DNA of 64,000 nucleotides. Origin: Marivirga aurantiaca. Lineage in GTDB: Bacteria; Bacteroidota; Bacteroidia; Cytophagales; Cyclobacteriaceae. Location: assembly GCF_016679925.1 (NCBI RefSeq), contig NZ_JAEQBW010000006.1, positions 1-64,000 on the forward strand. The letters are read 5' to 3'. The translations under genes were made by a program, and so were the position numbers. The notes under the pieces were generated by a model that had not been told where the DNA came from, did no database searches, and saw nothing but the letters and a program-made list of their open reading frames with translations. The stretch's first letter is position 1, and each line of letters begins with the position of its first letter. Below are positions 1 to 64,000 of this stretch, in pieces.

Positions 1-238
1 CAATAGATTTTGCAATTATATACCTTGAATTAGAATTATATTCCACAACCTCTGAGCCTGTCACAATTAATCCGCCTTTTTTTTCATCGTTTTGATTAGG
101 GTCATAAAGGATTTGAGATTCATGTCCATCTCCTAAATAATAATATCCGTTACCAAGGTCTTCTGTTACCGCTGTATGGTCAAATACACAAGAACTAAAT
201 AGAAGGGATAGAAAAATCACAATCATTAAGTGTTTCAT
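1..238 (-). CDS. Lipoprotein, C-terminus beyond window edge
   Basis: An open frame runs leftward from ATG at 236-238 to the window edge, giving the first 79 residues. It opens with a short hydrophobic signal ending in LFSSC, a lipobox with Cys17, so a membrane-anchored lipoprotein exported by Sec is expected. The mature part is polar (LGNGYYYLGDGHESQILYD follows the anchor) and I do not recognise a family. A possible decayed frame (251-439) ends 12 bases upstream on the same strand. The signal and lipobox are seen directly; the function is unknown. Confidence 0.6.
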   Translation of the reverse strand, partial: MKHLMIVIFLSLLFSSCVFDHTAVTEDLGNGYYYLGDGHESQILYDPNQNDEKKGGLIVTGSEVVEYNSNSRYIIAKSI

Positions 239-250
239 ATCTGGTTTGGC

Positions 251-439
251 TTATATTGTTGCCAACATCCGAATAAAATAACCATAGTGTGTTTTATCCG
301 CACTGTATTCAAAGTGTTGAACATAAGTGATTCCTGCATTAAACCCTAAATATTCATCGAAAAGCATGGTAAAATACCTAGATGTAGGTACTACTTCTTG
401 CACTAAAATGAGGGAAGTGTCAAAACAAGCAATTTCCCC
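251..439 (-). pseudogene. Possible C-terminal gene remnant
   Basis: Reading leftward, a 62-codon frame with protein-like composition ends at TAA 251-253 and is closed upstream by a stop at 440-442. The last part (DEYLGFNAGITYVQHFEYSA and onward) alternates hydrophobic and polar residues like an outer-membrane or secreted protein. The only ATG gives 38 residues. Its upstream side runs into the 21-bp repeat array, so a longer gene may have been broken there. It could also be chance coding. Confidence 0.25.
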
Positions 440-450
440 TCACAGCCAAA

Positions 451-617
451 CAATGTATTCTACATTCGTGCAAGAACATCTTACACTCAAACAAGCTCCT
501 CTTACAGTCAAACAATGCCTTCTTACATTCATGCAAGAACATCTCGCAGTCATGCAAAGGCATCTTACATTCATGCAAAGCCTTCTTACAGTCGTGCAAG
601 GACATCTTACAGTAGTG
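451..617. repeat. 21-bp tandem repeat array (7 full units plus one partial)
   Basis: Seven consecutive 21-base units run from 471 to 617, of the type CAAGAACATCTTACATTCATG with mostly transition-type differences between units. A shorter 20-base unit precedes them at 451-470. Another full unit stands at 720-740, beyond an inserted hairpin element (623-712). The period of 21 keeps one frame open on each strand across the array, which is why apparent ORFs with HLTFMQ-like or CKMSLHDC-like repeats appear here. I do not regard those as genes. Confidence 0.85.
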
Positions 618-622
618 CAAGC

Positions 623-712
623 AATGTTGTTAAGTTAAGACAAACTTTCCTTCTCCCTTTGGAGAAGGATAGAAGGTTGAGGTTTTAGTTTAAAGCTTAA
701 CTTAACGACATT
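623..712. repeat. Hairpin element, family 1, copy A
   Basis: This 90-bp element has 17-base terminal inverted repeats (AATGTTGTTAAGTTAAG at the left, matched by CTTAACTTAACGACATT at the right, one mismatch). The middle holds CTTCTCCCTTTGGAGAAG, an internal hairpin. Copies B (2688-2775) and C (55212-55285) share the ends. It sits inside the 21-bp tandem array, with one repeat unit left on its far side. It has no coding capacity and looks like a MITE or REP-type element. Confidence 0.75.
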
Positions 713-741
713 GGGCGTGCAAGGACATCTTACAGTTGTGC

Positions 742-1054
742 AAAGCCTAATTTTATTAATAGAATCCTATGTTTCTAGAAAATAATCAATTAATTAGCAA
801 TTTCTATTCGGGCTACCTGGCCTCCCGCACTATTATCGATAATTAAATAGGGCCTGTTTGCCTGGGTTCGATTATTGGGCCAACCCAATAAAAAGCAAAA
901 CACTCTTTTCTACAGAGATGGGGCAGAACTTCCCAAATTTCAAGAGGTTAGGCTATTGGAATGTGAGGTTGTTGCATTTTAAATAGGCAAACATCAACTT
1001 GGAAAGTTTAAGGGTTAAAATAATAGTCGGCCCAGGTTTAAAGCAAAAATCATG
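742..1054. other. Intergenic stretch, no supported gene
   Basis: No start-to-stop gene is evident between the last 21-bp repeat unit and the convergent 3' end of the transporter gene. A plus-strand frame open from 851 to 982 ends in a protein-like tail (KFQEVRLLECEVVAF then stop) but has no start codon and no family I recognise. It may be an old gene tail. Confidence 0.4.
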
Positions 1055-2392
1055 TTAAACTTTTGAGATCTCCTGGTCAATCTCTTCCAATACCTTTCCT
1101 TTTGTTTCAGGCATAATAAATATAGCCCATATTAATTGCACTACCATCATGCCACAGAAGAATAAAAATATACTGGAGGCTCCAAATGTATTAGCGAAAA
1201 AAGGAAATACATTGGCAATAATAGCAGCAAACACCCAATGGGTAAGGCTGCCTACCGACTGGCCATAGGAGCGGATGTTATTCGGGAAAATCTCTGCAAT
1301 AAATGCCCAGATGATTGAGCCTGAACCAATAGCATGTGAAGCTATAAACAGGAACACAAAGAATGGTAAAATGGAAGAGGGGATGGAATCACCCAAAAAG
1401 GAAACTGACATCAGGGATAGGGAAATGAGGTAACCCACACATCCGATGTACAATAGTTTTTTCCTACCAAATTTATCAATGAGTGAAAGACCAACCATAG
1501 TAAAGATCAAATTGATTATGCCAACTCCCATAGTAGAAAGTAGGCTGTTTTCGGTACTGATATTAGCCATCTCAAATATTCGTGGAGCAAAATAAATAAT
1601 GGCATTAATTCCCGATAGCTGATTGAAGAAGGCAATCAAAATGGCCATAAAAGTAATACGGATGTATTTTTTCTTAAATAAATCAATGAATTGACTCTTG
1701 ACCCGCTCTTTTTTGGCTTCTGAAATAGCCATATCTATGGCTTTGTCAACACCCTCAGGATCTGTTTTAGTAAGAATAAGCCTTGCTTTGTCGTAATCAT
1801 TTCGTGCATTAATTAACCATCTTGGACTTTCAGGAACTTTTAAACTGAGCAAAGTGTAAATCACAGCAGGTAAAATTTCCACACCTAACATCCATCTCCA
1901 GCTATTTTCCATATCGGCTATTCCTATAAAATAATTGGAAACATAAGCGATAAGAATACCGAAAACCAGATTAAATTGGAAGAGAGCCACCAACATTCCA
2001 CGATTTTTAGCAGGAGCAATCTCACTGATATACATAGGTGCAATTACTGAAGAAGCTCCCACTCCGATGCCACCTAAAAACCTGAAAAACATAAATGAAT
2101 TAATTTCCGGAGCTAATGCTGAGCCTAATGCAGAAACAGTATAAAGTATTCCGATGACAATGAGTAGAGGCTTTCTGCCATATTTATTGGCCGGATAACC
2201 AACAATGATAGCTCCCAGTACGGTGCCGTAAAGGGCAATGGCAATTGCCAAACCGTGTTGGAGGTCGCTCAATGACCAAATTGATTGTATCTGGCGTTCT
2301 GCTCCTGAAATTACAGCAGTATCAAAACCGAAAAGAAAACCGCCCAGGGCAGCCACTAAAGCCAGAAAGAATACATAAGAATTCTTCTTCAT
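1055..2392 (-). CDS. MFS sugar transporter (sugar porter family)
   Basis: The 445-residue protein is a 12-helix major facilitator of the sugar porter family (XylE/GLUT type), expected to import a hexose or pentose across the inner membrane, usually with protons. Visible signatures: GGFLFGFDTAVISGA in helix 1, NKYGRKP in the first cytoplasmic loop, PESPRWL after helix 6, NQLSGINAIIYFAP in helix 7 (sugar-binding QLSGINA), DKFGRKK in the second half and PETKG after helix 12. Length fits the family (about 440-480). It is a single-gene unit with a TANNTTTG box at 2440-2447. No sugar catabolic gene is adjacent, so the substrate is open. Confidence 0.9.
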   Translation of the reverse strand: MKKNSYVFFLALVAALGGFLFGFDTAVISGAERQIQSIWSLSDLQHGLAIAIALYGTVLGAIIVGYPANKYGRKPLLIVIGILYTVSALGSALAPEINSFMFFRFLGGIGVGASSVIAPMYISEIAPAKNRGMLVALFQFNLVFGILIAYVSNYFIGIADMENSWRWMLGVEILPAVIYTLLSLKVPESPRWLINARNDYDKARLILTKTDPEGVDKAIDMAISEAKKERVKSQFIDLFKKKYIRITFMAILIAFFNQLSGINAIIYFAPRIFEMANISTENSLLSTMGVGIINLIFTMVGLSLIDKFGRKKLLYIGCVGYLISLSLMSVSFLGDSIPSSILPFFVFLFIASHAIGSGSIIWAFIAEIFPNNIRSYGQSVGSLTHWVFAAIIANVFPFFANTFGASSIFLFFCGMMVVQLIWAIFIMPETKGKVLEEIDQEISKV

Positions 2393-2439
2393 GAGATAAA
2401 TTGGTTATGTTCATCGGGTTTTTCTGAATAGCCCTATTT

Positions 2440-2447
2440 CAAAAATA
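2440..2447 (-). promoter_or_regulatory. Putative -7 box of the sugar transporter gene
   Basis: On the minus strand this reads TATTTTTG, an exact match to the Bacteroidetes -7 consensus TANNTTTG, 48 bases before the ATG. It lies inside a small palindrome (CCTATTT 2433-2439, AAATAGG 2443-2449), which could be an operator. Confidence 0.45.
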
Positions 2448-2602
2448 GGAAATTTATATTAAATACCAGGTATTGAAGAAGCTATGTTAATACTATTAGT
2501 AGATGGAATAAGAACTGTGTAAAGATTGAATTTAGGATGTAAAAGTTATTGATTTTATTTCACTGAAATTGTCCCCGAACCTGAAGTTCATTTGTCATTA
2601 GG

Positions 2603-2850
2603 ATGAAATGAGCATAAATTTTAGACATCTTAATATACCAACCGAAGATGAATAAAATTTGTAGCGCATTCTCCCGAAGGGATCCCCAATGCTATTAAGT
2701 TAAGACAACTTTCCTTCTCTCTTTGGAGAAGGATGCAAGGTTGAGGTTTAAATTAAAGCTTAACTTAATAGCATTCAAGGGATTCCATTGGGGCATAGCC
2801 TGCCCCGGCTAATCGGGGTGGTAATTAAAAAACAAACATATACACAAGAA
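2603..2850 (+). repeat. Structured intergenic element, family 2, copy 1 (interrupted)
   Basis: The left part starts ATGAAATGAGCATAAATTTT and the right part ends AAACAAACATATACACAAG, matching the two copies between bioF and bioD (23031-23258). The stem ATAAATTTTA (2614-2623) pairs with TAAAATTTGT (2653-2662, one G.U pair). The right half has a CCCCGG/TCGGGG hairpin as in the bio copy. A family 1 hairpin (2688-2775) interrupts it. It ends 26 bases before the DGPF gene and probably forms that gene's leader. Confidence 0.7.
2688..2775. repeat. Hairpin element, family 1, copy B
   Basis: This 88-bp element has perfect 17-base terminal inverted repeats (AATGCTATTAAGTTAAG and its reverse complement). 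Its interior, ACTTTCCTTCTCTCTTTGG and the following bases, closely matches copy A at 623-712. It interrupts copy 1 of the family 2 element. Confidence 0.75.
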
Positions 2851-2876
2851 ATCAGTAAATTTAAAAAAAGAAAACA

Positions 2877-3230
2877 ATGAAAGAATTTTTAATGCTTATC
2901 AGGGAAAATGTAGTCTATGGTGAAATGACTGCTCAGGAAATGCAAGAAGATATTCAAAAACACATTCAGTGGGTAGAGAAACTTGTAAGTAGTGGTAATT
3001 TTAAGGATGGAAATCCTTTGGAAGCAAAAGGAAGCTGTATTAGTGGAAGCGATAAAATAGTGACTGATGGACCTTATGCAGAGAGTAAAGAATGTGTAAG
3101 TGGTTACTACTTTTTATTGGCCAATTCACTGGAAGAAGCCACTCAACTGGCTAAAGGGTGTCCGGCATTGGCAATTGGAGCATCTGTGGAAGTAAGGGAA
3201 ATTATAATGATGGATGAAGAAGCCAGCTGA
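2877..3230 (+). CDS. YCII-related DGPF-domain protein
   Basis: The 117-residue cytoplasmic protein carries the DGPF-family signature VTDGPYAESKE at about residues 61-71, within a YCII-like ferredoxin fold, and begins in the usual way (MKEFLMLIRE). The biochemical role of the family is not established. It overlaps the following ECF42-type sigma gene by 17 bases, and this pair recurs in many bacteria, so the two are one transcription unit and probably one regulatory circuit. A family 2 repeat ends just upstream and may lie in the 5' leader. Confidence 0.85.
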   Translation: MKEFLMLIRENVVYGEMTAQEMQEDIQKHIQWVEKLVSSGNFKDGNPLEAKGSCISGSDKIVTDGPYAESKECVSGYYFLLANSLEEATQLAKGCPALAIGASVEVREIIMMDEEAS

Positions 3231-4503
3231 TCATCAAACTTCGGTTCAGCAATTGACAGCACATCTTTTCAGGGAATCCTCTGGAAAGATGGTTGCTGCA
3301 TTAACGAGCTTGTTTGGCCTCAACAATATTGACACATTAATGGATGTTGTGCAAGATACATTTGAAGTGGCCCTATCCAGCTGGAGATATAAAGGTGTGC
3401 CCGCCAATCCGCAAGGATGGTTAATGAAAGTGGCAAAAAATAAAGCGATCAATGCACTTAAAAGAGAAAATAAAACACAGGAATTTTCTTCTTCTGATTA
3501 TCAGGAGCTTTTGAATAGCCAGGATGAATCTCAATTTATCCTTTCCACAGAGGAAATAGAAGATAGTCAGTTAAGGTTAATGTTTATGTGTTGTAATCCT
3601 GAATTTTCCCCAAAAAATCAAGTAATAGTCACTCTTAATATTTTGTGTGGATTTGGAGTGCGTGAAATTTCAAATGCTTTGATAATGCAAAATGATGCTG
3701 TGAAGAAAGCTTTGCTTAGATGTAAACAAGCTTTAAGAAAAGCAGATGATATTTTAAAAATAAAGAGTTTTTCACCGCCTGATGAACGCTTGAATACTGT
3801 ACAAACGATTATCTACCTCATGTTCAACGAGGGATATAAAACCACAAACAGCAAAAGCGGTATCAATAATGACTTATGCTTTGAAGCGATTAGGCTGGCC
3901 AGGCTTTTACTTGACCGGTACCCGGTAGACAGCTACAGAACACAAGCATTGCTGGCATTGATGTTTTTTAACCTATCCAGATTTCCGGCTCGCCTTAATG
4001 AAAAAGAAGAATGGCTAACGATGGAAGAACAAGATAGAAAATTGTGGAACAAGACATTTATTGAAGAGGGCTTTTATTATCTCAACTGTGCTACAAAAGC
4101 TGATGAGTTAAGTCATTTTCATTTGGAGGCTATCATCTCTTCTTTGCATTGCTCGGCCTCAAGCTTTAAGGAAACTGATTGGAAGGCAATTGCTTATTTA
4201 TATGAAAAACTTACCGTTTTAAAGCCTGACTCACCTTTTATTCAGTTGAACAGAATCATAGCAGAAAGTTATGTATGCCATTCTCCATCTCATGTACAAG
4301 ATGTTGAAGCACTTGAAAACAGGTATAATCTAACAGATTATTTTGCCATCCCCCTTACAAAAGGAGATATCTATAGAAGAAATAGTGAAATGGAGAAAGC
4401 CATTCATTTTTATAAAAAAGCTTTGGATTCACCATTGTCAGCTATGGACAGGCAATTAGTTGAAAAGAAAATTTTACAGTGTAATCTTAAATCTCACACC
4501 TAA
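3214..4503 (+). CDS. ECF RNA polymerase sigma factor, ECF42 type
   Basis: The 429-residue protein starts with sigma region 2 (about residues 10-80: MDVVQDTFEVAL, then NPQGWLMKVAKNKAINALKR), then region 4 (about 110-170: NILCGFGVREISNAL). A long helical C-terminal extension follows, with a segment of the DUF6596 type (VQTIIYLMFNEGYK) and TPR-like helices to the end. This layout defines ECF42, whose members lack a classical anti-sigma factor and need the extension for activity. The ATG at 3214 lies inside the upstream DGPF gene, 17 bases before its stop. Target promoters cannot be seen here. Confidence 0.88.
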   Translation: MKKPADHQTSVQQLTAHLFRESSGKMVAALTSLFGLNNIDTLMDVVQDTFEVALSSWRYKGVPANPQGWLMKVAKNKAINALKRENKTQEFSSSDYQELLNSQDESQFILSTEEIEDSQLRLMFMCCNPEFSPKNQVIVTLNILCGFGVREISNALIMQNDAVKKALLRCKQALRKADDILKIKSFSPPDERLNTVQTIIYLMFNEGYKTTNSKSGINNDLCFEAIRLARLLLDRYPVDSYRTQALLALMFFNLSRFPARLNEKEEWLTMEEQDRKLWNKTFIEEGFYYLNCATKADELSHFHLEAIISSLHCSASSFKETDWKAIAYLYEKLTVLKPDSPFIQLNRIIAESYVCHSPSHVQDVEALENRYNLTDYFAIPLTKGDIYRRNSEMEKAIHFYKKALDSPLSAMDRQLVEKKILQCNLKSHT

Positions 4504-4563
4504 ATTCAAAACCTAATAACCTGAGTTCGATTTTAAATATGAGTAAGAGTTGCTGTAAGTCGT

Positions 4564-4598
4564 TCCCGCTAGGGCGGGACTGGCTATTTCGGTCCCGA
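4564..4598. repeat. Two adjacent GC-rich hairpins
   Basis: TCCCGC (4564-4569) pairs with GCGGGA (4574-4579), and TCCCGAT (4583-4589) pairs with ATCGGGA (4592-4598). They lie between two convergent genes. The second resembles the CCCCGAT/ATCGGGG hairpins of the family 2 elements and may be a decayed relative. Confidence 0.5.
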
Positions 4599-4687
4599 TC
4601 AATCGGGATCACATTTTTCATAAAAAAGAAAATTAGCTTGTGCCGCCACAGCGGTATCCGTAACCTCATTGTGTTTAGTATGAGATA

Positions 4688-4733
4688 CCGCATAAATTAA
4701 GACTTTTTGAAAAAGTAAGTCTTAATTTTGCGG
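4688..4733. terminator. Bidirectional terminator between convergent genes
   Basis: An inverted repeat of about 17 bases (CCGCATAAATTAAGACTT at 4688-4705; AAGTCTTAATTTTGCGG at 4717-4733, one interior difference) lies between the sigma gene and the PurF-like gene. The AT-rich upper stem gives U-rich tails on both strands. Confidence 0.6.
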
Positions 4734-4762
4734 CATGACGCTATCATTAATAGAAACTCAGG

Positions 4763-6637
4763 TTAATATGCTCTTACCTCTTTTCCTTCCATAAAGTTAA
4801 CAAAGGCACGATTAACCACTTTGTTTCCACCAAGAGTTGGGAAGTTACCGGTAAAATACCAATCCCCTAAATGTTCGGGACAAGCTTTATGTAAATCATC
4901 CACTGTTTGGTAAATTACTTCCACTTCAGCTTTAATAAAATCCGCTTTTACCAATTCTGCAATTTTTGATGAAATTTGCTTGTAGCTGAATGGAGCAAAA
5001 ACTTCTTTCACATAATTTTCAGAATTATCTCCCTTTATACACTTCTGATAAACATCTTCAAGAATATTTTCTTGTTTAGTCTCTTTTAGCAAAGCTAGTA
5101 CAGCTCTAAAGGCAATAAATTCTTTCATTTTAGACATGTCAATGCCATAGCAATCCGGGAATCTGATTTGAGGGGCAGAGGAGACTATAATGATTTTCTT
5201 AGGACTAAGTCTATCCAACATTCTCAGAATGCTTTTCTCAAGAGTAGTCCCTCGTACAATAGAATCATCAATGACTACAACAGTATCAACATTTTTTTTG
5301 ATCACTTCATAAGTGGTATCATATACATGTGCCACTAATTCATCCCTATGCTCATCATCAGTGATGAAAGTTCTGAGCTTTGCATCTTTAATCACCAGTT
5401 TTTCTACCCTTGGACGGAAAGAAAGTAGTTTTTCCAAAGCTTTATCATCCTCTCTCTCGGCACGTAATTCTTTAAGTTGTCTTTTTGCCAGGTGTTCTTC
5501 CATGCCTTCCATCATTCCCAAAAATGAAGTTTCCGCAGTGTTAGGAATGTAAGAAAAAACAGTGTTTTGTAAATCGTAATCTATCGTTTCTAAAATTTGG
5601 GGAACAAGCAGTTTGCCCAGCATCTTTCTTTCGTTATAGATTTTAGGATCCGATCCCCTGGAGAAATAAATCCTTTCAAAGCTGCATGACTTTCTTTCCA
5701 ATGGCTTTATGAACTCTTTCATGAAATAGCTGCCATCTTTGTTCACAATCAATGCATTGCCGGGAGCTACTTCCTTAATTTCATCATACTCTACGTTAAA
5801 GGCCGTTTTAATAGCTGTTTTTTCAGAAGCTACTACTACTATTTCATCATCAACATAATAGTGTGCTGGCCTTATGCCTGAAGGATCGCGTGCTACAAAA
5901 GCATGGCCAGCACCGGTAATTCCTGCCATTGCATAGCCACCATCAAAATCCCGACATGCCCGTCTCAGCACTTTTAGCATGTCCAGTTGGTCTTCCACAA
6001 TTTGTGTAATCTCCGCATTATTGTGTGTGTCTTTGTGGAGGTCAAAAATTCTTTGGTTTTCTTCATCAAGGAAATGGCCGATTTTTTCCATGACGGTAAC
6101 AGTATCCACTTTTTCCTTCGGATGTTGGCCCAAATCTGTCAAAATATCAAAAAGTTCCTCAACATTAGTCATGTTAAAATTGCCGGCAACCATTAAACTT
6201 CTGTTTTTCCAGTTGTTTTGGCGAAGCATTGGATGACAGTTTTCTACGGCATTTTGGCCATGTGTTCCATAGCGCAAGTGCCCCAGCCAAAGTTCTCCTG
6301 TGAATGCACAATTTTCTTTCAGCCACTTGGCTTGATTAAACCATTTGCCTCCTTCTTTTTTTGCCTTTTTGTATTTTTTGGAGATTTTCTTAAAAATATG
6401 AGTAATGGGCTGGGAATCTATTGAACGGTACCTGCTGATGTATCTTCTTCCAGGTTCTACATCCAGTTTGATATTTCCTACGCCTGCGCCATCCTGACCC
6501 CTGTTATGTTGTTTTTCCATCAACAAATAAAGTTTGCTCATGCCATATAAAGGGCCATATTTATCGATGTAATATTGAAGGGGTTTTCTCAGTCTAATTA
6601 GGGCAATTCCGCATTCGTGCTTAATGCTGTCACTCAT
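4763..6637 (-). CDS. PurF-like amidophosphoribosyltransferase, long form
   Basis: The protein has the two-domain layout of PRPP amidotransferase: a class II glutaminase domain (HECG with the presumed nucleophile Cys9, then KQHNRGQDGAGVG and WLGHLRYGTHG) and a type I phosphoribosyltransferase domain with the PRPP loop VVVIDDSIVRGTT. At 624 residues it is well over the usual 450-510, with extra segments near residues 70-105 and 380-430. A short leader before Cys9 would be cleaved, as in B. subtilis PurF. ATG at 6637 was chosen because the upstream TTG at 6658 lies inside a promoter-like TAACTTTG. The family is clear; whether this is the pathway enzyme or a paralogue is not. Confidence 0.82.
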   Translation of the reverse strand: MSDSIKHECGIALIRLRKPLQYYIDKYGPLYGMSKLYLLMEKQHNRGQDGAGVGNIKLDVEPGRRYISRYRSIDSQPITHIFKKISKKYKKAKKEGGKWFNQAKWLKENCAFTGELWLGHLRYGTHGQNAVENCHPMLRQNNWKNRSLMVAGNFNMTNVEELFDILTDLGQHPKEKVDTVTVMEKIGHFLDEENQRIFDLHKDTHNNAEITQIVEDQLDMLKVLRRACRDFDGGYAMAGITGAGHAFVARDPSGIRPAHYYVDDEIVVVASEKTAIKTAFNVEYDEIKEVAPGNALIVNKDGSYFMKEFIKPLERKSCSFERIYFSRGSDPKIYNERKMLGKLLVPQILETIDYDLQNTVFSYIPNTAETSFLGMMEGMEEHLAKRQLKELRAEREDDKALEKLLSFRPRVEKLVIKDAKLRTFITDDEHRDELVAHVYDTTYEVIKKNVDTVVVIDDSIVRGTTLEKSILRMLDRLSPKKIIIVSSAPQIRFPDCYGIDMSKMKEFIAFRAVLALLKETKQENILEDVYQKCIKGDNSENYVKEVFAPFSYKQISSKIAELVKADFIKAEVEVIYQTVDDLHKACPEHLGDWYFTGNFPTLGGNKVVNRAFVNFMEGKEVRAY

Positions 6638-6655
6638 AGTTTTATCATTAAAATA

Positions 6656-6663
6656 CAAAGTTA
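6656..6663 (-). promoter_or_regulatory. Putative -7 box of the PurF-like gene
   Basis: The minus strand reads TAACTTTG, a full match to TANNTTTG, 19 bases before ATG 6637. It overlaps the alternative TTG start, which supports the ATG and suggests a short leader. Confidence 0.5.
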
Positions 6664-6884
6664 AGTTTATTAAAGTTGTAGTTCAATTTTTTTCTTGCCA
6701 ACATGCGAAAACTTCAAAAAGTCCAGGTAATATATTCGATGGATATACACTTTTTGTAGGATTAAAATTCTTGAATCATTGTTAATACATCTGATTTTAA
6801 TGGTACTTTTGAAGATATATAAATGGATTAATTGTAAATCAGTATAATTATCTTAATTTTTGAGAGTCATAAATTACTAACATC

Positions 6885-8873
6885 GTGCATAAGGTTCTTT
6901 TTGGTGCCATTTTTTATTTTATCATTTATTTTCCTGCTCAATTAATTGCAGAAATTTCGCATGATTCCCTTCAGTCGGTTTACATGCATCAATTAACTCT
7001 TAGTTCTGACAGCCTGGATTCCACTATGGACTTTTCTATGATGACATCAAGGTTCCTGGAAGATATCTTTAAAGATAATACCATTTCTGATGCGGAAATG
7101 CTTGACGTGCTCATTCTCGCGGCAAAAGGTGAAAAGTTGAATAAATATAAAGAGGCCACTCATCTTTTGAAAAGTGTAATTCCATGGGTGCAGGAAAAAC
7201 CGGTATATCTTGCATATCTTCATTCCAAAATAGGGGATTATTATTTTAACGAGCGAAAATCCATTGATGCAGTTGAGCAATTTATAAAAGCAGCTTTATT
7301 GTATGAAAAACAAAATCTTATCCAGCCGCTAGCCAGATCATACCTGTACATTTCAATGATTAATTTAAGGGGAAATAATGATAAGATAGGTTTAACCTAT
7401 GCAGAGCAGGCCCTGGATTATATGAAGTTAGTAAAACTCACCAGTAGAGCCGATTCTGATATCTTAAGAGGTTTGTATGGTGTTAAGGGGGTTTTGGAGA
7501 GGAGATTGGGGGATTATGAAAAGGCAATCATAAGTACAGATGAATCCATCAGGATTTCCAAAGAAATGAATGATTCAGTAATTGTAGCCATTTCTAATGG
7601 AAATAAAGCGGTTATTTATTACGAAATGGGAGATATGGAATCGGCCTTACCACTTTTGGAGCAGGATTATAAAACAAGTAATGAGGCTAAGATTTATTTC
7701 AGTGCTTTCAATGCGGGGATTTATTTATGCAAAGTGCATGCAGCCTTGGGGAACCAACAAGCGTTAAGAAAAACTTTTGAAGAAATAACGACTCTTTATG
7801 AGGAACATGAAATAACAAATGAAACCTCTAAAGCTGAATATTTTAAAATAGGGGCTGAGCTGGCACAAGCAAATAATGATGTGTCAAAAGCTAATTATTA
7901 CCTCATGAAATTCATGGAAGTAGATCAAATAAGAGATTCTATTAATAAGGTGAATGATGTAGCTCAGTTACAGGAAAAATATTTGCTTGAAAAAGAGATA
8001 GCCAAACTGGAGTTATTACAAAAGACTAATGTTTTACAGGCCTCTCATTTGAAATTGAGAACAGCTATATTGATTATTATTGCATTGGCGCTGATAATTG
8101 TTTTATGGTATGTATTTGTGCTTAAGCAGAAGAATAAAAAAATAGATAGACTGAATGAACTTTTAGAAGCGAAGGTTTCAGAACGAACCAATAGGTTAAT
8201 GGAGATCAATAAAGAATTGGATACTTACCTTTACAGAGCATCACACGATATCCGTAGGCCAATTCGTACACTTCTGGGACTAAATAACGTAGCCAAACTG
8301 ACCAATGATAAAGAAGCTTTGGAAGAACTGTTTGAACAAGTGCATTTTACAGCATTGAACATGGATAAAATGCTGTTTAAATTACAAATGGCCTATGAAC
8401 TGAACAATGACCATCCCATTGAAGAGGTTAATTTGGAAAATCTTGTACAGAAGTGCTTGAAAGATATGGCACTTGAAATTGAAGCACACAACGCCAACTT
8501 TAAAATTGATATTCCAAATCATGCATTATATGTGCAGGCAAATGAGCACCTGATATTGATGATTTTGGATAATATTATTGAGAATTCACTCCTATATCAG
8601 AATCATGGAAATCCTGAAATAGAAATTAGTACTGATATGGGTAAGTATTATTTCTATATACATGTAAAGGATAACGGATATGGGATTCCGGAGGAATACT
8701 TCAAAAAAGTGTTCAGTTCCTATTTTAAGATCAGTAATAAAACGCAGGGTTCCGGTTTAGGCTTATTCCTGGCTTATAGGGCAGTATCCTATCTGGGGGG
8801 TGATATTACCATTCAATCTGTCATAAACAAAGGTTCTCATTTCACTATCAAACTTCCGGTTAGTCCCAAATAA
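6885..8873 (+). CDS. TPR-containing membrane sensor histidine kinase
   Basis: Order of parts in 662 residues: signal peptide (1-22), a periplasmic array of TPR-like helices (about 70-330), a coiled coil, one membrane helix (about 390-412, AILIIIALALIIVLWYVFV), a second short coiled coil, a HisKA domain with phospho-acceptor His in YRASHDIRRPIRTLLG (about 454), and an HATPase domain with N box (LDNIIENSLLYQ), G1 (DNGYGIP) and G2 (GSGLGLFLA). It should sense an envelope signal and autophosphorylate. It has no receiver domain and no response regulator beside it. GTG at 6885 is the start because it gives an intact signal peptide. The 3' end overlaps convergent murI by 14 bases. Confidence 0.87.
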   Translation: MHKVLFGAIFYFIIYFPAQLIAEISHDSLQSVYMHQLTLSSDSLDSTMDFSMMTSRFLEDIFKDNTISDAEMLDVLILAAKGEKLNKYKEATHLLKSVIPWVQEKPVYLAYLHSKIGDYYFNERKSIDAVEQFIKAALLYEKQNLIQPLARSYLYISMINLRGNNDKIGLTYAEQALDYMKLVKLTSRADSDILRGLYGVKGVLERRLGDYEKAIISTDESIRISKEMNDSVIVAISNGNKAVIYYEMGDMESALPLLEQDYKTSNEAKIYFSAFNAGIYLCKVHAALGNQQALRKTFEEITTLYEEHEITNETSKAEYFKIGAELAQANNDVSKANYYLMKFMEVDQIRDSINKVNDVAQLQEKYLLEKEIAKLELLQKTNVLQASHLKLRTAILIIIALALIIVLWYVFVLKQKNKKIDRLNELLEAKVSERTNRLMEINKELDTYLYRASHDIRRPIRTLLGLNNVAKLTNDKEALEELFEQVHFTALNMDKMLFKLQMAYELNNDHPIEEVNLENLVQKCLKDMALEIEAHNANFKIDIPNHALYVQANEHLILMILDNIIENSLLYQNHGNPEIEISTDMGKYYFYIHVKDNGYGIPEEYFKKVFSSYFKISNKTQGSGLGLFLAYRAVSYLGGDITIQSVINKGSHFTIKLPVSPK

Positions 8874-9672
8874 GGTATTTCTCCAGTCGTACCTCGTCAT
8901 GGAAAAACATTTTGGCCGATGCTTCAAAGGAAGCAGTCTTGTCAGACACCAGGAATCGATCTTTTTGTAGATTGCTTGTGGAATTCAAATTGTTTTCTTC
9001 CAGGTAAATTTTCAATCTTTTGGCAACTATAGAGGCAGAATCAAGAATATCCACCTGGTGGTTATAAAAAGTTGAAATTTCATTTTTGATTAAAGGATAG
9101 TGTGTGCAGCCCAGGATTAAAGCTTCAATTCCCATTAAATGATCATCCATGAGATAATTCTCAATAATTTCATGACTGATTTTATTTTCGAAGTACCCTT
9201 CTTCAATCATAGGAACCAGCAGTGGAGTGGCCAGACTTTTCAACTCAATGCTGCTGTTGATATTTTTTAATTTAGTTTCATACATTTTGGAGCCTACAGT
9301 TTGTTTGGTGCCAATAAGACCAATTTTTTTATTACTATAGTTTTCCGCTACAAAATTCACCACCGGATCAATTACATTAAATACCTTGGCTTTTGAACCC
9401 ACATACTCTTTTACCAGATCAAAGGCTGCAGAAGAGGCAGAATTGCAAGCAATTAATATAAGTTTGCAGCCCTGTTGTAACAATACATCGGTTACTTTAA
9501 TGGAATATGCCTGAATGGCTGCGGCCGATTTATCCCCATAAGGTAAATGAGCAATATCCCCAAAGTATACCATACTTTCCGTAGGCATAAGTTCTCTTAC
9601 TTTGTGTGCTACTGTAAGTCCCCCGATTCCGGAGTCAAAAATCCCTATAGGCGCTGAACTGTTTTGATCCAT
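8860..9672 (-). CDS. murI: Glutamate racemase
   Basis: The enzyme interconverts L- and D-glutamate in the cytoplasm to supply D-Glu for peptidoglycan. The 270-residue length is normal. Motifs: PIGIFDSGIGGLTV at the N-terminus with Asp13, FGDIAHLPYG, the first catalytic cysteine Cys76 in ACNSAS and the second Cys189 in GCTHYPLI. All expected residues are present. The gene stands alone and converges on the histidine kinase gene with a 14-base overlap of the 3' ends. Just before the ATG the minus strand reads CATATTTG, close to the -7 consensus. Confidence 0.96.
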   Translation of the reverse strand: MDQNSSAPIGIFDSGIGGLTVAHKVRELMPTESMVYFGDIAHLPYGDKSAAAIQAYSIKVTDVLLQQGCKLILIACNSASSAAFDLVKEYVGSKAKVFNVIDPVVNFVAENYSNKKIGLIGTKQTVGSKMYETKLKNINSSIELKSLATPLLVPMIEEGYFENKISHEIIENYLMDDHLMGIEALILGCTHYPLIKNEISTFYNHQVDILDSASIVAKRLKIYLEENNLNSTSNLQKDRFLVSDKTASFEASAKMFFHDEVRLEKYLIWD

Positions 9673-10003
9673 ACTGCAAATATGAAAAGATGATTAGATT
9701 TTATAGTGATGGGAAGAAGATTTTTTAATATTCAATTGATATAAGCAATCCAATCCTTTCCACAGAACTTCATCCATCGGCAGAAGTAATCAATTGACGA
9801 GATGATAATGAATGGTGAACATTAACGCCTCTTTCCGGTGAGTATAGAAAAAGCAGGTTCCTGAATATAACATTTCCTTTTATAATTTTATTTTAGATAT
9901 AATCTATTGATTAATAATGTTTTATATCTATTTCTAGCTGAGTCCATCAATTTATTTTCAAATTGTTGTAACTTTTGTGCCAGTTACACATCATCCTATT
10001 GTA
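9673..10003. other. Divergent intergenic region between murI and an ECF sigma gene
   Basis: No gene is supported. On the right, TGTAAC at 9967-9972, about 32 bases before the sigma ATG, resembles an ECF -35 element and overlaps an imperfect TANNTTTG (TAACTTTTG). Autoregulation of the sigma operon is possible but not shown. Confidence 0.35.
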
Positions 10004-10537
10004 ATGAGCGAGGAAATCTACTTTAAGAACACATTTTTAAGCCAAAAGAATAAGCTTTACCGCTTTGCATTCTTTTTCTTAAAAGAAACGGATGAGGCTA
10101 AAGATGCCACTCAGGAGACCCTGATAAAAATATGGGACAAGAGAGAGGAATGGCATAAAGTAGAAAATCCAGATGCCTGGAGCATGCAAATTATAAAAAA
10201 CAATTGTTTGGACAGGTTGAGGAAAACCAAGACAGTTCAAAAGCATCAGGCAAATCTGAACTTCGCTCAGTCTACTGATCAAAACCCGGGTACAATATCG
10301 ATATGGCAAGATCAATGGAAATTATTGCAACAGGTATTGAATCAGCTTAGTGACAAACAAAAAGCTGTATTCATTTTAAGAGAGATTGAAGGCAACAGTT
10401 ATCAGGAGATAGCCGAATCGCTGGAAATATCGGAGGCGCAGGTAAAGTCGGATTTATTTCGGTCGCGCAAGTATTTGAAAGAGACAATGTTAAAAATAAA
10501 CAATCATGGCATCGGAACAACTCGAACAATGGCTTGA
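10004..10537 (+). CDS. ECF-family RNA polymerase sigma factor
   Basis: From ATG 10004 the protein has 177 residues, typical for a group 4 sigma factor. Region 2 spans about 10-80 (YRFAFFFLKETDEAKDATQE, then NPDAWSMQIIKNNCLDRLRK); region 4 spans about 115-165 (LSDKQKAVFILREIEGNSYQ and the helix-turn-helix EIAESLEISEAQVKSDL). A GTG at 9977 would add nine residues, but it falls in the presumed promoter. The next gene overlaps by 32 bases and has the look of a membrane anti-sigma factor, so the pair probably answers an envelope signal and controls the downstream DUF4252 genes. Confidence 0.9.
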   Translation: MSEEIYFKNTFLSQKNKLYRFAFFFLKETDEAKDATQETLIKIWDKREEWHKVENPDAWSMQIIKNNCLDRLRKTKTVQKHQANLNFAQSTDQNPGTISIWQDQWKLLQQVLNQLSDKQKAVFILREIEGNSYQEIAESLEISEAQVKSDLFRSRKYLKETMLKINNHGIGTTRTMA

Positions 10538-11045
10538 AAAATACTGGCAAGGTGAATTAAGCCATGTGGAAGAAATGCAGTTCAGAAGTGAACTAAAAGT
10601 CAACAAAGATTCGCTCAGTGGGGAACTCAAGTCTATTGCAGAGTGGTTCGAAACAACTGAGAACGTTAAACAAGAGCTCAGCCTTGACGATGATTTTGAC
10701 GCAGAAATCACAAGTAAAATTCATGGATCTAAATTTCTGACAAACCAGTGGAGTTGGTGGAAAGTGGCGGCTTCTGTATTGATCATCATTAGCCTGGGAT
10801 ATTTGGCCTGGCTAATGCCTCAACAACAAGACCAGTCCACACTGACTGAAATAAACAATACACAGGAAAATCCTGAAAAAGCTTTTGAGGAAACCAAAGC
10901 TACGCTACTACTGATGGCTAATATGATGAATTCAGGTAAAGATCATTTGAATTCACTTCAGTTGTTTCAGGTAGCACAGGAAAAAGTACAAAACTCCTTG
11001 AAAAAAGAGGAATCAAAAAAAGACAATTCAGAAAAAAGCATTTAA
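10506..11045 (+). CDS. Putative membrane anti-sigma factor
   Basis: The 179-residue protein has a soluble acidic N-terminal part (1-85, starting MASEQLEQWLEKYWQGELS, the usual beginning of Bacteroidetes anti-sigma-like proteins), one membrane helix at about 88-106 (VAASVLIIISLGYLAWLMP) and a periplasmic tail of about 70 residues rich in Gln, Glu and Lys. It overlaps the ECF sigma gene by 32 bases, which implies coupled translation. The topology and position support an anti-sigma role. No zinc-finger (ZAS) motif HxxxCxxC is visible, so the call rests on context. Confidence 0.65.
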   Translation: MASEQLEQWLEKYWQGELSHVEEMQFRSELKVNKDSLSGELKSIAEWFETTENVKQELSLDDDFDAEITSKIHGSKFLTNQWSWWKVAASVLIIISLGYLAWLMPQQQDQSTLTEINNTQENPEKAFEETKATLLLMANMMNSGKDHLNSLQLFQVAQEKVQNSLKKEESKKDNSEKSI

Positions 11046-11056
11046 ATAAAGAAAAG

Positions 11057-11581
11057 ATGAAAAAGATAACATTAATATTAGCGCTATTCCTTACAGGAAG
11101 TATTGCATGGGCACAAAATGCAGAGTTTATTAAATTTTATAATAAATACTCATCAAATCCGGAATTCACTATTGTATCGGTGAATGAAAGAATGATAGCC
11201 TTATTTTCCAATTTTGAAATGGAGGGTGAGGAAGAGAAGGCAGTAATGGAAGCAGTTTCAAAGTTAAAAGGGATTAAACTGATTGCTAATCAGAAAACTA
11301 CTCAGGGAAAGAAGCTTTTTCTGGAAGCACAAACATCCTTCAATAAAGATTATGATGAATTGATGACTGTAAGAGACGGAGATTCGGATATGCGGTTTAT
11401 GATCAAAGAAAAAGATGGAATTATCAATGAATTGGTCATGCTGGTAGGAAGTGATAGCAGCTTTGTAGCAGCCAGCCTATTTGGAAATATCGATTTAAAA
11501 CAAATGTCCAAAATGGCCAAAGGCTTAAATATTTCAGGAATGGAAAATCTGGAGCAATTGGAAAATGTGGATGATAATTAA
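11057..11581 (+). CDS. DUF4252-family secreted protein
   Basis: A 174-residue protein with a clean signal peptide (MKKITLILALFLTGSIAWAQ, cleavage after Gln20) and a mature domain of the DUF4252 type: an N-terminal EFIKFYNKYSSNPEFTIVSV segment and a later RDGDSDMRFMIKEKDG strand pair. The function of the family is unknown; members commonly sit beside ECF sigma / anti-sigma pairs in Bacteroidetes, as here. It lies 11 bases after the anti-sigma gene and is probably co-transcribed. A strong terminator follows. Confidence 0.78.
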   Translation: MKKITLILALFLTGSIAWAQNAEFIKFYNKYSSNPEFTIVSVNERMIALFSNFEMEGEEEKAVMEAVSKLKGIKLIANQKTTQGKKLFLEAQTSFNKDYDELMTVRDGDSDMRFMIKEKDGIINELVMLVGSDSSFVAASLFGNIDLKQMSKMAKGLNISGMENLEQLENVDDN

Positions 11582-11630
11582 AATTCCCCTGAAGTCACTA
11601 AGTAATTAAATTGAAGTTGGAATTTTTAAA

Positions 11631-11657
11631 AGACTAAGCTGTATTTTAGCTTAGTCT
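11631..11657 (+). terminator. Rho-independent terminator after the sigma operon
   Basis: AGACTAAGCT (11631-11640) pairs perfectly with AGCTTAGTCT (11648-11657), followed by TTATTTTAT. Confidence 0.8.
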
Positions 11658-11691
11658 TTATTTTATATTTATAGATAAACAATCAATTGCC

Positions 11692-12297
11692 ATGAGTCTA
11701 CGATTACCAGTTAGCATTATTATACTTCTTTTTTCTTTGATTGGATGTCAAAGCAAAGTTGAAAACCCCATGGAAAAGATAGAGGAGGAGAAGATTCATT
11801 CCCTTTCCTTGCACTTATATCCCAGTACCATTCGTATGGTGAATATTGCCAATGACCCCAATTTTCATGAAGTTACTAAGAATGTAAAAAAGGCTCATTA
11901 CTTACAGATTAACCTGGACAGTGAAGAAAAAACTTCAGCTTATGAAGCATGGAAAAATGAGCAGAGTTTTTCTGATTGGGAGGAGATGCTTTCAGCCAGA
12001 ATGAATGGCTCTTTAGTTAATATTTATACCCCACAAGGAGAAGAAGACTATTTCTTTGCTTCTATTGAATCGAATGATGTGGTGAGCTTAGTGTGGTTGG
12101 AAGGAAAGGTGGATTTAGCTAAGGCTACTCAGTTAATGCAAACCGGCATTGATTTAGGTCCGGTAACGGATTTTCTAACTGATAAAAAGGAAACCGAAGA
12201 ACAAAGAGAGAAAATGAAAGCGCTGAGAAAGCAAATGAACGAAGGAGAAGCTATGCCTGAAGTAGACTCGCTTGAGATTGATCAACCCAATAAGTAA
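11692..12297 (+). CDS. Lipoprotein, DUF4252-like
   Basis: 201 residues with signal and lipobox LFSLIGCQSK (Cys19). The mature part follows the preceding DUF4252 protein in outline: a stretch beginning LHLYPSTIRMVNIANDPNF, a central charged helix and a strand pair around EDYFFASIESNDVVSLVWLE, then a helix-rich acidic tail (EEQREKMKALRKQM). I infer a distant DUF4252 member tethered to a membrane. It starts after a terminator and ends 18 bases before the ABC ATPase gene, so it may belong to either the sigma regulon or the exporter unit. Confidence 0.6.
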   Translation: MSLRLPVSIIILLFSLIGCQSKVENPMEKIEEEKIHSLSLHLYPSTIRMVNIANDPNFHEVTKNVKKAHYLQINLDSEEKTSAYEAWKNEQSFSDWEEMLSARMNGSLVNIYTPQGEEDYFFASIESNDVVSLVWLEGKVDLAKATQLMQTGIDLGPVTDFLTDKKETEEQREKMKALRKQMNEGEAMPEVDSLEIDQPNK

Positions 12298-12315
12298 AAT
12301 TGAAAAGTCCGATTT

Positions 12316-13212
12316 ATGAATGAAATCATTTTAAAAATAACAGGCCTTACAAAGCATTATGGCAGAATTACCGCTATAAATCAGTTGGATCTTGAAGTAC
12401 ATAAAGGAAGTGTATTTGGTCTATTAGGACCCAATGGAAGTGGAAAGAGTACCACTCTGGGAATTTTATTGGGAGTAACACAAAAAGATTCCGGTGAATA
12501 TGAGTGGTTCTCACAAAAACCTGAAGCCTCCCAGAGAAAAAAGATTGGAGCCATATTAGAAAGCCCAACATTTTACCCTTACCTATCGGGTATACAAAAC
12601 TTACGGGTGGTTTGTAAAATTAAAGATGTTCACGATTCACGAATTGAAGAAGTGCTAAAGCAAGTAGGTTTGTTTGAAAGGGGGAATTCACCTTTTAAAA
12701 CCTATTCTCTGGGAATGAAGCAGCGACTGGCCATAGCTTCGGCCTTACTCTCAGATCCGGAAGTGTTAATACTGGATGAACCCACCAATGGATTAGATCC
12801 GCAGGGAATTGCAGAAATAAGAGAGTTAATTCTGACAATTGCGGATAGTGGTAAAACGATCATTCTGGCCAGCCACTTGTTGGATGAGGTACAGAAAGTG
12901 TGCTCGCATTTTGCTGTGCTCAAAAATGGCAAGAAAATATTTAGTGGCAGTGTAGCCGAGAGCCTGTCCGGTAATGATGGAGTTGAAATCTCTTCTGGTG
13001 ATTTGGCTCGGTTAGAGCAGCTTGCGCAAGATTTTTCCGGTGTAAAACAAATTAGAAAGAATAATTTAAGCAGATTGGAAGTACAATTTGAGAATCATGT
13101 GGATATTATTAATTTCCATGAATACCTTATAGAAAATGGCATTGTGCTTAATCATCTGGCCTATATCAATAAATCATTGGAGAAACAATTCTTAGAACTT
13201 TTATCAGCCTAA
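12316..13212 (+). CDS. ABC transporter ATP-binding protein, BcrA/CcmA type
   Basis: The 298-residue ATPase of an ABC-2 exporter. Walker A is GLLGPNGSGKSTT, the signature is YSLGMKQRLAIA, Walker B is VLILDEPTNGLDP and the switch His is in ILASHLLDEV. A C-terminal extension of about 80 residues (from about 215) matches the regulatory tail of bacitracin- or lantibiotic-type ATPases. It pairs with the permease that starts 4 bases downstream. The substrate is not predictable from the sequence; family members export peptides, antibiotics or lipids, or serve in membrane remodelling. Confidence 0.9.
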   Translation: MNEIILKITGLTKHYGRITAINQLDLEVHKGSVFGLLGPNGSGKSTTLGILLGVTQKDSGEYEWFSQKPEASQRKKIGAILESPTFYPYLSGIQNLRVVCKIKDVHDSRIEEVLKQVGLFERGNSPFKTYSLGMKQRLAIASALLSDPEVLILDEPTNGLDPQGIAEIRELILTIADSGKTIILASHLLDEVQKVCSHFAVLKNGKKIFSGSVAESLSGNDGVEISSGDLARLEQLAQDFSGVKQIRKNNLSRLEVQFENHVDIINFHEYLIENGIVLNHLAYINKSLEKQFLELLSA

Positions 13213-13216
13213 TATT

Positions 13217-14029
13217 ATGTGGAAACTTTTACAAATAGAGTGGTTAAAGCTCAAAAATTACAAAACCTTCAATAGGTTGGCTATTGTTTATTTTATATTG
13301 CTTTTGTTAATCTTAAGTAGCGTAAAACTTTTACTTTCCTGGATGCAAAGCTCAGGTGTGGAGTTTCAGGGTATAAGCCCCTCGATCATCCCTTTTTATG
13401 ATTTTCCTGATGTATGGCAAAACCTTACTTATCTGGCATCATACCTGAAATTCTTTTTAGGTTTTATAGTGATTATTTCTGTTACCAATGAGTACTCTTT
13501 CAGAACCATTCGGCAGAATATTATTGATGGCATGTCACCACAATCATTTCTGTGGTCTAAGCAATTCATGATTTTTACTTTTAGTTTGGTAAATGTGGTG
13601 GTGCTCTTCCTGTCTGGTACTTTAATGGGATTACTTCATTCCCCCAGTTTTGAACCGCATCTGTTTTTTACCGGAATGGATTTTCTACTGGCGCACTTTT
13701 TAGAGTTGATTACTTTTCTGAATCTGTGTATGTTACTTTCTTTATTGTTGAAAAAATCCGGTTTTGCCATCATTGCATTATGTTTTTATGGTTTAATCTT
13801 GGAGCCTGCTTTGGTTGGATTCTTAAATTATAAGTTTGACGATCATTGGTTAATTTCACTTTTCCCCATTCATGCAGTTAATAATTTGATTGAGATTCCA
13901 TTTCAGCGGTATGTGTTTATGGAAATTCAGAATTATGTAGCTTTAGGAAGTTTCCTCATTGCTTTAGGCTGGTATTTCCTTAGCTTGTTTTTTAACTATT
14001 TACTCATTGCAAAACGGGATATAGCTTAA
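13217..14029 (+). CDS. ABC-2 type permease
   Basis: The 270-residue membrane protein has six predicted helices (first at about 21-42, IVYFILLLLILSSVKLLLS; last at about 241-263) and a large loop between helices 1 and 2, the usual layout of ABC-2 exporters paired with BcrA-type ATPases. The motif FVIVISVTNEYSFRTIRQNI sits at the conserved N-E-F/Y-x-x-x-T position after helix 2. It lies 4 bases after the ATPase gene and ends before a strong terminator, so the two (perhaps with the upstream lipoprotein) form the unit. Confidence 0.85.
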   Translation: MWKLLQIEWLKLKNYKTFNRLAIVYFILLLLILSSVKLLLSWMQSSGVEFQGISPSIIPFYDFPDVWQNLTYLASYLKFFLGFIVIISVTNEYSFRTIRQNIIDGMSPQSFLWSKQFMIFTFSLVNVVVLFLSGTLMGLLHSPSFEPHLFFTGMDFLLAHFLELITFLNLCMLLSLLLKKSGFAIIALCFYGLILEPALVGFLNYKFDDHWLISLFPIHAVNNLIEIPFQRYVFMEIQNYVALGSFLIALGWYFLSLFFNYLLIAKRDIA

Positions 14030-14049
14030 GCATAGGGTTTGGGTAAAAC

Positions 14050-14087
14050 AAAAAGCGCAGTATCATTAGTTTGATATTGCGCTTTTT
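14050..14087. terminator. Bidirectional terminator
   Basis: AAAAAGCGCAGTATCA (14050-14065) pairs with TGATATTGCGCTTTTT (14072-14087), one mismatch, between the convergent permease gene and the small secreted-protein gene. A/T runs on both sides suit both strands. Confidence 0.85.
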
Positions 14088-14105
14088 ATTATAAGTTTTA
14101 ACTGC

Positions 14106-14474
14106 TTATTGAATCACAATAGCAGCTTTGTTTAATTTCCCTTCTACCAAAGTATCTGTTTGTACGCCTAACATATTATTGTTCATTTTTCCTTTTGTGG
14201 CGTCCACAAAATAGGATTTGGCTTCCAGACCTTTAAAAGTCACACGACCTTTGCTGTCTGTTTCGGATGGGCCGGCTACTGCATTTTCACCACTTCTGTA
14301 ATCCTCGTTGTTATCATAGAGTGTAACAACAGCTCCTTCCTGTATGTTACCCAAATCGTCCTGAATCGTTATCCTCAAATTGGTTTTAAAAACCTGGTCA
14401 TTTTTTGGGGTGAATTGGAAAAAAGCAAAGGCTGTTAATGATAATACTAAAAAACTCAGCTTAATTTTGTTCAT
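14106..14474 (-). CDS. Secreted protein with carboxypeptidase-regulatory-like domain
   Basis: 122 residues: a signal peptide (about 1-22), then a single beta-sandwich of the CarboxypepD_reg or SpaA-like kind. The pattern is LRITIQDDLGNIQEGAVVTL, a loop, TDSKGRVTFKGLEAKSYF and a last strand. The D-x-x-G-x-x-x-x-G-a-x-V-t-L and T-d-s-x-G-x-v-x-F blocks are typical of such folds. Function is unknown; in this phylum single copies are often small periplasmic or surface proteins. It stands alone, divergent from the amidase gene 66 bases away. Confidence 0.6.
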   Translation of the reverse strand: MNKIKLSFLVLSLTAFAFFQFTPKNDQVFKTNLRITIQDDLGNIQEGAVVTLYDNNEDYRSGENAVAGPSETDSKGRVTFKGLEAKSYFVDATKGKMNNNMLGVQTDTLVEGKLNKAAIVIQ

Positions 14475-14540
14475 AATTATTGAATTTATTTTTTGTAAAA
14501 AACGTAAGCTTTTGACTTTTGTTCGTTACTCTATTTGATT

Positions 14541-15875
14541 ATGATGATAAGATACATTTTTATATCCGTTTTTTTAATTTTAAGTGCACATAATTCCTTT
14601 TCCCAAAGCTCAATTTCGGCTTTAAGGGTAGATGATAACGGCAGGCATGCGAATGCATATCTCACGTTGACTACCGCACAGCAAAGGATTAGTGCGGAAA
14701 TTCCTTTTGCATACACAGCTATTGCATTAAAGAGTACAGAATCTCTGGACTTTTCAGAGTTTGCCATACTAGTTGAGGAGGATACTATTCCTTTTTATAA
14801 CGAAGGACACGCTCCGGAGGGATCGGAATTTAATTATTCAACTTTAATTCATTTTGACCAACCGCAGGAAGTTCTGACTTTAATCTATCCCAAAGGAGTA
14901 GAAGGTGTTTATTTAGTATTGATAAACAGTACTGATAACGATGCCGATGAAAAGGAAGATAAGCCAAAATATGAAGCTCAAAATAATTGTGAATTACCGA
15001 ATATAGTTCAGCAATCAGAATGGAGAAGCGGACTTGATGATCCCAATTATCAGAGAAGTTTTACCACTACTCAAAATATGATTGTTCATCATTCAGCCTA
15101 CCCGAATTCCATTACAAATTACAGACAGGCCGTACGAGATATATACATTTTACATACTCAGGAAAATGGCTGGTCAGACATCGGTTACAATTATCTTGTG
15201 GCGCCAGACGGAATGCTTTATGCCGGCAGAGATCCCGGAGATGGAGAACAAGACGAAGTGATGGGAGCACATTTTTGCGGGTCCAATGGAAATGTAATGG
15301 GTGTGTGTTTGTTAGGCAATTTTGAAGAACAGGATGCTACACAGGCTGCTTACCAAACGCTTGAACAACTGTTTGCCTGGAAAGCCTTTAAGGATGAGCT
15401 AAACCCAACTGCTCAAAATCCTCATCCGCTGAACAGTAATTTGGGTGTAATCGCAGGACATAGGGATGGTTGCAATACTGCTTGTCCGGGCCAGTACGTT
15501 TACAATAATCTACCACAGTTACGGGTGGAGGTAGCAGCCATGGTGAACGAATGTGAAGGAGAGGAGCCCGAAGAGCCCGAAGAACCTGTAGTGGAACTTC
15601 CTGTTGAGCCAAAGGATCTCGTTTATTTAACTGTTTATCCCAATCCTGTAAAGACCAATTTTGAACTGAATTTAGTGATGGATGAGGAGGACAGGGAGTC
15701 ATTGAAAAACCTCGTTATTTATGACGCTATTGGTAAAAAGATAAAGTGGGAGGGTCTGAATTATCAATCCAACCAGATCACAATTACACTTCCCAAGTCA
15801 CTGAAAGCCGGAATGTATTTTCTGTATGTGGTAAAAGGTGAGGTGGCTTTTCATAGAAAATTTGTAATACCTTAG
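14541..15875 (+). CDS. Secreted N-acetylmuramoyl-L-alanine amidase (PGRP domain) with T9SS sorting domain
   Basis: Order of parts in 444 residues: signal peptide (about 1-21), an N-terminal beta domain (about 22-145), an amidase_2/PGRP domain (about 165-335) and a type A T9SS C-terminal domain (from YLTVYPNPVKTNFEL, about 365). Zinc ligands are visible as His in IVHHSAYPN, His in VIAGHRDGCNTACPG and Cys in the same stretch; GYNYLVAPDGMLYAGR is the PGRP core. It should cleave the bond between muramic acid and stem peptide outside the cell, on the surface or in the medium, after export through the type IX system. ATG at 14541 was taken; the frame extends to a TTG at 14535 with no support. Confidence 0.9.
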   Translation: MMIRYIFISVFLILSAHNSFSQSSISALRVDDNGRHANAYLTLTTAQQRISAEIPFAYTAIALKSTESLDFSEFAILVEEDTIPFYNEGHAPEGSEFNYSTLIHFDQPQEVLTLIYPKGVEGVYLVLINSTDNDADEKEDKPKYEAQNNCELPNIVQQSEWRSGLDDPNYQRSFTTTQNMIVHHSAYPNSITNYRQAVRDIYILHTQENGWSDIGYNYLVAPDGMLYAGRDPGDGEQDEVMGAHFCGSNGNVMGVCLLGNFEEQDATQAAYQTLEQLFAWKAFKDELNPTAQNPHPLNSNLGVIAGHRDGCNTACPGQYVYNNLPQLRVEVAAMVNECEGEEPEEPEEPVVELPVEPKDLVYLTVYPNPVKTNFELNLVMDEEDRESLKNLVIYDAIGKKIKWEGLNYQSNQITITLPKSLKAGMYFLYVVKGEVAFHRKFVIP

Positions 15876-15889
15876 TCTAAAAATGGTGA

Positions 15890-16306
15890 TTATGCGGTTT
15901 TCAGATTGATAAATTCACTGGAATTTAAAACTTCTATCTCTGCAAAATAAAAATCGGCTTTGTTTTCAGTGATGATAATTTTACAACCTGCTCTTTCAGC
16001 GGCATAGTATTCCAACCCATCTTCAAAATCCAAAACCTGTTTATTGTCAAGGGCTTTTTGAACTGATGCCTGGTCGGAATCGGCAATTTTAATATGGGCT
16101 ACCATTAATTTGATTTTCTTTTTGGCTTGTTTGGCCCCTGATTTTTTCTCCGCAAAATAAAAAGCAATAGCAAGGCAAACGGGAGAGGTATAAAACTCGA
16201 AATGGGAATTCCCTGCCAAACTTAAAATACGGGCACTATGATTGAATAGTGGAAACTCTTTATTTAAAACCGAAATCAAAATATTGGCATCAAGGAATAC
16301 TTTCAT
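15890..16306 (-). CDS. PIN-domain toxin (VapC-like ribonuclease)
   Basis: The 138-residue PIN domain has acidic residues at the expected places: Asp6 in VFLDANILISVL, Glu/Asp in the middle (DFEDGLEYYAAERAG) and the C-terminal IITENKADFYF, in place of the common TxDxxF. PIN toxins are Mg-dependent ribonucleases that block translation. It overlaps the upstream antitoxin gene by 4 bases (ATGA), the standard order for such pairs. The first Asp plus the D-x-E-D block suggest the active site is intact. The RNA target is unknown. Confidence 0.82.
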   Translation of the reverse strand: MKVFLDANILISVLNKEFPLFNHSARILSLAGNSHFEFYTSPVCLAIAFYFAEKKSGAKQAKKKIKLMVAHIKIADSDQASVQKALDNKQVLDFEDGLEYYAAERAGCKIIITENKADFYFAEIEVLNSSEFINLKTA

Positions 16307-16560
16307 TTTTTGGAAGACATAAAATCAGATTTTAAATCTTTGCGACTTCTGGGCTTTGTATGGTACTCAGCTTTTCCTTCTGCAACTGCATGGACCCAAT
16401 CAGCTATTGGCAGCTCGTTCAGGCTTTTATAATCACCTGTAGTAATTTGCCTTAACAAAAACTCGGTAAGCCGTGACAAGCTAATGTTGTTTTGCTCAGC
16501 AAATAATTTGGCCTTTTCTATGACTTCCTGATTAAATGATAAGGTTACTTTGGCATCCAT
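16303..16560 (-). CDS. Antitoxin of the PIN toxin pair (DUF6364-like)
   Basis: 85 residues: a ribbon-helix-helix-like start (AKVTLSFNQEVIEKAKLFAE, then NNISLSRLTEFLLRQI) and a basic, probably disordered tail (about 55-85) that would wrap the toxin. The VTLSFNQEVIEKAKxFAxxNxxSLSxL pattern is that of the DUF6364 antitoxins found before PIN genes in Bacteroidetes. It overlaps the toxin start by 4 bases. A 9-bp inverted repeat 13-52 bases upstream is a likely autoregulatory site. Confidence 0.8.
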   Translation of the reverse strand: MDAKVTLSFNQEVIEKAKLFAEQNNISLSRLTEFLLRQITTGDYKSLNELPIADWVHAVAEGKAEYHTKPRSRKDLKSDFMSSKK

Positions 16561-16572
16561 AGCTTTAAAATT

Positions 16573-16612
16573 TTATTATACTACTAAATTATAAAAAGTA
16601 TACGTATAATAA
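16573..16612 (-). promoter_or_regulatory. Candidate operator of the toxin-antitoxin unit
   Basis: TTATTATAC (16573-16581) and GTATAATAA (16604-16612) form a perfect 9-bp inverted repeat 13 to 52 bases upstream of the antitoxin ATG. Such repeats are bound by ribbon-helix-helix antitoxins for autorepression; binding here is inferred. Confidence 0.5.
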
Positions 16613-16708
16613 GAATTTTGTTTTACATACTTTTAAATTTTCAAACGATTTACCGTCAAACTAAATCATAATTGATAACTTGTAGAACAGATTCTGACTA
16701 ATCGAATA

Positions 16709-18415
16709 ATGATAAACTTATTTAAAAACCGAAATTTCAAGGCCTATCTTTTATATAGTTTAATTTCCTGCTTATTATTTACAGTGCAGCTGGAAGCGCA
16801 AACATTTGCTAAAAATGGCATGGTGGTAAGTGCCTCTGAGCTGGCTTCTGAAAATGGCGCTCAAGTATTAAAATCGGGAGGCAATGCAGTGGATGCGGCC
16901 ATATCAACCGCATTTTCTTTAGCAGTTACCTGGCCCTGGGCGGGCAATATTGGAGGAGGTGGATTTATGGTCATTCGATTGGAAGATGGTACAGTAACTA
17001 CTATTGATGCCAGGGAAAAAGCGCCATTGGCCTCAACTCCTACAATGTTTCTGGATGGGGAGGGCAATTTGAAAAGTGGGGTCAATCACCATACAGCGCT
17101 GGCTATTGGCGTGCCCGGTACTGTGGCAGGATTATATAAGGCTCATCAGCTTTACGGTAAGTTGCCCTGGAAAGAATTGCTTCAGCCTGCCATTGATTTA
17201 GCGCAAAATGGTTTCCCTCTTACTTATAGCATTGCCAGGGATTTCGAAGGTTTTGCCAGTGAACCGGAGAAGTACCCGGAGATGCAATCCTACATAAGAA
17301 ATAAAAAAGGAGAGGTGGTACAGTTTGGTGAATTATGGCAGCAGCCACAGTTGGCTAACACACTAAAAGAAATCCAAAGCAAAGGTCACAAAGGCTTTTA
17401 TGAGGGCTATGTAGCAGAGAAAATGGTAGCGTATATTCGGAAGATGGGAGGAATTATTAGCAAAGAAGATTTAAAACAGTATGAAGCGGTGGAAAGGGCC
17501 CCTGTTCATACTACATTTCGTGGGTACGATTTATACGGAATGCCTCTGCCGAGTTCAGGAGGAGTAGCCATAAGCCAAATGTTTAATATGTTTGCCCAAT
17601 TGGAAGAAACGCCCGAATTTGCTTCTGTACAATATTACCATTATTTGGCTGAAATTATGCGCAGAGCATTTGCCGACCGCGCCATTTATTTAGGGGATCC
17701 GGATTTTCTTACCTATTCCGTTATAGATAGTTTACTTACTGATGAGTATGCTGCACAATTATTTTCAACTATTGAGCCTCATAAAGCTACCCCTATTGAT
17801 AGCATCTATCAAGGCCATTTTAATGAGGGCTCCGAGACTACTCATTTTTCAATCCTTGATAACAAGGGAATGGCTGTTTCTATGACTTATACGCTGGAGC
17901 ATGGTTATGGAGTAAAAATGCATGCACCTGAACTCGGATTCTTGTTTAATAATGAGATGGGAGATTTTAATGCAGTACCTGGTGTTACCACTTCTCAAGG
18001 GCAAATAGGAACGGCTGCTAATCAAATAGTGCCAGGCAAAAGGATGCTTTCCAGCATGAGTCCCTACATTGTGACTAAAGATGGCCAGCCATTTATGGTT
18101 ATTGGCAGTCCCGGAGGTAGAACCATTATTAACACAGTATTTCAGACAATTTTAGGAGTTCTAGCCTACGATATGCCTATTAATAAAGCCATTGAGTCTT
18201 CTAAAATCCACCATCAATGGCTGCCAGACAGAATTCTATATGAGCGATACTTAATGGATCCTGCCACCCGACAGGCTTTGGAAGCTATGGGACATACGCT
18301 CATGGAGGTATCCAACCTCGGCCGCTTGATGGGCATCACATATGATGAACCTTCAGGTATCATTTCAGGAGCAGTAGATTCTGCAAGTCCGGATGGCGGG
18401 GTTTCTGCTTACTAA
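16709..18415 (+). CDS. ggt: Gamma-glutamyltranspeptidase
   Basis: The 568-residue Ntn-hydrolase precursor has a signal peptide (about 1-31), a large subunit (GNAVDAAISTAFSLAVTWPW, then NIGGGGFMV and GVPGTVAGL) and self-cleavage before Thr377 in ETTHFSILD, which becomes the nucleophile of the small subunit. GSPGGRTI (oxyanion region) and SSMSPYIV are in place. It hydrolyses or transfers the gamma-glutamyl group of glutathione and related peptides in the periplasm. Length and residue order match the family. It is a single gene, divergent from the toxin-antitoxin pair. Confidence 0.95.
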   Translation: MINLFKNRNFKAYLLYSLISCLLFTVQLEAQTFAKNGMVVSASELASENGAQVLKSGGNAVDAAISTAFSLAVTWPWAGNIGGGGFMVIRLEDGTVTTIDAREKAPLASTPTMFLDGEGNLKSGVNHHTALAIGVPGTVAGLYKAHQLYGKLPWKELLQPAIDLAQNGFPLTYSIARDFEGFASEPEKYPEMQSYIRNKKGEVVQFGELWQQPQLANTLKEIQSKGHKGFYEGYVAEKMVAYIRKMGGIISKEDLKQYEAVERAPVHTTFRGYDLYGMPLPSSGGVAISQMFNMFAQLEETPEFASVQYYHYLAEIMRRAFADRAIYLGDPDFLTYSVIDSLLTDEYAAQLFSTIEPHKATPIDSIYQGHFNEGSETTHFSILDNKGMAVSMTYTLEHGYGVKMHAPELGFLFNNEMGDFNAVPGVTTSQGQIGTAANQIVPGKRMLSSMSPYIVTKDGQPFMVIGSPGGRTIINTVFQTILGVLAYDMPINKAIESSKIHHQWLPDRILYERYLMDPATRQALEAMGHTLMEVSNLGRLMGITYDEPSGIISGAVDSASPDGGVSAY

Positions 18416-18498
18416 ATATTGTGTATTAGGCAATTACACGAGAAAATTAGTTTGATTCCGAGTCCAAGATAAAATATAAGTACCTGCTTATTGGTTTT

Positions 18499-19191
18499 TT
18501 ATTCCAGTCTTAATTCAATTCTATTGTAGTATAGAGTTGAGGTACCTTCAAAACCGGAATCAGTTCCAACAATTACCCACAGATTTCCAGTGGCATCTGA
18601 TTGTATTTCTATAGGATTGTCAAAGTTATCTCTTTGAATAAGCTGGTATTCAAATTCTTCTCCGGGAATACCCACATTTCCAACCACAACCATATCTTCT
18701 CCGCCTTGCGATCCGCCACCCTTGTCAATATTCATATTGATATAGCCATCTATGGTAATGGTATCAGGTTCGTTTGTAGTTCCTCCAGCTTTCAGATATA
18801 CACTGGCTCCCGGGCTACCACCAATCCCTACAGATTCTTCAGGGTATTGTGAGGCTAATTCAATTTCGAAGGTAGCTGAATAGAAGTGGTTGGGTTCCAG
18901 ACCTGTAATTCTTTTTTTAATAAACATAAAGAGATCGTCACTAATATTTTGACCTGAAATTAATAATGATTGCTTCTCTTCATTTACAGATTCAGGAAGG
19001 GCTGTGTGCTGAAACATGAAATTAAATCGACTTCTGTCCCATTCAGCATTAAAATCGGAAAACCCGGCTGTCCAGCCTTCAGCGCTTTCCTCAAAATCAT
19101 AGCTGAAATTATTTACAACAGGCTCATCATCATTCTCACATGATATTAACAAGATGCCCAAAAAAATAGAAATAGTAGATAAGGATTTCAT
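18499..19191 (-). CDS. Lipoprotein of unknown function
   Basis: 230 residues beginning with a signal and lipobox (GILLISCENDDEP, Cys19) followed by acidic residues, which in Bacteroidetes can act as a surface-export signal for lipoproteins. The rest is beta-rich: NFSYDFEESAEGWTAGFSDF opens a jelly-roll-like domain, with a Gly-rich stretch (GGSPGASVYLKAGG) and a final strand LYYNRIELRLE. The FDFE..EGW..GF pattern recalls carbohydrate-binding-like modules, but I cannot name a family. It has its own transcription unit, downstream of the M1 peptidase gene and behind its terminator. Confidence 0.75.
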   Translation of the reverse strand: MKSLSTISIFLGILLISCENDDEPVVNNFSYDFEESAEGWTAGFSDFNAEWDRSRFNFMFQHTALPESVNEEKQSLLISGQNISDDLFMFIKKRITGLEPNHFYSATFEIELASQYPEESVGIGGSPGASVYLKAGGTTNEPDTITIDGYINMNIDKGGGSQGGEDMVVVGNVGIPGEEFEYQLIQRDNFDNPIEIQSDATGNLWVIVGTDSGFEGTSTLYYNRIELRLE

Positions 19192-19239
19192 AATCGAATA
19201 GTTTTAGGTTAAAAAGTGTCTTAGTTTTTTAACCTTAAT

Positions 19240-19270
19240 AAAAGTGCAGGGTTTAGGTTTTTGCACTTTT
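19240..19270 (-). terminator. Terminator after the M1 peptidase gene
   Basis: AAAAGTGCA (19240-19248) pairs perfectly with TGCACTTTT (19262-19270), 16 bases past the peptidase stop; on the minus strand the stem is followed by a T-rich run. Confidence 0.75.
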
Positions 19271-19285
19271 TAGCTATCCCTTTTA

Positions 19286-20944
19286 TTATTCCGTCAAATT
19301 AAACTTCGCTACATAAAAATTAGGATCAACGGATATTTCTACATTTTCAGGTAAATTCTCTAACGACTTATATTGAGTAGGTGATGGTTGAATCCATTCA
19401 GGCTCGCCATTTATATAAATTTTGATAGGTATATTGAAGAGGTCATTGGTGTTTTCCCATTTGAAAAGTAAGTTGTTATTTAAGATTCTATATGTGAGCG
19501 TTGGAATTCGTGTATCCCTAAGGTATTGGTCAAAAAAACCTTGAAGTGATTGGCCGTATGACTTTTCAATAAAATCTTCAACCTGTTCACTGCTCACTGT
19601 TTGATGATAAAATTCTTCGTTTAAATCTCGTAAAAGAGTTCTCCATTTCTCATCATCGTCAAATAGCTGGCGTAAAGTGTGAAGCATATTCCCTCCTTTA
19701 TAATACATATCTCCCGAGCCTTCATAACTTACTCCATATTTACCAATAATGGGTCTGTCATTCTGAATAGATGATCTCACCCCCTGAATGTAGGCATTGC
19801 CTGCCTCTGTGCCGTAATGATAGTCAAGAAATAAGGTTTCGGAATAATGTGTAAATGATTCATGAATCCACATATCTGCCACATCATTATAAGTGATATT
19901 ATTGGCAAACCACTCATGTCCTGATTCATGAATGATGATAAAGTCAAACTTCATCCCCCAGCCTGTTTGGCTCAAATCTCTTCCTTTATAGCCATTTTGG
20001 TAGCCATTACCATAAGTAACCGAACTCTGATGTTCCATACCCAGATAGGGTGCTTCCACTAACTTATAACCATCCTCATAAAAAGGATAGGGGCCAAACC
20101 AATATTCAAAAGCCTTTAACATTTTGGGTACATCCTTAAATTGCTTTTTAGCTTTCTCCAGATTATAACTCAATACCCAATAACTACAATCCAATGGACC
20201 TTTCTCCCCATCATAAACTTCTTTAAAATTTACATAATCCCCGATATTGATGTTTACACCATAGTTATTGATAGGGTTACTGACAAACCAATGGTAAGTA
20301 TGAGTGGTTTCATATTCTTCCACATTCCTCAATCGGCCATTTGAAACATTGATGAGTGGTTTTGGGACATTCACGCTAATCAGCATGCTGTCAGGTTCAT
20401 CATAAGGATGCTCCTTGCAAGGCCACCATACGCTGGCACCAATTCCTTGATTACTACTGGCTACAAATGGCTTTCCGTTTTTGTCTTCTTTCCATGTAAT
20501 ACCCCCATCCCATGGTGGGTTTTTAGCCTCTATAGGAGTGCCCGAAAAGTAAATGGTTAGTTTGTTATTTTCATTTATAGACTGTTGCTCATTCAACTTT
20601 ATAAAGTGTGCTGCCCCTTCTGATTCAAATTTTAGCTCTTTTCCCCCTTGAATTACTTTGTCAATTTTCATTGGTTGCTGTAAGTCAAGCTGCATTATAT
20701 TGTTTTTGTCCAGTACAGTGTAATGAATCTCATTCTTGCCAGATAACGATTTGTTATCAATATCAACAGCTACTTCTAAATGGTAGTAGGTCAAATCCCA
20801 CCAGGTTCTCTCAGCAGTCAACCCTCCTTTCAAACTGTCTGCTCGAGTGAAGCTCTCTTTGTCTTGGGCTTTTAAAGAAATTGTACCAGAAAGAATGATG
20901 AAACTTAATACCGGGAATAATGTCTTTCGGAAAAGGTTTTTCAT
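19286..20944 (-). CDS. M1-family metallopeptidase
   Basis: 552 residues from ATG 20944, chosen because it gives a normal signal peptide (MKNLFRKTLFPVLSFIILSG). The upstream frame adds 22 residues without support. Domains: N-terminal beta domain (about 30-220) and catalytic domain with the zinc motif HESGHEWFANNI (His of HExxH at about 338) and the third ligand in WIHESFTHY about 20 residues on. LGMEHQSSVTYGNG replaces the GxMEN exopeptidase motif. A truncated C-terminal part (about 130 residues) lacks the HEAT-like domain of PepN. It should cleave N-terminal residues from peptides in the periplasm. Alone, with a terminator. Confidence 0.92.
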   Translation of the reverse strand: MKNLFRKTLFPVLSFIILSGTISLKAQDKESFTRADSLKGGLTAERTWWDLTYYHLEVAVDIDNKSLSGKNEIHYTVLDKNNIMQLDLQQPMKIDKVIQGGKELKFESEGAAHFIKLNEQQSINENNKLTIYFSGTPIEAKNPPWDGGITWKEDKNGKPFVASSNQGIGASVWWPCKEHPYDEPDSMLISVNVPKPLINVSNGRLRNVEEYETTHTYHWFVSNPINNYGVNINIGDYVNFKEVYDGEKGPLDCSYWVLSYNLEKAKKQFKDVPKMLKAFEYWFGPYPFYEDGYKLVEAPYLGMEHQSSVTYGNGYQNGYKGRDLSQTGWGMKFDFIIIHESGHEWFANNITYNDVADMWIHESFTHYSETLFLDYHYGTEAGNAYIQGVRSSIQNDRPIIGKYGVSYEGSGDMYYKGGNMLHTLRQLFDDDEKWRTLLRDLNEEFYHQTVSSEQVEDFIEKSYGQSLQGFFDQYLRDTRIPTLTYRILNNNLLFKWENTNDLFNIPIKIYINGEPEWIQPSPTQYKSLENLPENVEISVDPNFYVAKFNLTE

Positions 20945-21166
20945 ATTAAGATATTGAAGAGCGCAAATTAAAAAAAAACTGAATCTATAATGGAGGTATA
21001 TATCTTCCATTTTACCATACTACCAATCTATTTAAAGTCAATTATTGTTTCACTTTATGACTGTAGTCGCTTAGTTATTAAATGCAAATTAATCAATTCA
21101 TTTGAAATAAATCTATGAACCTCAGTTTGATTTAAGTAAGAGATAGCAAAAAACAATTCAAAAAAA

Positions 21167-21206
21167 AAGTAGCATAACCAGGCACTCTGCCATGAATATG
21201 CTACTT
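21167..21206 (-). terminator. Terminator after the small beta-barrel gene
   Basis: AAGTAGCATA (21167-21176) pairs perfectly with TATGCTACTT (21197-21206), with a run of A on the left that gives U after the stem on the minus strand. Confidence 0.8.
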
Positions 21207-21228
21207 CTTTTATTAGTCAATTAAATTT

Positions 21229-21816
21229 TTACAATAGCTTAAGTCCTAAGCTTAACATTACCTGGTTGATTCTTACTTTACCTTCATCATCTCCTAAAGT
21301 GGCCTGATCACTAAAGTTACCTTCATAACGAAGATCAAGTGTTAGTTTGGAAATATCTACTCCTATACCAGCTTGATAAGCGAATACTGCATTTTTGTAT
21401 TCATTGACAGCATCGTCTTTATCAACTTCAGAATCCATATTAAAACTAGCTACAGGGCCAATATTCAACCTCAATGGACCAAGCTTGTATCCGAACAATA
21501 TTGGCACATCAATTTTATTCTGATTGAGCGTAACTGTTTCTTTATTTCCTAAATTATTGCGAGAAACATACTCGCCTTGTACAGAATTAAAATAGGCTTC
21601 CGGTTGAACAAAAAAACCTAGAATGTTTATTCTGGCAAAAGCCCCTACTTGATAACTGTAATTAGCATCACCTTCTTCAAATCGGTCGGCATGATCTTTC
21701 AAGCTTACTTGTGTACTACTAATCCCTACCTTTGGGCCAATTGTAAATACCTGGGCTTCTGCTATAGAGCCAAACAGGAAAATAAATACGATAGTTGTCA
21801 ATAATTTTTGCTTCAT
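21229..21816 (-). CDS. Outer-membrane beta-barrel protein (OmpW/PorT-like fold)
   Basis: 195 residues: signal peptide (about 1-21), then alternating strands typical of an eight-stranded barrel. These begin FTIGPKVGISSTQVSL, include FFVQPEAYFNS and PLRLNIGPVASFNM, and finish with NQVMLSLGLKLL, which has a C-terminal hydrophobic residue as barrels do. It matches the broad PorT / outer-membrane beta-barrel family of Bacteroidetes, many members of which have no known function. It has its own terminator and lies divergent from bioF. Confidence 0.82.
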   Translation of the reverse strand: MKQKLLTTIVFIFLFGSIAEAQVFTIGPKVGISSTQVSLKDHADRFEEGDANYSYQVGAFARINILGFFVQPEAYFNSVQGEYVSRNNLGNKETVTLNQNKIDVPILFGYKLGPLRLNIGPVASFNMDSEVDKDDAVNEYKNAVFAYQAGIGVDISKLTLDLRYEGNFSDQATLGDDEGKVRINQVMLSLGLKLL

Positions 21817-21903
21817 GATTTCTTTTTATAAATGATTTAATTTTACTTAACGATTTTCAGGTTAAAAGTTATAATTTCGGCTACCAATATATGATTTTTA
21901 TCT

Positions 21904-23034
21904 ATGAAATTTGTAAAACCGGGGTTGAAACTGAATGATACCCTTGAAGTAATCTTAAATGAAAGAAAGAAAAACGGTGCATTTCGTTTTTTAAGGACTC
22001 CAAAAGAGGGAATGATCGATTTTATCTCCAATGATTATTTAGGGTTGGCAAAAGTCAGGTCCATTTCTGAAAATATTGTGGAATATGAAGAGAATGGTGC
22101 CGGTGGTTCCAGGTTATTAAGTGGAAATAAAGCATATCATGAGCAACTTGAATCTTTTTTAGCGGAATATTTTCACTCTGAGGCTGCTTTACTTTTTAAT
22201 TCCGGATATACTGCAAATTTAGGGGTGCTTTCCTGTGTGCCTCAAAAGGGAGATACTATTTACTTTGATGAACTATCACATATGTGCATTAAAGAAGGTG
22301 TTAGGTTAAGCAGGGCTAATTATTATAATTTCAAACATAATAATCTTTCGAATTTAGAAAGTAAAATGAAGAATGCCACTGGAAATATATTCGTGGTGGT
22401 TGAATCAGTATATTCCATGGATGGGGATCATGCTCCACTGAAAGAGTTGATCCCGCTATGTGAAAAATACAATGCAAATTTGATAGTGGATGAAGCCCAC
22501 AGCACTGGCCTGTACGGTGAATCAGGTTTTGGTTTGTGTTGCGATTTAGAAATTCAGGATAAGGTTTTTGCCAGAATTTACACTTTTGGAAAGGCAGTGG
22601 GCTGTCATGGTGCTGTAGTAGCAGGTAGTCAGATATTAAAAGATTACCTGGTTAACTATAGCCGTCAGTTTATTTATACAACTGCTATGAATTTCCACTC
22701 TGTTAAAATCATTGAAAATGCTATTCAATACAGAAAGAAGCATCCTGAAGTAGTTGAACAATTAACAAAGAACATTCTATTATTTAGACAATCAATCAAT
22801 CCCGGAATTAATAAACTGGAAAGTTTTCATCCCATTCAGGGAATTATGGTACAAGGAAACGAAGCCGCCATTAAACTGGCTAATCATTTAAATGAATTGG
22901 GTTTTGATATGAGGCCTATTGTGTCCCCTACAGTTCCTGTTAATGAGGAAAGAATCAGGATTTGTCTACATTCATTTAATAGCACAGAGGAAATTAAAAA
23001 GTTATGTGATGCAATAAACATTTATTATTCATGA
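21904..23034 (+). CDS. bioF: 8-amino-7-oxononanoate synthase (biotin synthesis)
   Basis: The PLP-dependent enzyme condenses pimeloyl-ACP or pimeloyl-CoA with alanine, the first step of biotin ring assembly, in the cytoplasm. 376 residues; motifs IDFISNDYLGLA, NGAGGSRLLSGN (here ENGAGGSRLLSG), FNSGYTANLG, IVDEAHSTGLYGE (Asp and His for PLP) and the Schiff-base Lys in TFGKAVGCHGA. Relatives such as KBL share this fold, but bioD and bioA downstream settle the role. The stop TGA (23032-23034) lies within the first bases of a family 2 repeat (ATGAAATGAGC). Confidence 0.92.
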   Translation: MKFVKPGLKLNDTLEVILNERKKNGAFRFLRTPKEGMIDFISNDYLGLAKVRSISENIVEYEENGAGGSRLLSGNKAYHEQLESFLAEYFHSEAALLFNSGYTANLGVLSCVPQKGDTIYFDELSHMCIKEGVRLSRANYYNFKHNNLSNLESKMKNATGNIFVVVESVYSMDGDHAPLKELIPLCEKYNANLIVDEAHSTGLYGESGFGLCCDLEIQDKVFARIYTFGKAVGCHGAVVAGSQILKDYLVNYSRQFIYTTAMNFHSVKIIENAIQYRKKHPEVVEQLTKNILLFRQSINPGINKLESFHPIQGIMVQGNEAAIKLANHLNELGFDMRPIVSPTVPVNEERIRICLHSFNSTEEIKKLCDAINIYYS

Positions 23035-23128
23035 AATGAGCATAAATATTCGAGGGCGAATTTATACCAACCGCCAGATGAATATTTATCGCGAATTCCA
23101 TGTGGCAACTTAAAACGAACATATACAC
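23031..23128 (+). repeat. Structured intergenic element, family 2, copy 2a
   Basis: 98 bp from ATGAAATGAGC to ACATATACAC. The stem ATAAATATTC (23042-23051) pairs with GAATATTTAT (23080-23089). The other copies have ATAAATTTTA with TAAAATTTAT, so both sides of the stem changed together. It begins at the bioF stop codon and is followed directly by copy 2b. Confidence 0.75.
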
Positions 23129-23258
23129 ATGAAATGAGCATAAATTTTAGAATCCTTCCCCGATAGCTATCGGGGCAACCAAGGATGAATAAAATTTATT
23201 GAATTTCATAGCCTGCCCCGACTAAATCGGGGTGACCATTGACAATAAACATATACAC
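23129..23258 (+). repeat. Structured intergenic element, family 2, copy 2b
   Basis: 130 bp from ATGAAATGAGC to ACATATACAC, ending directly before the bioD ATG. Stems: ATAAATTTTA (23140-23149) with TAAAATTTAT (23190-23199), enclosing a perfect 18-base palindrome CCCCGATAGCTATCGGGG (23158-23175); and CCCCGA (23216-23221) with TCGGGG (23227-23232). It would lie in the bioF-bioD intergenic mRNA. Confidence 0.78.
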
Positions 23259-23867
23259 ATGAAAATTTTTATTACGGCCATAGGTACAGATAGCGGCAAA
23301 TCATTCTTTAGTGCAATCATTACAGAAGCATTAAAAGCGGATTATTGGAAACCTATCCAGGCCGGTTTCCCGAGAGATACGGAGTATGTTAAACAATTGA
23401 TTAGTAATAAAATTTCCAATTTTCTCCCGGAAGCTTATGTTTTAAATACGCCTGCGTCACCTCATTGGGCAGCGGAAATAGATGGGATTAAACTTAAGTT
23501 GAATGATTTTGTTCTTCCCAGGACGGAAAATAAGCATTTGGTAATTGAAGGGGCAGGAGGGGCTTTAGTACCCATAAACAATGAGGAATTTGTGATTGAT
23601 TTACCTCAAAAGTGGCAAATACCAGTAATTTTAGTAGCAAATTTGTATTTGGGAAGTATTAACCACACTTTACTTACCTTAAATGAGCTAAAAAGAAGGG
23701 GTGTTCAATTATTAGGAATTGTATTTAATGGAAGTTCTCAACCTTCAAGTGAGGAAATTATTTTAAAACACGCAGATGTGCCGTGTTTACTAAAAATAGA
23801 TCAGGAAAAAGAAATCAATCAAGAAATAATCAGGAAATACGCAGAGGAATTACTTAAGAATTTATGA
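23259..23867 (+). CDS. bioD: Dethiobiotin synthetase
   Basis: ATP-dependent closure of the ureido ring of dethiobiotin from 7,8-diaminopelargonate and CO2. 202 residues from ATG 23259, which opens MKIFITAIGTDSGKSFFSA: the P-loop (GTDSGKS in place of the common GTDTxVGKT) comes at residues 8-14. YWKPIQAGFP, VIEGAGGALVPIN and LVANLYLGSINHTLLT match the family. Frames further upstream lie within the repeat and are not credible. The last 4 bases overlap bioA (ATGA). Confidence 0.92.
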   Translation: MKIFITAIGTDSGKSFFSAIITEALKADYWKPIQAGFPRDTEYVKQLISNKISNFLPEAYVLNTPASPHWAAEIDGIKLKLNDFVLPRTENKHLVIEGAGGALVPINNEEFVIDLPQKWQIPVILVANLYLGSINHTLLTLNELKRRGVQLLGIVFNGSSQPSSEEIILKHADVPCLLKIDQEKEINQEIIRKYAEELLKNL

Positions 23868-25153
23868 ATTGGATTGATCGCGATAAAGAAAGTATTTGGC
23901 ATCCATTTACACAGTTAGTCAATGGATTTGATCATATCATGATTGAAAAGGCAGAAGGGCTCTATCTTTATACTCCTGAAGGGAGAAAAATTATGGATGC
24001 CATTTCCAGTTGGTGGGTTAATTTACATGGTCATAGCCACCCAAAAATTGCAGAAGCTGTATTTCAGCAGGCTAGTAAGCTGGAACATGTGATATTTGCC
24101 GGATTTACGCATGAGCCGGCCATCATATTAGCTGAAAAGCTATTGAGTATATTGCCTGAAAACCAATCAAAGATTTTTTATTCCGATAATGGAAGTACTG
24201 CCAACGAAGTGGCTTTAAAAATGGCTTTCCAGTTTTGGTATAATAAAGGAGAAAAATCCCGTACCAAAGTAATTGCCTTTGAAGGTGCTTACCATGGAGA
24301 TACTTTTGGAGCTATGTCGGTAGGGGATAGAGGGCCGTTTTCTGCTCCTTTTTCTCCTTTTTTGTTTGATGTTGAATTCCTGCCAACCCCCACACAGGAA
24401 AATGAAGCTGAGTTAATTATACAGTTTGAACAATTGATTAAAGACAAAGAGGTAGCAGCTTTTATATTTGAACCTTTGGTGCTGGGCTCTGCCGGTATGA
24501 AAATGTATGCTCCGGAACTGCTGGACAAGCTACTGCAATTGGCCAAAGAGAATGAAGTAATTTGTATTGCAGATGAAGTCTTTACAGGTTTTGGACGAAC
24601 AGGAAAAAATTTCGCTTCTGATTATTTAACCACTCAACCGGATATTTTCTGCTTATCAAAAGGCCTCACAGGCGGAACTATGGCTCTGGGGGTTACTTCT
24701 TGTACAGCCAGAATTATGGAAGCCTATAAAAGTACTGATATCATGAAAACATTTTTTCATGGGCATAGCTTTACTGCCAATCCCATTGCTTGCGCGGCCT
24801 CAATAGCCAGTTTTGATTTATTGATGAAGGAGGAAACACAAATGCAGATCCGGAATATTTCAGACTGGCAAAAAGCATTTCAGGAGAGAATTAATAATCA
24901 TCCTAAAGTGCTTAATAGTCGCGTGATGGGAACGATTTTTGCCTTGGAATTGAAAACCGATGAGGATACTTCCTATGTGAATGAAGTACGCCATCAACTT
25001 TATCCATTCTTTTTAGAGAGAGATATTCTGTTGCGACCATTGGGTAATGTAATCTATATTTTGCCACCTTATATTATCAAAAAAGAAGAAATAGAACGAA
25101 TATACCAGGCGGTTGAAGAAATGTTGATACAGCTTAATATAGGCAGGCACTAA
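23864..25153 (+). CDS. bioA: Adenosylmethionine-8-amino-7-oxononanoate aminotransferase
   Basis: The class III PLP aminotransferase makes 7,8-diaminopelargonate, the substrate of BioD. 429 residues. Motifs: DKESIWHPFTQ at the N-terminus (the BioA-specific W-H-P-f), ISSWWVNLHGHSHPKI, FYSDNGSTANEVALKM, AFEGAYHGDTFGAMSVG, IADEVFTGFGRTG (PLP Asp) and the Schiff-base Lys in FCLSKGLTGG. ATG overlaps the bioD stop by 4 bases. In this order bioF-bioD-bioA make the late steps; bioB and the pimelate genes are not in the window. Confidence 0.95.
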   Translation: MNWIDRDKESIWHPFTQLVNGFDHIMIEKAEGLYLYTPEGRKIMDAISSWWVNLHGHSHPKIAEAVFQQASKLEHVIFAGFTHEPAIILAEKLLSILPENQSKIFYSDNGSTANEVALKMAFQFWYNKGEKSRTKVIAFEGAYHGDTFGAMSVGDRGPFSAPFSPFLFDVEFLPTPTQENEAELIIQFEQLIKDKEVAAFIFEPLVLGSAGMKMYAPELLDKLLQLAKENEVICIADEVFTGFGRTGKNFASDYLTTQPDIFCLSKGLTGGTMALGVTSCTARIMEAYKSTDIMKTFFHGHSFTANPIACAASIASFDLLMKEETQMQIRNISDWQKAFQERINNHPKVLNSRVMGTIFALELKTDEDTSYVNEVRHQLYPFFLERDILLRPLGNVIYILPPYIIKKEEIERIYQAVEEMLIQLNIGRH

Positions 25154-25159
25154 GTAAAA

Positions 25160-25620
25160 CTAAGTATTTCCCTCAGGCAATTCAGTTATTTGCCTAAATG
25201 TTAAAATAAGCATTTAGCGCATACATAAGAGCTCCATTATTCCAAACTTTGGAATACCACCAACTGACTATTTTATGACAGAGCTTTAATTATGTAATGG
25301 ATTCCATCAAAGTGAAATGATAGAATGGCGACCAACTGTTGTTATAGCTTCCTGCTTTTGTCTATAGAATAGGTAGTTTCTGGCATTTTCTAACTCACAC
25401 ATATATGTGTGTTTTATGTTGAACTGTTTTTCTTTTTGAAACCGTTTTGATGTTTCCTTAGTAAGGAACAGCTTTTCTATTGCTGAATTATGACCTTTGC
25501 TTCTGTTTCTAAGGTTGTTTCCTATGCAATCCTTTTAGGACTTTGTTTACAGTAGTGCTGCTTACCTAAGTGTTTCCCTTAGCCCAATCAGTCAATCACC
25601 TAAATTTCAAAATACGAATT
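25160..25620. repeat. Pair of diverged 55-bp direct repeats in a long leader region
   Basis: 25160-25214 and 25566-25620 both begin CTAAGTRTTTCCCTYAG and agree at about 41 of 55 positions (including the CCTAAAT and AAAATA blocks). Each start carries the inverted pair CTAAG/CTYAG. Between them lie a palindrome ACACATATATGTGT near 25397-25412 and further CTAAGG/CCTTAG words. There is no gene between bioA and the small sorting-domain gene (25154-25669). The repeats look regulatory. Confidence 0.55.
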
Positions 25621-25669
25621 CATCTCATATATGGAAGAGCGAATTGTCGCAACTTTGAATTATAAATAG

Positions 25670-26119
25670 ATGAATATCGTCATGAAAAAGTTTTTACTCA
25701 CATTCTCAATCTTAATATTTGGCTTAAGTCCTTTGCATTTATGGGGACAAGCTAGTGCTGAGGGTGTAAAGTATAGAGTAGTGGCAGTAAGCCATACCGG
25801 TGATCGCACAGTAAGTGTCTCCAATGATGTGGAACTTTTTAATTCTTTTTCTATAGAGGTGCCAACTGCATTCACTCCAAATAATGATGGATTAAATGAT
25901 AAATTTGGAGCTGTAGCAAAAGGTGTTAAAGAGTATAAATTAGTAATTTACAACAGATATGGCGAAGTTGTATTCAATACCAATTCTTTGGATCACAAGT
26001 GGGATGGAACATATAATGGCAAACAGGTTTCTACAGGTGGTTATATGTATGAGGTGATCGCTAAAAGCCACGAAGGGGAAGATCTTCATAAATCAGGAAA
26101 AGTAGTGGTTATTATCTAA
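25670..26119 (+). CDS. Small secreted protein: half FN3-like module plus T9SS type-B (CHU_C) sorting domain
   Basis: 149 residues: signal peptide ending LHLWGQ (about 27), a short stretch GVKYRVVAVSHTGDRTVSVS (about 32-51) that looks like the last strands of an FN3-like module, then a full gliding-motility-associated C-terminal domain (VPTAFTPNNDGLNDKF at about 64-79, KLVIYNRYGEVVF, HKWDGTYNGKQVSTGGYMY). CHU_C domains normally close very large T9SS cargo; here one stands almost alone. The 1754-residue PKD protein 10 bases downstream lacks such an end and stops inside an FN3-like module, so the two probably belong together. A second ATG (25682) could be the start. Confidence 0.85.
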   Translation: MNIVMKKFLLTFSILIFGLSPLHLWGQASAEGVKYRVVAVSHTGDRTVSVSNDVELFNSFSIEVPTAFTPNNDGLNDKFGAVAKGVKEYKLVIYNRYGEVVFNTNSLDHKWDGTYNGKQVSTGGYMYEVIAKSHEGEDLHKSGKVVVII

Positions 26120-26129
26120 ATCTCAAGAA

Positions 26130-29100
26130 ATGTTCTATAAACTAAAAATTTCTTTTCTTTTTACATTGGCATTTCTGTTGGTCTTGCAAAACAAAAATTT
26201 TGCACAAATCAATACTTCTACAGAGGAGGGTTGTGTGCCATTGCAGATTAACTTCTCATCTTCTCTTGAAAATGTAAAAAACTATCAATGGAATTTTGGC
26301 AATGGTCAAAGTGCTACTGTAGCCAACCCTTCTATCCTTTTTGAAGATGCGGGTACTTATGATGTAGAACTGATAGTTACTTTCAACAACGATCAACAGC
26401 AAACTTATACCGAAAGTGATTTAATAGAAGTATTTGGCAATCCTCAAGCTTCCTTTAGTGTGGATCAAACTATTGTTTGTAAAGATGCTCCACTTCAATT
26501 TCAAAACAATTCCTCTGGAGCAGAAAGTTATCTATGGAGCTTTGGTGATGGAAACCAGTCTAATGAAACCAACCCTATATATACTTATAACAGTAGTGGA
26601 AAATTTACTGTCACTTTAAGAGCTATAGGCAAAGGCGGATGTCCTGACGTAATGGTTAAAGAAGATATAATAGAAGTTTTAACCCCTGAAACTATACAGG
26701 TCTCTGCTAATAATACTGTCCAATGTATGGATGGAGATGCTATTCAATTTCAATTGTCTGAAAATGCAGTTAGTGCAGTTTGGGATTTTGGTGATGGCTA
26801 TACCAGTACAGATTTACAGGCAGCCCATCAATTTTCCACGGTGGGTAATTATGCGGTTTCTGTAACTGTAAAAGACGGGAATGATTGTTTCCAAACGCTT
26901 GTGTTACAAGATTCCATTCAAGTTGTTGCTACTGATCTGCCGGAAATACAGATGTCTGATAATGCTATCTGCACAGGCCAGCAAATTACTTTGGAGGCAT
27001 TGGTAGACACTGGAAGCGAAAGCGATTTCGAGTGGACTTTAAGCGATGGTCGTAAGTTCCAGGGAAAAACTGTGGAAATAGCTTTCGATCAATCAGGTAC
27101 TTATAATGCAGAACTAAATTTTACCAATGAAAATGGGTGTCAGCTTACCATAGAAGCACCTTCTTCCGTGACGGTACAATCTGTTAGCGCACCTACATTC
27201 AGTTATTCCGCAGCCTCAGGTTGCATGCCTTTTGATTTTGAAATTTCCAACACTACCTCAGGAGCTTCGGCTTACGAGTGGAAAATAAATAATGAAACCT
27301 TTTCAGGTAACACTATAAACTACACATTTTCTGAAGCAGGAAATTATCAGGTGAAAGCCATAACACATTATTCAAATGGATGTGTAATTGAAACTATTCT
27401 GGAAGAGGAAGTTCAGGTATTTGAAGTGGAAACTCCTATAGAAGTTTCAAAAAATGAAGGATGTGTACCTTTACAAACTAGTTTTGTGCTTCAAAATAGT
27501 GAAGCAACTAGTATTAAATGGGAATCAGGAGATGGAACTACTGCCGAAGGAAAATCGGTTGCCTTTGAGTATTCTGAACCAGGTGTTTACCAGCCTACCG
27601 TAACTTATGTAAATGGTAAAGGGTGTACTATTGAATATCAATTTGAAAAACCAATCACTGTTTTCGACTCCGTGATATATTTGAATGATCCCGAAGTGAT
27701 TGAATCATGTACTTACACCGAAGTGGATTTTAACGGTAGTATGGGACATGATTTTTGGGAGTGGGATTTTGGAGATGGCAGTATTTCAACAGATCGAAAT
27801 CCAGTCCATAGTTATGCCAATGCGGGCAGATATGTTATATCATTAACTACCAACAATAAAAATGGCTGTCGTACCACAATAGAAAATTATAATATCATTG
27901 AAATCCCGGATATTAATCCTAATGCTATCTATGAAGTATTTCCGGAAGAAACATGTGGCTTGTTTAGGGTGGAGTTGAATACTGAACTGGCAGAAGGAGA
28001 AACAGCTTTTTGGTTTTACAATGAAGCAATAGTGAGCACAGTTGACAATTTAAGCTTGACGTTTGCCACACTTGAAGACATCAATATTACATTAAGGGTT
28101 ACTGGGTCTGGGGAATGTTCCAAATCCAAAGCCATTGTTATTAAAAACCCATGGCAAGATTGCGAAAATCCTGAGTTGGAAGATGATGATGAGGAGGATG
28201 AAAGTAGCGGATTGACCAAACATGAATTCAAAAGTTGTACTACACCTTTTTGGGTAGATTTTATGAACCCAACGCCAGGGGCTGAGTCAATAGAATGGAC
28301 ATTCTCTGATGAGTCTAAAAGGACAGATAGTCATTTCACTGTAAAATATGATCAACCGGGCACGTACACAGTGGATTTTTATGCTTATTTCTCACCGGAT
28401 AGCTCATTCCTGGTGAAAGATTATATGACTATCACTATAGAAGATCCACTGGTGGATTTTACTTATGACGTAAAGGTGGTTTGTGATTCCTTTGAAGTGT
28501 CTTTTACACCTACTAATCCGGATTTTCAGTATTATAACTGGAAAATAAACAATAGACAGGTTACGTTGGATGGGGATAAATATCTTTTTCCTGAGCCGGG
28601 ATTGTACCAGGTGAGTCTTTCAGCTTCAGGGCAGAATACATGTGAAGCTACAAGCATTAAAAACATTTTTATTGGAAATCAGGAACAAACTTTTCAATTC
28701 CCAACCGAACTATGTATAGGTGAACCTTTTACTGTGAATCATGATCTACAAGGCTTTCAATCGTTTAGCTGGGATTTGGGCAATGGCGATACTATTACAA
28801 ATTCACAACTTGAATATACCTATAAATTGTCCGGAGAATATCAGGTAAAGTTATTCGCGACTGATTACCAAAACTGTGAGCACACTTTTGTGTTGCCTAA
28901 CAAAGTAAGAGTACAAAATCCAATAGCTTCATTTAAGGCAAGTAATAAAACAACTGGGTGTGGAACTCATACCGTAAATTTTGTAAATGCGTCTGAAAAT
29001 GCGGAATCATGGTTATGGGATTTTGGCAATGGGCAAACAAGCACGGTCAAAAATCCAAAAATAACTTTTGAACCTGGTATCTATAGCATCACATTAACAG

Positions 29101-31394
29101 CTTCATTTGGCGGATGTAGCAATTCCTTAGTATTGGAAGATTACATTCAGGTTGATGAATTAACAAGTGAATTTAGTTATCAGCAAAACCAGGATTGTTT
29201 ACCTGTGGAAGTAAGTTTCACTGATGAAAGTATTAATGCTGTTTCATGGCTTTGGGAATTTGGTGATGGTGATTCATCTGTTCAACAGCATCCGGTACAT
29301 ATTTACACTACTATTCCGGAACATCCTATCAAATTAACTGTCACTAATGCTTCTGGCTGTTCAGTAGTTAAAGAACAAGAAATGGAAGGTATTTTCAACG
29401 CCAGGTTTGAGGCAGATCAAACCAAAGCCTGTGGTCCGGCATCCATTCAGTTTAGCGCCTTTAGTGAACAGTCAGTAAGTTGGGAATGGCAGTTTGGTGA
29501 TGGAAATACAAGCACAGAAGCAAGTCCGTTGCACATTTATGACCAACCAGGGATTTATTCAGTTCAATTGATCGCTTCTAATGAAAGCGGATGTGAAGAT
29601 ACAGTGCGTATTGAAAATTATATTGAAGTACTTGACCTTCAGGCAGGATTTTCCATTAAAGAACCCGTTGCTTCTGCTTGTGTTCCGGTGGAAGTTTCCT
29701 TCCAAAATGAAGCAGTTGGGGCAAGTGCTTATTTCTGGGACTTTGGTGATGGGAAAACCTCTACGGTGCCAAATCCATTACATGTTTATACCAGTGTGGG
29801 AGAATTTGATGTAAAGCTAATAGTAACCAATGATTTAGGGTGCACAGATACCTTGCATAGGTCGGAATTGGTGATCACGAAAGGCCCGGAAACAAAATTT
29901 TCTATAGCTAAAAAAACAATATGTATGCCTGATAGTGCTCAGTTTACTGACCTGTCTTCCAATGCGGTTGAATGGCAATGGTTCTTTGGTGATGGTACTA
30001 CCTCAAATGAGCCCAATCCAAACCACAGTTACACCAATGCAGGTGTGTATAAAGTGACATTAGTGGCAAAAAATGTAGACGGTTGTCAGCAAAGTTATAG
30101 TATTGGAAATATTAAGGTATTGCCTACTCCACAACCGGCATTTGACCTTGTCGTTTCGGGAGAATGTTATCCTGTGGAAATTGATGTTACCAACAATAGT
30201 TCCAATCTTCAAAACCCTACTTATGTTTGGGATTTTGGAAATGGTGTGAAAAGTAATGAGCCGGCACCAACCTATATTTATGAAAAACCAGGTACATACC
30301 AGGTAAGTCTATCAGTGAAAAATGACGGAGGATGTCCTGTTACCATGATTAGCGATATGACTATTCTCGTTCGTGATACTGTGAGCCATAAAGAGGCGCA
30401 GGTTCAAAATGTTTGGGTAGAAGATAATTTGGCACGTTTTGAATTGGAACCCTATGCCTACAATAATATATCACATTATAATGTAATGCGAAAAACAATG
30501 AGTGGTTTTATACTGTTGGATCAAATATCACCGGAAGAAGTAACTTTTTACGAAGATAAAACCTGTCAGCCACAGAACATGACCCATGAGTATGTTTTTC
30601 AGGCAGTTTCCTATTGTGAAGATACGCTTAGTTTGGATCAAATCAGGCATTATAACACTTTACACCTCACCAAAAAAGAGGAATCAAGGAGGCGGACAAT
30701 TGAATGGAATACCCATAAAGGAATGCCTGCTAATAATTACAGGGTGTTTAGAAAAAATATTACAGCCAGTGATTGGGATGAAATTGCTATCTCAGATATG
30801 AATATGTTGGACTATCATGACAGTACTTATTTATGTCCGGGCAATTATCAGTATCGTGTGGCTTCATTTTTTGAGAACAAGTTATTATCGACTAGTAATC
30901 CTGTGTTATTTGAAGTGAGTGATGAGGTGTTTAAAAACCAAACCGCAGTTATAAAAACCACCACTGTATTGGATACAGGTGAAATATTTACAGAATGGAC
31001 AGTGCCAGAAGAAGGGAAGAATAAAATTATACAATACGAAGTGTTTCGATCTGTCAATCAAGGACCATTTGAATTTTATTCGGAGGTAAGTCCGCAAGAT
31101 CAATTTTATATAGATGAAAATGTGGATAGCAAAAATAATGAATATAGCTATCAGGTAAAAGTAGTGAATGAATGCTCAATTGATGCCCCGGCAAGTGGGC
31201 AATCCAATAGTGTACTATTGAAAAAGCAGAACCAATTCAGGAAATATGAATTGAATTGGAATCCTTATACTGGCTGGAAGGATGGGGTGTTGAAGTATAT
31301 TATTCAGCGACAAAATGAAAATGGTGAGTGGGAAGATGTGATGGAAGTAGAAGGAAGCCAAAATAAAACGATCATCGAAAAGCAGGAAGAATAG
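26130..31394 (+). CDS. Giant secreted PKD-repeat protein without its own sorting domain
   Basis: 1754 residues. After a signal peptide (to about 26, ending NFAQ), about 17 PKD-type modules fill residues 27-1415. They show the core motif W-x-F-G-D/N-G (for example YLWSFGDGN, WEWDFGDGS, WLWDFGNGQ, WQWFFGDGT), some degenerate (YEWKINNE, FWFYNE), and many begin with a conserved Cys (GCVPLQ). An acidic linker (ELEDDDEEDESS) falls near 690. From about 1417, four FN3-like modules follow; the last (from about 1700) ends abruptly after IIQRQNENGEWEDVMEVEG and a charged tail. The usual CHU_C domain is absent. Such proteins serve in adhesion or gliding on the cell surface. A terminator follows the TAG at once. 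Confidence 0.9.
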   Translation: MFYKLKISFLFTLAFLLVLQNKNFAQINTSTEEGCVPLQINFSSSLENVKNYQWNFGNGQSATVANPSILFEDAGTYDVELIVTFNNDQQQTYTESDLIEVFGNPQASFSVDQTIVCKDAPLQFQNNSSGAESYLWSFGDGNQSNETNPIYTYNSSGKFTVTLRAIGKGGCPDVMVKEDIIEVLTPETIQVSANNTVQCMDGDAIQFQLSENAVSAVWDFGDGYTSTDLQAAHQFSTVGNYAVSVTVKDGNDCFQTLVLQDSIQVVATDLPEIQMSDNAICTGQQITLEALVDTGSESDFEWTLSDGRKFQGKTVEIAFDQSGTYNAELNFTNENGCQLTIEAPSSVTVQSVSAPTFSYSAASGCMPFDFEISNTTSGASAYEWKINNETFSGNTINYTFSEAGNYQVKAITHYSNGCVIETILEEEVQVFEVETPIEVSKNEGCVPLQTSFVLQNSEATSIKWESGDGTTAEGKSVAFEYSEPGVYQPTVTYVNGKGCTIEYQFEKPITVFDSVIYLNDPEVIESCTYTEVDFNGSMGHDFWEWDFGDGSISTDRNPVHSYANAGRYVISLTTNNKNGCRTTIENYNIIEIPDINPNAIYEVFPEETCGLFRVELNTELAEGETAFWFYNEAIVSTVDNLSLTFATLEDINITLRVTGSGECSKSKAIVIKNPWQDCENPELEDDDEEDESSGLTKHEFKSCTTPFWVDFMNPTPGAESIEWTFSDESKRTDSHFTVKYDQPGTYTVDFYAYFSPDSSFLVKDYMTITIEDPLVDFTYDVKVVCDSFEVSFTPTNPDFQYYNWKINNRQVTLDGDKYLFPEPGLYQVSLSASGQNTCEATSIKNIFIGNQEQTFQFPTELCIGEPFTVNHDLQGFQSFSWDLGNGDTITNSQLEYTYKLSGEYQVKLFATDYQNCEHTFVLPNKVRVQNPIASFKASNKTTGCGTHTVNFVNASENAESWLWDFGNGQTSTVKNPKITFEPGIYSITLTASFGGCSNSLVLEDYIQVDELTSEFSYQQNQDCLPVEVSFTDESINAVSWLWEFGDGDSSVQQHPVHIYTTIPEHPIKLTVTNASGCSVVKEQEMEGIFNARFEADQTKACGPASIQFSAFSEQSVSWEWQFGDGNTSTEASPLHIYDQPGIYSVQLIASNESGCEDTVRIENYIEVLDLQAGFSIKEPVASACVPVEVSFQNEAVGASAYFWDFGDGKTSTVPNPLHVYTSVGEFDVKLIVTNDLGCTDTLHRSELVITKGPETKFSIAKKTICMPDSAQFTDLSSNAVEWQWFFGDGTTSNEPNPNHSYTNAGVYKVTLVAKNVDGCQQSYSIGNIKVLPTPQPAFDLVVSGECYPVEIDVTNNSSNLQNPTYVWDFGNGVKSNEPAPTYIYEKPGTYQVSLSVKNDGGCPVTMISDMTILVRDTVSHKEAQVQNVWVEDNLARFELEPYAYNNISHYNVMRKTMSGFILLDQISPEEVTFYEDKTCQPQNMTHEYVFQAVSYCEDTLSLDQIRHYNTLHLTKKEESRRRTIEWNTHKGMPANNYRVFRKNITASDWDEIAISDMNMLDYHDSTYLCPGNYQYRVASFFENKLLSTSNPVLFEVSDEVFKNQTAVIKTTTVLDTGEIFTEWTVPEEGKNKIIQYEVFRSVNQGPFEFYSEVSPQDQFYIDENVDSKNNEYSYQVKVVNECSIDAPASGQSNSVLLKKQNQFRKYELNWNPYTGWKDGVLKYIIQRQNENGEWEDVMEVEGSQNKTIIEKQEE

Positions 31395-31425
31395 TGAGGA
31401 GAGAGAAACAAAAGCTCTCGCCTCA
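31395..31425 (+). terminator. Terminator of the split sorting-domain / PKD operon
   Basis: TGAGGAGAGAG (31395-31405) pairs with CTCTCGCCTCA (31415-31425), one mismatch, then TTATTCATTCTT. It begins one base past the stop codon. Confidence 0.75.
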
Positions 31426-31996
31426 TTATTCATTCTTAGTCTCTGTTTTTAACCAACACTAAACCTATATTCTTTTCAATTTTTGAAAATTGGGATTGTT
31501 TAATAAACATTAATTAGACCTGTGGCCATATAATTAATGATATTCAAGCCAAGGAATTAACACTAGTAAGCTTAACAAGCATGCACTTTTCCTTCACAAA
31601 TTTTAGTACAAATAGGATTATCAATATGATGGTTTTTTTCATCCTGCCCTATATTAATGAGGATGAAAAATGTAGTCCAACATGTAATGTGTTCTGATGC
31701 GATTTTTATGGGTTGAAGGCTCACTATAAATTTTCTTTTTATTTTCTGTTATTGGATAATCGCATAAGAGGTTGATATTCAGCTTGCCATGCCAGTTAAA
31801 ATAATATAGAGATTTATTAATGGAGTATTATTTTTTTTGTTACAACCTAGCGCAACAATGTAGTGTCTTTAGTGTTGTAGAATGGAATTAAATTGGCAAA
31901 ATTACTCGTTATGCATAATAAATTATGGCACAATGTTTTAACAAAGCGGTTTAATTTCTTATTTTCACATTTAATCTAAACAATAATTAAACTATT
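31426..31996. other. Long intergenic region upstream of the fasciclin gene
   Basis: About 570 AT-rich bases with no supported gene on either strand, no clear palindrome and no protein-like fragment. It probably holds the promoter of the fasciclin lipoprotein gene near its right end, but I could not point to a full TANNTTTG box. Confidence 0.4.
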
Positions 31997-33067
31997 ATGA
32001 AAAAGAAAAATTTATTTTTAAAGCTAAGCTCTACTCTAATGGCGGTAGTATTTTTGGCTATGTCGTCAATGGTTCTTACATCATGCGGTGATGATGAGGG
32101 AACAGATCCGGATCCGGAACCAGAGAATTCAGTATTAGAGATTGTAGCTGAAAGTGAAACACATACTCAATTGGAATTCTTTTTGGAGGAATATCCTGAT
32201 TTAATTTCAGTACTTGAAGGTGATGGACCAATAACTTTGTTTGCTCCTAATGATGCAGCTTTTGCTAAATTACAAACTATACTAGGTGTTGAATCTTTGG
32301 AAACTGTTAATCCTGACATTATAAAAGCGGTATTAGCATTTCACATCCATGCAGCTGCTGAAGTAAGAAGAACTGAGATGGAGCAATCGACTTCATTAAC
32401 TACTGCACAGGGAGAAAATATTACTTTTAATGCAAATGGAAATATTGCTACAGGTGGATCGGATACAGATGTGGAATTTGTAGGAGAGGAAATATTAGCT
32501 ACCAATGGTGTAGTTCATGTAGTAGAAACGATTTTAGTTCCGCCAGTACAAGTATTTAGTATGATTGCTGTGCATTTAGGTAAAGTATCTCAAGCCGTAT
32601 TATTAGGTGCAGATTTCAGTACTTTAGCGGCTGCAATTCAAAAAGCAGATGAATTTGCTGCTTCAGCAAGTCAGCCTTTATTATCTGATATCTTATCGAG
32701 CGAATCCGAAACTTTAACAGTTTTTGCACCAGTAAATGCAGTTTTCGTTAGTGCAGGAATTACTTTAGATGCTTATAGTGGTCAGGAATGGTATGGTTTA
32801 ATTGCCAATCATATATTATCTGTAGAAGTTAAAGGTGCTGATTTTGTTGCTGGTGCTTCTTATACAACTAAAGCGCAGAAAACCATAACAGTATTGACTA
32901 CAGAAGCTCCAATTGATGCGGACGCAGGAATTACTTCAGGTGTGGTTTTAGATTCTAATGGTGATAGTGCACCTAACGGACAAATTGCTTTGGAAAATGC
33001 ATATGATAGCCAGATAAATGGTGTAGTTCATGCTTTTGCAGGCGTTTTAACACCACCGACTGAGTAA
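31997..33067 (+). CDS. Lipoprotein with two fasciclin (FAS1) domains
   Basis: 356 residues: signal and lipobox (VLTSCGDDEGTDPDPEPEN, Cys30) followed by a run of acidic residues, as in surface-exposed Bacteroidetes lipoproteins. Two FAS1 domains follow. The first (about 48-180) has ITLFAPNDAAFAKL and the closing block NGVVHVVETILVPP. The second (about 190-352) has LTVFAPVNAVFVSAG and INGVVHAFAGVLTPP. FAS1 domains mediate cell adhesion or matrix binding. It is monocistronic, with a strong terminator. Confidence 0.93.
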   Translation: MKKKNLFLKLSSTLMAVVFLAMSSMVLTSCGDDEGTDPDPEPENSVLEIVAESETHTQLEFFLEEYPDLISVLEGDGPITLFAPNDAAFAKLQTILGVESLETVNPDIIKAVLAFHIHAAAEVRRTEMEQSTSLTTAQGENITFNANGNIATGGSDTDVEFVGEEILATNGVVHVVETILVPPVQVFSMIAVHLGKVSQAVLLGADFSTLAAAIQKADEFAASASQPLLSDILSSESETLTVFAPVNAVFVSAGITLDAYSGQEWYGLIANHILSVEVKGADFVAGASYTTKAQKTITVLTTEAPIDADAGITSGVVLDSNGDSAPNGQIALENAYDSQINGVVHAFAGVLTPPTE

Positions 33068-33083
33068 ATAATTATTGTTCTAT

Positions 33084-33120
33084 TTAAAAAAAAAGGTCGC
33101 TTTTTAGCGACCTTTTTTTT
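33084..33120 (+). terminator. Terminator after the fasciclin gene
   Basis: GGTCGCT (33095-33101) pairs with AGCGACC (33106-33112), extended by A and T runs on the two sides; eight T follow the stem. Confidence 0.9.
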
Positions 33121-33311
33121 ATCTATTTTTTTGCGTTGCTAGTAACAAACATTGAGAATCATTTTTAACATTAATTTAAGTTACCAGTAAGAAATTATTT
33201 CCTGCTGATGATAATTCTTGAGGAATCCTCACAACTCAGCTAAATAGAATTAAGAACTGAGATTGTATGTGGTTCAATTTCTGTACGGCTTAATACCAAA
33301 TTAATATATTT

Positions 33312-33719
33312 TTATTCAATAGGGTTCCAGGCACTTAAACAACTTGAGGCTGAGTTACCATCTGGGTTGGTTGGGCCTATGGCTCCGTGAAATCCATATG
33401 ATAAAGAAGGATCAGTTTTGATTCTGATTGTTGCATTCCCATTTCCTGCATCGATACACTTTCTTGCAAAACCTACATTAACAACTACACAATACGCAGC
33501 ATTTGTTGGATATGTCCAACTTCCCGTATAGTTTATTCTAATATCGTATTCAGTATTAGGTTGAACTTGACTTGTTGAAATTTTGGTTCCACTTAGGGTA
33601 TACAATTGTGCTGTAAAATCTCCACTCTGCGAATTACAAGTTGAATTAATCTGAGAGTAAAGTGAATTACTAGCGAGTATCAGAGCAATAATCATAAGTG
33701 TTTTGATTGACTTTTTCAT
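33312..33719 (-). CDS. Small secreted protein of unknown function
   Basis: 135 residues: signal peptide MKKSIKTLMIIALILASNSL ending near YSQ (23), then a beta-rich domain with four cysteines (CNSQSGDFTAQLYTL; AYCVVVNV; ARKCIDAG; ASSCLSAW), likely two disulfides. The block VQPNTEYDIRINYTGSW recalls the reeler or immunoglobulin-like domains of surface proteins. No family recognised. A perfect 21-bp inverted repeat ends at the base before the start codon, so its expression may depend on that structure. It lies downstream of the large TonB receptor gene on the same strand (90 bases between). Confidence 0.7.
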   Translation of the reverse strand: MKKSIKTLMIIALILASNSLYSQINSTCNSQSGDFTAQLYTLSGTKISTSQVQPNTEYDIRINYTGSWTYPTNAAYCVVVNVGFARKCIDAGNGNATIRIKTDPSLSYGFHGAIGPTNPDGNSASSCLSAWNPIE

Positions 33720-33780
33720 TTTTATCTAATTAAATTTAAACATACGGTAATATAGTATATTTAAATTTAATTAGATAAAA
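33720..33780 (-). promoter_or_regulatory. Perfect 21-bp AT-only inverted repeat touching a start codon
   Basis: TTTTATCTAATTAAATTTAAA (33720-33740, with its last base repeated in the loop side) and its exact complement at 33760-33780 enclose a 19-base loop. The left arm adjoins the ATG (33717-33719) of the small secreted protein. No U-run terminator layout is seen beyond it, although it could also end transcripts of the TonB receptor gene upstream. Confidence 0.6.
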
Positions 33781-33809
33781 AAGCTTTACAAAAAGAAGCC
33801 TTTCATCTA

Positions 33810-36704
33810 TTAATTCATTAACTGATCAAAGGTAATAGAAACATAATAAATGGCTCCAATTCTGGGAGCACCAAAGCTTTGTATATAATAGTTATTCAAT
33901 AGATTTGAACCACCTACTTTCAACATCATTTTACTTGGCAATTTGTAGGACACTTGTGCATCAGCTGTGCCAAAAGCCGGGATGGTGCCATCACCAAAGG
34001 AAGATTCCCAATAGAATTCTGATTGCCATCTGTACACTACATTAAAACCAATTTTTTCAGTCAGTTTTCTATTACCAAATTTCAAATTGTATTTATGTTC
34101 AGGTGTATTAAACCCAAACACAAAGCCGTCACTGGCATCTTGAGTGTTCAATTTATTGTAATTATAATTAAACCCTATATTATAATTTTTTGGTAATGCA
34201 TAACTTACTTCACCTGCGAAACCATAAGCACTTATTTGTTTGTCGGCATTGGTATATACCTGAAAAGTATTATCACTTGTTCCGTTTAATAAGGTTAAAT
34301 AATTAGGTGTCCCATCGGGATTAAGAGCTGCTTGCCTCATCCTTTGCTGAACAATAAAATCGTTGTAGATATTGTAGTACCCAACAAGGTCAATAAGAAA
34401 TTTATTATTTATTACACTTTTATATCCTACTTCAAAAGATTGAACTTGCTCAGGGGCTACAGGTTTAAAGTTCTCTACAGTTTCCAATAAATTCGGGTTG
34501 ATATCTCCTGTAGCGAAAATGTTACCTGTAAACTCATTTACTGATTCTATTGTGTATAAGTTTGGATTTGTTCCGATGCCATAAGTCTCTAAGTTTTCAG
34601 GTAACCCACCCAACAATCTACTTGAGATAATATCAAGGTTAATGTATTGTCCTTGAGTAGTAGGATTTCGGAATCCTGTTTGAAAGGAAGCTCTTATATT
34701 ATTCGTCTTATTAAAAGTTAACACACCTGCAAGTCGAGGACTCACAACTGCATTAAAATTTTCATTTTTATCCATTCTGATTGAGCCAATTAATTTAAGC
34801 TTATCATTAAGGACTTTTTTTGAAGCTTGGGCAAAAGCACCCATTTCTCTGATCGTAATTGGGTTTTCCGGACTGTCAGGGAAAATAGTACCATTAGATT
34901 GTAGATCGTACATTCTGAAGCTACCTCCAACTAATAGATCAAAGAAGCCTATCTTTTTACTAAAGTCGTATTGTGCTTCTGCATGATATAATTTAGAACG
35001 GTCATTAAATTTTGGGCCATTAGGCACTGTACCTTCAGCTGCAGGACCTAGTAAAGCGTTAAATTCTTCAGAACCAGGTTCTGCTCCATATAATCTTTCC
35101 GTTTCCGTTTCAGCATACCGGTGAGCATCAATTTGTTGTGCAACAGAAATTGAGTTAGGATCATCACTTGGGCTGTAGCCTAATTCATTATGTAAATAGC
35201 TTAAATAGTTATAGCCATATGTTCCTAACCAAACAGAAACCCCATCAGAACCTAGTAAACTACTTCTCAGATCATTTACTCTTTTAGCATAAAATTCGGT
35301 AATATATGAATCACCTGAATTTTCCAGGGTGGCATATGCCCTAACAAACCAGTTATCTCCTTCGGCTTGCAACCTGTGTTGATGGATACTAAAATTTTTC
35401 AATGAGTATCTTTGTGCTCCAGTATAAATACTGGTTCCATAACCACCGTTGTATAAATAACTTAGCTCTACATTATCAGTAGGACGATAATACAAACCAA
35501 CATTTCCTTTAATGTTTTCTGCTCCATAATCTATCAATTCATGTTCTCTGTAAGGGCTCACTGAAACTACATGGTTAGGTAAAAAAAAGTTATCTGCATA
35601 TTGTCCGGCCGGTATTCTTTCATCACTTGGTCTTGTATTATTCAGTAAAGTAGTTAGGCTTCTCCAGTCATTACTAAACCTAAAAATCGCTAAATTAATG
35701 GCAGCTTCATCTCCCATTAAATTGGGGGCATCTTTACCAGGATTAAAATCGAATCCTTCAGGTTGTAAACCTGCATTTCTATCAGAGTCGTAGTTGGTAG
35801 CATACCAATCTTCAGCCCGCATATAGCTGGCATTTATTTTAAAAGCAAAACGATCATTAAATGATTCGGCATATCGTACTGATGCTTCATACATCGGCTG
35901 CGGACTACCTGGCGCACCAGCTTCTGTATCCGCACCAAAGTGATTCATTCCTACTTTTGCAAAAGCGCTTATTCCTTCATAGTCAAATGCTGATTTACTC
36001 GTCACTCGCATAATACCATTAAAAGCATTTGGTCCATATAATGCTGATTGTGCTCCAGGGATAAATTCCACACTTTCAACATCCAACTCAGAAGGCCCAT
36101 TTAAATTTCCAATAGGGAAATTCAAAGCCGGAGCCTGCGTATCCATTCCGTCAGTTAGTTGTACAAATCTTGTGTTTCCAGTAGAGTTAAAACCTCTGGC
36201 GTTTACAATCTGAAAGTTGATACTACTTTGAGTAACATCTACTCCTTTTAAATACTGCATACTCTTGTAGTAGTTGTCTGCAGGAGTTTGCTGAATGGAT
36301 AACAAATCCATTTTCTCAATAGTGGCAGACGATTGTAATATACTTTCTTCCACTCTTGAGGCAGATACTACCACTTCCTGCCCAAGTAAAATCTCTTCAC
36401 TTAATTCTACTTGTATGGGTTGAGTATTGGTTACCTCAACTTCTTCTGTTTTATAACCAATCATACTAAATTGCAAAGTGATTGGGAGTTGCATATTCAA
36501 CTTCAAATCAAAATTACCATTAAAATCAGTAGTAGTTCCTAATACTTTTCCTTTCACCAAAACATTGACACCTATTAGTGTAGAGCCATTTTCCGCATCC
36601 ACTACAGTTCCTTTTATCTGTGTGCTTTGTGCCTGCAGATGAATACTCAGCCCTGCAAAAAGACAAATTAGCAGACATGATTTTCTTAGTAAATTAATTT
36701 TCAT
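33810..36704 (-). CDS. TonB-dependent receptor with carboxypeptidase-like extension
   Basis: 964 residues: signal peptide (about 1-25), CarboxypepD_reg-like domain (about 28-110: IKGTVVDAENGSTLIGVNVL then TTTDFNGNFDLKL), plug (about 115-235: VVVSASRVEESILQ, FNSTGNTRFVQLTDGMDTQA, VEFIPGAQSALYGPNAFNG) and a 22-strand barrel whose last strand is IGAIYYVSITFDQL. It imports a large or scarce ligand across the outer membrane using TonB. No SusD partner is adjacent, so it is not a standard SusCD glycan unit, and the ligand is unknown. It is followed by the small secreted-protein gene on the same strand. Confidence 0.92.
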   Translation of the reverse strand: MKINLLRKSCLLICLFAGLSIHLQAQSTQIKGTVVDAENGSTLIGVNVLVKGKVLGTTTDFNGNFDLKLNMQLPITLQFSMIGYKTEEVEVTNTQPIQVELSEEILLGQEVVVSASRVEESILQSSATIEKMDLLSIQQTPADNYYKSMQYLKGVDVTQSSINFQIVNARGFNSTGNTRFVQLTDGMDTQAPALNFPIGNLNGPSELDVESVEFIPGAQSALYGPNAFNGIMRVTSKSAFDYEGISAFAKVGMNHFGADTEAGAPGSPQPMYEASVRYAESFNDRFAFKINASYMRAEDWYATNYDSDRNAGLQPEGFDFNPGKDAPNLMGDEAAINLAIFRFSNDWRSLTTLLNNTRPSDERIPAGQYADNFFLPNHVVSVSPYREHELIDYGAENIKGNVGLYYRPTDNVELSYLYNGGYGTSIYTGAQRYSLKNFSIHQHRLQAEGDNWFVRAYATLENSGDSYITEFYAKRVNDLRSSLLGSDGVSVWLGTYGYNYLSYLHNELGYSPSDDPNSISVAQQIDAHRYAETETERLYGAEPGSEEFNALLGPAAEGTVPNGPKFNDRSKLYHAEAQYDFSKKIGFFDLLVGGSFRMYDLQSNGTIFPDSPENPITIREMGAFAQASKKVLNDKLKLIGSIRMDKNENFNAVVSPRLAGVLTFNKTNNIRASFQTGFRNPTTQGQYINLDIISSRLLGGLPENLETYGIGTNPNLYTIESVNEFTGNIFATGDINPNLLETVENFKPVAPEQVQSFEVGYKSVINNKFLIDLVGYYNIYNDFIVQQRMRQAALNPDGTPNYLTLLNGTSDNTFQVYTNADKQISAYGFAGEVSYALPKNYNIGFNYNYNKLNTQDASDGFVFGFNTPEHKYNLKFGNRKLTEKIGFNVVYRWQSEFYWESSFGDGTIPAFGTADAQVSYKLPSKMMLKVGGSNLLNNYYIQSFGAPRIGAIYYVSITFDQLMN

Positions 36705-37397
36705 ATTTGAATGGTTTTAAAATGAAGTATGCTTTTTATTAAAGATCGTAGTTTAATTAATTGTATCAATAACAATTTTAGATAATTTAATGCATAATTT
36801 CCTAATTCGTAAGAATAATCTTTTATAAAATATTTTTTTTGGTTAAAAAGCTTTCAATTGTGATTGAAAACAGACTTTTTTTAAGATTGGAGATTGTTTT
36901 ACATACAATTGACTTAAATCACTCTCTTAAAATTAGTTGGTTATTTCAAGCCTCTAAACTCTTAACCTGTTAAGGGTTGGGAGAAGGAATTCGTTGGACA
37001 AGGGTAATATACGGATGACTTCATACTTTTAATTCTAATCAAAAGATTGCTTCGTTTGCTCTGCACTATGTATTTATAGCAAATTGTATCAAGGTCTTTA
37101 ACTTCTCATAAAATTGAAGCCATTATAAAGCAAGCTCGCAATAACCATAAATGATTGAGATGCTGCTTTTATTCTAATTAGTGGTTTATTCCTACTCACT
37201 CTCTTTCACTGGTTATTCCGAACCTTTACTCTCGGTTCATCCGAGAGTGAGGTGAAGGAATCTGTGGGCTATAAAAAGGTGAACAGTTTCCGAATATCTT
37301 AACCAAGACCAATTCATTAAAAAATCAAACATTACTTTATAATTAAATCCGTTATTCTATTGATTCCTTCTTTGCTTTCGGCTAATTTGCACTTTGT
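36705..37397. other. Divergent intergenic region, 690 bp
   Basis: No gene is supported. It contains one hairpin, ACTCTCGG (37228-37235) with CCGAGAGT (37241-37248). Near 37382-37390 CTAATTTGC resembles a -7 box (one mismatch to TANNTTTG) shortly before the BatA-type gene. The left end should contain the TonB receptor promoter, not identified. Confidence 0.4.
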
Positions 37398-39350
37398 ATG
37401 AATATTACCAATCCAAATGCCTTTTGGCTCCTTTTTTTACTGATAATCCCTATTCTGATTCATCTATTTCAGTTTAGGAGATATAAAAAATTAAAATTCA
37501 GTAATGTGGCTTTTTTGAAAGCCATCAACCAGGAGCAGAAAAACACAAGAAAACTCAAACATTTATTGATCCTGTTCAGCAGGTTGTTGTTTATTTTCTT
37601 TTTTGTAATGTGTATTGCCAAACCTTTCTGGCCGTCTGATGCCTCAACAGCCGAAGTGAATTTAATAATTTTAGATAAGTCAGCCTCCAATTTATCTTTA
37701 GCAGAAGGCAAAGCTAATTCTGTATTGGAGGAAAATATGAACCTCATCAACAGACTACAAGATCAATTTCCTGAAAACCTGCAAATAATTGATGAATCGG
37801 GAAATGCGCTTCAAGCTTATGATAATATTGAAATCAATGCGCGCAGCTCAGAAATGGTTCTTGATCGCTTACTTGAAAAACATGGGAATACAGGAAGGGT
37901 TCTCATTTTAAGTGATTTCCAGAAACAAGTTATTGATAGAAATAAGGAGGTGTTTTCTGATACTACTCGCCAGTTTGTGATTATGCCACCCTACAAAGAA
38001 AGCCCGGGCAATATAATATGGGATTCTGTATGGATATCTGGCAATGAACTCAATACCACACTTGATGAATCACTGATATTACAACTAAATACTAAAGGGA
38101 ATCCGGGACAGGTCAATATTTCCCTTCAGGAGAATAATACTTTGATTGGCAACAGGCAAATTAATGATACTGAAAACAGCAGTGATACGATAGGTTTTTG
38201 GCTAAACTCCAACATTAACCAAAGAGAAGAACAACTTACTTTTACTTCGGATGATGCCATCGTTACTTTTGATAATACTTTTTATTTTAAGAAAGAAAAT
38301 ACCGGAAAGATAAAAGTTCTGCTACTTGAAGAAACACAGAAGGATCAGAATATTCGATCTTTATTTGAGGATAATGATGTTTTTGATTTTGAGAATGAAA
38401 ACATTAACAACTATTCATTTCAAAGGCTTGATGATTTTGACGTAGCTATTGTTAAAATGGGTGAAAATTTCAACTCATTTAAAGCAGATGCCTTGCAGGC
38501 TTATGCTGGTATGGGGAAAACCCTGGTGCTTATTCCTGAAAGCGATTTCAATGCTACGGAACTTCTTGCAAGGTTTGGGTTGAATAATGTCAGAAAACTT
38601 CAACAAAATGCTAAAGTTAAACTGCAAAACCCAGACATTCAGAATCCATTTTTTAGAAATATTTTCAAAAAAACAGAAAGAAATATGGACATGCCCGAGG
38701 CGCAAGCTGTAATGAATTGGCAGTCCGGACAGAGCCTGCTTTCTTTCATAAACGGATATCCTTTTCTCAGCAGAACAGGAAAGGCTCAAAACATATATAC
38801 TTTCTCTGCTTCAATTGGCTTGGAAAACTCTAATTTTGCACGCCATGGATTGTTTTTGCCAGTATTTTATAAAATAGCTTTTTCAGGGAAATCAGAAAAC
38901 ACAGTTACCTACCATTTCCTGAACGAGGAAATAATTAGTTTTACCAATAATGATATTCCTGCGGCTACTGTTTTAAAACTTGAGAAAGACAATCAGCAGC
39001 TGATACCCGATCAAAGATTGCAAGGAGGTAAAATCAGTTTAATATTACCAGAGCAAGAGATAATGGCAGGATTTTATGCATTAAAAGATGCAAAAACTGA
39101 TACAATGTACACCTATTTGGCTTTTAACTACCCTAAAGCAGAAAGCGAAAACAGCTTTTATACCGCATCAGATCTGGAGGAATTGTTTTCAGGATCAAAG
39201 AATGTAAAGGTGTTGGAGGAATATGACGTTTCAACCCTGGAAAACTTTCTTTTGGAAAGCAAAAACGGTTTTCCTTTGTGGAAATACTTCTTAATATTAG
39301 CTTTGTTGAGTTTATTGGCTGAAGTTTTAATTATTCGCTTGATTAAATAA
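37398..39350 (+). CDS. BatA-domain membrane protein
   Basis: 650 residues. It opens with the BatA N-terminal signature (FWLLFLLIIPILIHLFQFRR, then KKLKFSNVAFL), with a first membrane helix at about 8-24 and a second at about 56-76. A long periplasmic part contains a degenerate von Willebrand-like core (LIILDKSASNLSLAEG) and a second alpha/beta domain, and a last helix lies at about 629-647 near the C-terminus. Proteins of this type are common in Bacteroidetes and poorly understood; some belong to aerotolerance (Bat) clusters. It is 1 base from the dihydroorotase-like gene and leads a five-gene run to 43117. Confidence 0.82.
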   Translation: MNITNPNAFWLLFLLIIPILIHLFQFRRYKKLKFSNVAFLKAINQEQKNTRKLKHLLILFSRLLFIFFFVMCIAKPFWPSDASTAEVNLIILDKSASNLSLAEGKANSVLEENMNLINRLQDQFPENLQIIDESGNALQAYDNIEINARSSEMVLDRLLEKHGNTGRVLILSDFQKQVIDRNKEVFSDTTRQFVIMPPYKESPGNIIWDSVWISGNELNTTLDESLILQLNTKGNPGQVNISLQENNTLIGNRQINDTENSSDTIGFWLNSNINQREEQLTFTSDDAIVTFDNTFYFKKENTGKIKVLLLEETQKDQNIRSLFEDNDVFDFENENINNYSFQRLDDFDVAIVKMGENFNSFKADALQAYAGMGKTLVLIPESDFNATELLARFGLNNVRKLQQNAKVKLQNPDIQNPFFRNIFKKTERNMDMPEAQAVMNWQSGQSLLSFINGYPFLSRTGKAQNIYTFSASIGLENSNFARHGLFLPVFYKIAFSGKSENTVTYHFLNEEIISFTNNDIPAATVLKLEKDNQQLIPDQRLQGGKISLILPEQEIMAGFYALKDAKTDTMYTYLAFNYPKAESENSFYTASDLEELFSGSKNVKVLEEYDVSTLENFLLESKNGFPLWKYFLILALLSLLAEVLIIRLIK

Positions 39351-39351
39351 T

Positions 39352-40635
39352 ATGCGCACCTACATAAAGGATGTAAAAATCATCGCTTCCGGCACATCAT
39401 TACACCAGAAAACGGTAAGTATGCTGATTGAGAATGGCAGGATTTCCGAAATTAACCCTAAAGATCCGGGAGAAGTTGATGTTCGAATTGAAAAATCCGG
39501 TTTAATGGCTTCTGCCTCCTGGTTTGATATGCGTGTTTTCAGTGGAGAGCCCGGGGAAGAATTCAGGGAAGATTTGGAAAGCTTGTCCAATGTATTGCTT
39601 GCCGGTGGTTTTGGGGGGGCATTATTGATGCCTAATACACAGCCTGTATTGCAGAACAGGAGTGATTTCTCTTCAGTTTTTGCAAAAAATATGGGTAAAG
39701 CTGTAAAAATATACCCGGCATCAGCTGTCACCATCAATTGTGATGGAGAAAACCTAAATGAAATGCTGGATGCCCATTTTACCGGGGTTCCTGCATTTAC
39801 CGATGGATTGCAACCATTGTGGAACAGTGATATCCTGGTTAAATCTTTACAGTATCTGCAAAAATTTGATGGACTGCTGATGAACTTCCCTCAGGATAAA
39901 AATCTTGCCATGTTTGGTCAAATGAGTGAAGGAGTAGTTAGTACAGGTTTAGGCTTAAAAGGTATTCCGCATTTGGCTGAAGAGCTGATGATCCAAAGGG
40001 ATCTGGAGCTCCTGAAATATGCCGGGGGAAAAATCCATTTCTCATGCCTAAGTAGTGCCAAAAGTGTAGAGTTAATCAGGCAAGCAAAAAATGAGGGGCT
40101 TAATGTTACTTGTGATGTAGGTATTCACCATTTAATTTTGGACGATAGCCATCTGGAAACTTTTGATGCTAATTATAAAGTATCACCACCACTCAGAACC
40201 AAAAAAGATATAGAAGCATTAATTAGTGGAGTGAATGACGGTACCATAGATGTGATTGTATCGGCTCACCAGCCTTATGATCAGGATCACAAAAAACTGG
40301 AATTTGATTATGCAGCTTTTGGCATTATGGGAAGCCAGATTTTATTTCCTTTATACCAGAAATTCTTAAAAGATAAAATCCAGTTAAATACATTTATCAA
40401 TTGTATAGCTTCAAATCCACGAAAGATTCTGAAAATAGTACCCCCAACATGGGAAGTGGGTACTACGGTTGATCTTACTTTATTTACTATGGAGGATGAC
40501 TGGCTATTTGATGCTACAAGTAATCAATCACGGAGTGATAATAGTCCTTTTCTTAACACTGCCTTTAAAGCAAAAGCCTTGGCGGTGTTTAATCAGGGTC
40601 AGGCATATTTAGACCCTAACATTTATTCGGCATAA
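39352..40635 (+). CDS. Dihydroorotase homologue lacking the HxH metal motif
   Basis: 427 residues with the amidohydrolase layout of PyrC class I: small beta domain at both ends, barrel between. Family blocks remain: GFGGALLMPNTQPVLQ, GKAVKIYPASAVT, IHFSCLSSAKSVELIRQAK, NVTCDVGIHHLILDD and VSPPLRTKKDIEAL. But the N-terminal D-x-H-x-H-x-R-E-P-G is FDMRVFSGEPG, so both zinc-binding histidines are gone. The C-terminal DHAPH is SAHQPYDQDHK. It is therefore probably inactive as a dihydroorotase, as for PyrX-type subunits that support aspartate transcarbamoylase, or has another role. Many Bacteroidetes annotations call it pyrC. It sits between BatA and DUF4199 genes, not with pyr genes. Confidence 0.8.
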   Translation: MRTYIKDVKIIASGTSLHQKTVSMLIENGRISEINPKDPGEVDVRIEKSGLMASASWFDMRVFSGEPGEEFREDLESLSNVLLAGGFGGALLMPNTQPVLQNRSDFSSVFAKNMGKAVKIYPASAVTINCDGENLNEMLDAHFTGVPAFTDGLQPLWNSDILVKSLQYLQKFDGLLMNFPQDKNLAMFGQMSEGVVSTGLGLKGIPHLAEELMIQRDLELLKYAGGKIHFSCLSSAKSVELIRQAKNEGLNVTCDVGIHHLILDDSHLETFDANYKVSPPLRTKKDIEALISGVNDGTIDVIVSAHQPYDQDHKKLEFDYAAFGIMGSQILFPLYQKFLKDKIQLNTFINCIASNPRKILKIVPPTWEVGTTVDLTLFTMEDDWLFDATSNQSRSDNSPFLNTAFKAKALAVFNQGQAYLDPNIYSA

Positions 40636-40638
40636 GTT

Positions 40639-41172
40639 ATGAACTTAATAGTTAAATTACCTTTAAAATTCAGTTTGATAGCCATATTTTTTGTGGTGTT
40701 GATGTTCTTTTTGATTATTCTACTGGGGAAAAACCCTGTGATTTATACCAGCAATATCATTTTTATGGGGCCTATGCTGGCTGCCTTTTTATTTTTAAGT
40801 GTTAAAGCATTTCGTGATATAAATCCAGAAGGCTTACGTTTCTGGCAAGGATTTTCTATCGGATTGATTTATACTTTGATTTTTTCAATAGTTTTTGCTC
40901 TTCTACTTTGGATTTATGCAAGTGCTTTCGATCAGGTATACTTTGATGAATATAGAACTATGATCCTTGAGAAAATCAAGGCGGGGAAAGATATGTTGAT
41001 AGACCAAATGGGAGAAGAGGGTTATCAGGAATATCTGAAATCAGGAGAGTCTTCCAATGGTAGAATTATAGGAAGCCTGGCTTTTAATAATATACTGATA
41101 GGTATATTAGTTACTCCACTTATTTCTCTTTTTATGAGAACCAGTGAACCTCAAAAGCCAAAATCTGTTTAA
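40639..41172 (+). CDS. DUF4199 membrane protein
   Basis: 177 residues with four predicted membrane helices (about 9-30, 36-55, 70-95 and 145-165) and a soluble loop between helices 3 and 4 (about 97-140). That loop has the usual charged stretch YFDEYRTMILEKIKAGKDML of the DUF4199 family. FRDINPEGLRFWQGFSIG before helix 3 is also typical. The function is unknown. It lies 3 bases after the dihydroorotase homologue and 2 bases before a glycosyltransferase gene, an arrangement common in this phylum, which hints at a role in the same membrane process. Confidence 0.8.
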   Translation: MNLIVKLPLKFSLIAIFFVVLMFFLIILLGKNPVIYTSNIIFMGPMLAAFLFLSVKAFRDINPEGLRFWQGFSIGLIYTLIFSIVFALLLWIYASAFDQVYFDEYRTMILEKIKAGKDMLIDQMGEEGYQEYLKSGESSNGRIIGSLAFNNILIGILVTPLISLFMRTSEPQKPKSV

Positions 41173-41174
41173 GT

Positions 41175-42137
41175 ATGTCATACTCCATTAGCGTTGTTAT
41201 ACCGGTTTTTAATGAAGACGAATCTTTGAGGGAATTGCATGACTGGATTCAGCGTGTGATGAAGGAACATCCGTCATTAACATACGAAGTTATCATGATA
41301 GATGATGGTAGTACGGATGAATCCTGGGAAGTGATTTCTGAATTGGCATCACAACATAGGGCAGTTAAAGGAATTAAATTTTCCAGAAACTATGGTAAAT
41401 CTGCTGCTTTACATACGGGATTTAATGTAGCACAAGGGGATGTAGTTATTACCATGGATGCAGATATGCAGGATAGTCCGGATGAAATACCTGCATTATA
41501 TGATAAAGTCATCAATGAAAATTATGATATAGTTTCCGGTTGGAAAAAGAAACGCCATGATCCTGTCAGCAAAACTATCCCTTCCAAATTCTTTAATCTT
41601 GTTACGCGAAAAATATCAGGTATAAAGCTGCATGATTTCAATTGCGGACTGAAAGCTTACAGGAAGAAAGTAGTTAAAAATATAGAGGTGTATGGAGAAA
41701 TGCACCGATACATTCCTGTAATAGCAAAATGGAGTGGTTTTAGGAAAATTGGTGAAAAAGAGGTAGTGCACCGTGCAAGGAAATATGGGGAAACAAAATA
41801 TGGTTTGGAACGCTTCCTGTATGGTTTTTTAGATCTCCTCTCCATTACTTTTGTATCTAAATTTAAGAAAAGCCCTATGCATTTCTTCGGTACTTTGGGT
41901 ACTTTGTCCTTTATTTTTGGGTTTTTCGTGACGATCTATATTATCGGAAAAAAATTCTATGAAATCAGTAATAATATGATTGCCCGTGAGATTACCGATC
42001 AGCCCTTGTTTTTTCTCGCTTTAGTGGCATTGATTGTTGGTGTGCAATTATTTCTGGCCGGCTTTATTGGTGAAATGATTACCATGAATTCCCCACGAAA
42101 GACAGAATATATTATAGAAGAAGAAAAAGGATTTTAA
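41175..42137 (+). CDS. Family 2 glycosyltransferase, membrane-anchored (DPM1/GtrB type)
   Basis: 320 residues. GT-A domain: VVIPVFNEDESLRELHDW, MIDDGSTDESWEV, FSRNYGKSAALHTGF, ITMDADMQDSPDEIP (DxD-type site) and FNCGLKAYRKKV. Two C-terminal membrane helices (about 236-258 and 276-298) follow. This is the layout of polyprenyl-phosphate sugar synthases (GtrB, ArnC, DPM1), so it likely loads a sugar from a nucleotide donor onto undecaprenyl phosphate at the inner membrane. The stop overlaps the next glycosyltransferase start by one base (TAATG). Confidence 0.9.
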   Translation: MSYSISVVIPVFNEDESLRELHDWIQRVMKEHPSLTYEVIMIDDGSTDESWEVISELASQHRAVKGIKFSRNYGKSAALHTGFNVAQGDVVITMDADMQDSPDEIPALYDKVINENYDIVSGWKKKRHDPVSKTIPSKFFNLVTRKISGIKLHDFNCGLKAYRKKVVKNIEVYGEMHRYIPVIAKWSGFRKIGEKEVVHRARKYGETKYGLERFLYGFLDLLSITFVSKFKKSPMHFFGTLGTLSFIFGFFVTIYIIGKKFYEISNNMIAREITDQPLFFLALVALIVGVQLFLAGFIGEMITMNSPRKTEYIIEEEKGF

Positions 42138-43117
42138 TGAAGTTTTACTCTGTTATTATTCCTGTTTTTAATCGTCCTGAGGAAATAAAGGAGCTCTTGG
42201 TAAGTCTGACTGAACAGACGTACAAGCATTTTGAAGTGTTGGTAATTGAAGACGGTTCTGAAAGAAAATGTGAGGAAATTTGTCTTTCCTTCAATGATCA
42301 ACTGAATATTCAGTATTTCTATAAAGAAAATACCGGGCAAGGTTTCAGTCGCAATTATGGATTTGAAAGAGCAAAGGGAGATTATTTCATTGTATTTGAC
42401 TCTGATTGTATTATTCCTCCTAATTATTTTCAAATTGTTGATACATTTCTTTTACACACTCCTTTAGATGCATTTGGAGGACCTGATGCCGCATTAGATA
42501 GTTTTACTACTATCCAAAAAGCGATCAGCTATTCCATGACTTCCTTTTTTACTACCGGAGGCATAAGAGGAGGGAAACTTCAAGTAGGTAAGTTCAGGCC
42601 CAGAAGCTTTAATATGGGTATTTCAAAGGCTGTTTTTGAAAACACAAAGGGATACATCATTACTCGTATGGCGGAGGATTTGGAATTCAGCATTCGAATT
42701 GAACAAGCAGGATTTAAAATGGGACTCATCCCGGATGCGAAAGTTTATCATAAAAGAAGAACCAGCTTAAAGCAGTTTTATAAACAACTATTTTTCTTCG
42801 GACGAGGTCGCATCAATTTATTTCGCTTTTATAAAAATGAATTAAAGCCTCTCCATCTGTTTCCTGCTTTATTTAGTCTTGCGTTTATTTTTTGGATACT
42901 CTCTATTTTGATTTTGCCTCTACTTTTTAAGATAGGAGCAATAGTGTTTGGGCTTTACTTTACATTGATTTTTATTGATTCCCTCATTAAAACCAAAGAA
43001 ATAAAAGTGGCAATTTTAAGCATAGCTACGTCTTTTACACAATTATTTGCATACGGAATGGGCTTCATGAAAGAATCGACTAATTATATCCTTCGATCAA
43101 ATTCAGGTAATTCATAA
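42137..43117 (+). CDS. Family 2 glycosyltransferase with C-terminal membrane helices
   Basis: 326 residues. GT-A fold: VIIPVFNRPEEIKELLVSL, VLVIEDGSERKCEE, GFSRNYGFERAKGDYFIVFD with the D-S-D metal site (FDSDCIIP), and EDLEFSIRIEQAG, the usual acceptor-side acidic motif (ED). Two hydrophobic helices (about 249-285) and a further short one close the protein. It presumably transfers a sugar to a lipid- or surface-linked acceptor. Translation is likely coupled to the preceding glycosyltransferase. The acceptor cannot be told. Confidence 0.88.
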   Translation: MKFYSVIIPVFNRPEEIKELLVSLTEQTYKHFEVLVIEDGSERKCEEICLSFNDQLNIQYFYKENTGQGFSRNYGFERAKGDYFIVFDSDCIIPPNYFQIVDTFLLHTPLDAFGGPDAALDSFTTIQKAISYSMTSFFTTGGIRGGKLQVGKFRPRSFNMGISKAVFENTKGYIITRMAEDLEFSIRIEQAGFKMGLIPDAKVYHKRRTSLKQFYKQLFFFGRGRINLFRFYKNELKPLHLFPALFSLAFIFWILSILILPLLFKIGAIVFGLYFTLIFIDSLIKTKEIKVAILSIATSFTQLFAYGMGFMKESTNYILRSNSGNS

Positions 43118-43133
43118 ACTTGGTATCCCTGAG

Positions 43134-43904
43134 TTATGCTTTTTGCACTAAGTAGATAATTTCATCTTTTGGCAAGGCATATTTCTCAATCCATTCGGCC
43201 GGAATTTCATTGATGTAGTCTTCTTCTTTCACAACAAAGCCTGCTTTACGCAACCTGTCAGGGTAATCTTTGCCATAGAGCCTCACATGATCATCCTGTC
43301 CAAATACTTTTTCCCTTTCTTTAGGATTTGTAATGGTATCATCCTCGAAAGTTTCATCTGGTATAGGAGGGAAAAAAGGAACCTGAATAATGCCCCATCC
43401 ACCTGGCTTTAATATTCTGTGTAGTTCGGACATAGCCTTGATATCATTATCCACATGCTCCATCACATGATTACAAAAGGTGACATCAAAAGTGTTGTCA
43501 TCAAATGGAATGTCATGTACATCCATTTTTACCTTGGCCAATGGAGATTCCAAATCTGCAGTGATATAGTTTTCTTTGTGAATAGCTTCGAAGTATTTCA
43601 TGAAGCATTGCTCCGGGGCCACGTGCAATACTTTTAAGTTTTCAGTAAAAAAATTGGTTTTATTCTTGAGGTAAAGCCAAATTAGTCTATGTCTTTCTAG
43701 TGAGAGTGTATCAGGGCATAAAGCATTTGGACGTGGGTTCACCCGTCCGTAAGGTAAAAATTTACGATAGCCTTTTTCATTGATTGGGCAGTAGACGTTG
43801 TCTCCCCGGTAAAACAGTCCGATAATTTTCAAGCTTATCCCGCTGACTCTTTGAATATATTTCCTGGGTATATTTCTTAATACAAAACTGATGATTTGCT
43901 TCAT
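43134..43904 (-). CDS. SAM-dependent methyltransferase (class I)
   Basis: 256 residues. After a basic N-terminal region, the Rossmann core shows motif I as VLHVAPEQCFMKYFEA (a variant of the E/DxGxGxG loop), motif II ITADLESPLAKVKMDVHDIP, then FDVTFCNHVMEHVDND and LHRILKPGGWGIIQVPF, typical of Methyltransf_11 members acting on small molecules or surface glycan intermediates. The stretch RPNALCPDTLSLERHRLIW is shared with a subgroup found near glycosyltransferases in Bacteroidetes. It converges on the glycosyltransferase operon (16 bases between stops) and may modify its product. Confidence 0.85.
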   Translation of the reverse strand: MKQIISFVLRNIPRKYIQRVSGISLKIIGLFYRGDNVYCPINEKGYRKFLPYGRVNPRPNALCPDTLSLERHRLIWLYLKNKTNFFTENLKVLHVAPEQCFMKYFEAIHKENYITADLESPLAKVKMDVHDIPFDDNTFDVTFCNHVMEHVDNDIKAMSELHRILKPGGWGIIQVPFFPPIPDETFEDDTITNPKEREKVFGQDDHVRLYGKDYPDRLRKAGFVVKEEDYINEIPAEWIEKYALPKDEIIYLVQKA

Positions 43905-43922
43905 GATTTGCTATTTGACTGG

Positions 43923-43930
43923 CAAAGGTA
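43923..43930 (-). promoter_or_regulatory. Putative -7 box of the methyltransferase gene
   Basis: The minus strand reads TACCTTTG, an exact TANNTTTG, 19 bases before the ATG at 43904, giving a very short leader. Confidence 0.45.
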
Positions 43931-44082
43931 ATAAAGTTAAATAAATCTTTACTGCCGGAAGAGCAATAGATGGCTTGCGCTCACTATCCCCTCGTTTAGT
44001 GTCCCCACAAACGAGCCTGATTCAGTTAATTCTCTACTTATGCTACTTGTCTTTTTTTTGTGTAAAAAGCCAATTCCAGTAA

Positions 44083-44149
44083 GCGCTTGTGGAGACACAA
44101 GCGCAGGCGGTTGGCAGTCAGTATTCAAAGCGTTCCCAAATGATACAAG
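44083..44149. repeat. Hairpin and direct repeat in a 435-bp intergenic region
   Basis: GCGCTTGTG (44083-44091) pairs perfectly with CACAAGCGC (44096-44104), loop GAGA. The word CAAGCGCAGGC recurs at 44139-44149. The rest of 43905-44339 shows no gene. It lies between divergent genes and looks like a decayed dispersed repeat. Confidence 0.45.
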
Positions 44150-44339
44150 CGCAGGCTGTCCGTGTACAAAAAGAGAAGTTTTGTCATGGATTAAATTTTA
44201 AAACAAAACTCCAACTATTTATTTAGTAGGTTTGAAAATTTGATAGGTGGTGGTAATATTCAAAAGATTATGAATAATTTTACATATTATTCGTTTAGCT
44301 CTTGATAATAATAGAATTCCCGCATAACAATTAACATAC

Positions 44340-45599
44340 ATGAAGAAAAAACTCCTAATAAGTATAGCAGTAGTATTGGTCTTGATTATTTCTTTTTACA
44401 CATTTAGAGGTAGTGGTACCAATGATGCAGTAGAAATAATGACCGAAGCGAAATTTGGGGAATTCGTCATTTCCATTACCACTACCGGTGAACTGGAAGC
44501 CAAAAATTCCATTAAAATTACAGGCCCCTCGGGGCTCAGAGCTGCCCGAATCTGGAATGTGAAGGTTGAGAAAATGGTAGATGAAGGGACCATTGTTAAA
44601 AAAGGCGATTTTGTAGCCTCTTTGGATGCTTCCGAGCTCTCTGATAGAATCCGGGCTACTGAAAATGAATATCAACAAAGTTTGTCAAAATATACACAAA
44701 CCAAACTGGATACTGCACTTACTTTGAGACAATCCAGGGATGAACTGATCAACCTGGAATTTGCAGTAGAGGAAAAAGAACTTATTTTAGAACAATCCCA
44801 ATTTGAGCCACCTGCCACTATAAAACAAGCTGAAATTGATTTGGAAAAAGGTAAAAGAGCTTTTCAACAAGCCAAGGAAAATTATCAGCTTAAGAAACAG
44901 AAAGCTGTGGCTCAAATGCAAGAAGCCGATGCGGAATTGGCAGAAGACAGGGATGAGAGGGACTTCTTACTTCAATTACGTGACAAATTTGTAATTGAAG
45001 CCCCTGAAGAAGGAATGGTTATTTACGTAAGAGAATATGATGGAACTAAAAAAGGAGAGGGTTCTAACATTGGTGCCTGGGATCCTACTGTAGCTACTTT
45101 ACCTGATTTATCTAAAATGATTTCCATTACCTACGTGAATGAAGTGGATATCAGAAAAATTAATAAAGGACAACATGTGAAAATTGGTTTGGATGCTTTT
45201 CCAGATAAAAAACTCACAGGTACTGTGCTTTCCGTAGCGAATGTAGGGGAACAAAGGCCTAACTCGGATGCCAAAGTATTTGAAGTGAAAGTAGAAATTA
45301 TAGAGACTGATTCTACACTAAGACCAGCCATGACCACTGCCAATGAAATCATTACTGATGTAGTGCCTAATGGTGTATTTGTTCCATTGGAAGCAGTTTA
45401 TAATCAAGGGGACTCTGTATCATTTGTCTATAAAAAATCAGGATTGGAAACCATAAAACAAGAGGTGATTTTGGGCAAGGCCAATGCTAATGAAGTAATC
45501 ATACAATCAGGTGTCGATTCAGGGGAGAAAATTTATTTAATAGCCCCACAAGGATTAGAGGATAAAGAATTGGAATTACTCGGAAAAGCCGACAAATGA
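44340..45599 (+). CDS. Periplasmic adaptor of an efflux system (HlyD/MacA family)
   Basis: 419 residues: membrane anchor or signal (about 4-23), a lipoyl-like half (SGLRAARIWNVKVEKMVDEG, VKKGDFVASLD), a long coiled-coil hairpin (about 95-215), the second lipoyl half (DKFVIEAPEEGMVIYVREYD), a beta-barrel domain (ISITYVNEVDIRKINKGQHV) and a membrane-proximal domain. It would link the inner-membrane permease to the TolC protein encoded two genes on. The last codons overlap the permease start by 4 bases. The length fits the MacA-like group. Confidence 0.9.
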   Translation: MKKKLLISIAVVLVLIISFYTFRGSGTNDAVEIMTEAKFGEFVISITTTGELEAKNSIKITGPSGLRAARIWNVKVEKMVDEGTIVKKGDFVASLDASELSDRIRATENEYQQSLSKYTQTKLDTALTLRQSRDELINLEFAVEEKELILEQSQFEPPATIKQAEIDLEKGKRAFQQAKENYQLKKQKAVAQMQEADAELAEDRDERDFLLQLRDKFVIEAPEEGMVIYVREYDGTKKGEGSNIGAWDPTVATLPDLSKMISITYVNEVDIRKINKGQHVKIGLDAFPDKKLTGTVLSVANVGEQRPNSDAKVFEVKVEIIETDSTLRPAMTTANEIITDVVPNGVFVPLEAVYNQGDSVSFVYKKSGLETIKQEVILGKANANEVIIQSGVDSGEKIYLIAPQGLEDKELELLGKADK

Positions 45600-46939
45600 A
45601 AGAAAGAATCCTAGCAAATTTAAATGTCGCTTTTGAGGCGGTTATCAATAATGGAATGCGCTCCTTTCTCACTGCCCTGGGAATAATATTTGGTGTAGCA
45701 GCTGTGATTTCAATGTTGGCAATAGGTAGTGGTGCCCAACAGGAAATTCTAAACCAGATAAAACTGGTTGGTGTGAATAATATTGTGATTGAACCAATAG
45801 TAGAACAAACAGAAGAAGAACTAGCCTCCCAAAGTAATCTCAAAAAAGAAAAAAAGAAATATAGCCCGGGATTGACTTTAGCTGATGCAAGAAGTATTGC
45901 TGCCATCATTCCGGGAATTGAGAGAGTAAGTCCCGAGATAGTACTGGAGACCTACGTGATCAGAAATGGTATTCGAAGGTCGGCTAAATTGGTGGGAGTT
46001 GATCCATCCTATTTTAGTTTGTCGGCTTTTGAACTTAATGAAGGGAAAATTTTTAATGAAGATCAAATCATTAAGGGTACCAGAGTATGTGTGATCGGCA
46101 AATCTGTAAGTGCTAAATTTTTCCCTGATGCCAACCCTGTAGGCAAAATGATCAAAGTAGGGCCACATTGGCTTAAGGTTATTGGCGTTTTAAAAGAGCG
46201 GCTTTATACAGAGCAGAGTCTGGAAAACCTGGGATTGCGTGATTTCAACATGGATATATACACTCCTGTGCAAACAGTACTTGTCAATTATAAGAATAGA
46301 GCAGCACTTACCCAGGCTCAACTGAAAAAAGCCAATACGAATAACGGGAATGGGGATAGTGATACTCAGCCAAAAGCGAGTGTGAATTATCATCAATTGG
46401 ATAAGTTGACAGTGCAAGTAGAAAACTCAGAACAATTGACTTCTGCCGCTGAAATTATATCCCGGATGCTTAAAAGGCGTCATTATGATGTAGTGGATTT
46501 TGAAGTAACTGTTCCGGAATTACTACTAAAGCAACAACAAAAAACCAAAAACATCTTCAATGTAGTTTTAGGGGCCATTGCAGGAATCTCATTGCTTGTG
46601 GGAGGTATTGGTATTATGAATATCATGTTAGCCTCTGTGATGGAACGGATAAAGGAGATAGGCCTGCGACTTTCATTAGGGGCCAAGAAATCGGATGTTG
46701 TGTTACAGTTCCTGTTCGAAGCAGTGATGATAAGTATCAGTGGAGGAGTGATAGGTGTAATCTTAGGAATTATATTTGCCTACCTGGTATCGTCATTTGC
46801 AGAAATACCCACTATTGTAAGCGGCATTTCCATTATAATTTCATTTGGAGTGGCTGCTTCAGTAGGACTGATATTCGGTATTGCTCCGGCCAGAAAGGCA
46901 GCAAACCAAGACCCAATAACTTCTTTACGTCATGAATAA
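45596..46939 (+). CDS. ABC transporter permease, MacB type
   Basis: 447 residues with the MacB/FtsX layout: helix 1 (about 22-45, within GMRSFLTALGIIFGVAAVIS, then MLAIGSGAQQEIL), a large periplasmic MacB_PCD domain (about 46-315) and three C-terminal helices (about 322-435). The conserved GGIGIMNIMLASVMERIKEIGLRLSLGAKK stretch joins the ATPase coupling site. Unlike E. coli MacB there is no fused ATPase, and no ATPase gene lies in the operon. It overlaps the adaptor gene by 4 and the TolC gene by 8 bases. The substrate is unknown. Confidence 0.9.
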   Translation: MKERILANLNVAFEAVINNGMRSFLTALGIIFGVAAVISMLAIGSGAQQEILNQIKLVGVNNIVIEPIVEQTEEELASQSNLKKEKKKYSPGLTLADARSIAAIIPGIERVSPEIVLETYVIRNGIRRSAKLVGVDPSYFSLSAFELNEGKIFNEDQIIKGTRVCVIGKSVSAKFFPDANPVGKMIKVGPHWLKVIGVLKERLYTEQSLENLGLRDFNMDIYTPVQTVLVNYKNRAALTQAQLKKANTNNGNGDSDTQPKASVNYHQLDKLTVQVENSEQLTSAAEIISRMLKRRHYDVVDFEVTVPELLLKQQQKTKNIFNVVLGAIAGISLLVGGIGIMNIMLASVMERIKEIGLRLSLGAKKSDVVLQFLFEAVMISISGGVIGVILGIIFAYLVSSFAEIPTIVSGISIIISFGVAASVGLIFGIAPARKAANQDPITSLRHE

Positions 46940-48383
46940 ATTTTACTTTACATTATTGACTATTGCTTTTTTGCAAGTTCCTAATTTATCGATGGGGCAA
47001 AGCACTTACACTTTAGAAGAAGTGATTAGAATAGCCAAGGAGAATTCCCCTGCTTTCAAACAAGCTGAAACCAGAAAAGAGAACCGCTATTGGCAATACA
47101 GGGTGTATAAATCTAATTTTGTGCCCCAATTGAGTTTGAGCGGTGTTTTACCCGATTTTAATCGTTCAGTTACTCCGGTAACTCAAGAGGATGGATCTAC
47201 AGAATTTAGATCAGTATTTATTAATAATTCAAATGTATCATTGAATTTAGAGCAGCAGGTGGGGCTTACAGGTGGAACTGTCTTTGTTAGTTCTTCTGTT
47301 AGCAGGTTTGATGACTTCAATCAGGATTTTGTTAATTATGGGGGAGATCCGCTTTCAGTGGGTTTCAGGCAACCTATATTTAGTTTCAACCCCCTAAAAT
47401 GGGACCGGCAAATTGAGCCGCTAAGATATGAGGAATCCAAGCGTGAATTTGTGGAGGAGTTTGAACAAATTTCTAAAGATGTTTCCACTCTGTATTTCAA
47501 TTTACTTAGTGCCCAGGTAGGTCTGGAGATTGCTGAAAAGAACCTGGGAAATAATGATACTATTTATAAAATTGCCCAGGGAAGATACCAATTAGGTAAG
47601 ATTCCGGAAAATGAATTACTACAGTTGGAATTGAGCCTCATGAATTCCCGCCAAGCAGTGGCGCAATCATATTTGGATATGGAAACAAATCAATTGTATT
47701 TGAAATCTTATCTGGGATTAAAAAATACAGATGAACTTTCCCTGGAAGTTCCCAGGGAAGTTCCCAATTTCCTGATTGATCCGGATTTGGCTTTGGAAGA
47801 AGCCTTAAGAAACAGACAGGATGCCATCGCTTTCAAAAGAAGAATGTTGGAAGCCAATCGTGATGTGGACAGGGCTCGTGGAGAAACCGGGCTTAATATG
47901 GATTTGTTTGGTAGTTTTGGATTGACGAATAATGCCAACCAGTTACCTTCTATCTATCAAAACCCACAGGACCAACAAAGGATACGATTAGGATTCAGTA
48001 TCCCAATTGTTGATTGGGGAAGGCAAAAATCCAGAGTAAGGACTGCTGAAGCTAACCATCAGTTAGTGCAATATACTATAGAACAAGAGAAAGTAGATTT
48101 TCAACAAGAAGTGTATACCCAGGTAAAAAGGCTTGAAATGTTGAGGGAACAGGTGAAAATCACCCAAAAGGCAGATGATATCTCCCAACGTAGGTACAAT
48201 ATTTCCAAAAACAGGTATTTAATAGGAAAGATTAGCATTACAGACCTTTCTATTGCGTTAACAGAGAAAGATCAGGCTAAAAGGGACTATATCAATTCAT
48301 TGGGTAACTTCTGGCAAGCCTACTATAATTTAAGACAACTCACCTTGTACGATTTCAAAGAGAACAAACGTTTAATTGAATAA
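46932..48383 (+). CDS. TolC-family outer-membrane efflux channel
   Basis: 483 residues: signal peptide (about 1-22, MNKFYFTLLTIAFLQVPNLS), then the duplicated helical repeat of outer-membrane efflux proteins. The first half begins YTLEEVIRIAKENSPAFKQA; the second has LALEEALRNRQDAIAFKRRM, with IRLGFSIPIVDWGRQKSRVR as the usual strand and return into the helical barrel. It completes the adaptor-permease-channel unit. ATG at 46932 overlaps the permease gene by 8 bases, so translation is coupled. Confidence 0.92.
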   Translation: MNKFYFTLLTIAFLQVPNLSMGQSTYTLEEVIRIAKENSPAFKQAETRKENRYWQYRVYKSNFVPQLSLSGVLPDFNRSVTPVTQEDGSTEFRSVFINNSNVSLNLEQQVGLTGGTVFVSSSVSRFDDFNQDFVNYGGDPLSVGFRQPIFSFNPLKWDRQIEPLRYEESKREFVEEFEQISKDVSTLYFNLLSAQVGLEIAEKNLGNNDTIYKIAQGRYQLGKIPENELLQLELSLMNSRQAVAQSYLDMETNQLYLKSYLGLKNTDELSLEVPREVPNFLIDPDLALEEALRNRQDAIAFKRRMLEANRDVDRARGETGLNMDLFGSFGLTNNANQLPSIYQNPQDQQRIRLGFSIPIVDWGRQKSRVRTAEANHQLVQYTIEQEKVDFQQEVYTQVKRLEMLREQVKITQKADDISQRRYNISKNRYLIGKISITDLSIALTEKDQAKRDYINSLGNFWQAYYNLRQLTLYDFKENKRLIE

Positions 48384-48427
48384 ATGGAATTTTACCGATA
48401 ACATTTACAATTTTTCCCCATGTTTGT

Positions 48428-48832
48428 ATGATGAATATAAAAGGGGTCATATTGTTGTTCATTTTCATTTTTTCCATGTCAAATACCTGGGCACAGGTAG
48501 ATTATTCAAAAAAATCCACTGGGAAAGTGAAGAAAAGGCCTGAGTTATTGCCGGAGAATGATAATGAGACGAAGCGTTTGCTCAGTATTTACACCAAGGA
48601 CACCAAAAAAATATTATACGGAAACCCTTGTATGGATGCTGTTACGCAGCGATTTGGGTTTGAATACGTAGTGATGCCAAAAAACGCACCTGGCTTTTCT
48701 TCGGGTTTTCAAAAGTTTTTTCATAATCTTGGAGTTAAAACTGTGCTTTTCTTCAGAAACCCTTTGTGGGGGATTATTGCTAAAAAAGAGTCGAAGGAAT
48801 GTAGGCAGAAGACAGGGGACTATGCAGGCTAG
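48428..48832 (+). CDS. Secreted protein of unknown function
   Basis: 134 residues: signal peptide ending NTWAQ (about 23) followed by a basic, loop-rich mature part (about 110 residues) with two cysteines (NPCMDAVT and KECRQK) and hydrophobic clusters (RFGFEYVVM, VKTVLFFRNPLWG). I recognise no domain. It follows the TolC gene by 44 bases and could be the end of that operon. Similar short basic secreted proteins are seen scattered in this phylum without a known function. Confidence 0.6.
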   Translation: MMNIKGVILLFIFIFSMSNTWAQVDYSKKSTGKVKKRPELLPENDNETKRLLSIYTKDTKKILYGNPCMDAVTQRFGFEYVVMPKNAPGFSSGFQKFFHNLGVKTVLFFRNPLWGIIAKKESKECRQKTGDYAG

Positions 48833-48942
48833 CAAATTTTAAAAAAAATGCATTGAGGTTACGAGATTGGTATTTTGAGCATAGTATGAGAAATTTCTTT
48901 GAAATTATTTATATATAAGCTAATTATTCTCGTTATTTAAGT

Positions 48943-49263
48943 ATGTCGCTAAGCAAGAATATCGTAGTAGATTTATTAAACCATTTAATCACAGATAATA
49001 GAGATATAAGTTGGAAAATGGGTGCAGGATATCATAATGGGCGAGATATTTCAATTTATGAAATCCTTATTTATGAAATTAAGAATAACAGGACTATTGG
49101 CAAATTAGCATTTAATGGAGATACGGGTGGCTTATTAAAAATCAACATTTCAGGCTATAGACAAAAAATGGCTGACAATATTATTGATGCTATTTTAGAT
49201 ATCAATAACTATTTAAGGAGTTCGGTGCATAAAATTCACTCTACACAATTTAAACATCATTAG
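48943..49263 (+). CDS. Hypothetical protein, 106 residues
   Basis: A short cytoplasmic protein with no signal or membrane segment: MSLSKNIVVDLLNHLITDNR, then alternating strands (NGRDISIYEILIYEIKNNRT, IGKLAFNGDTGGLLKINIS) and a final helix (DNIIDAILDINNYL). The alpha-beta-alpha order is coherent, and codon use is like its neighbours, so it is probably real. I do not know the family. It lies between the secreted-protein gene and a convergent macrodomain gene. Confidence 0.55.
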   Translation: MSLSKNIVVDLLNHLITDNRDISWKMGAGYHNGRDISIYEILIYEIKNNRTIGKLAFNGDTGGLLKINISGYRQKMADNIIDAILDINNYLRSSVHKIHSTQFKHH

Positions 49264-49353
49264 CATTTATAATTTTAACTCATTTTTCCTTTAACTCCAT
49301 TTTTGTGAAAGATGGGATTCAATTGTTATTGGAAGGCCGAATGGTGAATTACT

Positions 49354-49881
49354 TTATGAAGATAAAATTTTCATTTTATTCTTGTAAACTGTTAAATCAC
49401 TATCACTGAACAAAACAAAGCGGATAAGTTTGATGTGATTTAAAGTGGGGGCAACTGCTTTAATGGTTCCAAGCGCTACATCTGTTGCATCACCAAAGGG
49501 ATAGCCAAAAGCACCTGTTGAAATTGCAGGAAAAGCTATGGATTCGATTTCCCGTTCTTCTGCTAGTTCTAAAGCATTTCGGTAGCAATCAGACAATATT
49601 CTGTCTTCAGGTTTATCCGTTCCATAAACTGGTCCAAGTACATGAATAACATATTCATTGGGTAAGTTATGTCCTCCTGTAATAACCGCTTCACCAGGTT
49701 TGATAGGAGCTAAAGGGGTACATTCTTCACTCAAGCCACGACCAGCAGCATTATGGATGGCTCCTGCAACACCACTGCCAATTTGCAATTGGGCATTGGC
49801 AGCATTTACAATGGCGGTTATACTTTCTTGCCTGGCAATATCACCTTGAACAGCTTCTATTTTAATGTTTCCCAGTTTCAT
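49354..49881 (-). CDS. Macrodomain protein (O-acetyl-ADP-ribose deacetylase type)
   Basis: The 175-residue single macrodomain has the canonical blocks of the YmdB/MacroD class: IEAVQGDIARQESITAIVNA, AANAQLQIGSGVAGAIHNAA (ADP-ribose pocket, with catalytic-type Asn), GEAVITGGHNLPNEYVIHVL and IAFPAISTGAFGYPF. It should remove ADP-ribose from acidic residues or deacetylate O-acetyl-ADP-ribose in the cytoplasm. It lies just downstream of the PepSY remnant on the same strand. No ADP-ribosyltransferase gene is visible nearby; the Fic fragment is 11 kb away and unrelated. Confidence 0.9.
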   Translation of the reverse strand: MKLGNIKIEAVQGDIARQESITAIVNAANAQLQIGSGVAGAIHNAAGRGLSEECTPLAPIKPGEAVITGGHNLPNEYVIHVLGPVYGTDKPEDRILSDCYRNALELAEEREIESIAFPAISTGAFGYPFGDATDVALGTIKAVAPTLNHIKLIRFVLFSDSDLTVYKNKMKILSS

Positions 49882-49899
49882 AGCGGTATCTATAAATGG

Positions 49900-50094
49900 T
49901 TAGCTTATACTCATACTATCGGTACTAACAATAATTAGTTGCAATAAGTGGAAGTGATTTTTCTTTAAGGTAGGGGTAGATAACATTTTAAATTTCAGGT
50001 GGAAAGTGTACATGCAAGCTGCAATGGCTATAATAAACACCAATAGCCCGGAAATTAATCCGAGCCAAAGGTGTATGTTTCTGATTTTTTTTAA
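49900..50094 (-). pseudogene. Remnant of a PepSY-associated membrane protein (iron uptake type)
   Basis: Just downstream of the siderophore receptor, a frame opens directly after a TGA (50095-50097) with LKKIRNIHLWLGLISGLLVF and continues IIAIAACMYTFHLKF. This is the unmistakable N-terminal start of PepSY-associated TM proteins, which serve with TonB siderophore receptors, often as ferric reductases. No ATG or GTG precedes it, and after about 37 residues the match ends and a stop follows at 49900-49902. The intact family has 350-500 residues, so only the first helix survives, perhaps from a deletion that joined it to unrelated DNA before the macrodomain gene. Confidence 0.65.
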
Positions 50095-50104
50095 TCAGTT
50101 AAGA

Positions 50105-52480
50105 TTAGAATTTATAATTTAAGCTTACTGAAATATTTCTCAGATTTTGAGGAGTTACTGTTGACCAACCAGTATAATATTTCTGATTAGTTAAATTGTT
50201 TGCTTTCAGAATAATACTGTATTGATTTGCTTTATAAGATAAAGCAGCATTGAATATATCATAAGCTGGTAAAGTAAATGTACCGGTAGTTGCTCGGTTT
50301 AATGTTTTATGTTCACTGGCACTATTTCCCCCAAACCCAAAGCCAAGGCCTTGCAATACGCCACTCTGGATGGTATAGTTGGCCCAAAAGTTGATCAAGC
50401 TTTCTGGTCCGGCTTCCTCAGGGCGTAACCCCAAATAACCTCCCTCAGGATTGTCCTTTGTCACTTCGCTTTGGTTGTTGCTATAACCAGCAATTAAATT
50501 TAAGCCATTTACAGGGTTGGCTATCAGGCTTAATTCAATTCCTTTACTTTCCACTTCACCACCCTGTATGGAGTTGTTTATGTTGTTCGGGTCGGTCATT
50601 ACCCTGTCTTTTACAGTAATATAGTAATAGCTGGCTGTGGCTGAGATTCTGTTGTTGAAGATATTGGTTTTTACCCCCGCTTCATATTGATTGGCATTTT
50701 CCGGATCAAAGGTTTTTAACCTGGGATTGGAACCGTCTACATCAGATACTTCAGTAGGCGCTATGTTAACAAATCCATTCATGTAATTGGCGAAAATGGA
50801 AACTTTCTCTTTTATAGGTTGATAGACAAGCCCGAATTTTGGAGAAACAGCGGTTTGACCACTTATTACATCATCACCTGAGCTTTTAGATGAAAAACGA
50901 TCTACTCGCACACTAGCCATGGCCGAAAGAGAAGGAGTGAAATTGATAACATCTGATACATACGCACTCATTACTTCGTTTTCTCCACTTGAATTGCCTT
51001 CGAATGAATCTGCCAATAAACTGTTTACACCTGCACGGGTCAATAAGCCCGTGTCCTCTCCGGTTGATAAGGAAACTGTGCCATTTCCTATCCATCCTGT
51101 GCTGCCATTTAAGATATTGGATTTAAAATAATCTAAACCAATGATCATCCTGTTCCTGAATCCACCAATGCGGAAATCACCTATAAAATTTTGTTGAATG
51201 TCAGTAGTATTGGTTTCTCCATTTCTTTTAGAAATGAATCGGGTAAAATTATCCCCGTCAGTGGCATCCCATAGGTAATGATAGTAACCATTGGTTTTGG
51301 TATTGCTTCTTGATAAAACAGTTTGAGATGTCCACTTCTCATTTAATTTGTAAAATGCCTGTGCCTGCAATCCGAAGGAGGGATTTTGAATACTTAGTTC
51401 ATTAGAGGTAAATGAATTTGTGTAGTTTTTTTCAAAAATATCAATACTGTTGAATGATAAAGGAGCATTTCGATTTAAGAAAATCATTGGGGCATTAGCT
51501 GATTCGCTGGAGCGCAATTCAGTATTAATGTGGAAAGTCAATCTTTCACTTGATTTAATCTTAAAAGAAGGAGCAACGAAAAATGACTTGCTAAATCCGG
51601 CATCCTGAAATGAATTTTGAGAATGGTAAGCTGCGTTTACTCTCGTAAATGTCGTTTCAGAAAGTGGAACATTCACATCAGCAGTTAATCTATTGAGCCC
51701 ATTACTTCCATTAATGAAATTTACTGACCCTCCAAAAGCTTCATATGGTTTCTTGGTAGTGACGTTAATTAAACCACCGTAAGAAATCATTGGGCTGCCA
51801 AACAAAGTGCCTGACGGGCCTTTAATAACGTCTATTGATTCTACATTAGCCGGATCAAGTCCCCCATTGTTAACACTGGGCATTCCGTTTACCATGGTAG
51901 GTTGTACTGAAAAGCCCCGCATGGAGAAAAACTCTGCACCATCACCACCCCTTCCGGTAGACTCCCACAAACGTGTGATACCTGTGGCATTTTTCAGGGC
52001 ATCATTAAAATTGGTGACCACCTGTTCATTTAATACCTCTCTTGTAACTGAATTGTATACCTGCGGATTTTCAAGATCCTTTAAAGGAAGTTTGGAAATA
52101 GTAAATGAGCTGTCCTCATAAAATTTATTTTTTCTTTTATCTCTTACCGTTACTTCTGATAATTGAATAGCACTCTTACTTAATTGAAAATCTACTACCA
52201 GCGTTTCATTAGCATTAATAGAAATGTTTCTTTCTTTAGTAGTCAATCCTATGTAAGAGCAAGTGAGTACATATTTCCCTTCAGGTATATTTGTTATTTC
52301 ATAATTACCATCCTTGTCTGTAATATCTCCCTTAAGCGTTCCTTTTAGTGCTACGTTTACGAACTCGGTAGATAATCCATCAGATGTTTTTACTGTGCCT
52401 TTGATAGTGCCAGTCTGTGCTAGTGCTCCCCATGAAACCAGGATAAATAGAGCAGTAAAAAAAGTATGTCTTCCTTTCAT
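50105..52480 (-). CDS. TonB-dependent siderophore-type receptor
   Basis: 791 residues: signal peptide ending ALAQ (about 22), CarboxypepD_reg-like domain (about 25-105: GTIKGTVKTSDGLSTEFVNV, GDITDKDGNYEITNIPEGKY), plug (about 130-250: NALKNATGITRLWESTGRGG, FFSMRGFSVQPTMVNGM, ESIDVIKGPSGTLFG) and a barrel closing with NLTNQKYYTGWS, then RNISVSLNYKF, which ends in Phe. The plug motifs match ferrichrome/ferric-siderophore receptors. An 18-bp inverted repeat overlaps the promoter, and a PepSY remnant follows, both consistent with iron-repressed iron uptake. The siderophore is unknown. Confidence 0.92.
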   Translation of the reverse strand: MKGRHTFFTALFILVSWGALAQTGTIKGTVKTSDGLSTEFVNVALKGTLKGDITDKDGNYEITNIPEGKYVLTCSYIGLTTKERNISINANETLVVDFQLSKSAIQLSEVTVRDKRKNKFYEDSSFTISKLPLKDLENPQVYNSVTREVLNEQVVTNFNDALKNATGITRLWESTGRGGDGAEFFSMRGFSVQPTMVNGMPSVNNGGLDPANVESIDVIKGPSGTLFGSPMISYGGLINVTTKKPYEAFGGSVNFINGSNGLNRLTADVNVPLSETTFTRVNAAYHSQNSFQDAGFSKSFFVAPSFKIKSSERLTFHINTELRSSESANAPMIFLNRNAPLSFNSIDIFEKNYTNSFTSNELSIQNPSFGLQAQAFYKLNEKWTSQTVLSRSNTKTNGYYHYLWDATDGDNFTRFISKRNGETNTTDIQQNFIGDFRIGGFRNRMIIGLDYFKSNILNGSTGWIGNGTVSLSTGEDTGLLTRAGVNSLLADSFEGNSSGENEVMSAYVSDVINFTPSLSAMASVRVDRFSSKSSGDDVISGQTAVSPKFGLVYQPIKEKVSIFANYMNGFVNIAPTEVSDVDGSNPRLKTFDPENANQYEAGVKTNIFNNRISATASYYYITVKDRVMTDPNNINNSIQGGEVESKGIELSLIANPVNGLNLIAGYSNNQSEVTKDNPEGGYLGLRPEEAGPESLINFWANYTIQSGVLQGLGFGFGGNSASEHKTLNRATTGTFTLPAYDIFNAALSYKANQYSIILKANNLTNQKYYTGWSTVTPQNLRNISVSLNYKF

Positions 52481-52506
52481 TGTTTTCGTTTTTTAAATTG
52501 ATGAAG

Positions 52507-52560
52507 CAAAACTACTATTAAGATTAATTCCAAACAATATTATTTGGAATTAATCTTAAT
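52507..52560 (-). promoter_or_regulatory. Promoter with candidate iron-responsive operator of the siderophore receptor
   Basis: The minus strand has TAGTTTTG (52507-52514), an exact -7 box, 27 bases before the ATG. Directly upstream, ATTAAGATTAATTCCAAA (52517-52534) and its perfect complement (52543-52560) form an 18-bp inverted repeat with an 8-base loop that covers the spacer and -33 zone. The arms resemble Fur-type AT-rich boxes; the identity of the regulator is inferred. Confidence 0.6.
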
Positions 52561-53020
52561 AAATTTAACAAAGTGTTTTTGAAGGCTTTATTAATTTGCT
52601 GAAGATGAGCTGGTAGCTCAATAGGTTGTGCTATTGGTGGAGATGCTAAATGGCTAATAGACCGACTATTTTTTCAATATTTATTATGAATTGATACTTA
52701 TGAAAATGTGAATAGAAATGGAAAATGTTTGCTTAAAGCAAACAGATAGAATCTGGTTCAATTTTAAGCTTCCGACATGCTCTTCCTGCGGCTAATAACA
52801 GAGATGGATTCAAATGAAGTAGAATGGTAAAGCGATAAACAGTTGATAATGAGTTGTTTAGTGAAAAAAAGATGTCAATAAAATTTAAATTGTATACCAG
52901 GAGGGTATTCTTCCTCTTGGTATACAAAAAATAGACATTGATTGATTAAATAATTAATGTCATCCGAGAAGAATAGAAAAGAGTTAAAAGGAAATTTAAA
53001 AGTAATATTTAAATTTCTGG
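52561..53020. other. Intergenic region with one short palindrome
   Basis: No gene is supported between the siderophore receptor promoter and the GC-rich repeat at 53038. The only structure is the perfect palindrome GTTTGCTTAAAGCAAAC (52727-52743). A minus-strand frame ending at 52733 has a protein-like tail but no recognisable family. Confidence 0.4.
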
Positions 53021-53037
53021 CACACTGTGTAACAACT

Positions 53038-53158
53038 CGTCTGCCCAAGGCGGACGAAAGCGGGGAGGCCGACAAAAAGGCGGGGTGTGCGCGGAATTGT
53101 AGCGTGGAAGCATCTTTTTGTCTTGATTTTTTCTATCTTTTGTATCAAGACAAAAGAT
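53038..53158. repeat. GC-rich patch and hairpins, probable dispersed repeat
   Basis: CGTCTGCC (53038-53045) pairs with GGCGGACG (53049-53056), one wobble. ATCTTTTTGTCTTGAT (53112-53127) pairs with ATCAAGACAAAAGAT (53144-53158), one bulge. The patch 53038-53100 is far richer in GC than the DNA around it. It carries a long frame without a credible start or family. It looks like an inserted intergenic repeat. Confidence 0.5.
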
Positions 53159-53325
53159 TAAAAGAGAAAATTAGCAACCCAACAATATTGTAAAAGTGCA
53201 AAAGTATGATCTGGAGGCCTGTTTTTACACTTTTATAGAAAAACAGGTTTAACAGCGATTAACAGCTTTAATTTCTAATAATTAATTTTAGTCGGATAAC
53301 AGTATTAAATAATTAGAGTGAAGTT

Positions 53326-54531
53326 TTAAAAATTCACCTGCGCCTGCAGCCTTAAAAGCCCGCCCTCCTGCAAATTATCAGGTCGCTGGAAATCTTCAAA
53401 TCTCCTAGAAGAAAGGGTGTAGTGCGCTACCAGTTCGAAAGCTTTTACCGGTCTCCACTCAAAACCTATCTCTAATTCGTTTACTTCATAACTTCTGGCA
53501 TCCCGCTCGAATTTTTTACCTCCATCATAAGTATGATATCTTAAAAATGGATAAAGAAGCTGAGAGCCTAAAACCATTCTATAGCTTAAAGTAGCATATC
53601 CGCCATGTAGTGGGGTTTCTTCAATAGCCCCGGTTTCTTTATTGAATTCAGGTCCTCTGCCTATATTATATTCTGCCTGAATACCGAAAGGCTGAGGATA
53701 CAAAACGAAGGTAGCAGCAATCCGTTGATCCAGGTAATTCAAATCATCTCTTACGGAAACACCTGGACTCAAATTACCTAAAGGCATTTGGTATTTTCCT
53801 GTATACGCTTGTATCCCCGGTTCAATAATTTGATTACCAACTTGAAAGGGATAGCTGGCACGTGCCACCACATGTAATTCATTATTTAATTCAGGCGCAT
53901 TTCCTGTCTGGCCATTAAAAACTCCAAAGCCGAAAATACCATAATCTCCGGAACCTTTTAAACCCTCTCTTACCACTGTTTTGTAGAGTTCCTGAATTCT
54001 TTCAGGAGTGTAATAGAAAAATACACTTAGTTCACGCTCGTTTTTAATGGAACTGTTTATTCCATCATTTCTATCCAGAGGAAGCCGGTTCTGGCTGGAT
54101 TGCATGTTTTCAAAACCAAAAGGGACTTTACTTTGACCTATACGGAATCGGAATTCTTTCTTTTTAGTAAGCCCTACCTCAAAATAAGCATCTCTTATTT
54201 GACCGAAATGTTGACCCATACCACCGCTGGCAAAGTCTGGCTGAATGTAGAAGTAAACATAATCTCCCAGGTTACCTGAGAATTTCAAACGAACCCGCCT
54301 CAGGGAGATTCCCCCGCCTTCTCCCCAACTGGAATCACATTGCCTGCATTCAAGATCAGGATTTGTTTCTAAAAGCCTGTTATAGCGGGCTTGTACATAT
54401 CCGCCTATGGAAATGTTATCGTACCATTTGGTATGAGAAGCCGGGTAAGGTAGTGTGTCGGTTTTTTGATTTTGGCTGTAAACTGTGTTTGCTATTAATA
54501 AAACTGCAATTGAGAGTAAGATTCTTTTCAC
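53326..54531 (-). CDS. Phosphate-selective porin (OprO/OprP family)
   Basis: 401 residues from GTG 54531, which gives a normal signal peptide (KRILLSIAVLLIANTVYSQ). The ORF reaches upstream to a TTG at 54573, but that codon lies inside the -7 box. The mature part is a 16-strand porin: IGGYVQARYNRLLE near the N-terminus, GGGISLRRVRLKFSGNLG, YFYIQPDFAS, FRIGQSKVPFGFENMQSS, then ELVAHYTLSSRRFEDF and a last strand LLRLQAQVNF ending in Phe. FRIGQxKVPFGxE is the hallmark of the family. It should form anion channels. Upstream 11-bp-spaced TGTTA repeats suggest control by PhoB. Confidence 0.88.
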   Translation of the reverse strand: MKRILLSIAVLLIANTVYSQNQKTDTLPYPASHTKWYDNISIGGYVQARYNRLLETNPDLECRQCDSSWGEGGGISLRRVRLKFSGNLGDYVYFYIQPDFASGGMGQHFGQIRDAYFEVGLTKKKEFRFRIGQSKVPFGFENMQSSQNRLPLDRNDGINSSIKNERELSVFFYYTPERIQELYKTVVREGLKGSGDYGIFGFGVFNGQTGNAPELNNELHVVARASYPFQVGNQIIEPGIQAYTGKYQMPLGNLSPGVSVRDDLNYLDQRIAATFVLYPQPFGIQAEYNIGRGPEFNKETGAIEETPLHGGYATLSYRMVLGSQLLYPFLRYHTYDGGKKFERDARSYEVNELEIGFEWRPVKAFELVAHYTLSSRRFEDFQRPDNLQEGGLLRLQAQVNF

Positions 54532-54570
54532 CAGGCTTCTTCTTAAGAGAACAATTCGTTTAAAACTTTG

Positions 54571-54642
54571 CAAAAATAAACGAATAATGAGTGTTATCTT
54601 AATGTTAAATGTTAACTCTATGTTAACATTTCCTGAATGTTA
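54571..54642 (-). promoter_or_regulatory. Promoter with Pho-box-like direct repeats
   Basis: Minus-strand TATTTTTG (54571-54578) is an exact -7 box, 40 bases before GTG 54531. Upstream, plus-strand TGTTA words start at 54592, 54603, 54610, 54621 and 54638; the pairs 54592/54603 and 54610/54621 are spaced 11 bp like the direct repeats of PhoB sites. The downstream gene is a phosphate-type porin. Confidence 0.5.
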
Positions 54643-54684
54643 CCTGAAAAAATATAGGGTTAATATACTATTCCTGGTAAAAAA

Positions 54685-55170
54685 TTAATTGCTTAATGTA
54701 GTATCTGTTCCGCTGCCCCTGTATTTTATCTGTAAGCCCATCATGAAATTTCTTAAATACTGATCAAGACATGGACGGTACTGACTTTGTTTAGGATTGC
54801 GGAGAAAACCTCCTAATTCCTGCGTACTTACACTTTTGTTGCTCAACTTAAAAATATGCTGCATATCCTCAGACTTTAGGTCGAATGCAATTTTAAGCTT
54901 CTTTAAAATCATATTGTTATCTAAATGTCGCTCAGGCTTTGGCTGATCACCTTCTCTTTTGCCTCTTTTCTCATTGATCAAACCGTTGAGGAAGATAGCC
55001 AGCTGCATATCGGAAAGCTCTTTATATTCGGGATCATCCTCTTTTTTTAACCAGTCAGAGAGTAATGAACGTGTTATTCTCTGATCAGCCTGTTCGAACA
55101 CAGCAATCATTTGTTCATCGCTATAGTCTAGAATATAACGGAGGCGTTTGATGATTTCATTATTAGTCAT
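54685..55170 (-). CDS. DUF1456 (YehS-like) protein
   Basis: 161 residues from ATG 55170; a TTG at 55185 would add five. Two similar helical modules define the family. The first is TNNEIIKRLRYILDYSDEQM ... LLSDWLKKEDDPEYKEL ... LAIFLNGLI; the second is DNNMILKKLKIAFDLKSEDM ... QELGGFLRNPKQSQYRPC ... LRNFMMGLQ. The protein is cytoplasmic, with no known activity. It lies alone between the porin and rluF genes, with a family 1 hairpin 42 bases upstream of its start. Confidence 0.9.
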   Translation of the reverse strand: MTNNEIIKRLRYILDYSDEQMIAVFEQADQRITRSLLSDWLKKEDDPEYKELSDMQLAIFLNGLINEKRGKREGDQPKPERHLDNNMILKKLKIAFDLKSEDMQHIFKLSNKSVSTQELGGFLRNPKQSQYRPCLDQYLRNFMMGLQIKYRGSGTDTTLSN

Positions 55171-55211
55171 AGTAAGTATCTTCAAAGTGGGTTAACGTAT
55201 AGTGCTTTAGA

Positions 55212-55285
55212 AATGTCGATTAGTTAAGCATTTGATTGCTTCCTTCTCCAATCTGAGAAGGAAATCGTCTTAACTTAACGACATT
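55212..55285. repeat. Hairpin element, family 1, copy C
   Basis: 74 bp with ends AATGTCGATTAGTTAAG and CTTAACTTAACGACATT, and an interior CCTTCTCCAATCTGAGAAGG hairpin like copies A and B. It lies between rluF and the DUF1456 gene. The left end has a small inversion of letters (GATTAG for GTTAAG), so its stem is less perfect. Confidence 0.65.
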
Positions 55286-55333
55286 GAGAGCATTGTTGTA
55301 AAGGTAATTTATTTTAATGAATAGCTTGAATAA

Positions 55334-56086
55334 TTAAGCCTGACGCTTATTTTCTTCTTCATGGGTTTTGGTAGAGTCTGCCACCATTTCATTAATCTCG
55401 GCCACTTCCTTATCTGTTAAATAGCGCCACTGGCCTAATGGCACATCAAGAGAAATATTCATGATGCGGACCCGCCTTAAGCTGATTACATGATAATCCA
55501 GGTGTTCGCACATCCTGCGAATTTGCCTGTTCAAGCCCTGGGTCAATATAATTTTAAACTTAAATTTACTGATTTGCTCTACTTCACATTTACGGGTGAT
55601 GGTATCTAAAATCGGCACGCCATTTCTCATCATTTCCAAAAAATCAGCTGTGATGAGTTTGTTGACAGTCACTATATACTCCTTTTCATGATGATTTCTG
55701 GCTCGTAAAATTTTATTCACGATATCACCATCATTGGTCAGGAAAATAAGTCCCTCACTAGGTTTGTCAAGCCTTCCGATTGGAAAGATGCGGGAAGGAT
55801 AGTTAATGTAATCAATAATATTGTCTTTTTCCACTCGGGTATCAGTGGTGCAAACAATTCCGATAGGTTTATTAAAAGCGATGTAAACCGGCTTTTCAGT
55901 GGGTTCACTGATTAATTTGCCATCTACACGCACTTCATCACTTGGGCCAATCTTGGTACCCATTTCAGGAACTACACCATTAATAGTTACTCGCCCGGCA
56001 TCTATTAGTTTATCGGCAGCCCTGCGTGAACAGTAGCCTGCTTCACTTAAATATTTATTGATTCTGGTTAGTTGCTCTTCGCTCAT
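55334..56086 (-). CDS. rluF: 23S rRNA pseudouridine synthase
   Basis: 250 residues: S4-like RNA-binding domain (about 6-60: RINKYLSEAGYCSRRAADKL, then AGRVTINGVVPEMG), then the RsuA/RluF catalytic domain with IAFNKPIGIVCT, the catalytic Asp in FPIGRLDKPSEGLIFLTNDG, NHHEKEYIV and LTQGLNRQIRRMCEHLDY. The LDKPSEGL form and the HHEKEYIV stretch fit RluF, which modifies U2604 of 23S rRNA, better than RluB or RluE. A short charged tail (EEENKRQA) follows. A possible -7 box TAATTTTG lies at 56157-56164. Confidence 0.9.
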   Translation of the reverse strand: MSEEQLTRINKYLSEAGYCSRRAADKLIDAGRVTINGVVPEMGTKIGPSDEVRVDGKLISEPTEKPVYIAFNKPIGIVCTTDTRVEKDNIIDYINYPSRIFPIGRLDKPSEGLIFLTNDGDIVNKILRARNHHEKEYIVTVNKLITADFLEMMRNGVPILDTITRKCEVEQISKFKFKIILTQGLNRQIRRMCEHLDYHVISLRRVRIMNISLDVPLGQWRYLTDKEVAEINEMVADSTKTHEEENKRQA

Positions 56087-56156
56087 TGATTGTAATATTG
56101 GTAGAAGCTATCTCACGAATATTCTTAATAATTGTATTCATTCATTTTTATTAAGA

Positions 56157-56164
56157 CAAAATTA
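56157..56164 (-). promoter_or_regulatory. Possible -7 box of rluF
   Basis: The minus strand reads TAATTTTG (exact TANNTTTG), 70 bases before the rluF ATG. The region is AT-rich, so a chance match is possible. Confidence 0.3.
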
Positions 56165-56243
56165 CGGAATTCCAGACGATTAACCTGAATCAGCTGCACA
56201 ATCAATTTAATTAATCTTTAATTACCTTCCGTGTTTTGCGACT

Positions 56244-56383
56244 CACAGAAAACTTTTCTCCAAGTTCTGTGGCTCATAGAACTTACTAAACAATCTCTGA
56301 GCCTACCAGGCGTCTGACGGTTTTTTGCCTTCTCACACAACCGTCTGACGCCTATACGAGTTTTGGGACCTACAAAACACTCG
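56244..56383. repeat. Three consecutive hairpins upstream of dnaE
   Basis: Hairpin 1: CACAGAAAACTT (56244-56255) with AAGTTCTGTG (56262-56271), two-base bulge. Hairpin 2: AGGCGTCTGACGGTT (56308-56322) with AACCGTCTGACGCCT (56339-56353), one mismatch. Hairpin 3: CGAGTTTTG (56357-56365) with CAAAACACTCG (56373-56383), small bulge. They fill the middle of the rluF-dnaE divergent region, which has no gene. Confidence 0.6.
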
Positions 56384-56499
56384 TCATTTGACTTTTATTT
56401 TCACATTTTTTAGCAACAATTCATTTTTTATCTTCCTTAATCCCCCGACTTTAATTAATTTCAACATCTGAAATTCAAAAATCTTCTCAGCAGCTTTCT

Positions 56500-59400
56500 A
56501 TGTATTTAATTTACGATACCGAGACCACCGGATTGCCCCAAAATTATAACGCTCCTTTGACGGACTCCGACAATTGGCCACGTTGTGTACAAATTGCCTG
56601 GCAACTCCATGATGCAAAGGGTAAGCTGCTGGATGCGCAAAATCATATTGTGCAACCAGAAGGATATGACATTCCTTATAATGCTGAAAAGGTTCACGGT
56701 ATTTCCACAGAAAAAGCACAGAAAGAGGGAAAACCCCTGATTGAGGTTTTACAGGCATTTCAGGAAGTGCTTGAAAAAACAGAGGTCGTTGTTGGCCATA
56801 ATATCAGCTTTGATATTTCCATTATGGGAGCAGAAATGCTTCGGAAGGCTTTATCTGAAAAGGTGCTCACCGGCAAACGGATCATTGATACCAAAGATGA
56901 ATCCACAGAATTCTGTGCCATTCCCGGTGGGAGAGGAGGTAAATTTAAATGGCCGACACTGACTGAGCTCCATACTAAACTATTTGGCAAAGGTTTTGGT
57001 GATGCCCATGATGCAGCTTACGATGTGGATGCTACGGCCAAATGTTTCTTCGGGCTGATTACTGCAAAAGTGATAAAGCCATTGGGTGACACACTCGTAG
57101 AGGCTATTCATTATGAACCACCGGTATTGGCAAAGGCCAATTTTGACCAGGGAAGTAGTAAAAGCGATGAAAAAGCAGCTGAAGATGCACTGAAAAAGGC
57201 CAAGAAAGCAGATATTTCGGGACTGGATGATACTCCATTTGTTCATTTGCATTGCCATACACAATTTTCCGTATTGCAGGCCACCACTGAAATTCCGGCC
57301 ATGATGGCCAAAGCCAAGGAATTGGATATGCCCGCCATTGCCATGACTGATCATGGAAATATGATGGGCGCATATAACTTTGTAAAAGAGGCACATAAGG
57401 CAGGAATTAAACCTATTGTAGGCTGTGAATTTTACCTCTGTCAGGATAGAAATAATAAAAAGAACAAAGATGATGGCTATCAAACTGTTTTGTTGGCCAA
57501 AAATAAAAATGGCTACCATAATCTCGCCAAATTATCTTCTACCGCATTTGTAGAAGGCTTCTATTATGTCCCCAGAATTGACAGGGAAGTGCTCATTCAA
57601 TATAAAGAAGATTTAATTGCTACTACAGGTGGTGTGTGGGGTGAAATTCCTTTCCTCATCTTAAATGCTGGGGAGCAACAAGCAGAAGATGCTTTTATCT
57701 GGTGGAAAGAAAATTTCGGAGAGAATTTCTATGTGGAGTTGAACCAGCATGGAATTCCTGAAGAGCAGAAAGTAAATGAAGTGTTGTTGAAATTTGCTAA
57801 GAAGTATGAGGTTAAATACTTCGCTGCCAATAATACTTACTATACCAATAAAAATGATGCGGAGGCACATGATATCCTCATCTGTGTGAAAGATGGAGAT
57901 TTTGTGAGCAAGCCTAAAAAATACATTGGCAAACGAGGACGTGAATTCCGCTACGGATTGCCCAATGATGAATTTTACATCAAATCTCCCGAGGAGATGA
58001 AAAAGCTTTTTGCAGAATATCCGGAAGCGATAGCCTGTACTGCTGAAATTGCTGAACAAATTGAAGGTTACGAACTGGCAAGAGATGTGCTTTTGCCGAA
58101 ATACGGAATTCCTCAGGAATTTGTAGATCCCCAAGATGAGGTGGATGGTGGTAAGAGAGGAGAAAATGCCTACCTGAAACATATTACCTATGTAGGGGCA
58201 GAAAAGAGATATAAAGAAATTACGCCCGAAATAAAGGAACGACTGGATTTTGAACTGGCTACTATTGAAAAAACGGGTTATCCGGGTTACTTCCTGATTG
58301 TACAGGATTTCACTACTGCCGCACGTGAAATGGATGTGGCAGTGGGGCCGGGAAGGGGTTCCGCAGCGGGCTCTGCCGTAGCATATTGTATTGGAATTAC
58401 CAATATGGATCCTATTAAGTATGATCTCCTTTTTGAGCGTTTTCTAAATCCGGATCGTGTGTCATTGCCCGATATTGATATTGATTTTGATGACCATGGG
58501 AGACAGAAGGTTATCGATTATGTGATTAAAAAATATGGTGCTAACCAGGTAGCCCAGATCATTACCTACGGTACCATGGCGGCCAAATCTGCCATTCGTG
58601 ATACGGCCAGGGTAATGGAATTGCCACTTTTTGAGGCAGATAAAATTGCCAAACTAATTCCTGACATTAAGTTGAAGGCTTTATTTGATTTGGAAGGGGA
58701 TAGAAAAAAATTATCTGCCAAACTCAAGAACAATGGGGAATCCATCGCCATGGCTGAGCAATTATTGTCACTGGCCAAAATAGATGACCCGGCCGGAAAA
58801 GTGATTAAGCAGGCCCGTATTTTGGAAGGTTCGGTACGAAATACCGGTATTCACGCTTGTGGTATTATTATCACACCGGATGATATTACCAAATTTGTTC
58901 CCGTGGCACTGGCCAAGGATTCAGACATGTATTGCACCCAGTTTGACAATGCCGTGGTGGAAAATGCCGGCTTGTTGAAAATGGACTTCCTGGGCTTAAA
59001 AACCCTGACGCTTATTAAAGATGCGGTGCGCATTGTGGAGGAAAGGCATGGAATCACGCTCGATCCGGAGGAATTTCCGCTGGATGATGAAAAGACCTAT
59101 GAGCTTTTCCAAAAGGGTGAAACCGTTGGGATTTTCCAGTACGAATCTCCAGGTATGCAAAAATACATGAGGGATTTAAAGCCCACAGAGTTCTCTGATT
59201 TGATTGCCATGAATGCCCTTTACAGACCGGGCCCGATTGAGTACATTCCTAATTTCGTAAAAAGGAAAAACGGACTGGAGGAAATTTCCTACGATTTGCC
59301 TGAGATGGAGGAATTGCTGAAAGAAACCTACGGAATTACCGTTTACCAGGAGCAGGTGATGTTGCTCTCGCAAAAGCTGGCTGGTTTTACCAAAGGTGAG

Positions 59401-60795
59401 GCCGATGTTTTGCGTAAGGCAATGGGTAAGAAGATATTTTCCCTTCTGGAAGAATTAAAACCAAAATTCGTTAATCAGGGAGCGGAAAGAGGTCATCCGA
59501 AGGACAAGCTGGAGAAGATATGGAAAGATTGGGAAGCTTTTGCTGCCTACGCCTTTAACAAATCCCACTCTACTTGCTACGCCTGGATTGCCTACCAAAC
59601 TGCCTATTTGAAAGCACATTATCCGGCTGAATACATGGCTTCGGTGTTGAGCAATAATATGAACAACATCACGGATGTTACCTTCTTTATGGAAGAATGT
59701 AAGCGGATGGAGTTGGCGGTATTGGGGCCGGATGTAAACGAATCGAATGCCGGATTTACAGTAAATGATGCCGGGCAGGTACGTTTTGGGTTGGCAGCCA
59801 TAAAAGGGGCGGGAAGTGCAGCCGTTGAAAGTATTATTACAGAACGGAAAGAAAATGGAACCTACAAAGATATTTTCGATTTTGCAGAGCGGATCCCTCT
59901 CAAAAGTGTCAACAAAAAGACTTTTGAAGCATTGGCCATGGCCGGTGGTTTTGATTGCTTTACTGAATATCATAGAAGACAATTTCTGGAGGGAAATGGT
60001 GATGACTCCAATTTGATTGAGAAGATCATCAAGTACGCCCAGAAAATTCAGCAGGAAAAAAACAGTTCGCAGACCTCCCTTTTTGGCGGAGATACCGGAG
60101 TGGCCATTCCACCGCCACGGGTGGAGGCGATGGAGCCTTTTTCGGAGCTGCATAAATTGAACATTGAGAAAGAAGTGGTAGGGCTATTTATTTCCGGCCA
60201 TCCACTGGATGAATACCGCTTTGAAATGGACAGCTTTTGCAATACGGCCTTGAGTGAGCTCAATGACCTGGAAAGTTTAGCCAGTAAAAATGAAGTGAAG
60301 CTGGGTGGAATTGTCACTTCCGTAGCTCATAGAACTACCAAAACAGGCAAGCCTTTCGGTACCATTACCATTGAAGATTACGCTGGTTCTTTCAATTTTT
60401 TCCTTTTTGGAGATGATTACCTGGCCTATAAGAATTTCATGGAAACCGGCTGGTTTGTGTATGTCTCCGGCAGGGTAGCCCGCAAAAAATGGGGCGATGG
60501 CGCACTGGAATTCAAGATCAGCAATTTTGAGTTGTTGTCGGAATTGAGAAATAAGCGTAGCAAAGGCCTTCAGATTACTGTGGATTTGCAGGACATTAAT
60601 GAAGCAATGATCAGCGAGTTGGACAACCTATGCCAGACTTTTAAAGGCGAGTGCAGTGTGCAGATTCAGATTACAGATAAAAACCAGGGCTTTTTGGTGG
60701 ATGCCATGTCGCGCAAATACAAAGTAAGCCCAACCAACGAACTGATAGCCGGCTTAAGAAGGCTGCCGGAATTGAGCTATAAGATTTTGACTTAA
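56500..60795 (+). CDS. dnaE: DNA polymerase III alpha subunit with fused DEDDh proofreading exonuclease
   Basis: 1431 residues, longer than the usual 1150-1200. An N-terminal exonuclease of the DnaQ class occupies about 1-190 (YDTETTGLP with Asp6/Glu8, GHNISFD, HDAAYDVDAT). It is followed by a linker, the PHP domain (FVHLHCHTQFSVLQATTEIP at about 247-266), palm/fingers with GPGRGSAAGSAVAYCIGI and catalytic Asp residues in LPDIDIDFDD (about 660), NTGIHACGIII, YRPGPIEYIPNFVKR, EEL..TYGITVYQEQVM and a C-terminal OB-fold domain (GGIVTSVAHRTTKTGKPFGT). It replicates the chromosome and may proofread in the same chain. Arrangement with three upstream hairpins is noted separately. Confidence 0.96.
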   Translation: MYLIYDTETTGLPQNYNAPLTDSDNWPRCVQIAWQLHDAKGKLLDAQNHIVQPEGYDIPYNAEKVHGISTEKAQKEGKPLIEVLQAFQEVLEKTEVVVGHNISFDISIMGAEMLRKALSEKVLTGKRIIDTKDESTEFCAIPGGRGGKFKWPTLTELHTKLFGKGFGDAHDAAYDVDATAKCFFGLITAKVIKPLGDTLVEAIHYEPPVLAKANFDQGSSKSDEKAAEDALKKAKKADISGLDDTPFVHLHCHTQFSVLQATTEIPAMMAKAKELDMPAIAMTDHGNMMGAYNFVKEAHKAGIKPIVGCEFYLCQDRNNKKNKDDGYQTVLLAKNKNGYHNLAKLSSTAFVEGFYYVPRIDREVLIQYKEDLIATTGGVWGEIPFLILNAGEQQAEDAFIWWKENFGENFYVELNQHGIPEEQKVNEVLLKFAKKYEVKYFAANNTYYTNKNDAEAHDILICVKDGDFVSKPKKYIGKRGREFRYGLPNDEFYIKSPEEMKKLFAEYPEAIACTAEIAEQIEGYELARDVLLPKYGIPQEFVDPQDEVDGGKRGENAYLKHITYVGAEKRYKEITPEIKERLDFELATIEKTGYPGYFLIVQDFTTAAREMDVAVGPGRGSAAGSAVAYCIGITNMDPIKYDLLFERFLNPDRVSLPDIDIDFDDHGRQKVIDYVIKKYGANQVAQIITYGTMAAKSAIRDTARVMELPLFEADKIAKLIPDIKLKALFDLEGDRKKLSAKLKNNGESIAMAEQLLSLAKIDDPAGKVIKQARILEGSVRNTGIHACGIIITPDDITKFVPVALAKDSDMYCTQFDNAVVENAGLLKMDFLGLKTLTLIKDAVRIVEERHGITLDPEEFPLDDEKTYELFQKGETVGIFQYESPGMQKYMRDLKPTEFSDLIAMNALYRPGPIEYIPNFVKRKNGLEEISYDLPEMEELLKETYGITVYQEQVMLLSQKLAGFTKGEADVLRKAMGKKIFSLLEELKPKFVNQGAERGHPKDKLEKIWKDWEAFAAYAFNKSHSTCYAWIAYQTAYLKAHYPAEYMASVLSNNMNNITDVTFFMEECKRMELAVLGPDVNESNAGFTVNDAGQVRFGLAAIKGAGSAAVESIITERKENGTYKDIFDFAERIPLKSVNKKTFEALAMAGGFDCFTEYHRRQFLEGNGDDSNLIEKIIKYAQKIQQEKNSSQTSLFGGDTGVAIPPPRVEAMEPFSELHKLNIEKEVVGLFISGHPLDEYRFEMDSFCNTALSELNDLESLASKNEVKLGGIVTSVAHRTTKTGKPFGTITIEDYAGSFNFFLFGDDYLAYKNFMETGWFVYVSGRVARKKWGDGALEFKISNFELLSELRNKRSKGLQITVDLQDINEAMISELDNLCQTFKGECSVQIQITDKNQGFLVDAMSRKYKVSPTNELIAGLRRLPELSYKILT

Positions 60796-60811
60796 CTAAT
60801 TGTAGCCGTAG

Positions 60812-60919
60812 AATTTGATGATTATTATACGGTTAATTTGTCCTTTCGATGACGGAAATGGTAGGATTGGGAGAGCCATCACCAACATGTTGATCCTGCT
60901 ATGTCCAATTTTTATTTAG
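60812..60919 (+). pseudogene. Fragment of a Fic-family AMPylase gene
   Basis: A short frame directly after dnaE contains PFDDGNGRIGRAITNML, the active-site loop HPFxDGNGRxxR of Fic proteins with its following helix, but the catalytic His is Cys (TGT, 60839-60841). The frame is bounded by stops at 60809-60811 and 60917-60919, so only the core loop is left of a gene of about 350 codons. The match is too long and too specific for chance. Confidence 0.65.
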
Positions 60920-60950
60920 TTTAAGCACATGCCCACGGCACCTTCGTTTT

Positions 60951-61136
60951 GCAGGTGTCTTGGAAACCCTGGACTATTTTGAATCATCTACAGCACTGCA
61001 AAGGTTAGGTCAACCAGGGGAAATGGCGAAAATCATATTATCCCTAGTTTCAGATGATGCAAGCTTTGTCATCGGTACAGAACTTCATGTAGATGGTGGT
61101 CTGACCAATTATGCTTATAATAAGAATTTTTTCTAA
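60951..61136 (+). pseudogene. C-terminal fragment of a short-chain dehydrogenase gene
   Basis: A frame ending at TAA 61134-61136 encodes an SDR tail: LQRLGQPGEMAKIILSLVSD, then DASFVIGTELHVDGGLTNY. This is the classical R-x-G-x-P-e-E-i-a ... S-D-x-A-S-x-I-x-G-x-x-l-x-V-D-G-G end. The N-terminal NAD-binding part and any start are missing; upstream the frame loses similarity near 60950. It is a remnant, not the intact SDR gene at 62165, whose C-terminus is of another subgroup. Confidence 0.7.
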
Positions 61137-61336
61137 AAAGAAGTCGCCCCATATTTGACTTGGAGACGGCTTCTTATGCTTTATTTGATTACTCTACAAT
61201 TACATATAGGGGGTAAACGAACCTAATCCTATCGTCAAATTCCACCTCTGGATTTGCTAAAACCCTCACATAAACCAGACGGAATCAGCTATACTCAATT
61301 CTTTTCCTGGAATCAACTTAGGTTTGTATTCCTATC

Positions 61337-61711
61337 CTAATGCTGCAATTTGGTATCAATACGGCTTAAATGCGTATGTGTAAAACTTTCCTTGTACTTT
61401 AGACCTATACCAAACATTCTGTCCATTGCAGAATGGCCAAATAAAATAACCCCTGCTAATGTGACTACGGGTTCGTTCAACCACAACCCAATAAAAAATG
61501 TGATGATGGCCACCAGTTTATGGTGGAAAAAATTATAGATCCAGGTACCTGTTCTTGGATTCATCAAATAACCAATCATAGAAATATCAGGTAGCAGAAG
61601 GCAGGCAGGAAAAATCCACCAGGTATAGTCTAGTTGATTAAATAAAATGATGGAGAGAAAGAACATGCCTACTTCTTCAAGTTTTAACAGGGTACCCATT
61701 GCTTTTGTCAT
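61337..61711 (-). CDS. DUF4260 membrane protein
   Basis: 124 residues with three to four membrane helices (about 11-26, 30-50, 66-84 and 86-100). Family features: LLKLEEVGMFFLSIILF at the N-terminus, LLLPDISMIGYLMNPRTGTW with the conserved D-x-s-m-x-g-Y and the G-x-x-x-Y-N-x-x-H (TWIYNFFHHKL), and a late GHSAMDRMFGIGLKY. The function is unknown. It lies alone among gene fragments, in a region that looks recently rearranged. It is often carried near AraC regulators or SDR genes as a mobile accessory gene; that link is inference. Confidence 0.85.
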   Translation of the reverse strand: MTKAMGTLLKLEEVGMFFLSIILFNQLDYTWWIFPACLLLPDISMIGYLMNPRTGTWIYNFFHHKLVAIITFFIGLWLNEPVVTLAGVILFGHSAMDRMFGIGLKYKESFTHTHLSRIDTKLQH

Positions 61712-61712
61712 T

Positions 61713-61838
61713 GTTGCTGAATTTAATATTGAGAAGCGAAGGTCTGAAACTTTGATTCAGGAACTCTTGATAAAAGTCAATAATTTCACCTTTGGCGTTT
61801 TCTTATTCTGCTAAAGGTTTGATTTCACGAAGCTCAAT
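61713..61838 (-). pseudogene. Decayed gene fragment
   Basis: On the minus strand a run of 42 codons reads as protein across one in-frame TAA: IELREIKPLAE, stop, ENAKGEIIDFYQEFLNQSF, then RPSLLNIKFSNND. It stops being coherent at the DUF4260 start, and another stop lies just before it. The family is not recognised. It may be the tail of a gene lost when this patch was rearranged. Confidence 0.3.
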
Positions 61839-62164
61839 TTATTGCTTCAAACCCATAGACTACCCTTCTCTAATTTTATATTATGTTTATTGCTTCTAAT
61901 AAGCACTTGTTCTTCAATATGGTGTATTTTTTTTTGTATTGTCAAAGCTGACCATCCATTGCCAGGGGGTAATCAATCACCATCTGAATGTTTTCATTGC
62001 ATTATGGTTTATTGTTAGGATCTGACGAGGTTGCGACTGCCTTTGCCAAGCACCACGACTAACGCAACCCAGCTTTCTCTATTTTGAACACAAGCAACCG
62101 ACTTTTGGACACTTTTAAGATGGGATACTTTCAGAACTTTGCATTAAACATTCAATAATAAGAA
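61839..62164. other. Intergenic region upstream of the SDR gene
   Basis: No gene supported. Near the right end GAACTTTG (about 62132-62139) resembles a -7 box with one mismatch, about 26 bases before the SDR ATG. Confidence 0.35.
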
Positions 62165-62965
62165 ATGAAAGTAGTTTTAATAACAGGAGCTTCGGGTGGA
62201 ATTGGAGAAGCCATTGCAAACCGTTTAGCAGAAAGAAAGCACAATCTCCTTTTGGTGGCAAGAAACGAATCGAAGCTAAAAGTATTGGCTGAACAGCTAA
62301 TCAGGCAACATCAAATTTCGGTGGAATATATTTCCGCAGATCTATCTAAAGCAAATACCGTTCAGGATATTTTTGAAGAAACCCAAAAACGCCAGTTGGA
62401 AATCGAAATGCTCATCAATAATGCCGGAATCGGTTCCGGGGGCGAATTTGCAGCACTCCCTTTGCAATCAGAATTAGATATGTTGCAACTTAACATTTCC
62501 TCTTTAGTGGCACTCACTCATTTATTCCTGCAACCAATGAAAGCACGTGGAAATGGCACCATTATAAACGTTGCTTCCATGGCTTCCTTTATACCCATAC
62601 CATATATGACAACTTATGCTGCCAGCAAAGTTTTTGTCCGTCATTTTACCCAAGCCTTAACCGAGGAGTGTAAACCTTACAATGTACACATCATGTTACT
62701 TTGCCCCGGATTGACCAAAACCAATTTTAACAATGCTGCCGGAATAGAAAATGAAATAGGTAAAGGACTGAATACGGAATATAACAGTTCTACCCAAACG
62801 CCCGAACAAGTGGCAGACGAAATGCTGAAAGCGTTGGATAAAAGAAAACACTACATTGTATCGGGAAGAATGAACCGAATGGCGGCCAAGCTATCAGCCC
62901 TATTGCCTAATGCTTTCTTAGCCAGGAGCTTTGGTAAATCGTACAGAAAAAGATTGGGTAAATAG
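62165..62965 (+). CDS. Short-chain dehydrogenase/reductase (DltE-like classical SDR)
   Basis: 266 residues with the NAD(P) loop TGASGGIGEAIA (residues 7-18), ARNESKL for the cofactor 2'-phosphate side, DLSKANT, NNAGIGSGGEF, the catalytic Ser in INVASMASF and Tyr-x-x-x-Lys in YAASKVFVRHF, then LCPGLTKTNF. The C-terminal extension (RKHYIVSGRMNRMAAKLSAL) is common in the uncharacterised DltE-type subgroup. The substrate is unknown. The AraC regulator begins 14 bases downstream, so the two are co-transcribed and the regulator may control the gene. Confidence 0.92.
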   Translation: MKVVLITGASGGIGEAIANRLAERKHNLLLVARNESKLKVLAEQLIRQHQISVEYISADLSKANTVQDIFEETQKRQLEIEMLINNAGIGSGGEFAALPLQSELDMLQLNISSLVALTHLFLQPMKARGNGTIINVASMASFIPIPYMTTYAASKVFVRHFTQALTEECKPYNVHIMLLCPGLTKTNFNNAAGIENEIGKGLNTEYNSSTQTPEQVADEMLKALDKRKHYIVSGRMNRMAAKLSALLPNAFLARSFGKSYRKRLGK

Positions 62966-62979
62966 TTGTAAATTTGATA

Positions 62980-63903
62980 ATGAAAAACAGAAAATTGAAT
63001 TCTGATACATTGACCCTTCATTTCAACTCCATTTCTGAGTTTCATAAGACTGTAGGTGTTTTAAAACCAAAACATCCATTATTCAGTATTTTACGCTTTG
63101 AAGATTTACCGAAAGTTGAAAACAACCAGCGTCTAAAATTGATCCTGGACTTTTATCAGATTACATTAAAGAAAGAATGCCCGTGCAAAATGCAATATGG
63201 ACAAACACCCTTCGATTTTGACGAAGGGGTCATTTCCTGTTTTGCCCCCAAACAGGTGAGTATTATTGACAAGGACTTTTCTTTTGCCTCATCGGGTTGG
63301 CTTTTGCTTATTCATCCGGATTTTTTGAGAAGTCATGCTTTAAGCCAGAAAATAAAAAGCTATGGTTTTTTTAATTATGCCATTAATGAAGCATTGATCC
63401 TTTCGGAAGAAGAACAAAAATCAATAGAGACTACTTTTGACCAAATTCAAAAGGAATCAAACTTACCGATAGACAATTTTAGTCAGGATGTAATCATTTC
63501 AAATATTGATTTGCTTTTAACCCATTGCAATCGGTATTACAACAGGCAATTCATTATCCGTAAACCCAAAACCAACGATCTTTTAAATAACTTTGAACGT
63601 GTATTGAATGACTATTTCTCGAAGGAAGAAAATGGCTTTCCTACCGTAAATTATATGGCTTTGCAACTCAATTTATCTCCCAAGTATTTGAGCGATTGTC
63701 TGAAACAATTCACTGGACAAACAGCACAGCAACTTATTCACGACAAGCTAATAGAACATGCGAAAGACGTACTATCAACAACAGAGCTTTCAGTAAGTGA
63801 AATAGCATATCAATTAGGTTTTGAGTACCCTCAATCATTCAGCAAGCTGTTCAGGGCAAAAACCAATCTTTCCCCTTTGCAATTTAGACAATCGTTTAAC
63901 TGA
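62980..63903 (+). CDS. AraC-family transcriptional regulator
   Basis: 307 residues from ATG 62980; a TTG six bases earlier is not favoured. The N-terminal part (about 1-190) is a cupin-like ligand domain (VSIIDKDFSFASSGWLLLIH, KSYGFFNYAINEAL). The C-terminal domain has two helix-turn-helix motifs: TVNYMALQLNLSPKYLSDCL and LSVSEIAYQLGFEYPQSFSK, ending LFRAKTNLSPLQFRQSFN, the classical AraC signature. It is cytoplasmic and probably responds to a small molecule linked to the SDR gene in front of it. Confidence 0.93.
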   Translation: MKNRKLNSDTLTLHFNSISEFHKTVGVLKPKHPLFSILRFEDLPKVENNQRLKLILDFYQITLKKECPCKMQYGQTPFDFDEGVISCFAPKQVSIIDKDFSFASSGWLLLIHPDFLRSHALSQKIKSYGFFNYAINEALILSEEEQKSIETTFDQIQKESNLPIDNFSQDVIISNIDLLLTHCNRYYNRQFIIRKPKTNDLLNNFERVLNDYFSKEENGFPTVNYMALQLNLSPKYLSDCLKQFTGQTAQQLIHDKLIEHAKDVLSTTELSVSEIAYQLGFEYPQSFSKLFRAKTNLSPLQFRQSFN

Positions 63904-64000
63904 GGTTTATTAATTTGACCAACCTACCACCTTCTTCCAGCTATCATTCATTGCTTTTCGATGAATATTAGGATTTGATGCAGTAAGAAGCTATGTTCAA

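Follow-up and report, generated by a model that had tools for sequence, protein, structure and literature searches.

Two neighboring genes of Marivirga aurantiaca probably encode the two chains of one type B cargo of the type IX secretion system (T9SS), in which a small protein completes the last FN3 fold of a giant PKD-repeat protein and gives the sorting signal in trans. The genes lie in a 64,000-nucleotide stretch of contig NZ_JAEQBW010000006.1 (the window), and both open reading frames were found where the initial annotation had placed them, with a gap of 10 nt in between (Table 1). Judging from the N-termini of relatives, the start codon used in the small gene may be the following ATG, at 25682, instead of 25670.

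Table 1. Positions of the two genes and their parts in the window
Feature	Position	Strand	Content or basis
Small gene	25670..26119	+	149 aa; signal peptide, FN3 strands F and G, type B T9SS sorting domain
Small protein signal peptide	25670..25753 (end approximate)	+	read from sequence by eye
FN3 strands F and G of small protein	25766..25840	+	residues 33-57; alignment with 17 fused homologues
CHU_C type B sorting domain of small protein	25853..26080	+	residues 62-137; Pfam match
Large gene	26130..31394	+	1754 aa; signal peptide, PKD array, FN3-like modules, terminal half FN3; without sorting domain
Large protein signal peptide	26130..26207 (approximate)	+	read from sequence by eye
PKD repeat array	26208..30380 (limits approximate)	+	Pfam PKD_4, 14 stretches
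FN3-like modules preceding the half module	30381..31211 (limits approximate)	+	alignments A2 and A3; Foldseek
Half FN3 module, strands A, B, C, C', E	31212..31391	+	last 60 residues; AF2 strands

Passenger and sorting domain lie on separate chains

The small protein matches CHU_C (PF13585) with 65.3 bits against a cut-off of 27 (E 5.5e-18), and its TIGR04131 match agrees with this assignment. The large protein gave PKD matches yet no CHU_C in the Pfam and TIGR04131 scans; its last 337 aa hit zero Pfam families at E 0.01, and a Foldseek search with its C-terminal 170 aa hit structures that contain FN3 modules in tandem. A CHU_C remnant 3' of the large gene was seen neither by eye in the six frames of 31151-32000 nor by an HMM search of the frames downstream of the gene. 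In small and large proteins alike, the N-terminus is typically hydrophobic and signal-peptide-like by eye. T9SS type B cargo is recognized by a C-terminal CHU_C/TIGR04131 domain, which the small protein has and the large protein alone does not, and because of this lack only the pair can be classed as type B cargo.

The cut falls in a loop of one FN3 module

When the pair was aligned to 17 fused homologues in MAFFT, the large protein stopped at column 192 and the small protein started at column 194, with zero overlap, and the F-G region of the small protein aligned with F-G of the fused proteins. The AF2 model of a natural fused homologue places this cut in the E-F loop of one FN3, with strand F at 79-88 and strand G at 95-97/101-104. 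The last 170 aa of the window protein were modeled by AF2 as one module followed by five strands (113-118, 121-126, 138-144, 150-157, and 162-166 in the numbering of this segment) and then the end, so that its last modeled module consists of A, B, C, C', and E only. The AF2 model gave the half module alone fair confidence (block means of 86-88, last block 73), so any requirement for the partner is hypothetical. Five residues of the F-G stretch (R, A, S, S, and N) were invariant among 14 diverse small proteins compared.

These results agree with the initial annotation, which had described a PKD protein without CHU_C that ends within an FN3-like module (now supported by Pfam, the AF2 model, and the alignment) and a small protein consisting of a signal peptide, the missing FN3 half, and CHU_C (supported by Pfam, TIGR04131, and the alignment, with the signal peptide read by eye). 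It had also named an intact FN3 fold of the PKD C-terminus alone as evidence against its reading; in the AF2 model of the C-terminus of the large protein, the last FN3 is not intact.

Truncated large proteins occur together with stand-alone small proteins

The initial annotation had proposed looking in related genomes for the same pair and for fused homologues, and both were found. Among the matches listed, the same pair with the same cut loop was present in 15 of the 295 family genomes, the stand-alone small homologues and the large partners occurring in the identical 15; the large proteins of these pairs measure 1750-1768 aa. A survey of 395 genomes at class level classified 110 large-protein ends, that is, 110 of the best 111 matches, down to E 1.3e-45. 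There were 47 truncated ends (0-11 residues past the profile-match end), 63 extended ends (at least 125), and none between, the limits set in the script being 15 and 100. The sole match left out (G818:C1:2136209-2137192) lies in a 7274-aa frame that by coordinates runs into a CHU_C match. Truncated proteins scored higher with profile A3, as expected because A3 was built from truncated proteins only. In each extension the start of CHU_C was read by eye, except for the 372-aa extension of G946:C154. Weaker matches beyond the classified set may include more truncated ends, for instance in G701, where the frame has stops. Fused one-chain PKD-FN3-CHU_C proteins exist in other Bacteroidia, such as family f23, and an FN3-CHU_C protein of 620-690 aa is found across the order (e.g., L104, L145).

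Among the matches listed, the 47 truncated ends, which stop 0-11 residues past strand E, are spread over 40 genomes of the class, and a stand-alone small ORF was present in all 40; it was retrieved and parsed in 36 of them (the window included) and taken from match rows only in G763, G819, G749, and G846. This class-wide occurrence rules out an oddity of one genus, and an end point shared by the 15 family pairs and these 47 ends goes beyond coincidence. By comparison, the 34 genomes with extended ends only held four short ORFs among the matches listed (G784, G885 twice, G986), all of them contig-end fragments; a second search, with the small-protein profile, covered 10 of these 34 genomes. Altogether, ten short CHU_C ORFs were considered as exceptions (G784, two in G885, G986, G917, two in G696, G686, G982, and G397) and rejected, since all ten frames are open to the contig end, a count that leaves out the second G982 match (C71). 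A 202-aa ORF of G148 from the family search is also cut by the contig end. Seven genomes have two truncated large proteins yet one small gene, among the matches listed.

The two genes need not be adjacent

Among the 40 genomes, the two genes share a contig, adjacent or nearly so, in 19 (G763, G819, and G749 judged by coordinates only), and in a further five (G619, G639, G733, G792, and G870) the start of a PKD ORF directly after the small gene is cut by the contig end. They are on different contigs in 15, and G846 falls in neither group. A 155-aa gene sits between the small and large genes in G622, and the large gene is in pieces in G622, G673, and G709. In the 15 genomes with different contigs, the visible sequence around the large gene contained no small gene, the upstream side being hidden in L302 and L303 and partly in L291. 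The initial annotation had regarded its reading as at odds with homologous PKD proteins that share the end point but lack a nearby small partner, and such proteins literally exist (families f43, f81, f78, and f76); for all 15 genomes in question the small gene is listed on a different contig, which is compatible with action in trans.

The order of the genes is large then small in G945, opposite to that in the window. Because the order is not universal, given G945 and the 15 genomes with different contigs, it says little about origin; a tandem duplication with reciprocal deletions had first been considered as the source of the tail-first order.

The half module is under purifying selection

The half FN3 module showed dN/dS values of 0.011-0.065 in five congeneric comparisons, indicating strong purifying selection. 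In the tree, the truncated forms all lie on one side of a branch with an SH-aLRT of 95; the co-occurrence does not amount to 40 independent events, because the genomes share ancestry and the tree needs one split only. The initial annotation had read the pair as one protein end split within an FN3 module, with the sorting domain either provided in trans through fold complementation or left by a gene permutation after which both parts persisted; a maintained split is supported by the common cut, the fused homologues, the co-occurrence, the unlinked genes, and the purifying selection.

Alternative explanations

The small protein might leave the cell first and become an anchored dock on the surface, where the large protein joins it after arriving by another route. 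The complete type B domain and the apparent signal peptide of the small protein speak for this, as do the unlinked genes in 15 of 40 genomes; however, family scans recognized no export signal in the large protein besides its signal peptide, and the fused homologues carry both parts in one chain, which makes this route unlikely. Less probable still, the two proteins might have separate functions and be merely kept together, with the F-G hairpin serving as a spacer before CHU_C. The occurrence of small genes without a PKD neighbor in several families points that way, but the large end and the small start are complementary, the co-occurrence holds even for unlinked genes (among the matches listed), no confirmed stand-alone small gene was present where only extended forms were found (among the matches listed), and the half module is under purifying selection.

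Below this we rank the idea that the chains are covalently joined, for example by a transpeptidase, once they have been translocated to the periplasm or have reached the surface, giving a product like the fused form. Acidic or amide residues often end the large proteins, and the data are compatible with joining, but the family scans showed no inteins or sortase sites, and type B proteins are probably not cleaved, as stated in an excerpt of a review (PMC10202324).

A break within a domain usually points to gene damage, but that the pair is the decaying remains of a broken gene is hardly tenable, considering the end point common to the 47 listed ends and 14 further family proteins, the dN/dS values of 0.01-0.18, and the presence of CHU_C after only 1 of 47 truncated ends. 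That search, with the small-protein HMM, rejects a stop mutation, frameshift, or read-through, the sole case (G945) being a distinct gene whose product has a signal peptide of its own; the conserved end point in the family and the purifying selection rule out a recent pseudogene.

A probable two-chain type B cargo and its relation to known systems

We infer that the two chains form a physical complex and are exported jointly. By sequence, each chain has a signal peptide of its own and would use it to enter the periplasm. The N-terminal F-G hairpin of the small protein would there complete the half FN3 of five strands that ends the large protein, and the completed fold would put CHU_C at the position it has in fused homologues. 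The complex could then be recognized through CHU_C, co-exported, and held on the surface by a PorP/SprF carrier, the gene of which is linked in relatives: in the seven g58/g104 loci and in L096 it immediately precedes the small gene (Pfam-checked in L090 and L096) and, by sequence resemblance, directly after the small gene in G945. No PorP/SprF gene adjoins the pair in the window; a profile search of the window's own genome gave 16 PorP/SprF copies above the cut-off, the closest at C30:412254-413198, on a contig without a CHU_C match. According to the excerpted review (PMC10202324), secretion with type B signals took more than 200 residues in an earlier study, which argues against the 120-residue mature small chain acting alone; a later study, again in excerpt, describes the type B signal as necessary and sufficient (PMC12618676).

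Known type B cargos with a cognate PorP/SprF carrier are SprB-SprF of Flavobacterium johnsoniae and PG1035-PorP of Porphyromonas gingivalis (PMC9143113, PMC12618676). As described in the excerpts of these papers, they share with our pair the CHU_C/TIGR04131 domain, an apparent signal peptide, a large repeat-rich passenger, and, in relatives of the pair, the PorP/SprF linkage. Here, however, passenger and sorting domain are separate chains divided within an FN3 fold, and their genes may sit on different contigs; in seven genomes, two truncated passengers are accompanied by one listed small gene. The fused PKD-FN3-CHU_C proteins and the 620-690 aa FN3-CHU_C proteins have homologous FN3 modules, the same F-G strands, and CHU_C, all in one chain, unlike the window pair. 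In Carboxydothermus, a split-gene transketolase makes one protein from two chains (PMC7661550); from what the excerpt tells of this enzyme, our pair differs in that a single small domain is cut and a secretion signal sits on the second chain. Literature searches gave no report of such a split type B cargo.

In chaperone-usher pili, a strand of another chain completes an incomplete Ig-like fold by donor strand complementation. Likewise, by sequence and model, one chain here is without some strands of an Ig-like fold and its partner carries them; what would be donated, unlike in the pili, is a hairpin of two strands, and the putative donor bears the export signal.

To our knowledge, T9SS cargos have been described as bearing the sorting domain on the same chain. 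With the sorting domain on a chain of its own, a single small protein could serve two or more large passengers, and adjacency of the genes would not be required. It seems that in many Bacteroidota the export tag of a giant surface protein is handed over by a small protein that completes its last domain. It is plausible, although we would stop short of calling it probable, that across much of Bacteroidia a single small sorting protein supplies the missing part of the C-terminal FN3 fold to one giant passenger or to several, and that this licenses their type IX export, with fold completion serving as an assembly check and the exchangeable tag making loading combinatorial. If our reading is true, the type B signal works in trans and a cargo complex of several chains can pass the outer membrane, and the natural split FN3 could be used to test how folded complexes are handled by the translocon. 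Proteins without a detectable sorting domain could then be T9SS cargo, and a class of giant surface proteins would escape secretome predictions.

A type B sorting signal on a separate chain

The small ORF of the window encodes 149 residues and the large ORF, which follows after a gap of 10 nucleotides, encodes 1,754, as the initial annotation had described. The small protein is made up of an apparent signal peptide, about 25 residues resembling the final pair of strands in an FN3 fold, and a CHU_C domain that scored well over the curated cut-off in a family scan. The large protein comprises a PKD array with FN3-like modules and lacks CHU_C; its final 337 residues matched no Pfam family at E 0.01, and no CHU_C remnant was seen downstream of the ORF.

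By aligning both proteins with 17 fused homologues, we found that the large protein ends two columns ahead of the start of the small one. The tail of L104, a natural fused homologue, was modeled with AF2 (199 residues, pLDDT 89.5): strands at 18-23, 26-31, 41-49, 60-63, 68-72, 79-88 and 95-97/101-104 correspond in our reading to strands A, B, C, C', E, F and G of an FN3 fold, with CHU_C after them, and the cut falls between E and F. For the large protein of the window, the model of the C-terminal 170 residues (pLDDT 84.8) consists of one module followed by five strands, without F and G, in agreement with the earlier claim of a half FN3 at this end. For both models, the best Foldseek matches were tandem FN3 structures.

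Conservation of the pair

Searching 295 family genomes with the small protein gave 15 listed short ORFs (147 to 171 residues, full contigs), below which the listed matches dropped clearly to long fused proteins. When the same 295 genomes were searched with a profile built on the C-terminal part of the large protein, 15 matches were obtained at 1.7e-128 or better, the next dropping to 2.6e-32, and the two sets of 15 genomes are the same: eight of the ten in the window's genus, six of genus g58 and one of g104. The tail-first arrangement, which had been proposed for a search in relatives, recurs in all 15, with 0 to 26 nucleotides between the genes and large proteins of 1,750 to 1,768 residues that share a common end point; an additional pair occurs in an uncultured Fulvivirga record (L096). 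Neither part was found in G005 and G009 of the window's genus. Among the rows listed for 390 genomes of the order, the short ORF is confined to the window's family, apart from a G397 row that we rejected as a stand-alone small gene, being a fragment at a contig end.

Two Bacteroidia loci (L098 and L099) carry a short ORF of like build with no PKD neighbor, and querying 395 genomes of the class with this type revealed such ORFs in at least 12 further families. A large PKD protein directly follows the small ORF in families f41, f44, f24 and f35, and wherever the locus contains its gene unbroken (seven loci), it ends at the same FN3 point. With a profile drawn from varied C-termini of large proteins (A3), the same 395 genomes gave 174 matches at 1e-25. 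Of the first 111 ends listed, 110 were classified: 47 are truncated, stopping 0 to 11 residues past the match, 63 are extended, continuing for at least 125 residues, and none is intermediate. All 40 genomes with truncated ends have a stand-alone small ORF among the listed matches, and 34 of the 37 with extended ends have no truncated end among the classified rows. Small-like short ORFs seen in three of these 34, G784, G885 (twice) and G986, were rejected as contig-end fragments, as all ten short exceptional ORFs checked proved to be. In G701, the small gene is present and the large gene is broken by stops.

Linkage and evolution

The two genes share a contig as adjacent or almost adjacent neighbors in 19 of the 40 truncated-end genomes; in 5 the small gene precedes a PKD ORF cut off by the contig end, in 15 (families f43, f81, f78 and f76) the two are on different contigs, and one further genome was unplaced. 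In those 15, no small gene occurs in the visible flanks of the large one. Seven genomes (G665, G893, G638, G716, G832, G681 and G995) have two truncated large proteins each; when 27 selected genomes were searched with a profile, the matches listed included one stand-alone small gene in each of these seven. The order large, small, PorP/SprF-like gene, with a separate N-terminus for each, was seen in G945, the sole case among the pairs examined.

In a tree of 129 C-termini, all 61 truncated ends lie on one side of a branch with SH-aLRT 95, and there is one change between the truncated and the extended state; a single origin is likely rather than proven, because the tree was built quickly, includes some long branches and is rooted arbitrarily. 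In five within-genus comparisons, dN/dS was 0.011 to 0.065 for the C-terminal 60 residues of the large protein, 0.086 to 0.155 for the whole large protein and 0.047 to 0.176 for the mature small protein; the ratios are rough because dS nears saturation in some comparisons, but their direction is clear.

PorP/SprF carrier and neighboring genes

At the seven g58/g104 loci and in L096, the small gene has a gene of the PorP/SprF type immediately upstream, and both linked carriers tested matched PF11751 (L090, 8e-51; L096, 7e-50). Of the 16 PorP/SprF genes in the window's genome, the copy closest to the linked carrier, on contig C30, shows 41% identity (6e-79, the next 7e-33), and C30 has no CHU_C matches. 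This copy and eight linked carriers have a C-tail with a KC or QC motif. The single-cysteine motif is common to carriers L346, L088-L094 and L096, whereas SprF has Cys-Xaa-Cys; in F. johnsoniae, SprF is bonded through its C-tail cysteines to GldK, part of the gliding track (PMC12635249). A link between the split cargo and the gliding track is a lead only.

Two further genes recur in several families. One, beside the large gene, encodes 155 to 214 residues with a hydrophobic N-terminus and apparently a single whole FN3 module; neither product tested (L293, L197) matched a Pfam family, and it is a possible third component. The other, beside the large or small gene, encodes look-alike proteins of about 480 residues, and L215, the single one tested, gave no more than a weak TPR match. 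Genes that look response-regulator- or kinase-like by eye recur in L088-L090, L183, L184, L186-L188, L197 and L203, adjoining PorP/SprF-small-large loci as well as small genes without a PKD neighbor. Several order genomes encode, between hisS- or hutH-like and YbaB-like genes (by eye), a fused FN3-CHU_C protein some 640 residues long (L075, L076, L077, L081, L082; similar in L078 and L080), a core type B cargo.

Positions of the paired genes, carriers and recurrent neighbors
Feature	Record	Position	Strand
Small ORF	window	25670-26119	
Large ORF	window	26130-31394	
Closest PorP/SprF copy	C30	412254-413198	
PorP/SprF carrier	L346	1477-2451	
Large, small, PorP/SprF-like order (G945)	L261	1-3001	
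155-214 aa neighbor	L293	2003-2587	
155-214 aa neighbor	L294	1547-2074	
155-214 aa neighbor	L297	2031-2672	
155-214 aa neighbor	L197	8565-9170	
155-214 aa neighbor	L199	8775-9335	
155-214 aa neighbor	L208	2525-2989	
~480 aa look-alike	L215	8428-9876	
~480 aa look-alike	L206		reverse
~480 aa look-alike	L208	198-1643	
~480 aa look-alike	L293	309-1763	
~480 aa look-alike	L294	2-1294	

Proposed mode of export

The split, its precision, its conservation and the unlinked state are direct observations, as is the co-occurrence of both parts among the matches listed. Type B signals require cognate PorP/SprF proteins (PMC12618676; PMC9143113). Reports differ on whether the signal suffices: one review refers to a requirement for over 200 residues (PMC10202324), whereas a later study considers the signal sufficient (PMC12618676). 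Our limited literature search, which took in PMC10994853, turned up no paper describing a type B cargo whose sorting domain is carried by a chain of its own. We suggest that the small chain would complete the FN3 fold of the large protein in the periplasm, that the cargo would be recognized through CHU_C and both chains exported together, and that a PorP/SprF protein may serve as the anchor.
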